A stretch of 38,230 nt of DNA from a virus. A program made the translations under genes and the position numbers. The stretch is taken from positions 1 through 38,230 of the IMG/VR virus record IMGVR_UViG_3300044616_000577. One strand, given 5' to 3'. Shown here one piece after another: positions 1 to 38,230 of this stretch (the stretch's first letter is position 1; every line of letters begins with the position of its first letter). Below the pieces are notes generated by a model that saw only the letters and a list, made by a program, of their open reading frames with translations, did no database searches and was not told the DNA's origin.

Positions 1-119
1 CTCCCCCCGCCCAAACCGTTGACATGCACCCCCCGCTTATGTTTCCCCGCGCCGACGTTACGCGGTCGCTATATGCCCGTTATGGCATAATTTATATCAT
101 AAGCGGCATGTATCTGCCC
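1..119. repeat. Terminal direct repeat, left copy
   Basis: These 119 bases are identical to 38112-38230. The simplest reading is that a circular (or circularly permuted) genome was assembled with its ends overlapping, so the unique length is 38,111 bases. A length of 119 equals a k-mer size used by some de Bruijn assemblers, which favours an assembly overlap over a true packaged terminal repeat. Within the copy, an inverted repeat pairs CCGCTTATG (33-41) with CATAAGCGG (98-106) around an AT-rich stretch. Confidence 0.95.
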
Positions 120-134
120 GTTCGGTGCATGTCT

Positions 135-180
135 ACCCCCGCAATAGCTTGTGCACCCCCGCAGCAGCTGTTGCACCCCC
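135..180 (+). repeat. Two 20-bp iterons plus a partial third
   Basis: Unit 1 is ACCCCCGCAATAGCTTGTGC (135-154), unit 2 is ACCCCCGCAGCAGCTGTTGC (155-174), and ACCCCC at 175-180 begins a third. The core GCANNAGCTNNTGC is a dyad. The same unit recurs on the minus strand at 10646-10665 and 10671-10690 inside the replication-protein gene, so this is probably a binding site for that protein. Confidence 0.8.
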
Positions 181-211
181 TAATCCCGAGTTTGGTTGTC
201 GGCATTGGTAC

Positions 212-241
212 CCCATGTGCACATGGGCCATGTGCACATGG
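212..241. repeat. Tandem perfect palindromes centred on GTGCAC
   Basis: CCCATGTGCACATGGG (212-227) is a 16-bp perfect palindrome. It abuts CCATGTGCACATGG (228-241), a 14-bp perfect palindrome with the same core. Repeats of ACATG-type sequence continue to about 288. Two identical dyads about 15 bases apart suggest a pair of dimer binding sites on nearly the same helix face shifted by one and a half turns. The binding protein is unknown. Confidence 0.7.
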
Positions 242-310
242 AACATGGTACATGTATATAAAGACAGTTAACATGTGAACATGTGAACACAGTAAGCATG
301 TTACTCGCTC

Positions 311-346
311 GATAGTAAACACAGAAACTACCCTGTGTTTACTATC
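311..346. repeat. Perfect 14-bp inverted repeat with 8-base loop
   Basis: GATAGTAAACACAG (311-324) pairs perfectly with CTGTGTTTACTATC (333-346) across the loop AAACTACC. There is no T-run on either side, so it is not a typical intrinsic terminator. It lies in the gene-free junction segment, so an origin hairpin, operator or 5' leader hairpin of the large terminase transcript is possible. Confidence 0.7.
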
Positions 347-532
347 TCGCGTGGCGCGAAAAGTGATTATGTAAAGCTATAACGGCAACGGCTCGGCTTC
401 AGGCTCGCGGTCGGCGCTGCCAAACTAACGCATCGCCTGCTCGCCTTCCGCCGGGCGTGATTTTTCGGGGTGGGATTCAGCGCTGAAGGTCGGATATACC
501 CGGCTTTTGCGCGAGGTTGGCCTGTAAACCAC

Positions 533-570
533 GAAAAGGGGGCGGGGGCCCCTAGATAGCCCCGGCCCCC
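533..570 (-). terminator. Intrinsic terminator after the small terminase gene
   Basis: Read on the minus strand, a 12-bp GC-rich stem with one mismatch (arms 559-570 and 538-549) is followed by CTTTT. It lies 40 bases past the stop of the minus-strand small terminase gene at 610. It would end that transcript before the origin-like segment, so the large terminase gene would need its own promoter. On the plus strand the hairpin is preceded by AAAA, so it has no plus-strand T-run. Confidence 0.6.
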
Positions 571-609
571 CGTTTGGCCCGTATACGCCGTTTTAGCGCA
601 AAGTAGCCA

Positions 610-1134
610 CTAGTCCTCGTTCGAGGTGACTTCCGCCGGTTCCCCGTACTCGACGCGCTGAATGGCGGGCAAGCTGAGTGTGCTGGCGGCCGTATTCAGG
701 CTGGCCGCCACCACCGACTCCTTCAGCGCCTGGACATTCCGCACCGGCGCGTCCTCTTCCAGCACCTTGACTTGCAAGGTCTGCTGGCCCTGATGCTCGA
801 CCACCTGCTTTTCCCCGTACTCGATGGGCGCGGCCTTCGCGGCCGCCCACTTCAAGGTGTCAATCAGCGTCCGGTCCTGCGCTGAGGTCGCGTTACTGGA
901 CTCCCGCGCCACCCGAATCGCCTCCTCCGCGAACGCCGCCCCCAATAACGGCCGCATCCGCCGATACTCCTCGTACACCGCCGGGTCCCGCGCTATCCAC
1001 TGCCGGATGGTCCCCGCCCGCACCTTCACCTCCCGCGCCGTATCGGCCACCGTGCGGCCGTTGGCCATCCCCAGCAACACCTGCGCCACAATCTCCCGCC
1101 GCTCCTCCGGCGTATGCTCACTCTCTCTTGACAT
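610..1134 (-). CDS. terS: Terminase small subunit
   Basis: This 174-residue protein probably binds the phage DNA packaging site and hands it to the large terminase at the portal. Residues 10-50 read as a helix-turn-helix of the kind found in Sf6/P22-like small terminases, with TVADTAREV and TIRQWIA as the turn and recognition helices. Residues 68-110 match the family's oligomerisation helices, including DRTLIDTLKWAAAK followed by the typical P-x-x-YGEK segment. The tail from 110 is acidic and variable. The ATG at 1134 has GAGG five bases upstream. The order small terminase then large terminase on the minus strand is kept across the circle junction, but about 820 gene-free bases lie between them, which is unusual. 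Identification rests on domain pattern and synteny. Confidence 0.8.
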   Translation of the reverse strand: MSRESEHTPEERREIVAQVLLGMANGRTVADTAREVKVRAGTIRQWIARDPAVYEEYRRMRPLLGAAFAEEAIRVARESSNATSAQDRTLIDTLKWAAAKAAPIEYGEKQVVEHQGQQTLQVKVLEEDAPVRNVQALKESVVAASLNTAASTLSLPAIQRVEYGEPAEVTSNED

Positions 1135-1295
1135 GTAACCTCGCGTTTTGGGTTCTCGCGCAATCTAACACGCCCCCGCGTCCCCCGCGAGTGGACATGT
1201 ACCATGTGCGCTGGGTGGCTGAGGAGGTGGATACGTCTCCAGCGCCGCCATCGGGGGGCATACCCCCCCCACCCCCCCTGTGTCACTTCGACACA

Positions 1296-1378
1296 CTTTC
1301 ACGCTTTCACGCGCCAGCTTTCACGCTTTCACGTTATCGTGAAACCCTCTCACGTTATCGCTGACAGCAGCTTTCACG
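1296..1378 (+). repeat. Five CTTTCACG direct repeats
   Basis: CTTTCACG starts at 1296, 1304, 1318, 1326 and 1371. The copy at 1326 extends into TTTCACGTTATCGTGAAA, a dyad with 7-bp arms. A related CTCTCACG lies between the last two copies. The array sits in the divergent gene-free region between the small terminase gene and the early genes, so it is likely an operator array or a second replication-control site. Confidence 0.7.
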
Positions 1379-1379
1379 T

Positions 1380-1513
1380 TGTGACCTATGTCACATTGTG
1401 ACCTACGTCACACATGTCGCAGAATGACACGCTGTCCTGTTTTGAGGACATGTCCGCAATAACGGACGCTGTGTGACCTGCGTCACACTTGGCGCAATGT
1501 GACAAAAGTCACA
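1380..1513. repeat. Four TGTGACNNNNGTCACA palindromes
   Basis: Perfect 16-bp dyads of the form TGTGAC-N4-GTCACA lie at 1380-1395, 1397-1412, 1472-1487 and 1498-1513. The half-sites and spacing equal TGTGA-N6-TCACA, the consensus bound by CRP of the CRP/FNR family. Three of the four spacers read CTAT, CTAC and CTGC; the fourth is AAAA. They lie upstream of the early promoters at 1631 and 1753 and behind the small terminase gene. A host CRP-like protein or a phage regulator could bind here. Confidence 0.75.
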
Positions 1514-1630
1514 ATGGAACACGCGCGTGGAGCGTGGCACTCGTGAGGGCAGAGTGCTACCCACTAACGCTCTCCCCGTACACATCCCGAACCATGCGCC
1601 ATTTGCGCCAGATTGCCCCGTAGCACGTTA

Positions 1631-1658
1631 TTGACTCTTGGGGCTATGTGGGTATAGC
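1631..1658 (+). promoter_or_regulatory. Putative early promoter P1
   Basis: TTGACT (1631-1636) and TATAGC (1653-1658) are separated by 16 bases. They point toward the plus-strand early genes and lie downstream of the palindrome cluster. The -35 box is strong and the -10 box matches four of six consensus bases. Confidence 0.45.
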
Positions 1659-1752
1659 TCGCCCTCCGTTCCTCGATTCTGGGGCAATCGCCTATTCTCC
1701 CGAACGTTCCCCGTAGCTTGTGTAACAATGCGCGGGGGGTGCTTGCTCCCTC

Positions 1753-1780
1753 TTGACTTGGGGATGGGGAGGTGTATTCT
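1753..1780 (+). promoter_or_regulatory. Putative early promoter P2
   Basis: TTGACT (1753-1758) and TATTCT (1775-1780) are separated by 16 bases, 42 bases before the first early start codon at 1822. A similar TTGACT...TATTCTTGAC arrangement, with only 9 bases between the boxes, recurs at 3629-3653 before the gene at 3687. The second copy may be degenerate or may reflect a shared element other than a sigma-70 promoter. Confidence 0.5.
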
Positions 1781-1821
1781 TGACTCTGTAGGATGTAGTC
1801 AACACTCACACAGGGGGAGCA

Positions 1822-2010
1822 ATGTTTAGTCAAGTGGCGCGCTCGCGGTTGGTCGGGAGCATCCTAGTGGAGCGCATGACGCCGACCGGCGCCTATATCC
1901 TAACGTGGCTCGGGGACGGGGAGCGATTCACGGCGACCTATATGGGGTATAGTCAACGGGACGCGCTCGCCCTCTTTCGGCGCGAACGTCGGGAGCGTCA
2001 AGCGCGATAG
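1822..2010 (+). CDS. Small hypothetical protein (first early gene)
   Basis: This 62-residue protein is not recognised. It reads as a short beta-rich segment (VGSILVERM, TGAYILTWLG, ERFTATYMG) followed by a basic helix rich in arginine and glutamate (residues 46-62). Such charged helical tails are common in small phage proteins that bind nucleic acid or a host protein. The ATG at 1822 has a strong AGGGGGAG ribosome-binding site. Promoter P2 lies just upstream, so this is probably the first gene expressed on infection and a candidate host-takeover protein. That role is inferred from position only. Confidence 0.7.
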   Translation: MFSQVARSRLVGSILVERMTPTGAYILTWLGDGERFTATYMGYSQRDALALFRRERRERQAR

Positions 2011-2044
2011 CACCACACCACGCACACCACACAAGGGGGAGACA

Positions 2045-2221
2045 ATGCGCAGAGCGTTGACAAAGACAGAGCAGAAGCAACTAGAGAAGCTCGAAGCTAT
2101 CACGGAGAGGACCGACATCGAGCAGAGGACGCTAGAGGGACTCAAGAGTCGGCGCGAGAAGTACGGGGTCACGCCCCCGAAGTCCCTTGCCCGACTCCTA
2201 CGCATCCCCGCCGATTGGTAG
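2045..2221 (+). CDS. Small hypothetical coiled-coil protein
   Basis: This 58-residue protein starts at the ATG at 2045 behind AAGGGGGAG and ends with TAG at 2221. Residues 5-40 form a highly charged helix rich in E, K, Q and R with leucines at coiled-coil spacing. A short proline-containing C-terminal segment follows (YGVTPPKSLARLLRIPADW). No family is recognised. The good ribosome-binding site, shared CACACCACACA leader and spacing from the previous gene support it as real. Confidence 0.65.
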   Translation: MRRALTKTEQKQLEKLEAITERTDIEQRTLEGLKSRREKYGVTPPKSLARLLRIPADW

Positions 2222-2334
2222 GTTCACCCCCACCCCCGCCCCGCGCAGTCAGGCGGCGACCCTGTGCAAGTCAGGGGGCGGGACTCTGTAGGACCGCGCT
2301 AGACGGATTCTAGCACCATGAGACAGGGGGAAGG
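2222..2334 (+). promoter_or_regulatory. Intergenic leader region 1 with covarying hairpin and mini-ORF
   Basis: AGGACCGC (2290-2297) is followed by the hairpin GCTAGA-CGGAT-TCTAGC (2298-2314), then ACCATGA and CAGGGGG. The same layout recurs at 2816-2859 with a different stem sequence but the same CGGAT loop. The ATG at 2318 opens a six-codon ORF whose TGA (2336-2338) overlaps the start of the next gene (2335) as ATGA. This could be translational coupling or a leader peptide. GACTCTGTAGGA at 2283-2294 also occurs at 1783-1794. Confidence 0.6.
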
Positions 2335-2754
2335 ATGACAACGTTCAGCGATGCGGTTTCCGGTAATGCGGTGCGGGTTTTGTCCTACTTGCATGAAGTG
2401 TGTCTGGAAGATGCGAACGGAAAGGAGATTGACTTCGTGATGGTCGATCCGTACCGCAACGGGCGCGAGAAGGGCTATGCGGTATCGGTGCGGGGAGAAA
2501 AGGATAAGTGGCTAACGGCGGTGTTTTCGGAGCATCGCAGTAGCGACGATAGCGTAGTCTATCTGGGAGAGGGGCAAGACTGGGGGAAGGATTTCCAAAT
2601 GAATACCTACATCCCAAGCGAGGAAGTCTATGCGAACGCAACCCACTTTCGATACGGGGAGGAATGGCAGGTCGCCCGATTTATCGCAGAGTATTTTCGG
2701 CGCGGGAAGGTGAGCAAGACACCGAAGGGGCAATACTACACCGCAGAAGTCTAG
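2335..2754 (+). CDS. Hypothetical early protein
   Basis: This 139-residue protein is the largest in the early block and is not recognised. It looks like a single alpha/beta domain with alternating strands (KEIDFVMVD, GYAVSVRG, KWLTAVFSE, DSVVYLGEG) and a C-terminal helix (WQVARFIAEYFRRG) followed by a basic tail. It has no signal peptide, membrane segment or obvious catalytic motif. The ATG at 2335 is preceded by AGGGGGAAGG, and the covarying leader hairpin lies just upstream. Its base composition is less GC-rich than the genes from 3900 onward, which may mark a different origin for 1822-3610. Confidence 0.75.
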   Translation: MTTFSDAVSGNAVRVLSYLHEVCLEDANGKEIDFVMVDPYRNGREKGYAVSVRGEKDKWLTAVFSEHRSSDDSVVYLGEGQDWGKDFQMNTYIPSEEVYANATHFRYGEEWQVARFIAEYFRRGKVSKTPKGQYYTAEV

Positions 2755-2762
2755 CCCACCCC

Positions 2763-2810
2763 ACGGGGCGCGACTGGCGCGCATGGCGGGTTCGATTCCC
2801 GCCCCCCGTT
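2763..2810 (+). other. tRNA-like element (acceptor stem plus T-arm only)
   Basis: A textbook T-arm, GCGGG-TTCGATT-CCCGC (2786-2802), is followed by CCCCCGT (2803-2809). Six of these seven bases can pair with ACGGGGC at 2763-2769, followed by T2810. Only 16 bases lie between the acceptor strand and the T-arm, too few for D and anticodon arms. This may be a tRNA remnant, a tRNA mimic or a vestigial attachment sequence. No integrase is present in the genome. Confidence 0.5.
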
Positions 2811-2815
2811 ATCGC

Positions 2816-2863
2816 AGGACCGCGCCGACCGGATGTCGGCACCATGAACGCAGGGGGGGGACA
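2816..2863 (+). promoter_or_regulatory. Intergenic leader region 2 with covarying hairpin
   Basis: AGGACCGC (2816-2823) precedes the hairpin GCCGAC-CGGAT-GTCGGC (2824-2840), then ACCATGA (2841-2847) and a G-run ribosome-binding site. Compared with 2290-2330, both the loop and the flanks are conserved while the stem differs by paired changes (TAGA/TCTA against CGAC/GTCG). This is direct evidence for selection on RNA structure. It lies in the 5' leader of the gene at 2864. Confidence 0.65.
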
Positions 2864-3031
2864 ATGGACAAGTTTTCCGTAGCGCTTACGCTCGACGAAA
2901 GGGACGTTTTGGTGGAGGGCCTCAAGGCGCTCCGTGAAAAGCTCTGGAATGTGCGGGACAAGGAGACGCGCAACACCATTGACCTCCTGACGCTTCGCCT
3001 AGAGTTGATGGAGATGGAGGGGGTGGCCTAA
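2864..3031 (+). CDS. Small hypothetical helical protein
   Basis: This 55-residue protein starts at the ATG at 2864 behind a run of eight G. It is predicted to be almost entirely helical (LDERDVLVEGLKALREKLWN, then TIDLLTLRLELMEMEG). Its stop overlaps the next start as TAATG at 3029-3033, indicating translational coupling. Short helical-hairpin proteins of this kind are widespread in phage early regions. No function can be assigned. Confidence 0.65.
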   Translation: MDKFSVALTLDERDVLVEGLKALREKLWNVRDKETRNTIDLLTLRLELMEMEGVA

Positions 3032-3222
3032 TGCTCATCACGACACAGAAAGCGATTTACGAGCTAGATAGGGCGGTTCTGGCCCTTATTAGGTACCCGC
3101 AGACACCTAGCAACGTGGCGCGATATGTCAAAGCGTTGGCGCGGGTGGCGGGATGCACACAGGAGGAGGTGCGGGTAGCTATCGGCATGCAGGGAAAGAA
3201 GGCCGAAGGGTCGGAGCAGTAA
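3031..3222 (+). CDS. Small hypothetical helical protein
   Basis: This 63-residue protein is translationally coupled to the preceding gene. It consists of two or three helices (KAIYELDRAVLALIRY, NVARYVKALARVAG, TQEEVRVAIGM) with a charged C-terminal tail. The compact arrangement could be a small helix-turn-helix-like fold, but no canonical recognition helix is visible. A 30-bp perfect palindrome follows at 3233-3262, so this gene probably ends a transcription or mRNA-processing unit. Confidence 0.65.
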   Translation: MLITTQKAIYELDRAVLALIRYPQTPSNVARYVKALARVAGCTQEEVRVAIGMQGKKAEGSEQ

Positions 3223-3232
3223 GACGGGCAGG

Positions 3233-3262
3233 GGGGTGCCCGTTCGATCGAACGGGCACCCC
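3233..3262. repeat. Perfect 30-bp palindrome
   Basis: The arm GGGGTGCCCGTTCGA (3233-3247) is followed directly by its exact reverse complement (3248-3262). In RNA it forms a very stable hairpin. There is no T-run after it, only ATCACACACC, so intrinsic termination is uncertain. It may act as an mRNA-stabilising or processing hairpin between two early genes, or as a DNA dyad for a dimeric protein. Confidence 0.75.
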
Positions 3263-3287
3263 ATCACACACCACACAGGGGAAGACC

Positions 3288-3479
3288 ATGCAGACCGCTA
3301 TCCGTGAGGAGTTCGCCTATCTCAACCGCCTCCGCAAGTCAGGGGTGGTCAATATGTGGGGCGCGGGGGAATATCTTGCCGACGAGTTCGGATACGAAAG
3401 CACCACGGCGCGAAAGATTGTCGCCGATTGGCGGGAATGGGTGGGCGAAGATGCGGCGAACCGCGACAGGGGGTGCTAA
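3288..3479 (+). CDS. Small conserved phage protein, helical
   Basis: This 63-residue protein resembles short proteins common in uncultured phages. The recurrent pattern is F-x-x-L-x-x-L-R-x-S-G-V-x-N-M-x-G-A, then a Y-L-x-x-x-FG segment, then a helix ending in a conserved W. Here that reads as YLNRLRKSGVVNMWGAGEYL, then EFGYESTTARKIVADWREW. The family has no assigned function that I know of. The ATG at 3288 lies behind AGGGGAAGACC and follows the CACACCACACA leader. Confidence 0.7.
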   Translation: MQTAIREEFAYLNRLRKSGVVNMWGAGEYLADEFGYESTTARKIVADWREWVGEDAANRDRGC

Positions 3480-3481
3480 TC

Positions 3482-3610
3482 ATGCGCCCCTATCAATGGG
3501 AACCCGCCCCCAAGTACCGCCCCCCGACCTTGTGGGAGAATCTGAAGGAGACCGCGGGAATCTGGCTCCCCTTTCTGATTCTCGCCATAGCTGACGTTAT
3601 CGGGGTGTAG
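3482..3610 (+). CDS. Small single-pass membrane protein
   Basis: This 42-residue protein starts at the ATG at 3482, two bases after the previous stop. Its N-terminal half is proline-rich and charged. Residues 26-42 (GIWLPFLILAIADVIGV) form a membrane-spanning segment that reaches the C-terminus. Small tail-anchored proteins expressed early can modify the host membrane or block superinfection, but nothing specific is shown here. The ribosome-binding site is GGGGGTGCTAATC, partly inside the previous gene. Confidence 0.6.
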   Translation: MRPYQWEPAPKYRPPTLWENLKETAGIWLPFLILAIADVIGV

Positions 3611-3686
3611 GTCGCCCCTTGCGGATTCTTGACTAGGCAGGGATATTCTTGACACCACGCAGGACCACACCACACAAGGGGGACGC

Positions 3687-3893
3687 ATGAGATGGCGCAT
3701 TATCCACAATGGGTGGGACGGCATGACAGACCTGTCAGACGTTCGGGATGGGTTCCCTGCCTACTCCCCCGCCGAGCTTGTCGGGGCGCAATATGTCGGG
3801 GCCGACGATGTGCAGGGCGACGTCTGCTTGCGACTGACCGACGGGCGCACGGCATGGCTTGTCTCGACCGACCTAGAAGTTTCCCCAAACTAA
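3687..3893 (+). CDS. Small hypothetical beta-rich protein
   Basis: This 68-residue protein starts at the ATG at 3687 behind AAGGGGGAC. The N-terminal half is acidic. The C-terminal half reads as strands (GAQYVGADDVQGDVCLRL, RTAWLVSTDLEV). It is preceded by a CACACCACACA leader and by the TTGACT/TATTCTTGAC element at 3629-3653, so it may begin its own transcript. No family is recognised. An ATG at 3723 would give a shorter product, but the strong ribosome-binding site favours 3687. Confidence 0.65.
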   Translation: MRWRIIHNGWDGMTDLSDVRDGFPAYSPAELVGAQYVGADDVQGDVCLRLTDGRTAWLVSTDLEVSPN

Positions 3894-3920
3894 CCCACCC
3901 CACCACAGAGGAGCCCGACT

Positions 3921-4109
3921 ATGCGCACCTATCAAGTCACCCTGATTTACACGACCACCGATGACCGCCCCGAGGCGGGGCCCGATTATTGGGACTGGCC
4001 CGAGCTACTCGACCTCGGCCCCGCCGAGCAGTTGAGCTACTTCGCGGAGCCGGTCACGCTTGACACCGAACACGCCCGACTGATTACCGAAGCCATCACC
4101 GCCGACTAA
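3921..4109 (+). CDS. Small hypothetical acidic protein
   Basis: This 62-residue protein starts at the ATG at 3921 behind AGAGGAG. It is strongly acidic. It begins with a beta strand (TYQVTLIYTTT), continues with a loop rich in W, P and D, and ends in a helix (EHARLITEAITAD). An acidic surface of this kind is a feature of many phage DNA-mimic and inhibitor proteins, but so small a sequence gives no firm assignment. It opens the densely coupled micro-gene run that continues to 6430. Confidence 0.65.
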   Translation: MRTYQVTLIYTTTDDRPEAGPDYWDWPELLDLGPAEQLSYFAEPVTLDTEHARLITEAITAD

Positions 4110-4136
4110 CACACCACACAGAGGAGACCAAAGACC

Positions 4137-4331
4137 ATGACCGCCCACGACTTGCTGACCTTTCTCCGCGACTTGGAGCGCCGAGGGCTCGACTTGGCGA
4201 CCATCGAGGTCAACTTCCGCCACGACTTCGACAGCGATGTGACCGAAGTGGAGGGCGTATGTGAGGACTTGTATGACGCCGAGACTAGCTCGCGCCTCAC
4301 CTCTATCGTCCTCTACGCCGAGGAGGACTGA
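4137..4331 (+). CDS. Small hypothetical acidic protein
   Basis: This 64-residue protein starts at the ATG at 4137. A helix (DLLTFLRDLERRGLDL) is followed by strands (TIEVNFRHDF, VEGVCEDLYDA, RLTSIVLYAEED). The helix-then-strands layout and acidic composition match many short phage proteins of unknown role. The ribosome-binding site AGAGGAG lies unusually far (about 15 bases) from the ATG. No closer in-frame start exists. Confidence 0.65.
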   Translation: MTAHDLLTFLRDLERRGLDLATIEVNFRHDFDSDVTEVEGVCEDLYDAETSSRLTSIVLYAEED

Positions 4332-4334
4332 CCG

Positions 4335-4520
4335 ATGGGCTACACGACCGAGCATGACACCCTCGACCTCCTCCGTGACTACCTGAACGGCGCGCTAGAG
4401 GCCGAGGCGTGGGAGGAGCTGCGCGACTTCGCCGAGGGCATCCTAGAGCAATACGCCGACCGCCACAACGCCCCCGACCTCGACGCACCCCACACCATCC
4501 CAGAGGACTTCGCCGTATGA
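4335..4520 (+). CDS. Small helical protein, first copy of a duplicated family (alpha member)
   Basis: This 61-residue acidic protein is mostly helical (TLDLLRDYLNGALEAEAWEELRDFAEGILEQYAD), with a short C-terminal tail. The segment around WEELRDFAEGILEQY resembles the central helices of the proteins at 4792 and 5191, which read as E-W-A-x-x-WL followed by L-R-x-M. It is followed by a beta-type protein, as those two are, and is probably the most divergent copy of the repeated pair. Its stop overlaps the next start as ATGA. No function is known. Confidence 0.65.
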   Translation: MGYTTEHDTLDLLRDYLNGALEAEAWEELRDFAEGILEQYADRHNAPDLDAPHTIPEDFAV

Positions 4521-4795
4521 CCGCCCCGCGCTCCCTCACGCCCCGCGCCGAGGTTACGCCCGATGACCCGATGCCGATTTATAACGTCTGGGATGACTCC
4601 GTGACCATCCTCGATGCGTGGACGTACAACCGACCCGCCGCGCTTCGGTTGGCCCGATTCACGGCATGGAAACACGGCACCGAAGTCCATGTGACGGAAT
4701 ACGCCGAGCGCCTCGCGCCAGAGGGCTACATCGTCACCGACCCCCACTCGCACATCGAGGTTGCCACATTCACCCCACAGGAGGACAACGCATGA
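4517..4795 (+). CDS. Small hypothetical protein (beta member, copy 1)
   Basis: This 92-residue protein starts at the ATG at 4517, overlapping the previous stop. After a proline-rich N-terminus the core at about residues 20-60 reads V-T-I-L-D-A-W-T...A-x-R-L-A-R-F-T-A-x-x-H-G-T-E-V-x-V-T. The protein at 4967 shows the same pattern (LDLDAWT, then a helix with RLAYAHG and a strand LTIT). This marks the two as paralogues from a tandem duplication. The C-terminus carries two more strands. Function is unknown. It ends in ATGA overlap with the next gene. Confidence 0.7.
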   Translation: MTAPRSLTPRAEVTPDDPMPIYNVWDDSVTILDAWTYNRPAALRLARFTAWKHGTEVHVTEYAERLAPEGYIVTDPHSHIEVATFTPQEDNA

Positions 4796-4977
4796 CCGCC
4801 ACATTCCACCCCGACACCGCAAGCCGTGAGCGCCTCGCGGAATGGCTCCTGAATGACGCCGAGCGCGTGGCTATCCGCGAGTGGGCCTATCTCTGGCTCA
4901 CGCAAGGACTTGGGCTCCCCGACTTGCGCGAGATGGCGCGGGACGCCATGCCCGAGGAGGACACCCATGCCGCATAA
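4792..4977 (+). CDS. Small helical protein (alpha member, copy 2)
   Basis: This 61-residue protein starts at the ATG at 4792. Its core, R-E-W-A-Y-L-W-L followed by G-L-P-D-L-R-E-M-A-R-D, aligns with the protein at 5191 (E-E-W-A-E-R-W-L, then M-D-A-L-R-D-M-V-R-E). Spacing between the W-L and L-R motifs is the same. It is thus one of a set of helical paralogues that alternate with beta-type proteins. The aromatic and acidic surface could be an interaction face, but the partner is unknown. Confidence 0.7.
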   Translation: MTATFHPDTASRERLAEWLLNDAERVAIREWAYLWLTQGLGLPDLREMARDAMPEEDTHAA

Positions 4978-5194
4978 ATATGCACGCTTCCACATCACAA
5001 GCGCCGTCCTCGACTTGGACGCATGGACCACGGACGCGACCACGGCCGCGATTGTGTACCGCTTGGCCTACGCGCACGGACGGACAAGCGACCTGACGAT
5101 AACGGGCCACACCGCCGACTGCTTCGACCTCATCCCCATTCAGTTTGTCAACACCCTAGCGACCGCCGAACGGCGGGAGGAGGCGACCGCATGA
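4967..5194 (+). CDS. Small hypothetical protein (beta member, copy 2)
   Basis: This 75-residue protein starts at the ATG at 4967, 11 bases inside the previous gene and behind GAGGAGGAC. Residues 7-45 carry the L-D-A-W-T, helix, R-L-A-x-A-H-G and strand pattern shared with the protein at 4517. An isolated histidine and cysteine (TGHTADCFDLI) follow in the middle. No catalytic motif is evident. It is coupled to the next gene by ATGA at 5191-5194. Confidence 0.7.
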   Translation: MPHKYARFHITSAVLDLDAWTTDATTAAIVYRLAYAHGRTSDLTITGHTADCFDLIPIQFVNTLATAERREEATA

Positions 5195-5373
5195 ACACCG
5201 ACACCGCGACCCGCCAAGAGATTATCCGCTACATCGTGGCGCAGACGAGCCAAGAGAACATCGAGGAGTGGGCCGAGCGATGGCTCCACAAGGCGTACCG
5301 CATGGACGCGCTCCGCGACATGGTGCGGGAGGTGCATGAGGTGGGCTACATCACGGAGCGTGACGATGACTAA
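5191..5373 (+). CDS. Small helical protein (alpha member, copy 3)
   Basis: This 60-residue protein starts at the ATG at 5191. It is helical throughout (RQEIIRYIVAQ, ENIEEWAERWLHKAY, DALRDMVREVHE) and aligns with the protein at 4792. Its acidic C-terminus (ERDDD) overlaps the start of the next gene. The pair 5191/5366 repeats the arrangement of 4792/4967, supporting duplication of a two-gene unit. Confidence 0.7.
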   Translation: MNTDTATRQEIIRYIVAQTSQENIEEWAERWLHKAYRMDALRDMVREVHEVGYITERDDD

Positions 5374-5578
5374 CTATCACCGCTATCGCATCACCTACAC
5401 CGACCGCCGAGTCTGGCCCGAAGCGCCGTGGAACGTGGTCGTGGTGCAAGCCAGCACCGCGATGCTCGCCTCCCGAGTGCTGACCGACTGCGGCCTGTCG
5501 GTCCTCGACATCGTGACCCTCCCTGACCCTGACGCCCCCGACACCCCCACCGCCGAGGTGACGTATGCCGCCGAATGA
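5366..5578 (+). CDS. Small hypothetical protein (beta member, copy 3, divergent)
   Basis: This 70-residue protein starts at the ATG at 5366, overlapping the previous gene. It is beta-alpha-beta in pattern (YHRYRITYTD, WNVVVVQAS, a helix AMLASRVLTDCG, then LDIVTL). The layout follows the proteins at 4517 and 4967, with less sequence similarity. The C-terminus is rich in D, P and T. Ferredoxin-like small folds are often built this way, but no function is assigned. Confidence 0.65.
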   Translation: MTNYHRYRITYTDRRVWPEAPWNVVVVQASTAMLASRVLTDCGLSVLDIVTLPDPDAPDTPTAEVTYAAE

Positions 5579-5801
5579 TACCACGCTCGAAAGCCCGTGG
5601 CAGATGCGCTACAAGCACGATGCGAGCGAGGTGTGGCAAATCTATAACCGCTTGCAAGGGTGCCGATGGGAGGCGAGTCTCAACACCCCCGAGGCGTTCG
5701 CCGACGAGTATATCCGCCTGTCCAAAGAACTGGCGGCGATGAGTGAGGCGATGTGGGCGGCGGCGATGGCGGCGTGGGCGGGGGACTTGTGGCCCGAGTA
5801 A
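5565..5801 (+). CDS. Small hypothetical helical protein
   Basis: This 78-residue protein starts at the ATG at 5565, inside the previous gene. The N-terminus contains EVWQIYNRLQGCRWEAS. The rest is a helix rich in alanine, methionine and tryptophan (EAFADEYIRLSKELAAMSEA, then MWAAAMAAWAGDLW). The alanine-rich C-terminus is amphipathic rather than clearly membrane-spanning. It may be a further member of the helical family above. Function is unknown. Confidence 0.65.
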   Translation: MPPNDTTLESPWQMRYKHDASEVWQIYNRLQGCRWEASLNTPEAFADEYIRLSKELAAMSEAMWAAAMAAWAGDLWPE

Positions 5802-5998
5802 CCGACCCGACCGACCCAGACCGCAAGGGCTGGACCCCCATCCTGACGCTGTTAGAGCGTTATCTTCAGCATCTCCCGCTCTGGGCCGATGACCGCCGCC
5901 GCTTGCTGCTCTTGGCGTCCCATATTCAGGACACCCACCGCAACAACTGGCCGAACCACATCCCCCAGAAGGAGCGCGAGGAGGCCGACGCCGAATGA
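5789..5998 (+). CDS. Small hypothetical protein (GTG start)
   Basis: This 69-residue protein most likely starts at the GTG at 5789, behind GGGGGA in the end of the previous gene. An upstream ATG at 5753 would add a glycine-rich segment that looks non-coding. Residues 16-52 are helical and hydrophobic in part (ILTLLERYLQHLPLW, RRRLLLLASHI). The C-terminus is charged. No family is recognised. Confidence 0.55.
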   Translation: MARVTDPTDPDRKGWTPILTLLERYLQHLPLWADDRRRLLLLASHIQDTHRNNWPNHIPQKEREEADAE

Positions 5999-6264
5999 CC
6001 TTGCAACGTAGCAGCGAGAGTTGGCAAGTGGCCCGTGCCCTCGTGGACCGCTTCGGGTTCGTCGAGGCCCACCGCTACGCCTTCGCCAGAGGGCATGAGC
6101 TGGCGAGCTTGGGGCCCGTGGGGACGCCCGAGGCACGGCTGGAGTGGCGACGGATTGCCACCCGCATCCGGTGGCTCTACGCCGAGGCCCATCCCCCCGC
6201 CCCGAAGCCCACCCTCCCACGCGAGAAGATGCGGCCCCTCGATGTGAGGCGCGAGCTATGGTAA
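5995..6264 (+). CDS. Small hypothetical basic protein
   Basis: This 89-residue protein overlaps the previous stop as ATGA. Residues 1-65 are helical and rich in arginine and alanine (WQVARALVDRFGFVEAHRYAFARGHEL, then EARLEWRRIATRIRWLYAEA). A proline-rich link and basic tail follow. The composition suggests nucleic-acid binding, but no defined motif is present. It overlaps the start of the micro membrane gene at 6258. Confidence 0.65.
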   Translation: MTLQRSSESWQVARALVDRFGFVEAHRYAFARGHELASLGPVGTPEARLEWRRIATRIRWLYAEAHPPAPKPTLPREKMRPLDVRRELW

Positions 6265-6347
6265 TCTGGCTCATGGCGCTGATGGGCGGGGCCGTAGGGC
6301 TCGCGCTCCTCGACTGGCTCCTCTACTGGCTGACGGAAGACCGATGA
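6258..6347 (+). CDS. Micro membrane protein (29 residues)
   Basis: The ATG at 6258 opens a 29-residue product that is essentially one membrane-spanning helix (MVIWLMALMGGAVGLALLDW, then LLYWLTEDR). GCGAGCT lies upstream inside the preceding gene. The stop overlaps the next start as ATGA. Two consecutive one-helix proteins here, plus a third at 6513, look like a small toolkit for acting on the host membrane, but this is inference. Confidence 0.6.
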   Translation: MVIWLMALMGGAVGLALLDWLLYWLTEDR

Positions 6348-6430
6348 CCCTCCTCCTCCTGACCTTCCCGCTGGGTTTGGTGCTGCTGGCGGGACTCTTG
6401 GAGTGGCTCATCTCACGCACCTCCCGATAA
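6344..6430 (+). CDS. Micro membrane protein (28 residues)
   Basis: This ORF runs from the ATG at 6344 to TAA at 6430. Residues 2-23 are a leucine-rich membrane helix (TLLLLTFPLGLVLLAGLLEW), and the C-terminus is basic (SRTSR), so the N-terminus probably faces out. It is the last gene of the plus-strand block; a terminator hairpin starts six bases later. Its tight overlap with the preceding micro-gene supports it as real. Confidence 0.55.
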   Translation: MTLLLLTFPLGLVLLAGLLEWLISRTSR

Positions 6431-6435
6431 CACAA

Positions 6436-6464
6436 CAGCCCCTACCGAGGATTCGGCGGGGGCT
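6436..6464 (+). terminator. Terminator hairpin ending the early block
   Basis: CAGCCCC (6436-6442) pairs with GGGGCTG (6458-6464), and inside it CCGA (6445-6448) pairs with TCGG (6453-6456). It lies immediately after the last plus-strand gene. No clear T-run follows, so it may need Rho or act only as an mRNA 3' end. Confidence 0.55.
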
Positions 6465-6483
6465 GCTGCGTCAGAGGAGGAGA

Positions 6484-6501
6484 GTGCCGATTGCTCGGCA
6501 C
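6484..6501 (-). terminator. Terminator-like hairpin ending the replication operon
   Basis: GTGCCGA (6484-6490) pairs perfectly with TCGGCAC (6495-6501) around a four-base loop. It lies 12 bases past the stop of the last minus-strand gene (6513). With the hairpin at 6436 it separates two converging transcription units. There is no strong T-run. Confidence 0.5.
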
Positions 6502-6512
6502 CTGGAACCTAG

Positions 6513-6632
6513 CTAGTGGAGCAGGGCGTTCGCAAGTGTCAAGAGCGCCTGAATCCCCAACACCACCCCGCCCACAAAGCACCAGGACACGATGAGAAAC
6601 GTCAGGAAAATCCCCCACGCCTCGACCTGCAT
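6513..6632 (-). CDS. Micro membrane protein (39 residues)
   Basis: The ATG at 6632 opens a 39-residue product. Residues 6-31 form one hydrophobic helix (WGIFLTFLIVSWCFVGG, then VVLGIQALL). GAGTAGG lies upstream and overlaps the stop of the preceding gene (6640). It is the final gene of the replication operon before the terminator. Function is unknown. Confidence 0.55.
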   Translation of the reverse strand: MQVEAWGIFLTFLIVSWCFVGGVVLGIQALLTLANALLH

Positions 6633-6639
6633 CCGGCGC

Positions 6640-6993
6640 CTACTCGGTGGGCGGTATGGCCTCTGGCTCATCGGGGAGTCTCCACGTTGAGGTGACGGGC
6701 CGCACGGGGGGCTTTGGCTTGTGGACGAACAGGGCCAGCTTGAGTTTCTGGCGCACCTTCCCCGCCCGCGACAGCGCGGCCCGTGCCACGTTCGCGGGGA
6801 GGGCGTGCTGGCTGGCGTCGGCGCTTCGCCCCCCTTGCAGTCGCGCCAACGGGTTCGACGGCGGCTGCGGACCCTCCGCGAACACCCCCTTCGCGTTGTA
6901 GTCGCTCGGCAGGCGGTCGTGGAAGCTCTCGGGGTCGTCCCATCGGGGGCTGGGCATCATCGCCAATATTGGGCGCGTCCTGGAATCCGTCAA
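6640..6993 (-). CDS. Hypothetical protein overlapping the RusA gene in another frame
   Basis: This frame opens at TTG 6993 (117 residues); an ATG in the same frame at 6960 would give 106. It starts just where the RusA domain ends and runs in the +1 frame. Its composition looks more natural than the overlapping extension of RusA (WDDPESFHDRLPSDYNAK, KLALFVHKPKPP). The protein may be a separate coupled gene with unusually long overlap, or the C-terminal part of a frameshifted RusA product. A TGA just upstream in this frame restricts any frameshift to about codons 115-124 of RusA. No domain is recognised. Confidence 0.5.
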   Translation of the reverse strand: MTDSRTRPILAMMPSPRWDDPESFHDRLPSDYNAKGVFAEGPQPPSNPLARLQGGRSADASQHALPANVARAALSRAGKVRQKLKLALFVHKPKPPVRPVTSTWRLPDEPEAIPPTE

Positions 6994-7354
6994 GGACCCG
7001 AATGGTCACCACCGCCCCCGCCGTGGCCTTATCGCACGGCTCGACGAAGCGCCACAGCTCCCATCGGACCTGACTATCATCCCACCACACCGCCTCCCCC
7101 GCCGTGATGCCGTCCTTCGCGTTCTTGGACCAGTTGAGGTCCCGCCGCCGGCGGTCGGGCTCCCGCACCACGACTTCGAGCGCAAGCGGCCCCTCTTGGC
7201 GGGTCCACTTGGCCTTCTTGGCCGCCGCGAGCGACAGAGCGCCTATCAGTTGCTTGCTTTCACGATACTCTTTGGTCAGGATGAACTGCCCGTTGATGAA
7301 CTTCCGGTTGTCCGAGCAGAGGCCCGACCACGGCACCTCGAAGGTCAATATCAC
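6668..7354 (-). CDS. rusA: RusA-like Holliday junction resolvase
   Basis: Residues 1-124 match the RusA fold, which cuts Holliday junctions as a homodimer using acidic residues and magnesium. The signature is visible: EPDRRRRDLNWSKNAKDGI at 66-83 and VWWDDSQV at 89-96, giving D67, D72, D92 and D93 as likely metal-binding residues. The start is the GTG at 7354 (GTGA overlap with the primase-helicase stop) behind AAGGACGG. E. coli RusA is about 120 residues. Here the reading frame continues to 228, but residues 125-228 are low-complexity (proline, arginine, glycine, alanine) and are overlapped by a better-looking frame (6640-6993). The true end may therefore differ. It would resolve replication or recombination branches before packaging. 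Confidence 0.75.
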   Translation of the reverse strand: MILTFEVPWSGLCSDNRKFINGQFILTKEYRESKQLIGALSLAAAKKAKWTRQEGPLALEVVVREPDRRRRDLNWSKNAKDGITAGEAVWWDDSQVRWELWRFVEPCDKATAGAVVTIRVLDGFQDAPNIGDDAQPPMGRPRELPRPPAERLQREGGVRGGSAAAVEPVGATARGAKRRRQPARPPRERGTGRAVAGGEGAPETQAGPVRPQAKAPRAARHLNVETPR

Positions 7355-9087
7355 CGCATCCGTCCTTGGCGGGTGAGCCGCCCGTGAATGGTCTCCGACT
7401 CCTCAATGGTGAGGTCGCGGGGTGTGAGGCGCAAGGTGGTATAATCCCACCGCACCGGAATATCCGCGACCGCGCCGTGCCGATTCTTGTCCACGATGAG
7501 CCAGGTGTTGGCAATCGTCCCCTGCCGCTCGAACCGCGAGTGGTCGAAGAGCAGCACCTGATGGCTGTCATTCTCGATGGCGCTCCCACCCATCAGCCCC
7601 TGCGCGGTCGGACGCTCGGCCCGATTGGCGCTGGTCTGGCGGTTGAACTGCGAGAGGCCGACCATCGTGACGTTGAGACTCTGCGTCAGGTCGCGGAGCT
7701 GGTGGGCCACCACCTCGATGCGGTCGTGGACGCTGCTGCTGTTCGCGGTCCATGCCAGCTGCAAGTAGTCCACCACGAAGTAGCGCGAGCCGTGCACCTC
7801 GTGGTAATACTTGATACAGGCCGCGACATCGGAGAGTTTGGACAGCGGGCGGCGATTCACCATCAGGTGCCCACCCGACATCTCCCGGATGCCGTCGAGC
7901 ATCTTGCCCGCCCGCACGAACTCGTCCTTGCTGAAGAGCGCCCCCTGCTCCATGTGCGATACGGGGTACCCCGAGGCGATGGACAGGAAACGGGTCGCCA
8001 ACTCCGAGCGGCCCATCTCCAGCGAGAGGAAGGTCGCTACCTCGCCGTGCTTGATGGCCTCGTAAGCTAAGTTAAGGGCCACCAACGACTTGCCCGTCCC
8101 CGTATTCGCGCCGATGGTGATGAACCAGCCCCGTGCCAAGCCGACCCCACCCCCACCGCCGTGGCAGAGCTGGTTCCAGCCGGGTATCATCGTCGGCACC
8201 GCATCGATAGGCGCGAGCTTCTCGTCGAGTAACTGCGTGATGGTGTCGCCCGTGATGCTGTCGAAGGCAATCGCTGGGCCCTCGGCTCCGATGGGCGTGG
8301 CCTTATCACACAGCGCCCGGAACGTGTCACCAAACCGTGCCGACGGGACGCGCTGGTGCAGGTCGCAGAGGTCCTTGACGGGGTCGCCGTCAATCGTCAC
8401 CTCGCGGATGACCTTGGCGTTGGGCAGGTCCTTGGCGATGGCGCTGACCAGCGTGGCCCCACCCTCGTCCGGCTCCTGCCAGACAAACACCTGTTTATTG
8501 GCGAGCAGCGGGGCGTATTCCGAGCGCCATTGGCTGGCCCCAGGCAGCCCGACCACCGCCAGCCCGTGCTGCCACCCTGCGTGGCAGTCCGATTCGCCCT
8601 CTACGACCAAAATAGGCGCATCTACGGGGGCTTTGGCAAGGACATCCTGCCCGTAGAGCGGCGCGCCGGTGCCATCCTTGTCCCAGAACGTGCCGTTGCG
8701 AGTGCGGAGCTTGGTCCGCAGCACCTTGCCGTCGGCGTCCCGATACGGGATAGCGACCAGCGCGTCCCCGAACTTGCCCGTCCGCTCCTCGACCCCAGCC
8801 AAGCGTAGGGTCTCCAGCGACAGCCCCTTGCGCTCGGCGTACTCGATGAGACTCAGGCCCCGCGCCTTCTCCTCGGGCAGTTGGACCCCGAGTTCCGAGG
8901 CCAGCGAGTCGAAGTGTTCGGTGAACCCGCAGGCCGAGCAGCCCCATTGATGGTCACCCAGCCACGCCGAGGCGGTGCCGTCACGATGGCGAGGGCACCG
9001 GAACGCTATCGTCTTCCCCGTCTTCCGGCTCCCCGGCTTTTTGAGCAGGGCCTGCACCAGCACACCACGTCGGTCCATCGTATGCAC
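7351..9087 (-). CDS. Bifunctional primase-helicase (T7 gp4 / Twinkle type)
   Basis: This protein should prime and unwind DNA at the fork. From the GTG at 9087 it has 578 residues. A zinc-binding motif (C31, H34, C50, C53) and a Toprim-like domain (VVEGESD at 161-167) form the primase half. A RecA-type DnaB helicase half follows, with Walker A GANTGTGKS at 326-334, SLEM at 355-358, Walker B VVDYLQL at 438-444 and SQFNR at 479-483. The GTG has AGAGGAG nine bases upstream; an ATG at 9078 or a farther start (9165) are alternatives. It overlaps the 67-residue gene upstream in another frame. No polymerase is encoded, so it probably works with the host polymerase III holoenzyme. Confidence 0.9.
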   Translation of the reverse strand: MHTMDRRGVLVQALLKKPGSRKTGKTIAFRCPRHRDGTASAWLGDHQWGCSACGFTEHFDSLASELGVQLPEEKARGLSLIEYAERKGLSLETLRLAGVEERTGKFGDALVAIPYRDADGKVLRTKLRTRNGTFWDKDGTGAPLYGQDVLAKAPVDAPILVVEGESDCHAGWQHGLAVVGLPGASQWRSEYAPLLANKQVFVWQEPDEGGATLVSAIAKDLPNAKVIREVTIDGDPVKDLCDLHQRVPSARFGDTFRALCDKATPIGAEGPAIAFDSITGDTITQLLDEKLAPIDAVPTMIPGWNQLCHGGGGGVGLARGWFITIGANTGTGKSLVALNLAYEAIKHGEVATFLSLEMGRSELATRFLSIASGYPVSHMEQGALFSKDEFVRAGKMLDGIREMSGGHLMVNRRPLSKLSDVAACIKYYHEVHGSRYFVVDYLQLAWTANSSSVHDRIEVVAHQLRDLTQSLNVTMVGLSQFNRQTSANRAERPTAQGLMGGSAIENDSHQVLLFDHSRFERQGTIANTWLIVDKNRHGAVADIPVRWDYTTLRLTPRDLTIEESETIHGRLTRQGRMR

Positions 9088-9184
9088 GTGCGTCTTCTCC
9101 TCTGAAGATGCGATTCCAGTTAGTCGCCCACTCGGCTTCTGAGACCTGCGTGGGGCGTCGAACACTACCCTTCCCGTTCGTCAT
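8981..9184 (-). CDS. Conserved small phage protein (MTNGKGS family)
   Basis: This 67-residue protein begins MTNGKGSVRRPTQVSEAEW and continues NWNRIFRGEDAR. This is a start I recognise from many short phage proteins of the form MTNGKGS-x-P-R-x-x-S-V-x-x-E-x-x-x-N-x-x-x-I-F. No function is established to my knowledge. The ATG at 9184 overlaps the previous stop as ATGA. The C-terminal half, which overlaps the primase-helicase start region by about 107 bases, is low-complexity and less conserved-looking. In related phages it is typically found in replication modules, as here. Confidence 0.75.
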   Translation of the reverse strand: MTNGKGSVRRPTQVSEAEWATNWNRIFRGEDARAYDGPTWCAGAGPAQKAGEPEDGEDDSVPVPSPS

Positions 9185-9735
9185 TCGCAACTCCAGATTC
9201 TGGACTGGCGCTTGATGGGGGGAATCCCGTTGTCCTGCGTGAAGCTCGTCTCCTCGACTAGCACCATGTCCTGCGGGACGCAGTCGAAGTGTCCCTCGCT
9301 CATCGCCACGACCCAATGGTGTTTGTGCTGGCCCGGCTCCAGCGAGTAGCCATCGGATACATGGTCGAGGTAGAACCACACCTCGCCCGTGCCCACGATA
9401 TGCTTGTGGTCCTCGCTTAACACGCGGCACCGCAGGTCCTGCAAGTACCGGGGTTCGTGCGCTTCGATGTGCCACCCGTAGGCATCCCACCGCTGCGCCA
9501 TCTCGGGGAAGACCCGATGCGTGGCGTCGGGATGGTGCCGCAGGGCGTGGAGCGGGAGGTCCACCACCATCGCGCCGGACTCCAGCAGGACGTGGCACCC
9601 GAACATGCGGCCCGGCGTGGCACTCATCCCCCACCAGACAGCGGGGACTGTGGCCGTATCGGAGCCCTTGCGGTGGACGGCGGACTCGATGACGTGGATG
9701 TAGCGATGACGGGGCAGGTCGATGTTATGCGCCAT
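9181..9735 (-). CDS. Hypothetical protein in replication operon
   Basis: This protein has 184 residues from the ATG at 9735, which lies inside the end of the preceding small gene behind a purine-rich stretch. It is rich in histidine and aromatic residues. The pattern is beta-rich (RYIHVIESAVHRK, TVPAVWWGMSATPG, CHVLLESGAMVVDLPLHAL), with a later run of strands (EVWFYLDHVS, HHWVVAMSEGHFDCV) and ends in basic residues. Small phage proteins with a first strand like this occur next to replication genes, but I do not recognise the family. An upstream start at 9810 would add 25 residues that overlap the preceding gene and is less likely. Confidence 0.7.
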   Translation of the reverse strand: MAHNIDLPRHRYIHVIESAVHRKGSDTATVPAVWWGMSATPGRMFGCHVLLESGAMVVDLPLHALRHHPDATHRVFPEMAQRWDAYGWHIEAHEPRYLQDLRCRVLSEDHKHIVGTGEVWFYLDHVSDGYSLEPGQHKHHWVVAMSEGHFDCVPQDMVLVEETSFTQDNGIPPIKRQSRIWSCE

Positions 9736-9877
9736 TGGGACCTCTGGGGGATTCAAGGAGAAGGGTGAGAACATCGGTTTCGTGGGCAATCTCTTCCTGC
9801 GTTCCGGCATCCATCGTGCGCCAGAGCTTCAGTACCTGCTGATAGATGGCCTGAAAGCGCGGGTCATCCTTCAGCAT
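9725..9877 (-). CDS. Small hypothetical helical protein (50 residues)
   Basis: The ATG at 9877 opens a 50-residue product (MLKDDPRFQAIYQQVLKLW, then helical EEIAHETDVLTLLLE). GCGAGGC lies just upstream. It overlaps the preceding gene by 14 bases and the following gene by 11 bases, as is typical of coupled phage genes. It fills what would otherwise be a gap. Function is unknown. Confidence 0.6.
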   Translation of the reverse strand: MLKDDPRFQAIYQQVLKLWRTMDAGTQEEIAHETDVLTLLLESPRGPNGA

Positions 9878-10061
9878 AACGCCTCGCGGTATCCCGGGCA
9901 ATCTGCACCTGCGCCCAGTGCTCGGGGTAGAAGTGGCTGACGATGCGGTTCCCCAGATACTGCGAGGGGAGGGGAATCGCGGTCAGCTTGGCCTTCGCCG
10001 ACACCCGCTCATGCAGCGTCTCGCTCGGCTCGACCAGCTCTTGCACATCGTCAATGGTCAT
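9864..10061 (-). CDS. Small hypothetical protein
   Basis: This 65-residue protein starts at the ATG at 10061, overlapping the previous stop by ATGA, behind GAGGAGCG. An N-terminal acidic helix (TIDDVQELVEPSETLHERV) is followed by a mixed segment ending in a basic helix (AQVQIARDTARRYAEG). No family is recognised. Confidence 0.65.
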   Translation of the reverse strand: MTIDDVQELVEPSETLHERVSAKAKLTAIPLPSQYLGNRIVSHFYPEHWAQVQIARDTARRYAEG

Positions 10062-10261
10062 AGCTCGCTCCTCGACAGGCGAATGGGTTGTGGGTCCCGA
10101 TACCACGCCTCCTCGGGGATGGCGGGGATGGTCGGCGGCAGGTCGATGGAGATGACGCGCATCCCCATGCACACCCCGCAGACCACCATGTCGTTGTCAT
10201 CCCCGACAATCTCGCCGCTCCCGTAGCAGTTGGGACACGGCACCTCTCGTGTGTGTTTCAT
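10058..10261 (-). CDS. Small zinc-finger protein (DnaJ-type CxxCxGxG)
   Basis: This 67-residue protein carries C9-P-N-C12-Y-G-S-G and C28-G-V-C31-M-G-M, two halves of a DnaJ-like cysteine-rich zinc-binding motif. In DnaJ such motifs bind unfolded protein; in small phage proteins they more often just form a treble-clef-like zinc site. The ATG at 10261 overlaps the initiator gene's stop (10258), so it is coupled to it. A role as a replication accessory factor is a guess from position. Confidence 0.75.
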   Translation of the reverse strand: MKHTREVPCPNCYGSGEIVGDDNDMVVCGVCMGMRVISIDLPPTIPAIPEEAWYRDPQPIRLSRSEL

Positions 10262-11016
10262 ACCGCCACCTCCTCTGGTTGGGTAAGTCCGGCTAATCGG
10301 TCAAACTCCAGCACATCCTGCCCCGACCGCTTCCACTCCTCACGGGTGCGGCCGTGTACCGTAAGTACATCGTACGCACGCCACGCCCCGTCGGCGAGCC
10401 AGCGGTTGAGCGTCTTCACATACTTGGCATCGGTCTGGTTCAGCTCGCAATGCACCGCATACCGCGCCGCCGCACGCCGAACCCGCTCGAACGGGACCCC
10501 CTCCCGGATTAGCGCGTTCAGCTCCTTCACGACCGGCGACCAGACAATCGGCTCGGGGCGCTCTGGGTAGGTCTCTTCCAGCGCCCGCAGCTCATCTTTC
10601 GTCGCGCCGGGTAGTTTGGGGGTCGTTCCCTGGGGTCGTTTGGGTGCAGCAGCTATTGCGGGGGTGGGGTGCACTAGCTGTTGCGGGGGTGCGGCGGGCT
10701 GCGGGGGTGAAGACTCGTCCCAAGAGTTAGGCATACCGGCGTAGCCAACCTCCGGCTGGAGCTGGACCTCGTATATGTTGGTCTTGCCAATGCGGATTGT
10801 CCTAGTGATGTAATGGCGCTTCTCCAGTTCAGCACAGGCCATCTGCACCGTGCGCTCGCTGACCCCTGCCTCCGAGGCCAGCGTCCGCACCGAGGTCCAG
10901 ACCCCACCGCCCAGCTTGTTCGTGTGAATCCCGATGGCGCAGAGGACCCGGAGCTGGGTATGGGTCAGGTCGCGGTCCATGACCGCCCGCGCCGGGATGA
11001 TGGAGAGGTTAGGCAT
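10258..11016 (-). CDS. Replication initiator-like protein (lambda O-type layout)
   Basis: This 252-residue protein probably binds the origin and recruits the helicase. Residues 12-90 form a winged helix (LTHTQLRVLCAIGIHTN, WTSVRTLASEAGVSERTVQM, then KRHYITRTIRIGKTNIYEV as the wing). Residues 95-145 are a proline/alanine/glutamine linker. Residues 150-225 form a helical C-terminal domain like those of phage replication proteins and helicase loaders (VVKELNALIREGVPFERVRRA, YVKTLNRWLADGAWR). The linker is encoded by iterons (10646-10708) that match those at 135-174, so the gene appears to contain its own binding sites, as lambda O does. The ATG at 11016 has GAGGTG upstream and overlaps the methyltransferase stop; a GTG at 11034 is less likely. 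Confidence 0.75.
   Translation of the reverse strand: MPNLSIIPARAVMDRDLTHTQLRVLCAIGIHTNKLGGGVWTSVRTLASEAGVSERTVQMACAELEKRHYITRTIRIGKTNIYEVQLQPEVGYAGMPNSWDESSPPQPAAPPQQLVHPTPAIAAAPKRPQGTTPKLPGATKDELRALEETYPERPEPIVWSPVVKELNALIREGVPFERVRRAAARYAVHCELNQTDAKYVKTLNRWLADGAWRAYDVLTVHGRTREEWKRSGQDVLEFDRLAGLTQPEEVAV
10646..10708 (-). repeat. Intragenic iterons in the initiator gene
   Basis: On the minus strand, ACCCCCGCAACAGCTAGTGC (10690-10671) and ACCCCCGCAATAGCTGCTGC (10665-10646) match the 20-bp units at 135-174. A degenerate 18-base copy (10708-10691) precedes them, and five bases (ACCCC) separate the two full units. They encode linker residues about 103-124 of the replication protein. Confidence 0.8.
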
Positions 11017-11521
11017 TGGGCACCTCACCGGCACGCCAAACGCCTAGCATAGCCCCGGAGCCGTGGAACAGGTCGGTAATAGTATCCCCGCTTTTTACGT
11101 TTGCGCCAAGCAACTCCACAATCCAGAGCGCGAACCCCGGCGGCTTGGCCCCAGGGACCCCGCGCTTCATCGCAATCACCTCGGAGTGCCAATCTCGCAC
11201 GGTCGGCTCCTTGCGGCTTCGCTTTGTGCGCCCTCCGCGCCAAACGACTGGCTCCCACGCATAGGCTGGATTGACTCCGGGACGAAAGACGGCGAATGGC
11301 TTGACCCACGATGCCCAGCGAATGTCTGCCGGAAGCATAGGGGCGATTTGCCGGATACTTGGCGTATGCAGGGACATTGCCCACCCATCTGGGTAGGTGT
11401 CCTGCAAAAACTCAATGAGGCGCTGATGGCGCGCTGGGGTGTCCCACTCCGGGAACTCGTACAACTTCTCGCCACACCCAAGATACGGGGGGTCGGCATA
11501 AGCAAAACGCATACCTGACAT
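11009..11521 (-). CDS. DNA adenine methyltransferase (beta-type motif order)
   Basis: This 170-residue protein has the catalytic DPPY at residues 10-13 near the N-terminus and an AdoMet-binding DLFHGSG near 150-156. This order (catalytic motif first, AdoMet motif last) is that of beta-class amino-methyltransferases. It would methylate adenine N6 (or cytosine N4) in a short target to protect phage DNA from restriction or mark the origin. No partner endonuclease is visible. The start ATG at 11521 follows CGAT with only weak Shine-Dalgarno sequence (GAGGAGCGAT). It ends inside the start of the initiator gene, so the two are coupled. Confidence 0.85.
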   Translation of the reverse strand: MSGMRFAYADPPYLGCGEKLYEFPEWDTPARHQRLIEFLQDTYPDGWAMSLHTPSIRQIAPMLPADIRWASWVKPFAVFRPGVNPAYAWEPVVWRGGRTKRSRKEPTVRDWHSEVIAMKRGVPGAKPPGFALWIVELLGANVKSGDTITDLFHGSGAMLGVWRAGEVPNA

Positions 11522-11541
11522 ATCGCTCCTCCTCTGGGCGG

Positions 11542-11742
11542 TTAGGCGCGGTGCCGGCTGTGGCTGCCGGTGTTCCCGCCACGGGGGCGGCGGGGCACCC
11601 CCATGCGGGCCAGCAACGACTGCACGGCTTGGAAGGTCACGCCCAGTTCGGCGGCAATCTGGCGGATACTCTTGCCCTCGTCCTCGTACATCGCCCGGAC
11701 GCGGTCGCGCTTTTGCAGGTTACTCAGTTTCGGCTGTATCAT
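11542..11742 (-). CDS. Small helix-turn-helix protein
   Basis: This 66-residue protein starts at the ATG at 11742, inside the end of the nuclease gene. Residues 6-45 carry a resolvase/sigma-region-4-like helix-turn-helix (RDRVRAMYEDEGKSIRQIAA, then ELGVTFQAVQSLLARMG). The C-terminus is basic (PRRPRGGN). It is the only standalone DNA-binding regulator recognised in the genome apart from the terminase and initiator. It is thus a candidate for binding one of the palindrome or repeat clusters. An upstream start at 12024 is rejected because that part overlaps the nuclease and is low-complexity. Confidence 0.75.
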   Translation of the reverse strand: MIQPKLSNLQKRDRVRAMYEDEGKSIRQIAAELGVTFQAVQSLLARMGVPRRPRGGNTGSHSRHRA

Positions 11743-12586
11743 GGCTCTCGGTATCGTGATGGGTTTCGGCCCACTGCGTGCACCACGGGGCCACTTTGCA
11801 GTAATGCTGGCACCGCCCGAACATCCCGGCGCGGCGCTCGATGTATTGGTCTTCCGGCAACCGGCCCAGCGACTTCGTCGGGTCTTCGTCGTAGAGCCGG
11901 AGGGCCCGCTTGCGCCCGACCTGCATGAGCGCCCACTTGGCGGGGGTCGCCCACCGCTCCTCGTCCGTACAGAGGACCCGCTGGCCGGCTTGCGCCGTCT
12001 GGTGCGCCCGGACCTGCCGCACAACGTAGTCCTTGGTCTCCGACATCGGCCAGAGCTTGACGGGAATCATCTTGGCGTTGACCACGGGGTAGTCCCCGCC
12101 CCGACGGGCCGACGCCGCCGTCCAGTCGCGGAACATGGCACAGATATACGCCCGCTCCACCTCGACGTTATTCTGCAAGGCCAGCCAGCGCAGCACATTG
12201 ACCTGCCGCTCCCACTCCTTGCTGCCCTGCGCCTTGTAGACGTTCGTGAACTTGTAGTCGATGAGCGTCTTGGACTGGGGGTGCAGCCAGTCGGCCTGCC
12301 CGGAAATCTTCCAGCCCTCGCACTCGGCGAAGAACCGGTGTTCGACCAGCGCGCCGGGAATCGCCGCCCGCTCCAAGATGACATGGATGGCCTGCCCCAT
12401 CAGCGCCCAGAGCATCTCCGTCACGTCGGTTGCAATCTGGTCCTCGTACTTCGCCAGCAACACCCGGCGCTGTGGGGCGTCGATGAGCTTGGTGACGCTG
12501 ATGTCGGCCCCGCCGTTGTCATACGGGTCCCGCTCGACCGCCCGGACTAAGGCGTCCGGGAGGCCGTGGAGGTTAGTAAGCGGCAT
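11720..12586 (-). CDS. PD-(D/E)XK nuclease (RecB/Cas4-like)
   Basis: This 288-residue protein carries the RecB-nuclease motif set: G64-x-x-x-H68 (GQAIHVILE), SGQAD with D99, IDYK with D110 and K112, and Q128 in a following helix. The C-terminus has C259, C263 and C269 in a CX3CX5C pattern like the iron-sulfur cysteines of Cas4/AddB nucleases. The fourth cysteine expected near the N-terminus (around residues 35-40, DAPQRR) is missing, so a standard 4Fe-4S cluster may not form. It is a likely exonuclease for recombination or host DNA degradation. It lies between the SSB-like gene and the methyltransferase. The ATG at 12586 has GGGAGG upstream and overlaps the previous gene. Confidence 0.8.
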   Translation of the reverse strand: MPLTNLHGLPDALVRAVERDPYDNGGADISVTKLIDAPQRRVLLAKYEDQIATDVTEMLWALMGQAIHVILERAAIPGALVEHRFFAECEGWKISGQADWLHPQSKTLIDYKFTNVYKAQGSKEWERQVNVLRWLALQNNVEVERAYICAMFRDWTAASARRGGDYPVVNAKMIPVKLWPMSETKDYVVRQVRAHQTAQAGQRVLCTDEERWATPAKWALMQVGRKRALRLYDEDPTKSLGRLPEDQYIERRAGMFGRCQHYCKVAPWCTQWAETHHDTESHDTAETE

Positions 12587-12731
12587 ACGCCTCCCGCTTG
12601 AGCTTGTCCTGCATCTCGCTCAAGTCGGCGTCGAGGACCAGGCACCACGTCTCCATCTTGGTGATGATGTCGCGCAATGCCCGGACCTCCGCCATCAACT
12701 CCTCGTACTGACTCTGCTCCTCTGCGGTCAT
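12573..12731 (-). CDS. Small hypothetical coiled-coil protein (52 residues)
   Basis: The ATG at 12731 opens a 52-residue, almost fully helical product (MTAEEQSQYEELMAEVRALR, then KMETWCLVLDADLSEMQDKL). It starts three bases after the SSB-like stop and overlaps the nuclease start. Leucine and hydrophobic spacing suggest a coiled coil. It could assist the nuclease or SSB, but that is inferred from position only. Confidence 0.65.
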   Translation of the reverse strand: MTAEEQSQYEELMAEVRALRDIITKMETWCLVLDADLSEMQDKLKREAYAAY

Positions 12732-12734
12732 GGG

Positions 12735-13193
12735 TCAGCGCCCCTTGAGGGTGATGAACAGCGTGGCGGCAGCGGCCTGAATGGCGCTCCCGTCCACTGG
12801 AATCTCCGCGTCCCCACACTTGCCGCCCAGCTGCTGGATAGCGGCCTCGACGCAGCGGCTATAGAGCGCCACGGCGTCCTCGTAGCTCATCGCACTCGGC
12901 GCGGCCGTTGAGGTGGTGCGTGTCACGCTTGGCGTGACAGCGCCGCCCTTGTTGATGTTCGTGAAGGTCTTCCCGTCCTTCTTGATTTGCTCGAAGGAGA
13001 GCGTCTCCCCGACCACGGACTCGGGGGTGAGGTTGAGGCGGGCCAACCCCTTCGCGCCGGACATCTCCGAGATGAAGACATCGACGCCCTCGGTGGAGCT
13101 GAACACCATCTGGGGACCGAACTTCCCCTCGGCGGACTTGACCGCCGCGATGGTCATGGTGATGGGCCCATCGGCGAGCTTGTGGAACGGCAT
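12735..13193 (-). CDS. Putative single-stranded DNA-binding protein
   Basis: This 152-residue protein starts at the ATG at 13193 behind TCAGGAGAACC. Residues 1-85 read as beta strands in an OB-fold-like order (ITMTIAAVKSAEGKFGPQMVF, VDVFISEM, GETLSFEQIKKDGKTFTNIN). A helical C-terminus follows (SYEDAVALYSRCVEAAIQQLG). This layout, with an N-terminal OB fold and position as first gene of a replication operon, matches divergent phage SSBs. It lacks the acidic DDDIPF-like tail of bacterial SSB. The assignment is based on fold pattern and place, not on a strong signature. Confidence 0.6.
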   Translation of the reverse strand: MPFHKLADGPITMTIAAVKSAEGKFGPQMVFSSTEGVDVFISEMSGAKGLARLNLTPESVVGETLSFEQIKKDGKTFTNINKGGAVTPSVTRTTSTAAPSAMSYEDAVALYSRCVEAAIQQLGGKCGDAEIPVDGSAIQAAAATLFITLKGR

Positions 13194-13219
13194 AGCAGGT
13201 TCTCCTGAAAGAGAGTGAT

Positions 13220-13242
13220 GTGCCAGTACGTTTACTGGGCAC
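13220..13242 (-). promoter_or_regulatory. Inverted repeat in the replication operon leader
   Basis: On the minus strand GTGCCCAGTA pairs with TACTGGCAC around AACG, with one bulged C. It lies just downstream of the promoter -10 box and upstream of the SSB-like start, so it may be an operator or an RNA hairpin. Confidence 0.5.
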
Positions 13243-13248
13243 GGGTCT

Positions 13249-13277
13249 AATCTAGACTTGCCCATCGCACAAGTCAA
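13249..13277 (-). promoter_or_regulatory. Promoter of the replication operon
   Basis: On the minus strand TTGACT (13277-13272) and TAGATT (13254-13249) are separated by exactly 17 bases. The -10 box sits in the dyad GTCTA-GAT-TAGAC. It lies between a strong terminator (13296-13320) and the SSB-like gene, where a new transcription start is expected. Confidence 0.65.
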
Positions 13278-13295
13278 GAGGCACCTTCTGGGCAA

Positions 13296-13320
13296 CAAAA
13301 AGACCCCGCCGAAGCGGGGC
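13296..13320 (-). terminator. Intrinsic terminator of the late operon
   Basis: On the minus strand CCCCGC (13319-13314), loop TTCG, GCGGGG (13309-13304) is followed by TCTTTTTG. A 6-bp GC stem with a UUCG tetraloop plus a U-run is a classic Rho-independent terminator. It ends the operon whose last gene stops at 13347. Confidence 0.9.
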
Positions 13321-13346
13321 CTGTAGGACAGTGTCGTACACCGGTG

Positions 13347-13706
13347 CTACTTGCGTTCCAGCGGGTCGAGTTTGAGGTGCGTGGCCATCGCCCGGACCAC
13401 CGCCGTGGCCAGCGTGTCGCAGACCACCTCGATGTTCCGCTCCAGCTCGGCATCCGACTCCCCGTGCAGGAGGTTGGGGAGCCCGGCGTCGATAATCCAG
13501 CTATGCGCCCACTCGTGGACCAGGGTGTGCCAGCGGAGGGCCGGGGGCATCCCGCCAGCCAAGGCAATCGTGCGCTTGGCGGGGAGATAGAGGCCCCAGC
13601 AATCGTCGCCATCGGGTGCGGTCAAGGCCCCCCGGCGCTGGCTGACCTTGACGGGGCCAGCGAGGCCGGAGACCGCCTTCGGGATGGGCGGCCACCGCTT
13701 GGCCAC
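13347..13706 (-). CDS. HExxH zinc metallopeptidase-like protein
   Basis: This 119-residue protein has HEWAH at residues 64-68 within LRWHTLVHEWAHSWI, the zinc-binding motif of gluzincin/ImmA-type peptidases. A following helix (ELERNIEVVCDTLATAVVRAM) may provide the third ligand. The small size and lack of a signal peptide resemble phage-encoded ImmA/SprT-like domains. ImmA proteins cleave repressors, but no repressor is visible here. It is the last gene of the late operon, so it may be packaged, act on a host factor, or be a late accessory. Starts at the ATG at 13706. Confidence 0.7.
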   Translation of the reverse strand: MAKRWPPIPKAVSGLAGPVKVSQRRGALTAPDGDDCWGLYLPAKRTIALAGGMPPALRWHTLVHEWAHSWIIDAGLPNLLHGESDAELERNIEVVCDTLATAVVRAMATHLKLDPLERK

Positions 13707-13709
13707 GAC

Positions 13710-13925
13710 TCAGAACCCGGCGATGAACCGGACGATACGGAGCGCCACCCCACCCAGCACGCCATAGAGGACGGCCTGCACGCCGAGCCCCGCCACCGAG
13801 GCGAGGAACGTCGTGAAGCTGGGGATGCTTGGCGCAGGGGGCGTGTGGTCGTGCATGTTCTGGCGGAGGTCGTCCAGAAACTTCTCGACCTTCTGCGCGT
13901 CAGGGGACTTCTTCTTGGGGGCCAT
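13710..13925 (-). CDS. Small membrane protein
   Basis: This 71-residue protein has a basic, charged N-terminus (MAPKKKSPDAQKVEKFLDDL). Then residues 37-69 form a hydrophobic stretch (FTTFLASVAGLGVQAVLYGV, then LGGVALRIVRFIAGF), enough for one or two membrane passes. It is placed after the lysis genes and the metallophosphoesterase. It might be an extra holin/antiholin or superinfection exclusion protein. The function is not determined. Confidence 0.65.
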   Translation of the reverse strand: MAPKKKSPDAQKVEKFLDDLRQNMHDHTPPAPSIPSFTTFLASVAGLGVQAVLYGVLGGVALRIVRFIAGF

Positions 13926-13926
13926 G

Positions 13927-15012
13927 CTATCCTCGGATGGTCATGTGAAGGGCACCCACGGCCGCCGCGCCGTTGGCAATGTGGACTAATTCTACGGCGT
14001 AGTCGGCGCCATCGCCAGCGACGATGGCAAAGCCCTGCGTCCAGTCAGGGACGCTGGTATAGCCGGGGTTGAGGCGGCACATGCACCCAATCTCGTAGGC
14101 GCGGATGGTCTGCTCCCCTCGGGTCCCCACCGCCGGCACCCGCCGGTAGTGGCTCCCCATCCGGTGCGTGTGCCCGTGCATCACGGAGTTCACATACTTC
14201 TCGCTGTGCGCCTTGGCGGTATAGCCGCCCCACTTCCGCGCCATATCGCCGTGGGTAACCAAGAGGTCATCGTGCAGCACCAGCTCGGGGGCCATCGTGA
14301 CCCGGCTCCACTCGGGGTGCCACCACTTGCCGTAGGGCATAACCTGCTTGGCCATCGGGTGGCCCATCAGCTCAGGGATGCGCTCCGAGAGGTAGCGCCA
14401 CCAGCGGGACTCGGTGCCGTCGCCGGAGTGGTTGGCGTCAATCTCGACCAGCGTGGCGTCCTTCGGCATCACCTGTTCCAGCTCGTACAGGAACCGGGTG
14501 TAGGCCGTGGCTTCGTCGGCCAGCCCCCAGTTATGCCGCACGTCCTTGGGATAGCGGGACAGCGCCAAGAGGTCGGGGAGGTCGCCGTTCAAAATCACCC
14601 GCTCAGGCTTGAGGCGCCTCACCGTCTCCAAGAAGATGCTCACGGCCGCATCATCTTGCAGCGGGAAGTGGAAGTCGGAGGCCACGACGGTCAGCCCCGT
14701 CTCGGCGGTCTTCGTCGACCGCTTGGGGGGCGGAGCAATCGCCAGCGGACGGAAGGTATCCCACCAGTCCTCAATCTGGGTCAGCTTCTTCTCGGACGGC
14801 GTCGGGTCCTCCTTCGCCGCCTCGATGCGCCGGGCCTTGTAGACCGCCATCGCGTCCTGCCAGTCTGTGCGCCGGACCCGCTGGATATACATGCGGACGG
14901 CCTCAGCACTCCGGCCCGTGGCCTTGGCATGGCGCTGGAAGGCGTCCGCCCCGTAGGTCTGCACCAAGTCCAGGAGGGCGTCCACCTCGGCGTTCGTCCA
15001 TTTGTCGCTCAT
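13927..15012 (-). CDS. Metallophosphoesterase with N-terminal Myb-like domain
   Basis: This 361-residue protein has a calcineurin-like phosphoesterase core. Visible motifs are D113-x-H115 (SDFHFP), N142-G-D144 (LNGD), DANHSGD at 192-198 standing for the GNH(D/E) motif, H254 (VTHGD) and H281-x-H283 (GHTH). These would bind two metal ions. The family includes DNA nucleases, phosphatases and cyclic-nucleotide phosphodiesterases. Residues 4-48 look like a Myb/SANT-type helix-turn-helix (KWTNAEVDALLDLVQTYG, GRSAEAVRMYIQRVRR), which argues for action on DNA. It is in the late operon next to lysis genes rather than in the replication operon. Starts at the ATG at 15012, overlapping the previous stop. 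Confidence 0.8.
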   Translation of the reverse strand: MSDKWTNAEVDALLDLVQTYGADAFQRHAKATGRSAEAVRMYIQRVRRTDWQDAMAVYKARRIEAAKEDPTPSEKKLTQIEDWWDTFRPLAIAPPPKRSTKTAETGLTVVASDFHFPLQDDAAVSIFLETVRRLKPERVILNGDLPDLLALSRYPKDVRHNWGLADEATAYTRFLYELEQVMPKDATLVEIDANHSGDGTESRWWRYLSERIPELMGHPMAKQVMPYGKWWHPEWSRVTMAPELVLHDDLLVTHGDMARKWGGYTAKAHSEKYVNSVMHGHTHRMGSHYRRVPAVGTRGEQTIRAYEIGCMCRLNPGYTSVPDWTQGFAIVAGDGADYAVELVHIANGAAAVGALHMTIRG

Positions 15013-15608
15013 CGGAACACCCCCGCCAAGACGCCTAAAATGACCCCTGCGGCCATCGCCTGGGTCCGGGTAGGGCAGGGGACCCCCAGCACCGTACAGG
15101 CCGCCTGAGGGGCATTGAGGGCCTTCTGTGAGGCATCCAGGGCCTCGCGGTAGGCGAGGATGGTGGCATCGGCCTCCCGGAGGGCGGTACTGGTCGCCTT
15201 TCGCTCTGCCGCTAGGGCGGCCTCGGCCGTGTCCAGCTGGGCCACCAGCTCGGCCTGCGCCACAATCAGGGTGTCTGTCTGGGCGGACAGGGTGGCGATG
15301 AGGGCTTGTAAGCTATCACGTTCGGTGTTCGCGGACGCCGAACGGGTGACTTGCTGGACCCGCCGGAGCCGGATGCCCATGTCAGAAACCGACCGCCGAA
15401 TCTGACGCTGGGCCTGCTGGGCTACGATGGTCGTCCCGTCCCGCTGGGCCTTGGCGTCCAGCATCTCACGGAACAGACTATCGGCCCGTTCGCGTTCCCG
15501 GAGCAGGGCCGCCTCGTCCACGCCGGGGGTCCGGGGCAGCAAAAAAGCCGCTAGTGCAATCGTTGCACCAGCGGCAATGAGGGTCCAGCGGTCAGACGAA
15601 GCAGGCAT
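15009..15608 (-). CDS. Putative spanin (Rz-like) protein
   Basis: This 199-residue protein from the ATG at 15608 has an N-terminal membrane anchor (residues 8-25, WTLIAAGATIALAAFLLP) and a long alanine/glutamine/arginine-rich coiled coil (about 30-165). A second hydrophobic segment lies at the C-terminus (AMAAGVILGVLAGVF). A membrane anchor followed by periplasmic coiled coil next to an amidase is the layout of inner-membrane spanins, which fuse inner and outer membranes at lysis. The C-terminal hydrophobic segment could make it a unimolecular-type spanin or just a second anchor. No separate outer-membrane lipoprotein is recognised. It overlaps the amidase stop by 17 bases. Confidence 0.6.
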   Translation of the reverse strand: MPASSDRWTLIAAGATIALAAFLLPRTPGVDEAALLRERERADSLFREMLDAKAQRDGTTIVAQQAQRQIRRSVSDMGIRLRRVQQVTRSASANTERDSLQALIATLSAQTDTLIVAQAELVAQLDTAEAALAAERKATSTALREADATILAYREALDASQKALNAPQAACTVLGVPCPTRTQAMAAGVILGVLAGVFR

Positions 15609-16056
15609 AGTCCTCCACTCTGAAGTTGGGGGCGCGGTACGGGTCCGTCTTGCGAGCCGGCGCAACATCTCGGTGACCTACCACCGCCTCGATGTCGTAC
15701 CGCTGGGCCCAATACTGCACCACGGCCTGCGCGATGTCAAGCTGCGCGGCCGTCAGCTTCTCCTGACCATCGTGCCGACAAGCGAAGGCCAATCCCAGAC
15801 TGATGCTATTCACATCGGTCACGCCGTTCCACAGCGCCTTCCCCGCGTGCCACGCCCGCCGCTCGTCGGGCACCAAGCGCGAGACCCAGCCATCCCGGTG
15901 GATGAGCGCGTGATAACTGACCTTGCTCTCCGGCCGGGCACACCAGTCCAGCGTCGCCGACTCGGACGGGCTGGCATCGCAGTGCAGGACGATGAGCCGA
16001 ATCTTTCCGCGCCGGGCGTTGTGGTTGGGGGAGAGGACCCAGTCAGTCTTCGTCAC
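15592..16056 (-). CDS. N-acetylmuramoyl-L-alanine amidase (T7 lysozyme family)
   Basis: This endolysin cuts the bond between muramic acid and the peptide of peptidoglycan. From the GTG at 16056 it has 154 residues, close to T7 lysozyme (151). The zinc site is visible: H25 in IVLHCDAS, H128 in VVGHRD and D138 in RKTDP. Y48 (SYH) and K136 sit in the expected active-site positions. The H-A-G motif (WHAGKALW) and the N-x-x-S-I-x-L-x-L strand follow the family pattern. A TTG at 16134 would add 26 residues overlapping the upstream gene and is less likely. No signal peptide is present, so it needs a holin for export; two candidates lie just upstream. Confidence 0.92.
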   Translation of the reverse strand: MTKTDWVLSPNHNARRGKIRLIVLHCDASPSESATLDWCARPESKVSYHALIHRDGWVSRLVPDERRAWHAGKALWNGVTDVNSISLGLAFACRHDGQEKLTAAQLDIAQAVVQYWAQRYDIEAVVGHRDVAPARKTDPYRAPNFRVEDYACFV

Positions 16057-16324
16057 GGTCCATGCCGGGATAGGGCGGCTGGAGCGATTCCATCCCTTTA
16101 TGTAATGCTGGGGCCAGCAAGCGGGCCCGGTCAATGGGCACCTTGATGACCGCGAGAATCAGCACCGAGATGAGATTATTCGTGATAGCAAGCAAGAAGG
16201 CTTGCCCACCCGCCAGCATCCCGGCCACGGTCAGCCCCGCGCCGAGGCAGAGATGGATGCACAAGAGGACCCAGAGCAGGTCCAGGTCCCCGTCCTTGGT
16301 GCGGGTCAGCGTACCCTTACGCAT
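16043..16324 (-). CDS. Two-pass membrane protein, holin candidate
   Basis: This 93-residue protein starts at the ATG at 16324, overlapping the previous gene's stop by 8 bases. It has two hydrophobic segments, about 15-36 (LDLLWVLLCIHLCLGAGLTV) and 42-62 (AFLLAITNNLISVLILAVI). The N-terminus is basic and the C-terminus charged. Two-helix proteins directly upstream of an amidase are typical class II holins. With the protein at 16317-16604 it may form a holin/antiholin pair; which is which cannot be told. Confidence 0.65.
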   Translation of the reverse strand: MRKGTLTRTKDGDLDLLWVLLCIHLCLGAGLTVAGMLAGGQAFLLAITNNLISVLILAVIKVPIDRARLLAPALHKGMESLQPPYPGMDRDED

Positions 16325-16604
16325 GGTCCCGCTCGATGCGCCCCTCGATGCGGGCGATGCGGTCGGAGGCGTCACGGATGAGGTCGTAGATGTGCCCGAC
16401 ATCCCGGCGCATCTGATGCACGTCCCGCTCCATCGTCTGCACCGTCCCCCGCAGAATCCCATAGCTAATCGCGCCGCCGACGACGGCAGAGATAATCGGC
16501 ACCAACATCGAAATCGTAGGCGTGGTCGGTGAGGCCGCTTGCATCAGCCCGGCCCCGGTGCCGGTGACGATTGCGACGAGGAAAGAGGCGGTGTGGTCGG
16601 TCAT
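16317..16604 (-). CDS. Two-pass membrane protein with C-terminal coiled coil, holin candidate
   Basis: This 95-residue protein has hydrophobic segments at about 7-23 (SFLVAIVTGTGAGLMQA) and 33-51 (MLVPIISAVVGGAISYGIL). They are followed by a charged coiled coil (55-92, ERDVHQMRRDVGHIYDLIRD, then ASDRIARIEGRIERDHA). The order membrane then coiled coil is the reverse of XhlA-type proteins. It starts the lysis cassette right after the ejection-protein genes. Confidence 0.65.
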   Translation of the reverse strand: MTDHTASFLVAIVTGTGAGLMQAASPTTPTISMLVPIISAVVGGAISYGILRGTVQTMERDVHQMRRDVGHIYDLIRDASDRIARIEGRIERDHA

Positions 16605-16608
16605 GGCA

Positions 16609-18651
16609 CTAGAATCCTGACCGCTGCTGGTTAGACGCTCGCGCGATGCTGCCGGCGATGTCTCTTCCTACCGCGCCAGCCGACATGAGACCAATGGTGC
16701 GCGCACGACGCTGCACATCCCGCTCACGCGACAGCGCGTCGATGATGTCCTGAATCTGCGCCGGGCGAGACAAGAGTGCCTCGGCAGCCTGCTCACGACG
16801 CCCAGCCCTGATAGGCGCCTGCGCGCGGCGCGCGATTTCGCGTCCGGCGGCGAACTTGAGGCGACTGAGACCGCCAATACCAAGCGCCGACGTGATGTCC
16901 ATATCGCCAAGCTCCATCGCATCAGCCAGCTTCTCAGCCGTCTGCGAACCGCCAGTAATCTTCTGTGCGGCCCCACGCAAGCCGGCCTCGGAGCGGAAGG
17001 CATCGACGATGCGCCCGCCCTCTTCCGGCCCAAAGACAGCCGTGATGCGCTTGGCAAAGGCTGGCGTCTGAACCTCCTTCGGCCCAATGCCACCAGCCTC
17101 GATGCGCTGACGCAGCTGGTCGATATATCCGCGCTGGAACTCCTCAAGGTTGGTGCCGCTGTATTCCCGCACGGTCTTGGCCAGCATTTCTGGCGTCAAG
17201 CTCGTCCCAGCCTTCTTGCCCGCCTCGACGCCCTCCATCAGCGCATCGCGGATGGCAAACTCGCCAGCCCATTCGGCACGCGCCTCGGCGTAGGTGTCCG
17301 GGAACGCATCATCCACCGCATCGACGAAGTTCCTGCGGATGTCTTTCAGGCGGCTGGCCTCTCCGGGCGTGATGCCACCCTGTCCAGGCGTCACATTGCC
17401 ATACTTGCCCTCGTAAATCAGCTCATCCATCGCCTTCTTGATGTCATCCAACGTCTTGGGCGGGTACTTTGCCGCGCGAGCCGCCTGCATCACCGGACGC
17501 CCCATCGCATCCACGATGCGACCTGCCACCTCCGCCTGCGCCGGCTCCATAAACTCTCGGCCTTCGTTCGCCGCGTTCAGTCGGGCTCGCTCCATAGCCT
17601 TCTGCACAATGGGACGGTTCATCACCTTGTCCACATACGGCACCTCCTTCGGCTTCATCCGCTCAAACGCCTCATAGAATGGCTTTGAGAGCGCCTTCCC
17701 GCGCTGAATCGACTCTTCAGTTGCCTGCACGATGTTCTCTGGCACGCGGCTGCCATACATCTGGCGCAGAAGGCGGTCAGGCGAGGTCGCCATACGCTCC
17801 GCCATCTCTGACTCCACCCGCGCCCCAGCGGCCCCACCCGCCGACCGGATGGCGCGCAGGGTCCGAATCGCGGGTTCGCCGATGATGTCCGCCACGGCCG
17901 CCCCCTCGGGCGCAGTTGCGGCGCGCTGGGCAAGCTCTGCCGCCGATAGGTTCGCTTTCTCCATTGCTTGCGCCACCGCCGACGTGCCAGCAGGGACGAA
18001 CCGAAGCCCGCGCTGGGCGACCTGAGCACCCAAGCGCCCCACACCACCAGCTGCCCCTCCGAGGACGCCACCAGCCGCCCCACCAGCAATCGCACCAAGC
18101 GCACGCTCCCTCACCCCGCCTTCAGTCGTACCAGCGCCAGCCAGCGCGCCCTGCGCCGCCCCCTGCCCAGCCGCCGTCCGCAACGCACGCCCAACCTTCC
18201 CAGTCGCCTGCAATGCGCGCAAGCCAGCTACTCCAGGCACCGCGACGCCACCAGCGAACTCTGCGGCCATTGCCCTCTTGGGGTATGCCTCGCGGAACGC
18301 CCCCATCTCCCCGCGAATCCGCGACACCTCTTCCTGATAGGTGCGCTCCGGCGATAGCGAGCGTACGAGGGCCTCTGCCTCTTCGCCAAGACCGAACGTG
18401 GCCCCCTGCACAGCGGCACGAGCCGTCCCAACCGCTTGCTGCCTTCCCGTCATTGATGGTGCTGGCTGTGCTGGTGCTTCTGGGATACGAGGCGCGCGCG
18501 ACTCTGCCTGCTGCGCCATTGCCACGTCACGCACGTCCGCGTCGTAATCACGCCGAATTGCGCTACGGTCATCTGGACTTTTTGCACTAGCCATCGCCTG
18601 CTTGAAAAGGTCGGCCAGTTCGGCATATTCTTTTGCGTAATCGCGCGGCAT
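16609..18651 (-). CDS. Internal virion / ejection protein (680 residues)
   Basis: This large late protein lies last of the virion genes, the place of P22 gp16/gp20 or T7 gp15/gp16-type ejection proteins that leave the head to form a channel through the host envelope. It has an N-terminal helical segment, a glycine/alanine-rich hydrophobic stretch (about 160-205; GAIAGGAAGGVLGGAAGGVG is typical), then long charged helices to the C-terminus. No peptidoglycan hydrolase motif is seen. Such Gly/Ala-rich amphipathic segments fit membrane insertion. Its start overlaps the previous stop at 18651. The assignment is from size, composition and synteny, not from a recognised domain. Confidence 0.65.
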   Translation of the reverse strand: MPRDYAKEYAELADLFKQAMASAKSPDDRSAIRRDYDADVRDVAMAQQAESRAPRIPEAPAQPAPSMTGRQQAVGTARAAVQGATFGLGEEAEALVRSLSPERTYQEEVSRIRGEMGAFREAYPKRAMAAEFAGGVAVPGVAGLRALQATGKVGRALRTAAGQGAAQGALAGAGTTEGGVRERALGAIAGGAAGGVLGGAAGGVGRLGAQVAQRGLRFVPAGTSAVAQAMEKANLSAAELAQRAATAPEGAAVADIIGEPAIRTLRAIRSAGGAAGARVESEMAERMATSPDRLLRQMYGSRVPENIVQATEESIQRGKALSKPFYEAFERMKPKEVPYVDKVMNRPIVQKAMERARLNAANEGREFMEPAQAEVAGRIVDAMGRPVMQAARAAKYPPKTLDDIKKAMDELIYEGKYGNVTPGQGGITPGEASRLKDIRRNFVDAVDDAFPDTYAEARAEWAGEFAIRDALMEGVEAGKKAGTSLTPEMLAKTVREYSGTNLEEFQRGYIDQLRQRIEAGGIGPKEVQTPAFAKRITAVFGPEEGGRIVDAFRSEAGLRGAAQKITGGSQTAEKLADAMELGDMDITSALGIGGLSRLKFAAGREIARRAQAPIRAGRREQAAEALLSRPAQIQDIIDALSRERDVQRRARTIGLMSAGAVGRDIAGSIARASNQQRSGF

Positions 18652-19781
18652 TACTGATTCCTCCCGCTCGCACGCGCCCGAAGACGCCCACCAACTGCCT
18701 GCGTTGGTGTGGCCGTTTCTGCCTCAAACAGTCCCTCAAACGGATTGTCAATCACCATCTCAGGGTCGATGCCATACTTGTTGGCGATGTTGGTATAACG
18801 ACGAACTTGTCGCTGGAGAGAGATGTCCGACTGCTTGGCAATCTCCGTGGACCGGTCAACAAACTGCTTGCGCTGCACATCGTTCAGGCGCTCGCCTTTC
18901 AAGACATTGTTATAGAGATTCCGAATCCGCTCTGGCACCCCAGTAGCGTTCTGCGCGTTGGCGAACTCACGTTCCCGCACCACGGAGGTCGGGTCGAGTA
19001 CGCGCATATACGCGAAGATGAGCGACAGGTCGCCCGCCGCATCAGGGTTCTGTGAGGCTGCACGCACAATGCGCGTCTGGTCGGCAATCGTCTCTGCACG
19101 CTTGACGGACGGCTCGGCACGCCAATCATCCCGCAGGCCACCAGCCACCCGCACCGATGCCTCAGGGATTCCGCCAACAGTCTTCTCTTCCTTCGGCTTC
19201 ACTTGGTCGAGCGCCTGCGAAAGCGTCATCGCGCCAGACTGCACTGCCTGACGAAGCTGTGGTGTTAACTGAGTGAACCCGCCGAGAGTATCTGCCAGCG
19301 CCTGCTGCCCAGGACGCGCGGCCGCCAACCTGGCCTCGTTTTCTGCCTCAGCCGTTTCACGCGCCGTCTGAATGGCCTGCGAGCGCAGGATGTCTGCGCG
19401 GCGCTGACCGGTAGCCACGTTGAACGTCTGGTCGCCGATGCGGAACGGGACGGTGCCAGACGGCTGAGCCTCTTCCCGCTCCAGCGCCTGCATGGCCGTC
19501 CCAAAGTCGACTCGGCCAGGAAGCGGGATAGAGCTGGGCGGCGCACCAGCCGCCAGCTTCGGCGGCGTGGTCGGCACTGGCGCGCGCGTCGCCAGCGGCC
19601 CGGGCGTGACGAGTGGCTCACGCGAGAGCGTCAGCATATCCATCAGGTCCTGCCGCTCCAGCGCCTTTTTCTCAAGCGCCTGCTTACGCTCGCGCTCCCG
19701 CTGGGCGATAACGCCTTGCCCGAATCCACCGGCCCCAGCCAAGGCGGCCTGAAGCGCGGTCATCAATCCCCGTCGTGCCAT
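18651..19781 (-). CDS. Internal virion / structural protein with conserved C-terminal phage domain
   Basis: This 376-residue protein begins with a glycine/alanine-rich hydrophobic segment (TALQAALAGAGGFGQGVIAQ) and a charged helix. Residues 240-320 carry a pattern I recognise from many phage structural proteins: DLSLIFAYMRVLDPTSVVRE followed by EFANAQNATGVPERIRN and LLKGERL-like residues. In tape-measure and internal virion proteins this domain is of unknown role but strongly conserved. It sits between two other putative ejection proteins, so it is likely in the virion interior. Confidence 0.75.
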   Translation of the reverse strand: MARRGLMTALQAALAGAGGFGQGVIAQRERERKQALEKKALERQDLMDMLTLSREPLVTPGPLATRAPVPTTPPKLAAGAPPSSIPLPGRVDFGTAMQALEREEAQPSGTVPFRIGDQTFNVATGQRRADILRSQAIQTARETAEAENEARLAAARPGQQALADTLGGFTQLTPQLRQAVQSGAMTLSQALDQVKPKEEKTVGGIPEASVRVAGGLRDDWRAEPSVKRAETIADQTRIVRAASQNPDAAGDLSLIFAYMRVLDPTSVVREREFANAQNATGVPERIRNLYNNVLKGERLNDVQRKQFVDRSTEIAKQSDISLQRQVRRYTNIANKYGIDPEMVIDNPFEGLFEAETATPTQAVGGRLRARASGRNQ

Positions 19782-19797
19782 GAGTTAGCCCCTATGG

Positions 19798-22101
19798 TTA
19801 TCTTGTTCCGGTACCGCGACCACCGGTACCAGTTCCAGTGCCCGTGCCGCCACTCGGCGTGCCACTCGTCGCGCCACGCTTCCTTTCGGTCTCGCGGTCG
19901 CGGCGCTCATCGGTGTTGTCCTCGCCGCCCGGCGGGTTGTAAATCCCCAGCGTCGCGTAGAGCTGCTGGAGGAAGTTGGCCGGAATCCCCTTCTCTGAGC
20001 CAGCCAGTGCCCCAGCCAGCTGCACCAAGAGGTTCTGCCGAGCCGTCTGCGCCGGAAGGGTCGTGACGACCTGCCCGTCCCGTGTAACCGTCCCCGTTAG
20101 CTCGCCCATTCCAAGCGTCTCACGGAGCTGGCGGTCCAACCGCGCCTGCTCTTCCTGCTGCATCTGCGCCCGTCGCGCCTCGGTGGACACCGGCACCCGA
20201 TTACCCTGCGCGTCCTGGGTGAACTCCTGCACAATCTTGCCGTTCTTGTCCACCGTGTACATGACACCGGTGAGCTGCGACTGCCGAGCCGCCTGGTCGG
20301 CCAGCTGCGCTGCGCGCTGCTGCCCAAGCTGCTGGGCGGCCAGCGTATCCACATCCACGCCGTTAATGCGAATCTTGCCCGTCAGTTCCGCTTCCTGCAT
20401 CCGGCGCTGCTGTTCCAGCTGCTGTGCTTCAACCGTCTGTCCGAAAATCGGACGCTCGCCAATCGGCACGCCAGCATCGTTATAGACAATCTCCGTCCCA
20501 ATCTGTACTCGGCCAGATGCCTGTCGTTCTGCTGATGCCAACCGCTCACGGTCTACCGCAATACCCTGCGTCCGCAAACGGTCCTCTACCGCCAGCTGGT
20601 CACGCTGGAAGGCATCGCGTGCCTCGCGGTCTGCCACGCGCTCGTCAAGCTCATCACCGCGCAGCGCCGCCTCTTGCTTCAGCGCATCCTTGCGGTACTC
20701 AATCTCTGCCTCGTCGCGTGCCTTAGTAAGTCCAATCGTCTGGCCAGACCGTTCGTAGTCCTTCTCAATCTGGTCGGCGCGCAGGTCAAGTTCGCGCGTT
20801 GAGACGCCCAACTGCTGAAGCCGTGCGTCTTGCTGTTCCTTGAGCGTGCGGACGAACCGCTGCTCCTCGACATTGAGCGTGGACTCAAACTGCTGCTGCC
20901 TCTGCCCCAGCTCCTTGAGCTGGATGGCCTGTTGCGCTTCCTGCAAGCGGCCTTCCTGCGCCAGCCGGTTCTCGGCGATTTGCTGCTCGTTCCGGCCCAG
21001 CTCCCCGCGCAACGCCAGCTCCTCGCGGTTGAACCCGAGCTGCTGCCCGAACTGCTCCTGCTGGGCGGCCAGTCGAGCCTCTTCAATCGTGAGGCTCCGG
21101 CCCTGCAACTGCGCCTCCTGCTGGAGCTGCTGCGCCCGGAGACCCAGTTCACGCTCCTGAATCCCCAACCCACCCAATCCGAGCTGGCGCTGCAAGTCCT
21201 GCTGAATATTGAACTGGCGCTGCTGTTCAGCTTGCTGGCGAGCGGAGAGTGTCTGCTGCTCGCCCAAGCTACCAGTCAGTTCGGCCGCCTGAAGCTCCTG
21301 CTGACGCTCCCCTCGGATTATCTCGCCCAGCCCAAGGGCCTCGCGGAGACCACGCTCCATCGCCGATTCCTGCCCAGCCTGCTGGGCCTGCGCGGCGGCG
21401 AGGGCCTGCCCACTCTCAAACTCGCGCTGCTGCTGGCCGAACTGGGCCCCCTGCAAGCCCTGCTGGAACTCCGCCGCCTGCGCCACGCGATTGGCCTCGA
21501 ACTGCGCCAAGTCCTGCGACCCGGCCAGCTCGGCGAAGCCCTGCGCGGCCTGCAATGCGGCCAGCCGGTCAGCGGCCTGCGTCTGGGCGGCCTGCTGGAG
21601 GAGCTGGGCATCCAAGCCCGCCAGTGCCCGTGCCTGCTGGCCAGCCAAGTCGCCCATGCGCCCACCGCCGATGGACGAGGCGGAGAGGCCACGGCGAGCC
21701 AGCTCTTCGTTCAGGCGCTGCTGCTCGGCCCCGTACTCGGCCTGCAAGTTAGCGGCCTGTGCGCCACGAATCTGCTGGAAGGCCTGCGTATCGAAACGGG
21801 TCGGCTGCGCCAGCTGCTGCTGCAACGCCCCGAGCATCCCCGTGCGGGCCTGCTGCGCCTGCTGGGAGCCCTCAAAGCGGGCGAAGGGCTGGCCCTGGGG
21901 GGCCTGCGGCGCGGGGCGGGCCATGCCCTGCTTCTGGAGCTGGGCGAAGGTCTGGGTGGGCTGGAGGCGCTGTTGCTTCTGCTGCTCCGTCTCATCCTCT
22001 GGGGCAGCCTGTTGTCCGAACAGCGTGCCGATGCCCGCCCGACTACCCTGCTTGCCAGCGCCGGTGGTCCCGAACAGGGTAGAATAGCTAGTGGTGGCCA
22101 T
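19798..22101 (-). CDS. Glutamine-rich coiled-coil internal virion protein (767 residues)
   Basis: This protein is extremely rich in glutamine, leucine, alanine, arginine and glutamate, with long heptad-like runs from about residue 100 to 560 (for example LQEAQQAIQLKELGQRQQQF). It would form extended coiled coils like a tape measure or ejection tube. The C-terminus (from about 560) has beta-like segments (IGTEIVYNDAGVPIGERPIF, VMYTVDKNGKIVQEF) and ends with a threonine/glycine repeat (TGTGTGTGGRGTGTR). In short-tailed phages such proteins are stored in the head and form the trans-envelope channel. It lies between the 199-residue and 376-residue late proteins. Confidence 0.7.
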   Translation of the reverse strand: MATTSYSTLFGTTGAGKQGSRAGIGTLFGQQAAPEDETEQQKQQRLQPTQTFAQLQKQGMARPAPQAPQGQPFARFEGSQQAQQARTGMLGALQQQLAQPTRFDTQAFQQIRGAQAANLQAEYGAEQQRLNEELARRGLSASSIGGGRMGDLAGQQARALAGLDAQLLQQAAQTQAADRLAALQAAQGFAELAGSQDLAQFEANRVAQAAEFQQGLQGAQFGQQQREFESGQALAAAQAQQAGQESAMERGLREALGLGEIIRGERQQELQAAELTGSLGEQQTLSARQQAEQQRQFNIQQDLQRQLGLGGLGIQERELGLRAQQLQQEAQLQGRSLTIEEARLAAQQEQFGQQLGFNREELALRGELGRNEQQIAENRLAQEGRLQEAQQAIQLKELGQRQQQFESTLNVEEQRFVRTLKEQQDARLQQLGVSTRELDLRADQIEKDYERSGQTIGLTKARDEAEIEYRKDALKQEAALRGDELDERVADREARDAFQRDQLAVEDRLRTQGIAVDRERLASAERQASGRVQIGTEIVYNDAGVPIGERPIFGQTVEAQQLEQQRRMQEAELTGKIRINGVDVDTLAAQQLGQQRAAQLADQAARQSQLTGVMYTVDKNGKIVQEFTQDAQGNRVPVSTEARRAQMQQEEQARLDRQLRETLGMGELTGTVTRDGQVVTTLPAQTARQNLLVQLAGALAGSEKGIPANFLQQLYATLGIYNPPGGEDNTDERRDRETERKRGATSGTPSGGTGTGTGTGGRGTGTR

Positions 22102-22104
22102 GAC

Positions 22105-22704
22105 TTACCCTCGGCGTGACTGACCGTACTGCTGCACTTCAGCCTGGAACATCGGCATGAGCAGCTCGGCCAAGCGATTCCGCCGCTCCTGCTCCAGCCG
22201 CAGCTGCTCCTCTTCCAGCGCCGTCCGCCGCGAGGCAGCCAGCGACTCGGAAATCGCCGACGCGCCGACCGCCAGCGGCTCCACATTCTCCTTGGCAAAC
22301 CGGCCAGCGGCCATCGCGCCACGGCCAACAGCCCTCGCGCCACCCTTGAGCATGTCGCCAAAGGCGGTGGACTTGGCGGCCTCACCAGCGACTTGCGTGG
22401 CGGCAGTTGGAGCAGCCGCAGGTCCGCCAATCGTCACGAATCCGCCACGCGACGGGTCGAATACGCGCTGGGCCACCGTGGAGGAGGCTTGCTGGGCAGC
22501 GCCAGCAGCACCGGTCGGCATAAACATGCCCTTCAGCGCCCCAGCGCCCTTCAGCGCCCCGCCAATCAGCGCCGCGTCCCCGGCCACGCCGAGAAGCTGG
22601 CCCACGCCGGTCTTCTGCATCCAGTCCATCGTGCGCTTGCGGGCCTTCTCGCCCTTCAGCCGACCGGCCGTCCAACCGGCAATCTTACTCGTGAAGCTGG
22701 CCAT
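22105..22704 (-). CDS. Small internal virion / ejection protein
   Basis: This 199-residue protein is alanine/glycine-rich with alternating amphipathic helices (GDAALIGGALKGAGALKGMF, LKGGARAVGRGAMAAGRF). The C-terminus is a charged helix with a run of E, Q and R (ALEEEQLRLEQERRNRLAEL). Small Gly/Ala-rich proteins like P22 gp7 or T7 gp14 precede the larger ejection proteins, as here. It ends four bases before the start of the 767-residue gene. Role inferred from composition and order. Confidence 0.65.
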   Translation of the reverse strand: MASFTSKIAGWTAGRLKGEKARKRTMDWMQKTGVGQLLGVAGDAALIGGALKGAGALKGMFMPTGAAGAAQQASSTVAQRVFDPSRGGFVTIGGPAAAPTAATQVAGEAAKSTAFGDMLKGGARAVGRGAMAAGRFAKENVEPLAVGASAISESLAASRRTALEEEQLRLEQERRNRLAELLMPMFQAEVQQYGQSRRG

Positions 22705-22713
22705 ACTGTCCTC

Positions 22714-22947
22714 TTAGGGGGTGTCAGGGGTGGGGGCGTCCGGGACAATCGCCGGGCCGCTGTAGGGAACAAACTCGGCGCGGAAGGCGTCAAAGCGATA
22801 CGCGCTGGTGTCATGCTTATCCGTCTCGAAGGCAATCTTGGCCAGCCGCTCCTGCTCCGCCTGCACCGCGTTGACGAACTGCTGGCAGAGAATCTGGACG
22901 GCGAGCGAGGCGGGGGTGTTCGAGGGGGTATTCTGGGACTCCGACAT
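22714..22947 (-). CDS. Small hypothetical late protein
   Basis: This 77-residue protein has a polar N-terminus, a central helix (SLAVQILCQQFVNAVQAEQE) and a C-terminus rich in proline and aspartate (VPDAPTPDTP). It follows the cluster of small basic proteins. No domain is recognised; it may be a minor virion component. Confidence 0.65.
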   Translation of the reverse strand: MSESQNTPSNTPASLAVQILCQQFVNAVQAEQERLAKIAFETDKHDTSAYRFDAFRAEFVPYSGPAIVPDAPTPDTP

Positions 22948-22957
22948 CGTGAGGCTC

Positions 22958-23137
22958 CTAGCGCGTCTTGCGCTTCATAGCGACCTTGCGCGAGGCCCGC
23001 TCGGGCATCTTGCCATAGGCCGACTTGGGGGTAGCCTCAATATACTCTTTAGCGACCTTCTTGGGGATACCGGTCTGGCCCTTCCCCGAGGCGGCGGCGT
23101 ACATCGCCCGCTGCTGCGCTTTGCTCTTAATCGGCAT
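22958..23137 (-). CDS. Small conserved basic phage protein (59 residues)
   Basis: The ATG at 23137, behind GGAGACC, opens a 59-residue product starting MPIKSKAQQRAMYAAASGKG and continuing with GIPKKVAKEYIEATP. Short proteins with this K-S-x-A-Q-x-R-A-M-x-A-A-A and G-I-P-x-x-V-x-x-E-F/Y pattern are common in phage genomes and are often called virion-associated small proteins; I know of no proven function. Strongly basic, it may bind DNA. It is one of a set of short basic proteins at 22958-23576. Confidence 0.75.
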   Translation of the reverse strand: MPIKSKAQQRAMYAAASGKGQTGIPKKVAKEYIEATPKSAYGKMPERASRKVAMKRKTR

Positions 23138-23146
23138 AGGGTCTCC

Positions 23147-23389
23147 TTACTTCACGATGGTCGGCTTCCCGCCGACGCCTTGGGGTTGACTGCGCTTACG
23201 GCGAACGGCCAGCCGCCGCTTCTCTGGCGACATCCGGGCCGCCTCCGCCTTGGGCCGACACTTGGGGTAGCCCTTGGACGACGTATCCGCCTTGTCCCGG
23301 CCACAGGGCGGGTGCTTGCCATCCTTCCCCTTGCGGGAGATGTCCACCCACTCCTCGCCGAACCACTTGCCCAAGCCGCCCTTAGCCAT
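23147..23389 (-). CDS. Small conserved basic protein (DUF5872-like)
   Basis: This 80-residue protein begins MAKGGLGKWFGEEWVDISRK and has PPCGRDKADTSSKGYPKC, then a basic C-terminus. I recognise this G-L-x-x-W-F-x-E-x-W-V-D-I and C-G-R...Y-P-K-C pattern from short proteins of many phages and some large eukaryotic DNA viruses, named DUF5872; the exact number is from memory. The two cysteines may bind metal. The function is unknown. Its start overlaps the upstream gene by 8 bases. Confidence 0.75.
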   Translation of the reverse strand: MAKGGLGKWFGEEWVDISRKGKDGKHPPCGRDKADTSSKGYPKCRPKAEAARMSPEKRRLAVRRKRSQPQGVGGKPTIVK

Positions 23390-23576
23390 TGTCCGACACC
23401 TTGTTGTTGGCCCCCCGCCACCCGCCGCCCATCGCCTTGTACCGCTTGGCGGCGTAGGCGTTGGCGTAGGCCGACGGATACACCTTGAACTTGGCCTTGG
23501 CCTCGGCCTTGGCCGCCGCCCACTTCTCCGGGCTGGTCGGGGCCGGACGCTTCAGGGCCACCTTGCGCTTTGGCAT
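23382..23576 (-). CDS. Small conserved basic protein
   Basis: This 64-residue protein is lysine/alanine-rich with the core KAKFKVYPSAYANAYAAKRY followed by K-x-x-G-G-G-W-R. This pattern (FKVYPSAYANA-x-A-x-x-x-Y-K-x-x-GGGWR) accompanies the preceding family in many phages, sometimes fused to it. It has strong positive charge and is probably virion-associated or DNA-binding, but that is not shown. Starts at the ATG at 23576, overlapping the previous stop. Confidence 0.75.
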   Translation of the reverse strand: MPKRKVALKRPAPTSPEKWAAAKAEAKAKFKVYPSAYANAYAAKRYKAMGGGWRGANNKVSDNG

Positions 23577-23872
23577 TACGCCTCAGGCTCCACCACCGGT
23601 TCCTCAACCACTGGCTCAGGCGCAGACGCTTCCACGACAGGCTCCGGCACAGGCACATCCTTCCACGCTTCCTGTGCCAGCGTCAGGTAGTACGGCTCGT
23701 CGCCCAACACCGCATCCGTCTGCGGGTCGTGCGGGGCCAGCACACAGCGCCAGTAGGTCTGGCTGATGACTTCGCCGTCCTTCAGCACCTCGGTGGTCTT
23801 GCGGACCCCGATGCTCTTGGACGGAAGAATGTTGAACTCGCTGATGAAGACCTTCTCAATAAACTTAGGCAT
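23576..23872 (-). CDS. Small hypothetical protein downstream of tail fibre
   Basis: This 98-residue protein has a beta-rich N-terminal half (KVFISEFNILPSKSIGVRK, SQTYWRCVLAP). Its C-terminal tail of P, E, V and A repeats (PEPVVEASAPEPVVEEPVVE) is presumably unfolded. The gene starts 10 bases after the tail fibre stop. It could be a fibre assembly factor or a minor tail component; both are guesses from position. Confidence 0.6.
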   Translation of the reverse strand: MPKFIEKVFISEFNILPSKSIGVRKTTEVLKDGEVISQTYWRCVLAPHDPQTDAVLGDEPYYLTLAQEAWKDVPVPEPVVEASAPEPVVEEPVVEPEA

Positions 23873-23881
23873 TGGATGTCC

Positions 23882-26800
23882 TTAGACGTGGTAGGTGAAG
23901 GAATAGCGAATAGTGCCAGCACCTGCGTAAAAATCAGCAGCCGTTGACGTGGCGACGACGCCCGTTGATTGGGTCTGCGTCTGTAGAATTGGTGCCGTCG
24001 AGTTGTTCACGAGTAGGATGTAATAGACCTTGCCCGCTACGCCGAAATCGTCCACCGACAACGAACCCGGCACTTGATAGGTTGACCGGTTGATGGAGGC
24101 AAAGGGCAATCCGCCCATCACCACATCGCCTGACGCGGTGCCTTTCGTCACGGCGATACGGCCCATCACGGTAACCACATTGCCAATTTTCGTGTACACG
24201 CCTACGGCTGAAGCTGTCGAGACGGTACCCGGCGTGGTAAACGTCGCGGTCGGCGTAAACTCGCCTTCCTCGTAATCGTCCAGCGTGTTGGCGTCCGAGG
24301 AGGCCGACTGCGTGGCGGGAAAGGTGATGCCGTTTGAGACCTGAATGACACCGCCCGACGCATTCTCGGTCGTCGTGCCAACCAGCAACCGCCCCCCGCT
24401 CGTGATGCGTGCGCGTTCGGCAATGCCAACACCGTTCTTGAACGTTGCAAACTGCAGATAACCGTCTCTGTTGTTTGCCGTGCCGTTTTCTTTTCTTCCT
24501 GAGAGTTTTGCAAACTGAATTGTCGTGTCAGCAAGCCCCCCCAGCGCCAAACTGCCGCCAAAATCTACGGTTTGAGAATCCGTTGTGTATACGCCAATAT
24601 TGCCACTATTTGCTACTGTAGCATTTAGTGCGTGGACATCTAGCCTTCCCGCCGGACTCGTCGTCCCCACCCCCAAGTTCCCACTCGCGTTCAGCGTCAT
24701 CTTGGCGTCGCCGAACGAAATGGCGTTCCCGGCGGTGCCAGAGGCGGCGGTGAGCCACGAGTGTGCGCCAGAGATTTGACGATACGCCGACGCGGCGGCA
24801 GACGTTACATATACAAAGTTGGCGCTTGCGTCCAAGAACGCATTTTGTGTCAGGTTGACCTGCGATGTTTGGAAACCCGACAACGCGCCACCTGAAAACT
24901 GAAACGCCTTCGCATCAGACGACCACGCACTCGGCGTCACCCCGAGGCCGAGGTTGCCGGAAGCGTCGAGGCTTACACGGCTCGCGCTGGCAACGAGGTC
25001 GTAAATCTCAAAGATACGGGTGGTGTCGTTTGTTGAGACCGCGTTACCAATGGCCCACATATCGGCGTTCGCATTGACGCCGAAGAAACGCATCGCGGTA
25101 TTGTTGGTCGAAGCCGAACTGCCACGAATCCGCAGAGCCGTTGCCGATGTGCCAACTACATCCAACGCATAAGCCGGACTCGCCGTCCCGATGCCCACGC
25201 GGTTGTTCGTGCTATCGACCTTGAGCGTCGAGGTATCCACCGTCAGGTCGCCGCTGACCGTCAGCGAGGACAGGGTGCCGACCGAGGTAAGGCTGGAGCT
25301 GACCACGTTCGCGGCCAGCGTCGTCCCGGTCAGCGTCCCCGCTGGGGCTGTGCCGGAGATGTTCCCCGTCAGGTTCGCGGTGATGGTCCCCGCCGAGAAG
25401 TTCCCCGAGCTGTCCCGCGCCACAATCGCGCTGTTCGTGTTGGCGCTGGTGGCCGTGGTAGCCGAGTTGGCGACCTTACCCGCCGTGGAGATGGTGGCAA
25501 GGTTGCTATCCGCCAGCGCCGAGCTGAGGGTCAAGGCCCCCGTGCTGTCGGCGATGGTGATGCTGGCCGTGCCGTCCTTAGCCTTGACGTTCGTGACCTC
25601 CACGCTGGTCGCGTCCACCGTGGTGGCGTTGACCGTGGTGATGTTCCCGGTCGTCGCGGCCACGGTCGTGAACGTGCCAGCGGCGGCGCTAGAGCCACCG
25701 ATGGTGGTCCCGTCGATGGTGCCGCCGTTGATGTCGGTCGTGGTCAGCACCGAGGACGCAATGGTCATCACGCCCGTGCTGTTCGCAATCGTGGCGCTGG
25801 TGGTGCCGTCGTTGGCCGAGACCGTCCCCGTCTCGATGTCGGTCGCGTTGACCACATCGTCCTTGAGGAGGACGGAGTCGATGGTGACACCAGACCCCGA
25901 GGTCGTCTCGTCAATCGTGTTGGTGGTAATCTTCTGGCCAGCCGTCACGATGATGTTATTGGCACCCGTCGTGTTCCCGTTGGCCAGCACCTCGGCCAGC
26001 GTGTCCACCGTGGCGACCTTGGCATCCACATACGCCTTGATGCTCTGCTGGGTCGCCAGCGCCGTCGCACTGTCAGAGGCCATATTGTCCTCGTCCAGAA
26101 TGTTCGTGACCGTCGTGGCCCCGGTCCCCTTGAGGCTGGCGAAGGTGACGAGGCCCGTCGAGGTCACCGCCCCCGCCGTAATCGTCCCGGCGCTGAAGTT
26201 GCCCGAGGCGTCGCGGAGGACGACTGTGCTGGCCTGATTGTTCGACCGCTCCACGATGCGCGGGGAGGAGAACTCGACGTAGAGGACGCCGTTGTTGGCG
26301 TTAGAGCGGAGGACGAAGGCGACGGCCTGGTAGTTGCCCGAGGTCGGCTTGGTCGCCGTGAATCCGCCCGAGGTGTTCGGGTAGAGGATGTCGCCAATCG
26401 AAAAGGCATTGGTCGCCACATCCAAGATGAGGCCCGTGTTCGTGATGTACCCGGTCGCGCCATTGGCGATGGTCGTCGAGTTGACGATGCCGAACGCCGT
26501 ATCCGAGGCGCTGGCGACCTTGGCCACAATCGGGGCCCCCGTGCCGTTGTTGTACCCGGTGACCTTGACCACGTCGCCCTTGACCAGCGCCTCGCCCGCG
26601 ATGACGAACACGTCGATGTTCCCGGCGGCGACCTCATGCCACGTCGTCCCGTCGTCATACCAGAGCTTGTAGACGCCCGTGTCGGCGGTAATCCACTTGC
26701 GGCCTGCCGTCCCGGCGACTGGCCGTGAGGCCAGGGTCGAGGACTGGACGTGGATGCCCGTGTCGGCGTCGTGCGCGACGTAGGCGGTGCGGATGGTGTT

Positions 26801-26893
26801 ATCGTTGCCCCGGACGACGTTGGCGTCGAGCGGGCCACCGTTCACCGGGGTGGCGAAGGCAGAAACGGAATGTGAGCCAACCGTGGTAGCCAT
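23882..26893 (-). CDS. Tail fibre / receptor-binding protein (1003 residues)
   Basis: This is the largest protein and is likely the host-recognition fibre. The N-terminus (to about 220) would attach to the tail. The middle is built of degenerate Gly/Thr/Ser/Ala repeats with recurring S-G-N-F-S-A-G-T-I-T-A units (at least three copies). These are followed by V-G-I-G-T-x-S-P-A and L-G-V-G-T-T-S-P-A turns typical of trimeric fibre beta-solenoids. The C-terminal 110 residues are a distinct beta domain (GVYTKIGNVVTVMGRIAVT onward) that may carry the tip. No peptidase S74 chaperone motif is seen. DNA at about 24,380-25,150 is visibly less GC-rich than the rest, suggesting exchange of the tip-proximal part. 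Starts TAATG-coupled to the hub gene. Confidence 0.85.
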   Translation of the reverse strand: MATTVGSHSVSAFATPVNGGPLDANVVRGNDNTIRTAYVAHDADTGIHVQSSTLASRPVAGTAGRKWITADTGVYKLWYDDGTTWHEVAAGNIDVFVIAGEALVKGDVVKVTGYNNGTGAPIVAKVASASDTAFGIVNSTTIANGATGYITNTGLILDVATNAFSIGDILYPNTSGGFTATKPTSGNYQAVAFVLRSNANNGVLYVEFSSPRIVERSNNQASTVVLRDASGNFSAGTITAGAVTSTGLVTFASLKGTGATTVTNILDEDNMASDSATALATQQSIKAYVDAKVATVDTLAEVLANGNTTGANNIIVTAGQKITTNTIDETTSGSGVTIDSVLLKDDVVNATDIETGTVSANDGTTSATIANSTGVMTIASSVLTTTDINGGTIDGTTIGGSSAAAGTFTTVAATTGNITTVNATTVDATSVEVTNVKAKDGTASITIADSTGALTLSSALADSNLATISTAGKVANSATTATSANTNSAIVARDSSGNFSAGTITANLTGNISGTAPAGTLTGTTLAANVVSSSLTSVGTLSSLTVSGDLTVDTSTLKVDSTNNRVGIGTASPAYALDVVGTSATALRIRGSSASTNNTAMRFFGVNANADMWAIGNAVSTNDTTRIFEIYDLVASASRVSLDASGNLGLGVTPSAWSSDAKAFQFSGGALSGFQTSQVNLTQNAFLDASANFVYVTSAAASAYRQISGAHSWLTAASGTAGNAISFGDAKMTLNASGNLGVGTTSPAGRLDVHALNATVANSGNIGVYTTDSQTVDFGGSLALGGLADTTIQFAKLSGRKENGTANNRDGYLQFATFKNGVGIAERARITSGGRLLVGTTTENASGGVIQVSNGITFPATQSASSDANTLDDYEEGEFTPTATFTTPGTVSTASAVGVYTKIGNVVTVMGRIAVTKGTASGDVVMGGLPFASINRSTYQVPGSLSVDDFGVAGKVYYILLVNNSTAPILQTQTQSTGVVATSTAADFYAGAGTIRYSFTYHV

Positions 26894-28419
26894 TAGCGGC
26901 GTCCTAGCGCAAAGGTTTCAACTTGTACCCGACTGAAGACCGGCAGCGCCGCCCCTGAGTCGGTGATGGTCATATCGACGTAGTAGCCCGTCCCACCCAT
27001 CGGGATGCGGTAGTTGCGGCTCCCCGAGCCACCCCAAATCCCCGTATCCCAGTTCTCCAAAATCGACCAAATCCCCGCCGAGCTGGGGGGCAGCTGGTAG
27101 CTCCCCGCCGATTCGTCGGTGCTCCACGTCACCGAAGAGTTCTTGGACCCCTTGAGCTGGGCCGTGACATACCCCCAGCGCAGCGCCTTGGACAGCGCAT
27201 CGTCCCCGCAGTAGAAGCGGTGCATCTGCGCCACCATCGTGTAGGGCGTCCCGCCCGTCCCCGCCGCCGAGGCGTTATCGGTGTAGATGAGCGGGGCATC
27301 GCAGAGCGAGACCCAGCCATCGTTATCCCCGCGCATCACCACCGGCAGCCCGTCGTCGTCGATGACCTCGAAGAAAGCCGTCGTGTCGGGGGAGATATAG
27401 GCGTTATCCCACGGTCCCGACCACGCATTGAGGACCAAGTGGTACTGGTAGCACCCGATGCCGGGAATCGAAATCCACAGCTCCTTGGTCGCCCGATTGA
27501 CGATGCAGCGGATGTTGTCAAACTCCGCCGAGGAGAGCGAACGGATGAGCGGGAGGAGCGGGTCCGGCTGCTGTGGCGTCCCGACCGGCGCGACCTCCAT
27601 CTCGTTACAGCGATACAGCCCGCGCTCGGAGATGAAATAGGCGATGTTGTTCGAGGCGACGATGGACTTGTTGGCAATCGTCCCCACGTCGGCCGTTAAC
27701 GCCGCCGGCTGGACGGTGATGTCGTCCTGCCCAAACCCCGTGAGCCGGGAAATACCGCGCCGGTGGAAGATGAGCAGGCTGGTGTTAATCGAGGCCAGCC
27801 CGACAATCGCCTCATCGCCGAAGGTGCGGACGATAATCTGCCCGCCACCCAGCGCCCCGTTGCCCAGCGTGTCGCCCTTGTTGATGTCCGAATAGAAGAT
27901 GCTGTCTGGGAACGAGCTGTTGCCCGTCCCCCACAGCCGCTCGTTGTGGACCTGAATCGTATCGACCGCGACGGTGCCGGTGATGTTCGTGTTCAGCGCC
28001 GACCCGGTCCACTCGTTGAGCAGGCCGCCGTCGGCGATGAAGACCACGTCGTTCCCGGCCGTGTTGCGGAACTGGGCAAAGGTCGGGGCCACGGTCGTGG
28101 ACAGCGCCCCGGTCTGCCCCGTCCACGTCACCGGGAACGCCCCGTAGGTCGTGGTGTAGAGCGTCCCGTTGGCCACAGCCAGAATCTGCTCGGTCCCGCT
28201 GTCCTTGCTCCAGTTGTACCCGTTGAGCACAGGGTGCGCGGACAGGACGGCGCTGGAGATGCGCTGCGTCCCGCCCCGCTTCGTGATGGCCCCATAGTCC
28301 GTGAGCCGCGCGTTCGCGGTCTGCCGGAGCTGGTTCGGGGCCAGCGCGATGTCGTCGGAGATGGCGTTGAGGCCCCCTTCCATCGTGGGCTGGCCATCGA
28401 CTACCTTCTCGCGCGCCAT
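26893..28419 (-). CDS. Tail hub / stopper protein (P22 gp10-like position)
   Basis: This 508-residue protein has an N-terminal segment (GGLNAISDDIALAPNQLRQT, then NARLTDYGAITKRGGTQRI) and then many short beta strands with Y/F-W-rich turns (YNWSKDSGTEQILAVANGTLY, TDVGTIANKSIVASNNIAYF). I recognise the pattern of proteins that cap the adaptor ring and hold DNA in, as P22 gp10 does (beta-propeller-like). The LTGFGQDDITVQPAALTADV and ISERGLYRCN segments support a propeller. It follows the adaptor gene and precedes the fibre gene, as expected. Identification is from fold pattern and order. Confidence 0.75.
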   Translation of the reverse strand: MAREKVVDGQPTMEGGLNAISDDIALAPNQLRQTANARLTDYGAITKRGGTQRISSAVLSAHPVLNGYNWSKDSGTEQILAVANGTLYTTTYGAFPVTWTGQTGALSTTVAPTFAQFRNTAGNDVVFIADGGLLNEWTGSALNTNITGTVAVDTIQVHNERLWGTGNSSFPDSIFYSDINKGDTLGNGALGGGQIIVRTFGDEAIVGLASINTSLLIFHRRGISRLTGFGQDDITVQPAALTADVGTIANKSIVASNNIAYFISERGLYRCNEMEVAPVGTPQQPDPLLPLIRSLSSAEFDNIRCIVNRATKELWISIPGIGCYQYHLVLNAWSGPWDNAYISPDTTAFFEVIDDDGLPVVMRGDNDGWVSLCDAPLIYTDNASAAGTGGTPYTMVAQMHRFYCGDDALSKALRWGYVTAQLKGSKNSSVTWSTDESAGSYQLPPSSAGIWSILENWDTGIWGGSGSRNYRIPMGGTGYYVDMTITDSGAALPVFSRVQVETFALGRR

Positions 28420-29102
28420 CAGCCGCCCGCCCAGTCGTACTTCTGGTCAGGGTAGGCGAGCATCGTCGGGTTAATCGTGCGCCGCCGGATGTCATCCAGC
28501 ATCCCCGCGCGAATCTCCGCCGCCTCCCGCTTCAAGACCTGCGCGGCATTGGACTCGGCCCCGCCCTTGTTGAGGAGCCGAGCCCCCGCCTCGTTCGCCA
28601 AGACCCACTCCCCGCCCAGCGGGAAGGTGATGGTCGAGGCATCCGTCGCCAGGTCACTCAAGCTGGTCGGCTTGTAGTTGACCGCGACATAGAGCGTCGT
28701 GCCAGAGGCCACCGGCAGGATTTGCGCCTGCTCCCCGACGATGTAGTACAGCCGGGGGTAGGTCGGCAGGTAGTTCGTGGTGGTCGCCAGCGGCACATCT
28801 TGGAACCGGGTTTGGCCATACAGCACATTCCCGTCCGAGACGGACAGGATACGGTACATGTTCTGCTGGCTGTCCCCGCCCCCACTATTCAGGTCGGTGA
28901 ACGCCACCACCCCGTTCGCGTCGGTCGTGACCGTCCGCATCGCGTAGGTGTAATACTGCGTTGCGTTCAGCAGGTTCGACCATTCGTCGTCATACACGAG
29001 GTTCAGCGCACTCTTGATGGTGCTGTCCGACCACCGCTCCGACCCCGTCGCGTCCATCACCTCGCGCGTCAAGGTCACCAACTCAGCTCGACTGATGGCC
29101 AT
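28419..29102 (-). CDS. Head-tail adaptor protein (P22 gp4 / T7 gp11 position)
   Basis: This 227-residue protein begins with the helical segment ELVTLTREVMDATGSERWSD followed by a helix ending SALNLVYDDEW. This is the usual start of adaptor proteins that dock on the portal ring. The middle is beta-rich and includes a phrase with YYIVGEQAQILPVASGTTLY and VAVNYKPTSLSDL. The C-terminus is helical and basic (AEIRAGMLDDIRRRTINPTM). Position between the coat/decoration genes and the hub gene fits. Similar proteins in uncultured phages share W-S-x-x-x-I-x-x-A-L-N and Y-x-x-x-P. Probable function: link portal to tail. Confidence 0.8.
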   Translation of the reverse strand: MAISRAELVTLTREVMDATGSERWSDSTIKSALNLVYDDEWSNLLNATQYYTYAMRTVTTDANGVVAFTDLNSGGGDSQQNMYRILSVSDGNVLYGQTRFQDVPLATTTNYLPTYPRLYYIVGEQAQILPVASGTTLYVAVNYKPTSLSDLATDASTITFPLGGEWVLANEAGARLLNKGGAESNAAQVLKREAAEIRAGMLDDIRRRTINPTMLAYPDQKYDWAGG

Positions 29103-29120
29103 ACCGGTCTCGAAAAGGGG

Positions 29121-29549
29121 TTAGCTAACCTTCTTAGGGCGGCCGCGCTTCTTGGGCGCGACCGGCGACTCCAGCGCCTCGACCAACGCCTCCTCAATGG
29201 CGGCATCGACCGGCGCGGACTCGTTATACGCCTGCACATGGTCCGCCATATTGCGGACCTCGTCCTTCGGGTACATCCGAAACACCCGCTCCAAGTGGGC
29301 TGGCGCTTCGTCAATGCTACAATCCACCGGCACATAGCCGATGATGTCATAGGCGCTGGCGGGGTCCGTCTGGCCCGTCTGCACCCGTTCCCACCGCCGG
29401 TCCTCTGGTCCCCAGGCCAAACAAACGGCCCAGTGCTCCCCGGTGTGTGTCAGAAACTTGAGGCTAAGTCCGGCGTGGAGAGCCCGGAGCCGCGCTACGA
29501 CATGCGTAGGCGGCTCGGGCAGGCCGGCGCTGTTGAGCAGCACCGGCAC
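29121..29549 (-). CDS. Hypothetical virion-associated protein with AT-hook-like tail
   Basis: This 142-residue protein has an N-terminal alpha/beta domain (LLNSAGLPEPPTHVVARLRA, LKFLTHTGEHWAVCLAWG) and an acidic middle. It ends in PKKRGRPKKVS, whose core RGRPKK is the AT-hook consensus that binds the DNA minor groove. Short AT-hook tails occur on several phage structural proteins. It may bind packaged DNA or be a head component. Starts at the ATG at 29549 behind the coat-proximal gene. Confidence 0.65.
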   Translation of the reverse strand: MPVLLNSAGLPEPPTHVVARLRALHAGLSLKFLTHTGEHWAVCLAWGPEDRRWERVQTGQTDPASAYDIIGYVPVDCSIDEAPAHLERVFRMYPKDEVRNMADHVQAYNESAPVDAAIEEALVEALESPVAPKKRGRPKKVS

Positions 29550-29552
29550 GAA

Positions 29553-29990
29553 TTACGCCTCCACCAACAGTTCGATGTTGACCATGAGGTCAACGGCCGC
29601 CGTGCCCACCGAACTGGTGGTCGTGACGACGAACTGGAGGGTGTCCCCCGTATCGAGGGTGCGCTGCGCGTCGGTCAGCGTGGAGAGGAGGGCAACCGCC
29701 AGCCCCTCCTTCGCCGTCAGCGCCTCAAGGTCGACATTCGCCGTGAGGGTGACGGCCGCATTGGCCGACGCATCGTACTTCTGGATGACGCCGAGAATCG
29801 TGCCGCCGGACGAGGCCGGCACCACGCTCGCGGAGACGACGGCGCGATTGATGTAGCACTTCGCCGGATGCGAGCCGAAGTTGTACGTCGTCGCACCGCT
29901 GTCGCCGATGGCGGCATCGCACCGCCCCACGAGCAGGTTCGGCAGGACGCCGAGCCGGCCCGGGATAGGCGCAAAGATGTTATAGGGCAT
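29553..29990 (-). CDS. Putative head decoration protein
   Basis: This 145-residue protein is beta-rich (ATTYNFGSHPAKCYINRAVV, SASVVPASSGGTILGVIQ, NAAVTLTANVDLEAL), with the composition of small capsid-bound proteins rich in A, T, V and S. It lies directly after the coat gene and a hairpin, a common place for decoration or head-stabilising proteins. No named family is recognised. Confidence 0.6.
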   Translation of the reverse strand: MPYNIFAPIPGRLGVLPNLLVGRCDAAIGDSGATTYNFGSHPAKCYINRAVVSASVVPASSGGTILGVIQKYDASANAAVTLTANVDLEALTAKEGLAVALLSTLTDAQRTLDTGDTLQFVVTTTSSVGTAAVDLMVNIELLVEA

Positions 29991-30005
29991 GTGGTATCCT
30001 CAGGT

Positions 30006-30031
30006 GGGGTGAGGGCCGAAGCCCCCACCCC
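30006..30031 (-). terminator. Hairpin between coat gene and next gene (attenuator-like)
   Basis: On the minus strand a stem of 6 bp, one mismatch and 4 bp with a UUCG tetraloop (arms 30031-30021 and 30016-30006) lies 14 bases past the coat stop. No U-run follows, so it probably acts as an mRNA 3' barrier or partial attenuator to make coat mRNA more abundant than downstream mRNA. Confidence 0.55.
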
Positions 30032-30044
30032 GACCCAGTGAAGG

Positions 30045-31361
30045 TTAGGCGACGTGGCTGTAGCGAGCCGTGTCGGTGTACCCCGTGATGCTCCCGTGCG
30101 CGTTACGCGCCAGGCAGGCGAGGTTCCCGTACCAGCCGTAGGTCGTCTCGAAGGCATCGCGGCCCTGGAGCCAACGCCACGGGCCCGCGCCCTCGAACTC
30201 GACGAAGCCCCAATCCTTCGCATCCACCCACGCGAGCGACGGGAGGTGGAGGAGGTAGATGGTCCCAGCCGGGACATAGTAGTCCTGGACCATCGGGATG
30301 CCCGCGACCTCAAGGGCCTTGTAGCCGCCCTTGATGGTGGTCGAGAACTCGCTGGCGGTGAACCGGCGCTGGCCGACCATCGACTCCATGAGCTTCTTGG
30401 CGAGGCCCGGGGTCGTCATGAGGAGGAAGTCCTTCGGACGCACCATCGCGTCCTTGCCCGACCGCCCCGCAATCTTCTGGATGAGGTCCCAGATGTCCGA
30501 CTCGGTCGGCTGGTTCACATCCGGCGTGTCCGTGCCCGCGACCATGCGGGTGGCATCCCAGATGGGATAGCTGGACTGCGCGATGTTGTGGAGCGTCCCG
30601 TAGGACCCGCCACGGTTGGTGATGTTGATGAGGCCGTTCATCGCGCCGTTGAACGAGGTGTCCGACGCGGTGGCCTTGACGAGCTTGTCCGACACGTCCA
30701 TCCCGGCGATGCCGGGGCTGGCGAGCGTCAGGGTCGCGTTGTCGCCGCTGTTCGAGATGGCGGTGACCTGCGCGCGGCCAAGGACGGCGTTGCTGCTGGA
30801 GTCATCGAGGACGGCGATGGTGTCGCCGACCGAGATGAGGAGCGAGCCCTGCCCAGCGCCGCTCACGCCGTAAGGCGAGGAGACGATGATGCTGGTGGCG
30901 CTCGACGCGGTCCCGATGAGGGCGACGACGCCGTCCGCCTTATTGTGGAGCGCCTGCTGCATGAGCAGGGTGGACGCCTCCTTGATTTCCTCCATCGTCT
31001 TCTTGGCGATGGTGGTGAAAGCGGCATCCTTGGACTGCGTGCCAACGAAGGCGAGCCCGTCAATCTGGCGGGTCGTGTACGCACGAACCACGCCGACGTT
31101 CGCCTGGACTTCCGTGGCGGTGGTGTCAGGCGGGAAGTACCCGGCCGACGAGAAGGTCGCCCCAGCCGGACGGCCGGTCACGACATCGAAAAACACGTTG
31201 TTGCCGCCCCAGCGCATGTTGCGCGGGCCGCCGGCACGCCCCTTCTCAAGCTGCGCGAGAAGCGGGGTGACGAGGTTCTGCACCTTCTCGCGGAACTGCG
31301 AGTAGACGTTCTTGAGGAGCCCAGTGAGCTCCGCATCGGTGATAACAGTCGGTGAAGGCAT
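30045..31361 (-). CDS. Major capsid (coat) protein
   Basis: This 438-residue protein fits the HK97-fold coat proteins of short-tailed phages. It follows a scaffold gene and has the N-terminal helical arm (DAELTGLLKNVYSQFREKVQ), the segment NMRWGGNNVFFDVVTGRPAG and a helix with IKEASTLLMQQALH. The body contains an insertion rich in S, A and D with a beta-barrel look (SSPYGVSGAGQGSLLISVGD). The C-terminal A-domain-like region includes DFLLMTTPGLAKKLMES and GTIYLLHLPSLAWVDAKDWG. Length is close to P22 coat (430). It starts at the ATG at 31361. No maturation cleavage site is obvious. Confidence 0.88.
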   Translation of the reverse strand: MPSPTVITDAELTGLLKNVYSQFREKVQNLVTPLLAQLEKGRAGGPRNMRWGGNNVFFDVVTGRPAGATFSSAGYFPPDTTATEVQANVGVVRAYTTRQIDGLAFVGTQSKDAAFTTIAKKTMEEIKEASTLLMQQALHNKADGVVALIGTASSATSIIVSSPYGVSGAGQGSLLISVGDTIAVLDDSSSNAVLGRAQVTAISNSGDNATLTLASPGIAGMDVSDKLVKATASDTSFNGAMNGLINITNRGGSYGTLHNIAQSSYPIWDATRMVAGTDTPDVNQPTESDIWDLIQKIAGRSGKDAMVRPKDFLLMTTPGLAKKLMESMVGQRRFTASEFSTTIKGGYKALEVAGIPMVQDYYVPAGTIYLLHLPSLAWVDAKDWGFVEFEGAGPWRWLQGRDAFETTYGWYGNLACLARNAHGSITGYTDTARYSHVA

Positions 31362-31387
31362 GGTGCCTTAATTCCTTGAGTGAGAGA

Positions 31388-32479
31388 TTAACGAATCGAC
31401 GCGAGGATTTCGCTCATCGCACTATCGAGGGCGTCATCCACGGTCTTGGGTTTCGTCGCCTTCTTGGACGACGAGGCCGGGGTCGCGGCACGACCGACGG
31501 GCTTGGTGGCCTGTCCAAGCATCCGCTTCGCCTTCTGCGCTTCGACCTGTGCTTTCACGGCAGCTTGCTGCGCCTCCGCGACCTGCGGCGGGGTAGCAGT
31601 CTCACTGCGGCGGGCATGGGTCATCTGCGCCCAAACGGCGAGGTCATTCACGATGTACTGCCGGGCGGCATCATACGCTGACGCGGGAAGGTAGGCTTGG
31701 CCATTCGGCCCGACTTGCGCGTGCAGCTGCATGGCATATGCCATCCGCTCTTCCAACTCGGCCGGGGTCACGGTAGGCAGGGCCTGAGCAATCAGGTCCA
31801 GCGCCGGGGATACCTCGGACGTGTAAAACTGCTGTCCTGCATTGGTGATGGAGGCCATCTGGGCTTCCATCCGAATCCGCTGCACCTCTTGTTCCGCACG
31901 CTCGGCCCGCTTCTCTGGGCTGTTTTCCGCCTGATAGGCGTCGCGTACCGAGAGGAAAAAGTCCTCATCTTGCAGGATACGCTCCAGCTGCGCCTCCCGC
32001 TCCTGTACTATCCGCGCCAGCTCCTCCCGCTCCTCCTGAAGCTCACGCGCCTGCTGCTCGGTCTGCTTGAACTGCTGCTCGCGGGCCTCGTTATAGACCC
32101 CGAACTGCGCCAACTTGACCACTTGGTCGAGCCGGTCCTGTCGGACCTTCCCGTTGGCCTTGTACTCGACGATAAGGGCGGGGATTTCGACCTCGCCTTC
32201 CGCGTCCTTCAGCACAAACTCGGTCGCCAGCTTGTCGGCCACGACCGGCACCGCCACATACCCTTCGGGGAGGTCAACGGCCTCCTCAGGTTCAGCGGTT
32301 TCCTCGCTGTCCGCCTCTGTTTCCTCGGATTCTGGGGCGGTTTCCTCGGATTCGGCGGCTGGTGCAGCCGTTTCCTCGGGCTCGTCGGCAGCTGGTTCGA
32401 CCTCTGGCGCGGGGGCAGGCGTCGCAACGCTCTGCATCGCGGCCTCGGCGGCCTCTGACAACGCGGCACTGATGTCCAT
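31388..32479 (-). CDS. Scaffolding protein
   Basis: This 363-residue protein lies between portal and coat and has the expected composition: an N-terminal Glu/Ser/Pro-rich disordered region (residues 15-70) and a long charged coiled coil (150-200, with QQFKQTEQQARELQEEREEL-like residues). The basic C-terminus (SSKKATKPKTVDDALDSAMS) is predicted to bind coat protein as in P22 gp8. It would guide coat assembly and exit the procapsid. The repeated S-E-E-T-A-E/P-E-S-E-E-T units in the N-terminus are low-complexity. Confidence 0.85.
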   Translation of the reverse strand: MDISAALSEAAEAAMQSVATPAPAPEVEPAADEPEETAAPAAESEETAPESEETEADSEETAEPEEAVDLPEGYVAVPVVADKLATEFVLKDAEGEVEIPALIVEYKANGKVRQDRLDQVVKLAQFGVYNEAREQQFKQTEQQARELQEEREELARIVQEREAQLERILQDEDFFLSVRDAYQAENSPEKRAERAEQEVQRIRMEAQMASITNAGQQFYTSEVSPALDLIAQALPTVTPAELEERMAYAMQLHAQVGPNGQAYLPASAYDAARQYIVNDLAVWAQMTHARRSETATPPQVAEAQQAAVKAQVEAQKAKRMLGQATKPVGRAATPASSSKKATKPKTVDDALDSAMSEILASIR

Positions 32480-32488
32480 CGGTACTCC

Positions 32489-34711
32489 TTACGATTGGCG
32501 AGACAGGATGTCCGCCTGCTGCGCGGCAACCTCCGCTTCCGGCGCACCCGCCAGCCCCTGCTGGAGCATAGGCGCGACGCCGATAGGGGGATTCCCGGCC
32601 GCAAGTGGCAGCTGACTCGGCGGGAGAGAGGGCACACTGGCGGCGCCAGGGCCAGCCGGGGGACCGCCTGCCGGCCCCATGGCCGGTGGAGCGCCGCCCC
32701 CCTGCTTCTGCGTGGCCTGATTGGCCAAAGCAATCCACCGCTCCTGCGCGGCGGCAATAATCGTCGGGTCCAAGTCGTCCTGAAGCAGAATCTCCCGCTC
32801 CAGCACGTCCTGATGAATCGCTTCGTTGTCCTGCCAGCGCAGGTCGGGGACCGGCAGCCCCATCCGCAGGGCATCGGCCACCCGCTTGGCGCGGGCCTCT
32901 TGGTCTTCGTCGGGCGTGGCGATGTCCTTGGCGACCGCGAACATCTGCCGACGCCGGTACTCCTTCGCGTCAATCACGCCGGTCTGGAGCCAGTTGTCGA
33001 GCAGGTAGAGCCGGAAGGCCATCGGCATCGGCATGAGCGTCGCCGGCTCCACGCGGACATCCGACTGCCCGTCGAAGTCCGTGGTGCTGACCGCCCGGGC
33101 CAGGTCCGGCCGGCCCTTGCCGACCGCGCCCAAGGCACGCGGCACATCGTAGCCCCATGCCATCCCGGCCATGCAGACCTTACACCAATCGGTGTACGCC
33201 TGCGCCAACGCCTGCACGGCGGGGCTGAACACCCGCTCCAGCTGCTCGCGGCTGGCGATGATGGCACGGCCCGACTCACCGGTTACCTGCCCACGGCTGA
33301 CCGCGTTCCAGCCCGAGGCGTCTTCGAAGGCCGTCTTCTCCAGCGCCAGCGCCTCCTTCACGTCGTTGCCGACGGAGAAGCCCTGCACCGGCTGGATGGA
33401 ATCGCCCATCGGCCCCGCCCCTCGAATCTCAATCATCGAGGTGACGCCGCCCATAAACGTCTCGGTGGCAATCGTGTTCGGGCGGGTCAGGAAGCGCCCA
33501 CCGGCGTTGACGCGGATGTTCTCGACCCACTTGGAGAGCAGCGCATTGATGCGCATCTGGTGGTCAATCCACTGCTCCATCACCGGACGCGGATAGTAGG
33601 ACGGGTCACTGGACCCATCTCGAATCGCCACCACGGGGATGGTATTCCAGAGGAGCGGCGCGGGGCCAAAGACCACCGTGTCGCCCACCACAATCAGGTG
33701 CAAGCCTTCCGGCAGCGCGTCGGCGTGCGGGGCGATGTAGACCGTGAACCGCTCGGTCACATCCTCGTCCCGGAGCCGCTGGCCCTCGCCGATGGTCGTC
33801 TGGGTCAGCACCCAGCTCCCGATGCCCTCGGAGCCGGAGTAGGCCGGGCCGCCGTCGCCGTAGCCCATCGAGGTATCTGCGCCGTCCAGCCCCGTCACGC
33901 CGTAGCGGAACGCGGCCTCGGCACGCGAGATGACCTCCCGAATCACGACCCAGTGCGGCATCTGGGAGACGGTGGCGTTGGGGCTGACGCGGACCTGCTC
34001 GACGCGGAGCGTCTGGCAGCCGATGTCGCCCAAGGGCTTCTTCTGGCCCGGCATCTCGCCCAGCCGCTCATCCCACGGCCCACGGTCGGGGTCCCAGAAC
34101 ATGTGCCAGAACGAGACGCCGTCGGTCTGCGACCAGAAGGCGGCCTCACGAGAGAGGCGTGGCATCTGGAGCTGCTCGTACTGGTACTCCAGCGAGAGCT
34201 GCTGGGCCTGCGCCTTGCGCTTATCGTCCGGGTCCTGCGTCACGGGGGTGACCGTAAAGCCGGGCCGCTGGTCCACGAGAATCTGGAGGCGCTGGTCGAG
34301 CGCCTTGTCCATCATGTTGTAAACGACCCGGGCCGCATCACGCGGACGGGCGGGCTCGCGCCAGGGACCCAGGCCATTGGCCGAAATCCACTGCTGGCCA
34401 GCCCGGAACAAGCGGTTCCGTTCGACCAAGTGGAGGTGCATCTGCACCGCCTCCCGACGGGACTCCCAGAGGCCACGGGTCCAGCTGGCCCATGCCGACA
34501 TCTCGTTCTCGGTGGCCGGGTCCGCGCCGGGGAAATCGGCCCCATACAGCGCCCGCTGCAACGCCGCCATATCTTCGGTCGGCGTCCGGCCCGTATCCTC
34601 CGGGGGATTCGGCGCGACCTGCGTGTTCGGGTCGGTCGGCTCATTGCTGAAGCCTTCCATCGCCCGCACCAGGGCATCGTCCAGCAGCGCGTCGGTGTAG
34701 GGAATAGTCAT
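32489..34711 (-). CDS. Portal protein
   Basis: This 740-residue protein has a size close to the P22 portal (725). The N-terminal region (residues 70-200) includes DKALDQRLQILVDQRPGFTV and a long helix, and a conserved GRAIIASREQLERVFSPAVQ segment marks the crown-proximal helices. Weak similarity in the order of stem, wing and clip elements fits the P22/Sf6 portal family rather than the shorter SPP1-like portals. The C-terminus (from 680) is proline/glycine-rich and then glutamine-rich. It forms the 12-subunit ring at one vertex through which DNA is packaged. Starts at the ATG at 34711. Confidence 0.88.
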   Translation of the reverse strand: MTIPYTDALLDDALVRAMEGFSNEPTDPNTQVAPNPPEDTGRTPTEDMAALQRALYGADFPGADPATENEMSAWASWTRGLWESRREAVQMHLHLVERNRLFRAGQQWISANGLGPWREPARPRDAARVVYNMMDKALDQRLQILVDQRPGFTVTPVTQDPDDKRKAQAQQLSLEYQYEQLQMPRLSREAAFWSQTDGVSFWHMFWDPDRGPWDERLGEMPGQKKPLGDIGCQTLRVEQVRVSPNATVSQMPHWVVIREVISRAEAAFRYGVTGLDGADTSMGYGDGGPAYSGSEGIGSWVLTQTTIGEGQRLRDEDVTERFTVYIAPHADALPEGLHLIVVGDTVVFGPAPLLWNTIPVVAIRDGSSDPSYYPRPVMEQWIDHQMRINALLSKWVENIRVNAGGRFLTRPNTIATETFMGGVTSMIEIRGAGPMGDSIQPVQGFSVGNDVKEALALEKTAFEDASGWNAVSRGQVTGESGRAIIASREQLERVFSPAVQALAQAYTDWCKVCMAGMAWGYDVPRALGAVGKGRPDLARAVSTTDFDGQSDVRVEPATLMPMPMAFRLYLLDNWLQTGVIDAKEYRRRQMFAVAKDIATPDEDQEARAKRVADALRMGLPVPDLRWQDNEAIHQDVLEREILLQDDLDPTIIAAAQERWIALANQATQKQGGGAPPAMGPAGGPPAGPGAASVPSLPPSQLPLAAGNPPIGVAPMLQQGLAGAPEAEVAAQQADILSRQS

Positions 34712-34714
34712 GGG

Positions 34715-34981
34715 TTAGTCGATACGGCCCACGCCAACCGCAGCGCGGACCTTGTTCCAATCACGAAGCTCTTCGTACCGTTCACGAATCGCGCGGAGGA
34801 CTTCTTCTTGGGCCCAACTCTCCCGCTCCTGCATCGCTACCGCGACCAAGTCGTCGGGCAGTTCTACCGGAGCGGGAGGCAGTGCGGTCTCTGGGCAAGC
34901 AGGAGCGAACCGCACTGCAATGTCTCCAATCTGTCGTATCGCGTAGACCGTGACGGCAGCCCAGAGCAGATGTGCCAGCAT
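34715..34981 (-). CDS. Small protein with N-terminal hydrophobic segment
   Basis: This 88-residue protein starts TAATG-coupled to the upstream gene and has a hydrophobic stretch at residues 2-18 (LAHLLWAAVTVYAIRQI). A proline-rich linker and an acidic helix (VAMQERESWAQEEVLRAIRE) follow. It could be membrane-anchored with its C-terminus in the cytoplasm or periplasm. It lies between a head-type protein and the portal, an unusual place for a membrane protein. Function unknown. Confidence 0.6.
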   Translation of the reverse strand: MLAHLLWAAVTVYAIRQIGDIAVRFAPACPETALPPAPVELPDDLVAVAMQERESWAQEEVLRAIRERYEELRDWNKVRAAVGVGRID

Positions 34982-35604
34982 TAGATACCGTACAGCTCGA
35001 TGAGGAGCTTGCCCGCCGTGTACGTCGCGTTCGACGTGCCCTGCCCGACGAGGTAGAGATAGTCGGTGGTGGCCGCCGGCATCGACGCCGCCGCCGTCAC
35101 CGTGCCGGACGACTGCGTCCCGGCGTTGATGAGCTGGACCTCGGTGAGCGCCGTGATGGCGGTATCCTCAACCCCGGTCCCCTCGGTGGCCGAGTAGAGG
35201 TCAAGGTCGGTGTCGCCGCCCGCCGGGGTCTCGAGGCAGGTCATGCGAATCGCAGTGATAGTGCCGTTCGCGGCCGAGAGGCGCGAGATGTAGGCCGCCC
35301 CGGTGCCGTTCTTGCCGATGATGTCGCCAGCGGTCCCGCCGCTGTTCAGCCCCGTGAGGTCCACGAGGATGGAGGTGACAATCAGGTCGCCGACGTTGGC
35401 GATGGACTGCTTCAGGATGGTGCCGGTCCCGAGCGTGCCCGGGCCGCCCTGCGTCACGGGGACGCCGGACGCCGAGTTGGCGGCCTGCGCGAAGAGGAGC
35501 GCGTTGGCATCGACCGAGACGGTCGTATCCACCCCGAGCCCCGACATCGCATTGACGAAAGCCATCTTGGCGGCATCGGCGTTGCTGTACTCAACGAAAG
35601 ACAT
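34981..35604 (-). CDS. Putative virion structural protein
   Basis: This 207-residue protein is beta-rich with glycine and threonine. It contains the segment GTILKQSIANVGDLIVTSIL followed by D-L-T-G-L-N-S and D-I-I-G-K-x-G-T-G-A-A-Y-I, and later C-L-E-T-P-A-G-G-D-T-D-L-D-L. I recognise this G-D-x-I-x-T-x-I-x-V-D-L-T-G-L pattern from structural proteins of many uncultured podophages; it is probably a head decoration or fibre protein, without proven function. It lies upstream of the portal, between two other head-type genes. Confidence 0.65.
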   Translation of the reverse strand: MSFVEYSNADAAKMAFVNAMSGLGVDTTVSVDANALLFAQAANSASGVPVTQGGPGTLGTGTILKQSIANVGDLIVTSILVDLTGLNSGGTAGDIIGKNGTGAAYISRLSAANGTITAIRMTCLETPAGGDTDLDLYSATEGTGVEDTAITALTEVQLINAGTQSSGTVTAAASMPAATTDYLYLVGQGTSNATYTAGKLLIELYGI

Positions 35605-35622
35605 GTGTAATTCCTCTGGAGG

Positions 35623-35973
35623 TTAGTAGGCCGCGTAGCGGACAGTGATGTTGACGGTGCCAGACGTGGCAGTGGACAGACGGGCGCGGAAGCCCGAGAA
35701 CGCATTGGACTTCCCGATGAACACGCCATCGGCCGTCGCGGTGGCGGTCAGCGCCGACGCGCCAAGGTCGGTGGTCGGATACAACTCATACGAGACCCAG
35801 TTGGTCCCATCAACCGTGGCCTCGAAAGTCACGGTGCCGGACCAGGTGCCGCCCTCGGTCGCATCGACGAGCTGCACGGCGACCTCGCCCGGCGACGGGA
35901 AGCCGCTGACGGTTGCAGCGGCGTTGGCGGTGGAGGCCGCCACGGTGTTGGTTTTGAGGAGGGTCGCTGCCAT
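35623..35973 (-). CDS. Small beta-rich virion protein (Ig-like or decoration)
   Basis: This 116-residue protein reads as beta sandwich strands (PGEVAVQLVDATEGGTWSGT, VTFEATVDGTNWVSYELYPT, GTVNITVRYAAY). The phrase G-T-W-S-G-T-V-T-F-E-x-x-x-D-G-x-N-W occurs in many phage decoration and tail proteins with Ig-like folds. It is coupled to the next gene upstream by TAATG. Role: capsid decoration or carbohydrate-binding display, inferred. Confidence 0.65.
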   Translation of the reverse strand: MAATLLKTNTVAASTANAAATVSGFPSPGEVAVQLVDATEGGTWSGTVTFEATVDGTNWVSYELYPTTDLGASALTATATADGVFIGKSNAFSGFRARLSTATSGTVNITVRYAAY

Positions 35974-36245
35974 TAGTTACAGTCCCAAGCCCGGAGGCTT
36001 TTGTTGATGCGCGAGTTCGGGTCGTTGGCCGTCTTCGCGCTGGTGAGTTTGGCCTTCATGCCCTTCATCCGCCGGCAAAATGCCACCCGGCGCTTTGCTG
36101 CTTTTGGAGACCGCTTGGCCTCCCCTGCCTTCACGGGCCGCTTGATGTTCCGCCCTTCGGCGCGCAAGCTGGCCCGCCCCTTCTCGTTCAACCCACCCTC
36201 AGGGTTCTTCCCTTCGGCGCGTTGCCAGGCCGGGGACTTCGCCAT
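35973..36245 (-). CDS. Small conserved basic protein (DUF6321-like)
   Basis: This 90-residue protein begins MAKSPAWQRAEGKNPEGGLN, continues EKGRASLRAEGRNIKRPVKA and ends in SRINKSLRAWDCN. I recognise this pattern (S-P-A-W-Q-R-x-E-G-K-N-P-x-G-G-L-N-x-x-G) from short proteins in many phages, filed as DUF6321 as far as I remember. It is strongly basic. The conserved cysteine near the end and the two R-R-x-x-F-C-x-R-M-x-G-M stretches suggest a nucleic-acid-binding or virion role. Function unknown. Confidence 0.75.
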   Translation of the reverse strand: MAKSPAWQRAEGKNPEGGLNEKGRASLRAEGRNIKRPVKAGEAKRSPKAAKRRVAFCRRMKGMKAKLTSAKTANDPNSRINKSLRAWDCN

Positions 36246-36248
36246 GGC

Positions 36249-36581
36249 TCAGTCCTCGTCCTCGTCCTCGTACTCCTGCTCGTCCTTCTCCATCTCCATC
36301 TCGTCGTCCATCTCCTCATCCTCGTCTTCGAGGAGGGCCAGCTCGGCCTTCAAGGACGCAATCTTCTCCTGGAGCGCGGCAATCTTGTCGGCCTTCGACA
36401 TCTTCTCTTCGCCGTCCATCTCCTCGGCCTTGTCCTTGCCCATCTTGCCCTCCATCATCGGGCCGGGCTTCGGCGCGCCAATGGCGATGAGGACGGACGG
36501 GCCGCCCTTGCGCTTCATCATCGGGGTGCGCTTGCCGACCTTCTGGGCGACCGCCTCCATAAACCGGGCCTTCTTGTCCAT
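36249..36581 (-). CDS. Acidic coiled-coil protein downstream of large terminase
   Basis: This 110-residue protein starts at the ATG immediately after the terminase stop (TAA-ATG). The N-terminus is basic (KKARFMEAVAQKVGKRTPMM). The middle holds a coiled coil (KMSKADKIAALQEKIASLKA then ELALLEDE). The last 20 residues are a run of D/E with Y/M. Such charge-segregated small proteins near the head genes may be scaffolding-like or interact with the portal, but there is no recognised family. Confidence 0.65.
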   Translation of the reverse strand: MDKKARFMEAVAQKVGKRTPMMKRKGGPSVLIAIGAPKPGPMMEGKMGKDKAEEMDGEEKMSKADKIAALQEKIASLKAELALLEDEDEEMDDEMEMEKDEQEYEDEDED

Positions 36582-37898
36582 TTACCAGCCCTCCAAGGGC
36601 AACTGCGAGGTGAAATCGCCCACGGTCGCGAGGGACTGCGGGGTGTGGTCCTTCTCGGCCACATGGGGGTCATTGCCAATCAGGGACGGCGGGGGGACCG
36701 AGCCATCGGGCTTCACGCACTGGACCCGGTCCCACCCGTGGATGGCCAAGGCCAGCGCCATCACGCCGTCATCGTGGTAGCCTTTCGGGGCCTCGTACTT
36801 GACCCCGTTGGCCGTGTAGGTAAACTCGAACGCCTCCAGCTCGGACTGGAGCCACCCCTCCGGGATGGTCAGGTCCTTCGCCTGAAAGACCGCAATCAGG
36901 CGCTGCATGAGGCGCAGCTTGCTGCTTTGGGTAAAGACATGCGGACTGACCGACAGGCCCATCGTCTGCAAGTCCGCCACAATCGCGTCGCCCACGCCCG
37001 TGGCATCGGCCACGACGGGGACTTGTTTGACCATCTCTGCAATTTTGGTCTTCGTTTCGGCCCACGGCGACTGCCAGCGCTCCAAGACACAGACCTTCAT
37101 CCACGGGTCCAGCCCACAGACCACGGTGTAGTCCATCGACCGCGCCAAGTCGATTCCGTAGACCACCGGCTGCTCGGTACTCAGCTCGCCGACGCATTGG
37201 CGGATGGCCTCTAACCCGAAGGGGTTCGCGCCATCGTCGGTCGGGATACCCTCGAACTCCTGCTGGAAAATCTCGGGCGGCAGCTCTTTTCGGGCCGCTT
37301 CGACTTCCTCGGCGGGGATGTAGGGGTTGGTCAGCGTACTGGCCCGGAAGCTGGCCCAGTCCGGGTCATCCCCTGCCTCTCCGCGGTGAAACAGGACCAC
37401 AAAGCCATGCCGCCGACCCTTGGGCGTACCAAGGATGAGGGCTCGACCCCCCAGGTCAACCAGGGTCGGACGGATGGCGGCTTGCCAGACGGCCAGCAAA
37501 TCTTTCGCAATGCCGGCCTCGTCGATGACGGCCAGCGCGTATTTACGTCCACGGGCGGGGTCAGGGCTGTCCAAGGTCCAGACCTCGACCACCCCGCCGG
37601 TTTTCAGTTCCAACCGCTTGTCTTGCTCCGACTGCCGGTCGATTAACGGTCCCAGTCGCACTACCAGTTCCCGCCACGCTTCCAGCGCCAGCTTGTAGCT
37701 GGGGGCGAACCACCCCACCGGCTGGCCTTTGAGCGCGGCATCGCAGACCAGACGGATGCCTAAGGCCGACTTCCCGAACCGCCGGCCACACATGACGACC
37801 CGGAACCGGGCCGGGTGGTCGGCGATGGCTTTCTGGCCGGGGTGCAGCTTGTGCAGCCGGACATCGACCGTCGTGGGTTGGGCTGAAGGACTCCGCAT
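36582..37898 (-). CDS. terL: Terminase large subunit
   Basis: This 438-residue motor-nuclease packages DNA into the head. All key motifs are seen: Walker A G38-R-R-F-G-K-S44, Walker B V124-I-D-E-A-G129 with catalytic E127, coupling motif LILGTPKG at 154-161, and the RNase H-like nuclease with D250 (YGID), D298/D304 and HDD at 375-377. It is close to the length of P22/Sf6-type large terminases. The ATG at 37898 has TGGAG upstream. The gene's 5' side faces the gene-free junction segment, with the small terminase gene about 820 bases further upstream on the same strand. Downstream genes are tightly coupled. Headful packaging from a circularly permuted concatemer is likely, consistent with the circular assembly. 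Confidence 0.95.
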   Translation of the reverse strand: MRSPSAQPTTVDVRLHKLHPGQKAIADHPARFRVVMCGRRFGKSALGIRLVCDAALKGQPVGWFAPSYKLALEAWRELVVRLGPLIDRQSEQDKRLELKTGGVVEVWTLDSPDPARGRKYALAVIDEAGIAKDLLAVWQAAIRPTLVDLGGRALILGTPKGRRHGFVVLFHRGEAGDDPDWASFRASTLTNPYIPAEEVEAARKELPPEIFQQEFEGIPTDDGANPFGLEAIRQCVGELSTEQPVVYGIDLARSMDYTVVCGLDPWMKVCVLERWQSPWAETKTKIAEMVKQVPVVADATGVGDAIVADLQTMGLSVSPHVFTQSSKLRLMQRLIAVFQAKDLTIPEGWLQSELEAFEFTYTANGVKYEAPKGYHDDGVMALALAIHGWDRVQCVKPDGSVPPPSLIGNDPHVAEKDHTPQSLATVGDFTSQLPLEGW

Positions 37899-38111
37899 AA
37901 CTCCAGGTTATCGGTCATCACGCCGCAACCGCAAGGGGGGTGCTGCGTTGCCCCACCCGCGCGGCAGCAAACGACGTCCCATCCACCGACTCTCAGGCAC
38001 GTTGGCCTGACCATTTTTGGTAATAACTCGGCAAGTGTAAATCTAATCAGTCAACGGGTGCTTTCGCAAGGGGTAGCGCCAAAAAGTTTTTCGCCCCGCC
38101 CTAGACGTTGA
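37899..38111. other. Gene-free segment upstream of the large terminase gene
   Basis: No coding sequence is seen here on either strand. With 1-609 it makes an 820-base gap. Two TTGAC boxes lie near the repeat start (38107-38112 and 19-24), but no well-spaced -10 box follows on the plus strand. I could not find a convincing minus-strand promoter for the large terminase gene; it must lie here or in 1-530. A palindromic AAAAAGTTTTT lies near 38083-38093. Confidence 0.4.
37993..38018 (+). terminator. Possible plus-strand terminator upstream of the large terminase gene
   Basis: TCAGGC (37993-37998) pairs with GCCTGA (38005-38010) around ACGTTG, followed by CCATTTTT. The weak 6-bp stem with a T-run could end plus-strand transcripts leaving the antisense side. 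No plus-strand gene ends nearby, so it may be fortuitous. Confidence 0.35.
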
Positions 38112-38230
38112 CTCCCCCCGCCCAAACCGTTGACATGCACCCCCCGCTTATGTTTCCCCGCGCCGACGTTACGCGGTCGCTATATGCCCGTTATGGCATA
38201 ATTTATATCATAAGCGGCATGTATCTGCCC
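38112..38230. repeat. Terminal direct repeat, right copy
   Basis: Identical to 1-119; marks closure of the circle at unique length 38,111. Confidence 0.95.

Follow-up and report, generated by a model that had tools for sequence, protein, structure and literature searches.

The replication initiator of an uncultivated phage very probably carries a replication origin within its own linker codons. The origin resembles those of lambda O and SPP1 gp38, with a second oriR-like site elsewhere in the genome and a phage primase-helicase that would take the place of the helicase loader. The phage is IMG/VR record IMGVR_UViG_3300044616_000577, whose whole stretch of 38,230 nt was analyzed and is called the window here. 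An origin inside the initiator gene is a plan that is already known; what appears to be new is the present variant, which is without two of the defining details, a separate loader and a clear A+T-rich region in the window, and which adds two features, AACG repeats of 12-13 bp and a terL-proximal second site.

The genome and its initiator gene

A direct overlap of 119 bases between its ends (1-119 = 38112-38230), together with the near-identical contig L004, which spans the end junction, shows the window to be a complete phage genome of ~38.1 kb, circular or circularly permuted. The initiator gene is open from a GTG (Table 1), but the ATG at 11016 (MPNLS...), conserved in the alignment of the relatives, is the more likely start. 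Comparison of the initiator with PHROG gave matches to a replication initiation protein family (3e-18) and to an O-like replication initiation family (7.5e-10). Its best families are thus phage initiators, its Pfam matches are to HTH domains only, and no match to a plasmid-family Rep was found. In the AlphaFold model the winged helix has mostly pLDDT values >80 and the helical C-terminus is confident, whereas residues 96-125 of the linker have pLDDT <50 and are disordered. The HTH_36 match, the O-like PHROG and the model all agree with a preliminary description of this DNA, which had proposed a lambda-O-like initiator with a winged-helix N-terminus and a helical C-terminus. Searching the PDB with the window initiator, by sequence and by Foldseek, returned generic winged helices alone and gave no assignment for the C-terminal fold.

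The phage had also been credited with its own primase-helicase, which the PHROG and Pfam matches bear out (Table 1). Among the neighbouring genes scanned, neither a lambda P-type loader nor any other loader family was recognised, and an unrecognised loader is possible. The gene at 9181-9810, between the initiator and the primase-helicase, has PHROG 3704, labelled ferredoxin, as its sole match (3.2e-15).

Table 1 Positions of the initiator gene, the candidate origin elements and the associated genes in the window
Feature	Position	Strand	Basis
A+T-rich stretch GATATAAATTATG beyond box-like site, candidate unwinding element	86-98	-	sequence
Box-like GCACCGAACGG, imperfect box match, terL-sense side of non-coding iterons	118-128	-	sequence
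Non-coding iteron CCCCCGCAATAGCTTGTGCACCC	136-158	+	sequence, BLAST
Non-coding iteron CCCCCGCAGCAGCTGTTGCACCC	156-178	+	sequence, BLAST
Terminase small subunit (terS)	610-1134	-	Pfam Sf6_terminase 1.9e-15; PHROG terS 1.8e-15
Primase-helicase, presumed initiator partner	7351-9165	-	PHROG DNA primase/helicase 7.6e-51; Pfam DnaB_C 6.7e-34
Replication initiator gene (258 aa from GTG)	10258-11034	-	PHROG and alignment of relatives
Linker codons (residues ~96-145), candidate origin	10600-10749	-	low pLDDT; excess codon conservation in relatives
Second AACG, 13 bp on from first	10624-10627	-	sequence
Conserved box CACCCAAACGA, beside iterons	10636-10646	-	kept in relatives
Linker iteron, box-proximal, CCCCCGCAATAGCTGCTGCACCC	10642-10664	-	sequence
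Linker iteron CCCCCGCAACAGCTAGTGCACCCC	10666-10689	-	sequence
Degenerate third linker iteron, GGGGGTGCGGCGGGCTGCGGGGG / CCCCCGCAGCCCGCCGCACCCCC	10685-10707	-	sequence alone
Winged-helix DNA-binding domain codons (residues ~10-90)	10765-11007	-	Pfam HTH_36 1.7e-10
Terminase large subunit (terL)	36582-37898	-	PHROG 1.1e-40

Iterons, box and AACG repeats in the linker codons

The linker codons contain two abutting 25-bp direct repeats (10642-10666 and 10667-10691) that are 88% identical, and a degenerate third iteron, so that the two full and one degenerate copies of the preliminary description were all recovered. On the coding strand the unit reads CCCCCGCA-NN-AGCT-NN-TGCACCC; it is an imperfect dyad flanked on both sides by a G/C-run. 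The self-repeat score of the window linker is 16, compared with a maximum of 12 in 300 synonymous-codon shuffles. The intrinsic dyad score does not separate the linker from the shuffles (p = 0.99) because the dyads of the window are imperfect.

Beside the iterons lies a box conserved in the relatives, within which the first AACG of the window is found (10637-10640). The window has two AACG repeats and most relatives have three. The linker segment is not A+T-rich (0.38 vs 0.36 for the genome), and its A+T excess over 50 nt is just 0.02, against 0.15 on average in the relatives; in the segment where opening would take place, however, A far exceeds T (0.34 vs 0.04). GC skew was left unused since it is dominated by coding strand bias.

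A second, non-coding cluster between terS and terL

The non-coding gap that terS and terL border on the circle contains two further iteron copies at ~135-179, with a spacing of 20 bp. BLAST with the linker as query against the window matched these copies at E ~5e-5 to 9e-5. A more A+T-rich stretch (0.55) comes after the cluster, and the A+T-rich GATATAAATTATG occurs a second time at 38197-38209 because the contig ends overlap. The match between the linker and the region upstream of terL is modest when the window is taken alone (p = 0.033 under synonymous shuffling), as the Pro/Ala peptide itself favours C-runs; the case rests on the relatives. The preliminary description had the linker iterons right but mentioned neither the non-coding copies nor the circular ends, nor the box with its AACG repeats.

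Positions 1-700 of the window gave no match to a sigma-70 promoter. Beside the non-coding iterons, at 211-292, the palindromic CCATGTGCACATGG occurs twice together with copies of ACATGTG, and the CCATGTGCACATGG pair is also found in one relative (G001), where it lies between the iterons and terL. Three others (G004, G006 and G017) have long AACGAGTAAACG or CTAGTAG-type short-repeat runs between iterons and terL. On the far side of terS, non-coding DNA of the window at 1292-1515 forms a second repeat-rich stretch with TTTCACG repeats and TCACATTGTGACCTACGTCACA dyads.

Conservation of the layout in relatives

A direct search of IMG/VR for relatives of the window initiator gave none, because the peptide patterns used were derived from a single sequence, and no relative was found in GTDB genome contigs. 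Scanning with the neighbouring primase-helicase led to the identification of 25 IMG/VR loci (60-79% identity); more relatives came from an alignment of initiators, and whole contigs were fetched and read. The initiators of these relatives (~25) are 41-61% identical to that of the window. Every full-length initiator carries 2-3 G-flanked dyad iterons in its linker, with a core that is lineage-specific: GTGCA-NN-AGCT-NN-TGC in the window and G021, TCATCTAGGTGAAC in G001, TCGCATAGCTATGCGA in G003, GTGTCACCCGTGACAC in G002 and GTGAC-N6-GTCAC in most other relatives.

To locate such sites we used the pattern GGGTGWC-N4-9-GWCA in place of a generic scan for G-flanked dyads, which was too strict, and defined a cluster as at least two units. 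The 32 contigs scanned contain 16 clusters, of which 10 are in linkers and 6 lie 106-212 bp upstream of terL; none was found elsewhere in these contigs or in Markov shuffles. Of the 25 full-length initiators, 24 have an 11-bp box, CACCC[A/T]AACG[A/G], after the iterons, and 8 terL-upstream regions have it too; a looser box pattern, as searched, had just 7 other matches in ~1.04 Mb. After the box follow AACG repeats spaced 12-13 bp apart (2.9 per 50 nt vs 0.2 elsewhere in the gene). Triplets of AACG at this spacing occur 20 times in 1.04 Mb, all 20 of them in initiator linkers.

Iteron pairs upstream of terL that match the linker type were detected in many relatives, 6 by the strict pattern and more by eye; those of G010 and G017 were missed by BLAST of the linkers and found by reading and pattern search. 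The cluster is absent from G002, G012, G024 and G027; G025, with an initiator almost the same as that of G024, does have it. This distribution bears on the possibility that replication starts mainly at the terS-terL cluster, with the linker copies as a secondary site serving as control sink, handcuffing partner or fork barrier. We consider this arrangement unlikely: the more A+T-rich stretch that follows the non-coding cluster, set against a GC-rich linker segment, would suit it, as would the differing roles of the two SPP1 sites of this kind (PMC6316719), but linker sites occur in all full-length initiators whereas several relatives, G024 included, have no terL-upstream cluster, and the AACG triplets are confined to linkers.

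The DNA pattern also served as a search tool. A search of IMG/VR that was blind to protein retrieved 16 contigs, comprising 3 initiators of the family, 8 sites of the intergenic type in related-looking DNA and ~5 chance matches. Since the pattern alone found sites of the family in a public collection, it can be used for annotating origins in metagenomic phages. A second DNA pattern retrieved contig L141, which encodes a distantly related initiator whose linker contains window-type dyads; this gene (3158-4315) has four G-flanked linker dyads, the last of which is of the window type (GGGGTGCAATAGCTATTGCACCC).

The linker is conserved as DNA rather than as peptide

The box is read in one frame, as (S)PKR, in most phages and in another, as HPN, in G006, G012/G013, G023, G024, G025 and G026. 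The iterons also differ in orientation, being C-rich on the coding strand of the window (PPQQLVHPTPAIAAAPKR) and G-rich for the same motif in G021 (EGVQELLREGGAIAAAPKR). Two frames for the box and opposite orientations for the iterons indicate that it is the DNA that is kept and not the peptide.

Synonymous change points the same way. Among codons for identical amino acids it averaged 0.267 in the linker and 0.552 in the rest of the gene over 177 pairs, and was lower in the linker in 169 of them. As these pairs are not independent, a better test is given by 11 disjoint pairs, in which 39 of 201 linker codons and 518 of 1283 other codons had changed synonymously (odds ratio 2.8, Fisher p = 2e-9). 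Excess codon identity by column was 0.37 in the linker and 0.07 elsewhere. The preliminary description, which placed a lambda O-like origin within the linker codons, named normal synonymous variation among relatives as the finding that would refute it. We observed the opposite, and this conservation at the DNA level supports the placement of the putative origin. These results agree with, but do not prove, the further suggestion that the linker may owe its existence to the need for an origin in this DNA.

A low-complexity Pro/Ala/Gln linker expanded by slippage, with a functionless DNA pattern, would account for a disordered segment of biased composition. We give this reading practically no credit, as it is already contradicted by the iteron copies in non-coding DNA, the box in two reading frames, the opposite iteron orientation in G021 and the synonymous constraint. 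One step beyond the origin itself, it is conceivable, if somewhat doubtful, that the linker is kept for its DNA to the extent that its amino acid sequence is for the most part incidental to an origin able to turn round or shift frame, and that the matching terS-terL site ties the initiator to late replication or packaging.

Linker and terL-upstream sites match within phages

In 12 phages, scores between linker and terL-upstream region were higher within a phage (16.1) than between phages (11.5; permutation p = 0.00025), although part of this signal is shared ancestry, with which motif class and winged-helix sequence are both confounded. The linkers of the window, G001 and G003 find their best or near-best match in their own upstream region, and those of G001 and G003 match strongly there only. 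For the window linker the score is 19 with the upstream region of the window itself and 20 with the G021 region, in which C-runs (CCCCCGCAACACCCCCGCAACA) match partly; the G021 linker in turn matches the non-coding cluster of the window (17). Pairing is not strict, since the main core upstream of terL in G021, GTGAAGC-N2-GCTTC, differs from the window-type iterons of its own linker. This array consists of three tandem GGGGGTGAAGC-N2-GCTTC units (25221-25268, in contig L049) and is possibly a mosaic or a second specificity.

Sites and winged helix are absent together

In G020 and G022, and separately in G029-G031, the initiator consists of the C-terminal part alone. These C-terminal-only initiators without iterons form two lineages (contigs L024, L026 and L102-L104), in whose contigs the winged-helix profile had no further match. 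Nor did they contain an iteron cluster, a CACCC[A/T]AACG box or an AACG triplet, an absence that is not absolute because the contigs are not closed. The two lineages without the winged helix are thus also without linker and iterons, indicating that the three come and go together. With the two-frame box and the two dyad orientations, this joint absence with the DNA-binding domain makes the family a natural case of DNA overriding protein within a gene.

Both terS and terL are still present in these lineages. If the repeats were packaging (pac) or TerS binding sites that occur in the initiator by happenstance, as the position of the second cluster between terS and terL and the helix-turn-helix of TerS might suggest, they would hardly be absent jointly with the winged helix of the initiator while the terminase genes remain, nor would they always be present in the initiator gene. 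We regard this explanation as highly improbable.

Proposed mechanism and comparison with known origins

In the mechanism that we propose for the linker-codon origin, the winged-helix domain would bind the 2-3 dyad iterons midway along the initiator gene. The imperfect inverted repeat in each unit makes binding as dimers probable. Once bound, the array would strain the adjoining box and the A-rich, strand-asymmetric AACG repeats, leading to opening, and the helical C-terminal domain may then bring the phage primase-helicase to the opened strand. The same initiator would also bind the terS-terL cluster, which, by analogy with SPP1 oriR, could be a fork barrier or an origin used alternatively or late. 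The AACG repeats of 12-13 bp are a candidate strand-opening or helicase-loading element for O-type origins without a recognisable loader.

The dyad shape suits a winged-helix dimer equally well if the sites are operators, used by the initiator to repress terL and its own expression, with no replication start there; the sites do lie upstream of terL and within the initiator operon. This is very unlikely in our view, because an operator ~300 bp inside a gene is poorly placed to control a promoter, the iterons with their ordered box and A-rich AACG triplet resemble iteron origins (lambda, PMC5043065), and the best families of the initiator are replication initiators.

One of the closest parallels to the proposed origin is lambda O, whose iterons lie mid-gene as imperfect inverted repeats of ~19 bp that are bound by dimers and are followed by the opening region (PMC5043065, PMC7466680). 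The window initiator shares with it the N-terminal winged helix and tandem imperfect-dyad iterons at mid-gene. It differs in that the phage has a primase-helicase as partner and no P-like loader gene among the neighbours scanned, that the putative opening region is marked by AACG every 12-13 bp and, in the window, is not A+T-rich, and that the family has 2-3 iterons rather than four and a second cluster near terL.

That second cluster recalls SPP1, in which gp38 has direct repeats in its own gene 38 (oriL) and in a distant intergenic part of the late region (oriR), each with an unwinding region, and in which gp38 bound to oriR has been proposed to halt forks, setting off the switch to concatemers (PMC6316719). 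The same sites likewise recur in a distant intergenic region of the window. Unlike SPP1, which has the loader gp39, the DnaB-type helicase gp40 and host DnaG, the window phage encodes a primase-helicase, and the second cluster of its family is at terS-terL and is not found in all relatives. The plasmid iteron origins of RK2, P1 and pSC101 also have tandem initiator sites adjoining an opening region, but their iterons bind monomeric initiators (PMC5043065) and are located outside the rep gene, whereas the sites in the window are dyads inside the gene.

In all, this analysis gives a candidate replication-start site for a family of uncultivated phages. G-flanked tandem dyads are also found in the linker codons of O-like initiators from cultured phages (Bradyrhizobium ppBdUSDA122-1, Pseudomonas JBD68 and PseuP_224), which belong to different protein families and whose origins are unannotated in these records. 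In ppBdUSDA122-1 the dyads are followed by AACG repeats 13 bp apart. PseuP_224, unlike the window phage, has a DnaB-type helicase gene next door, and its iteron unit, CCCCCGCAGGAGCTGCACCC, is nearly that of the window.
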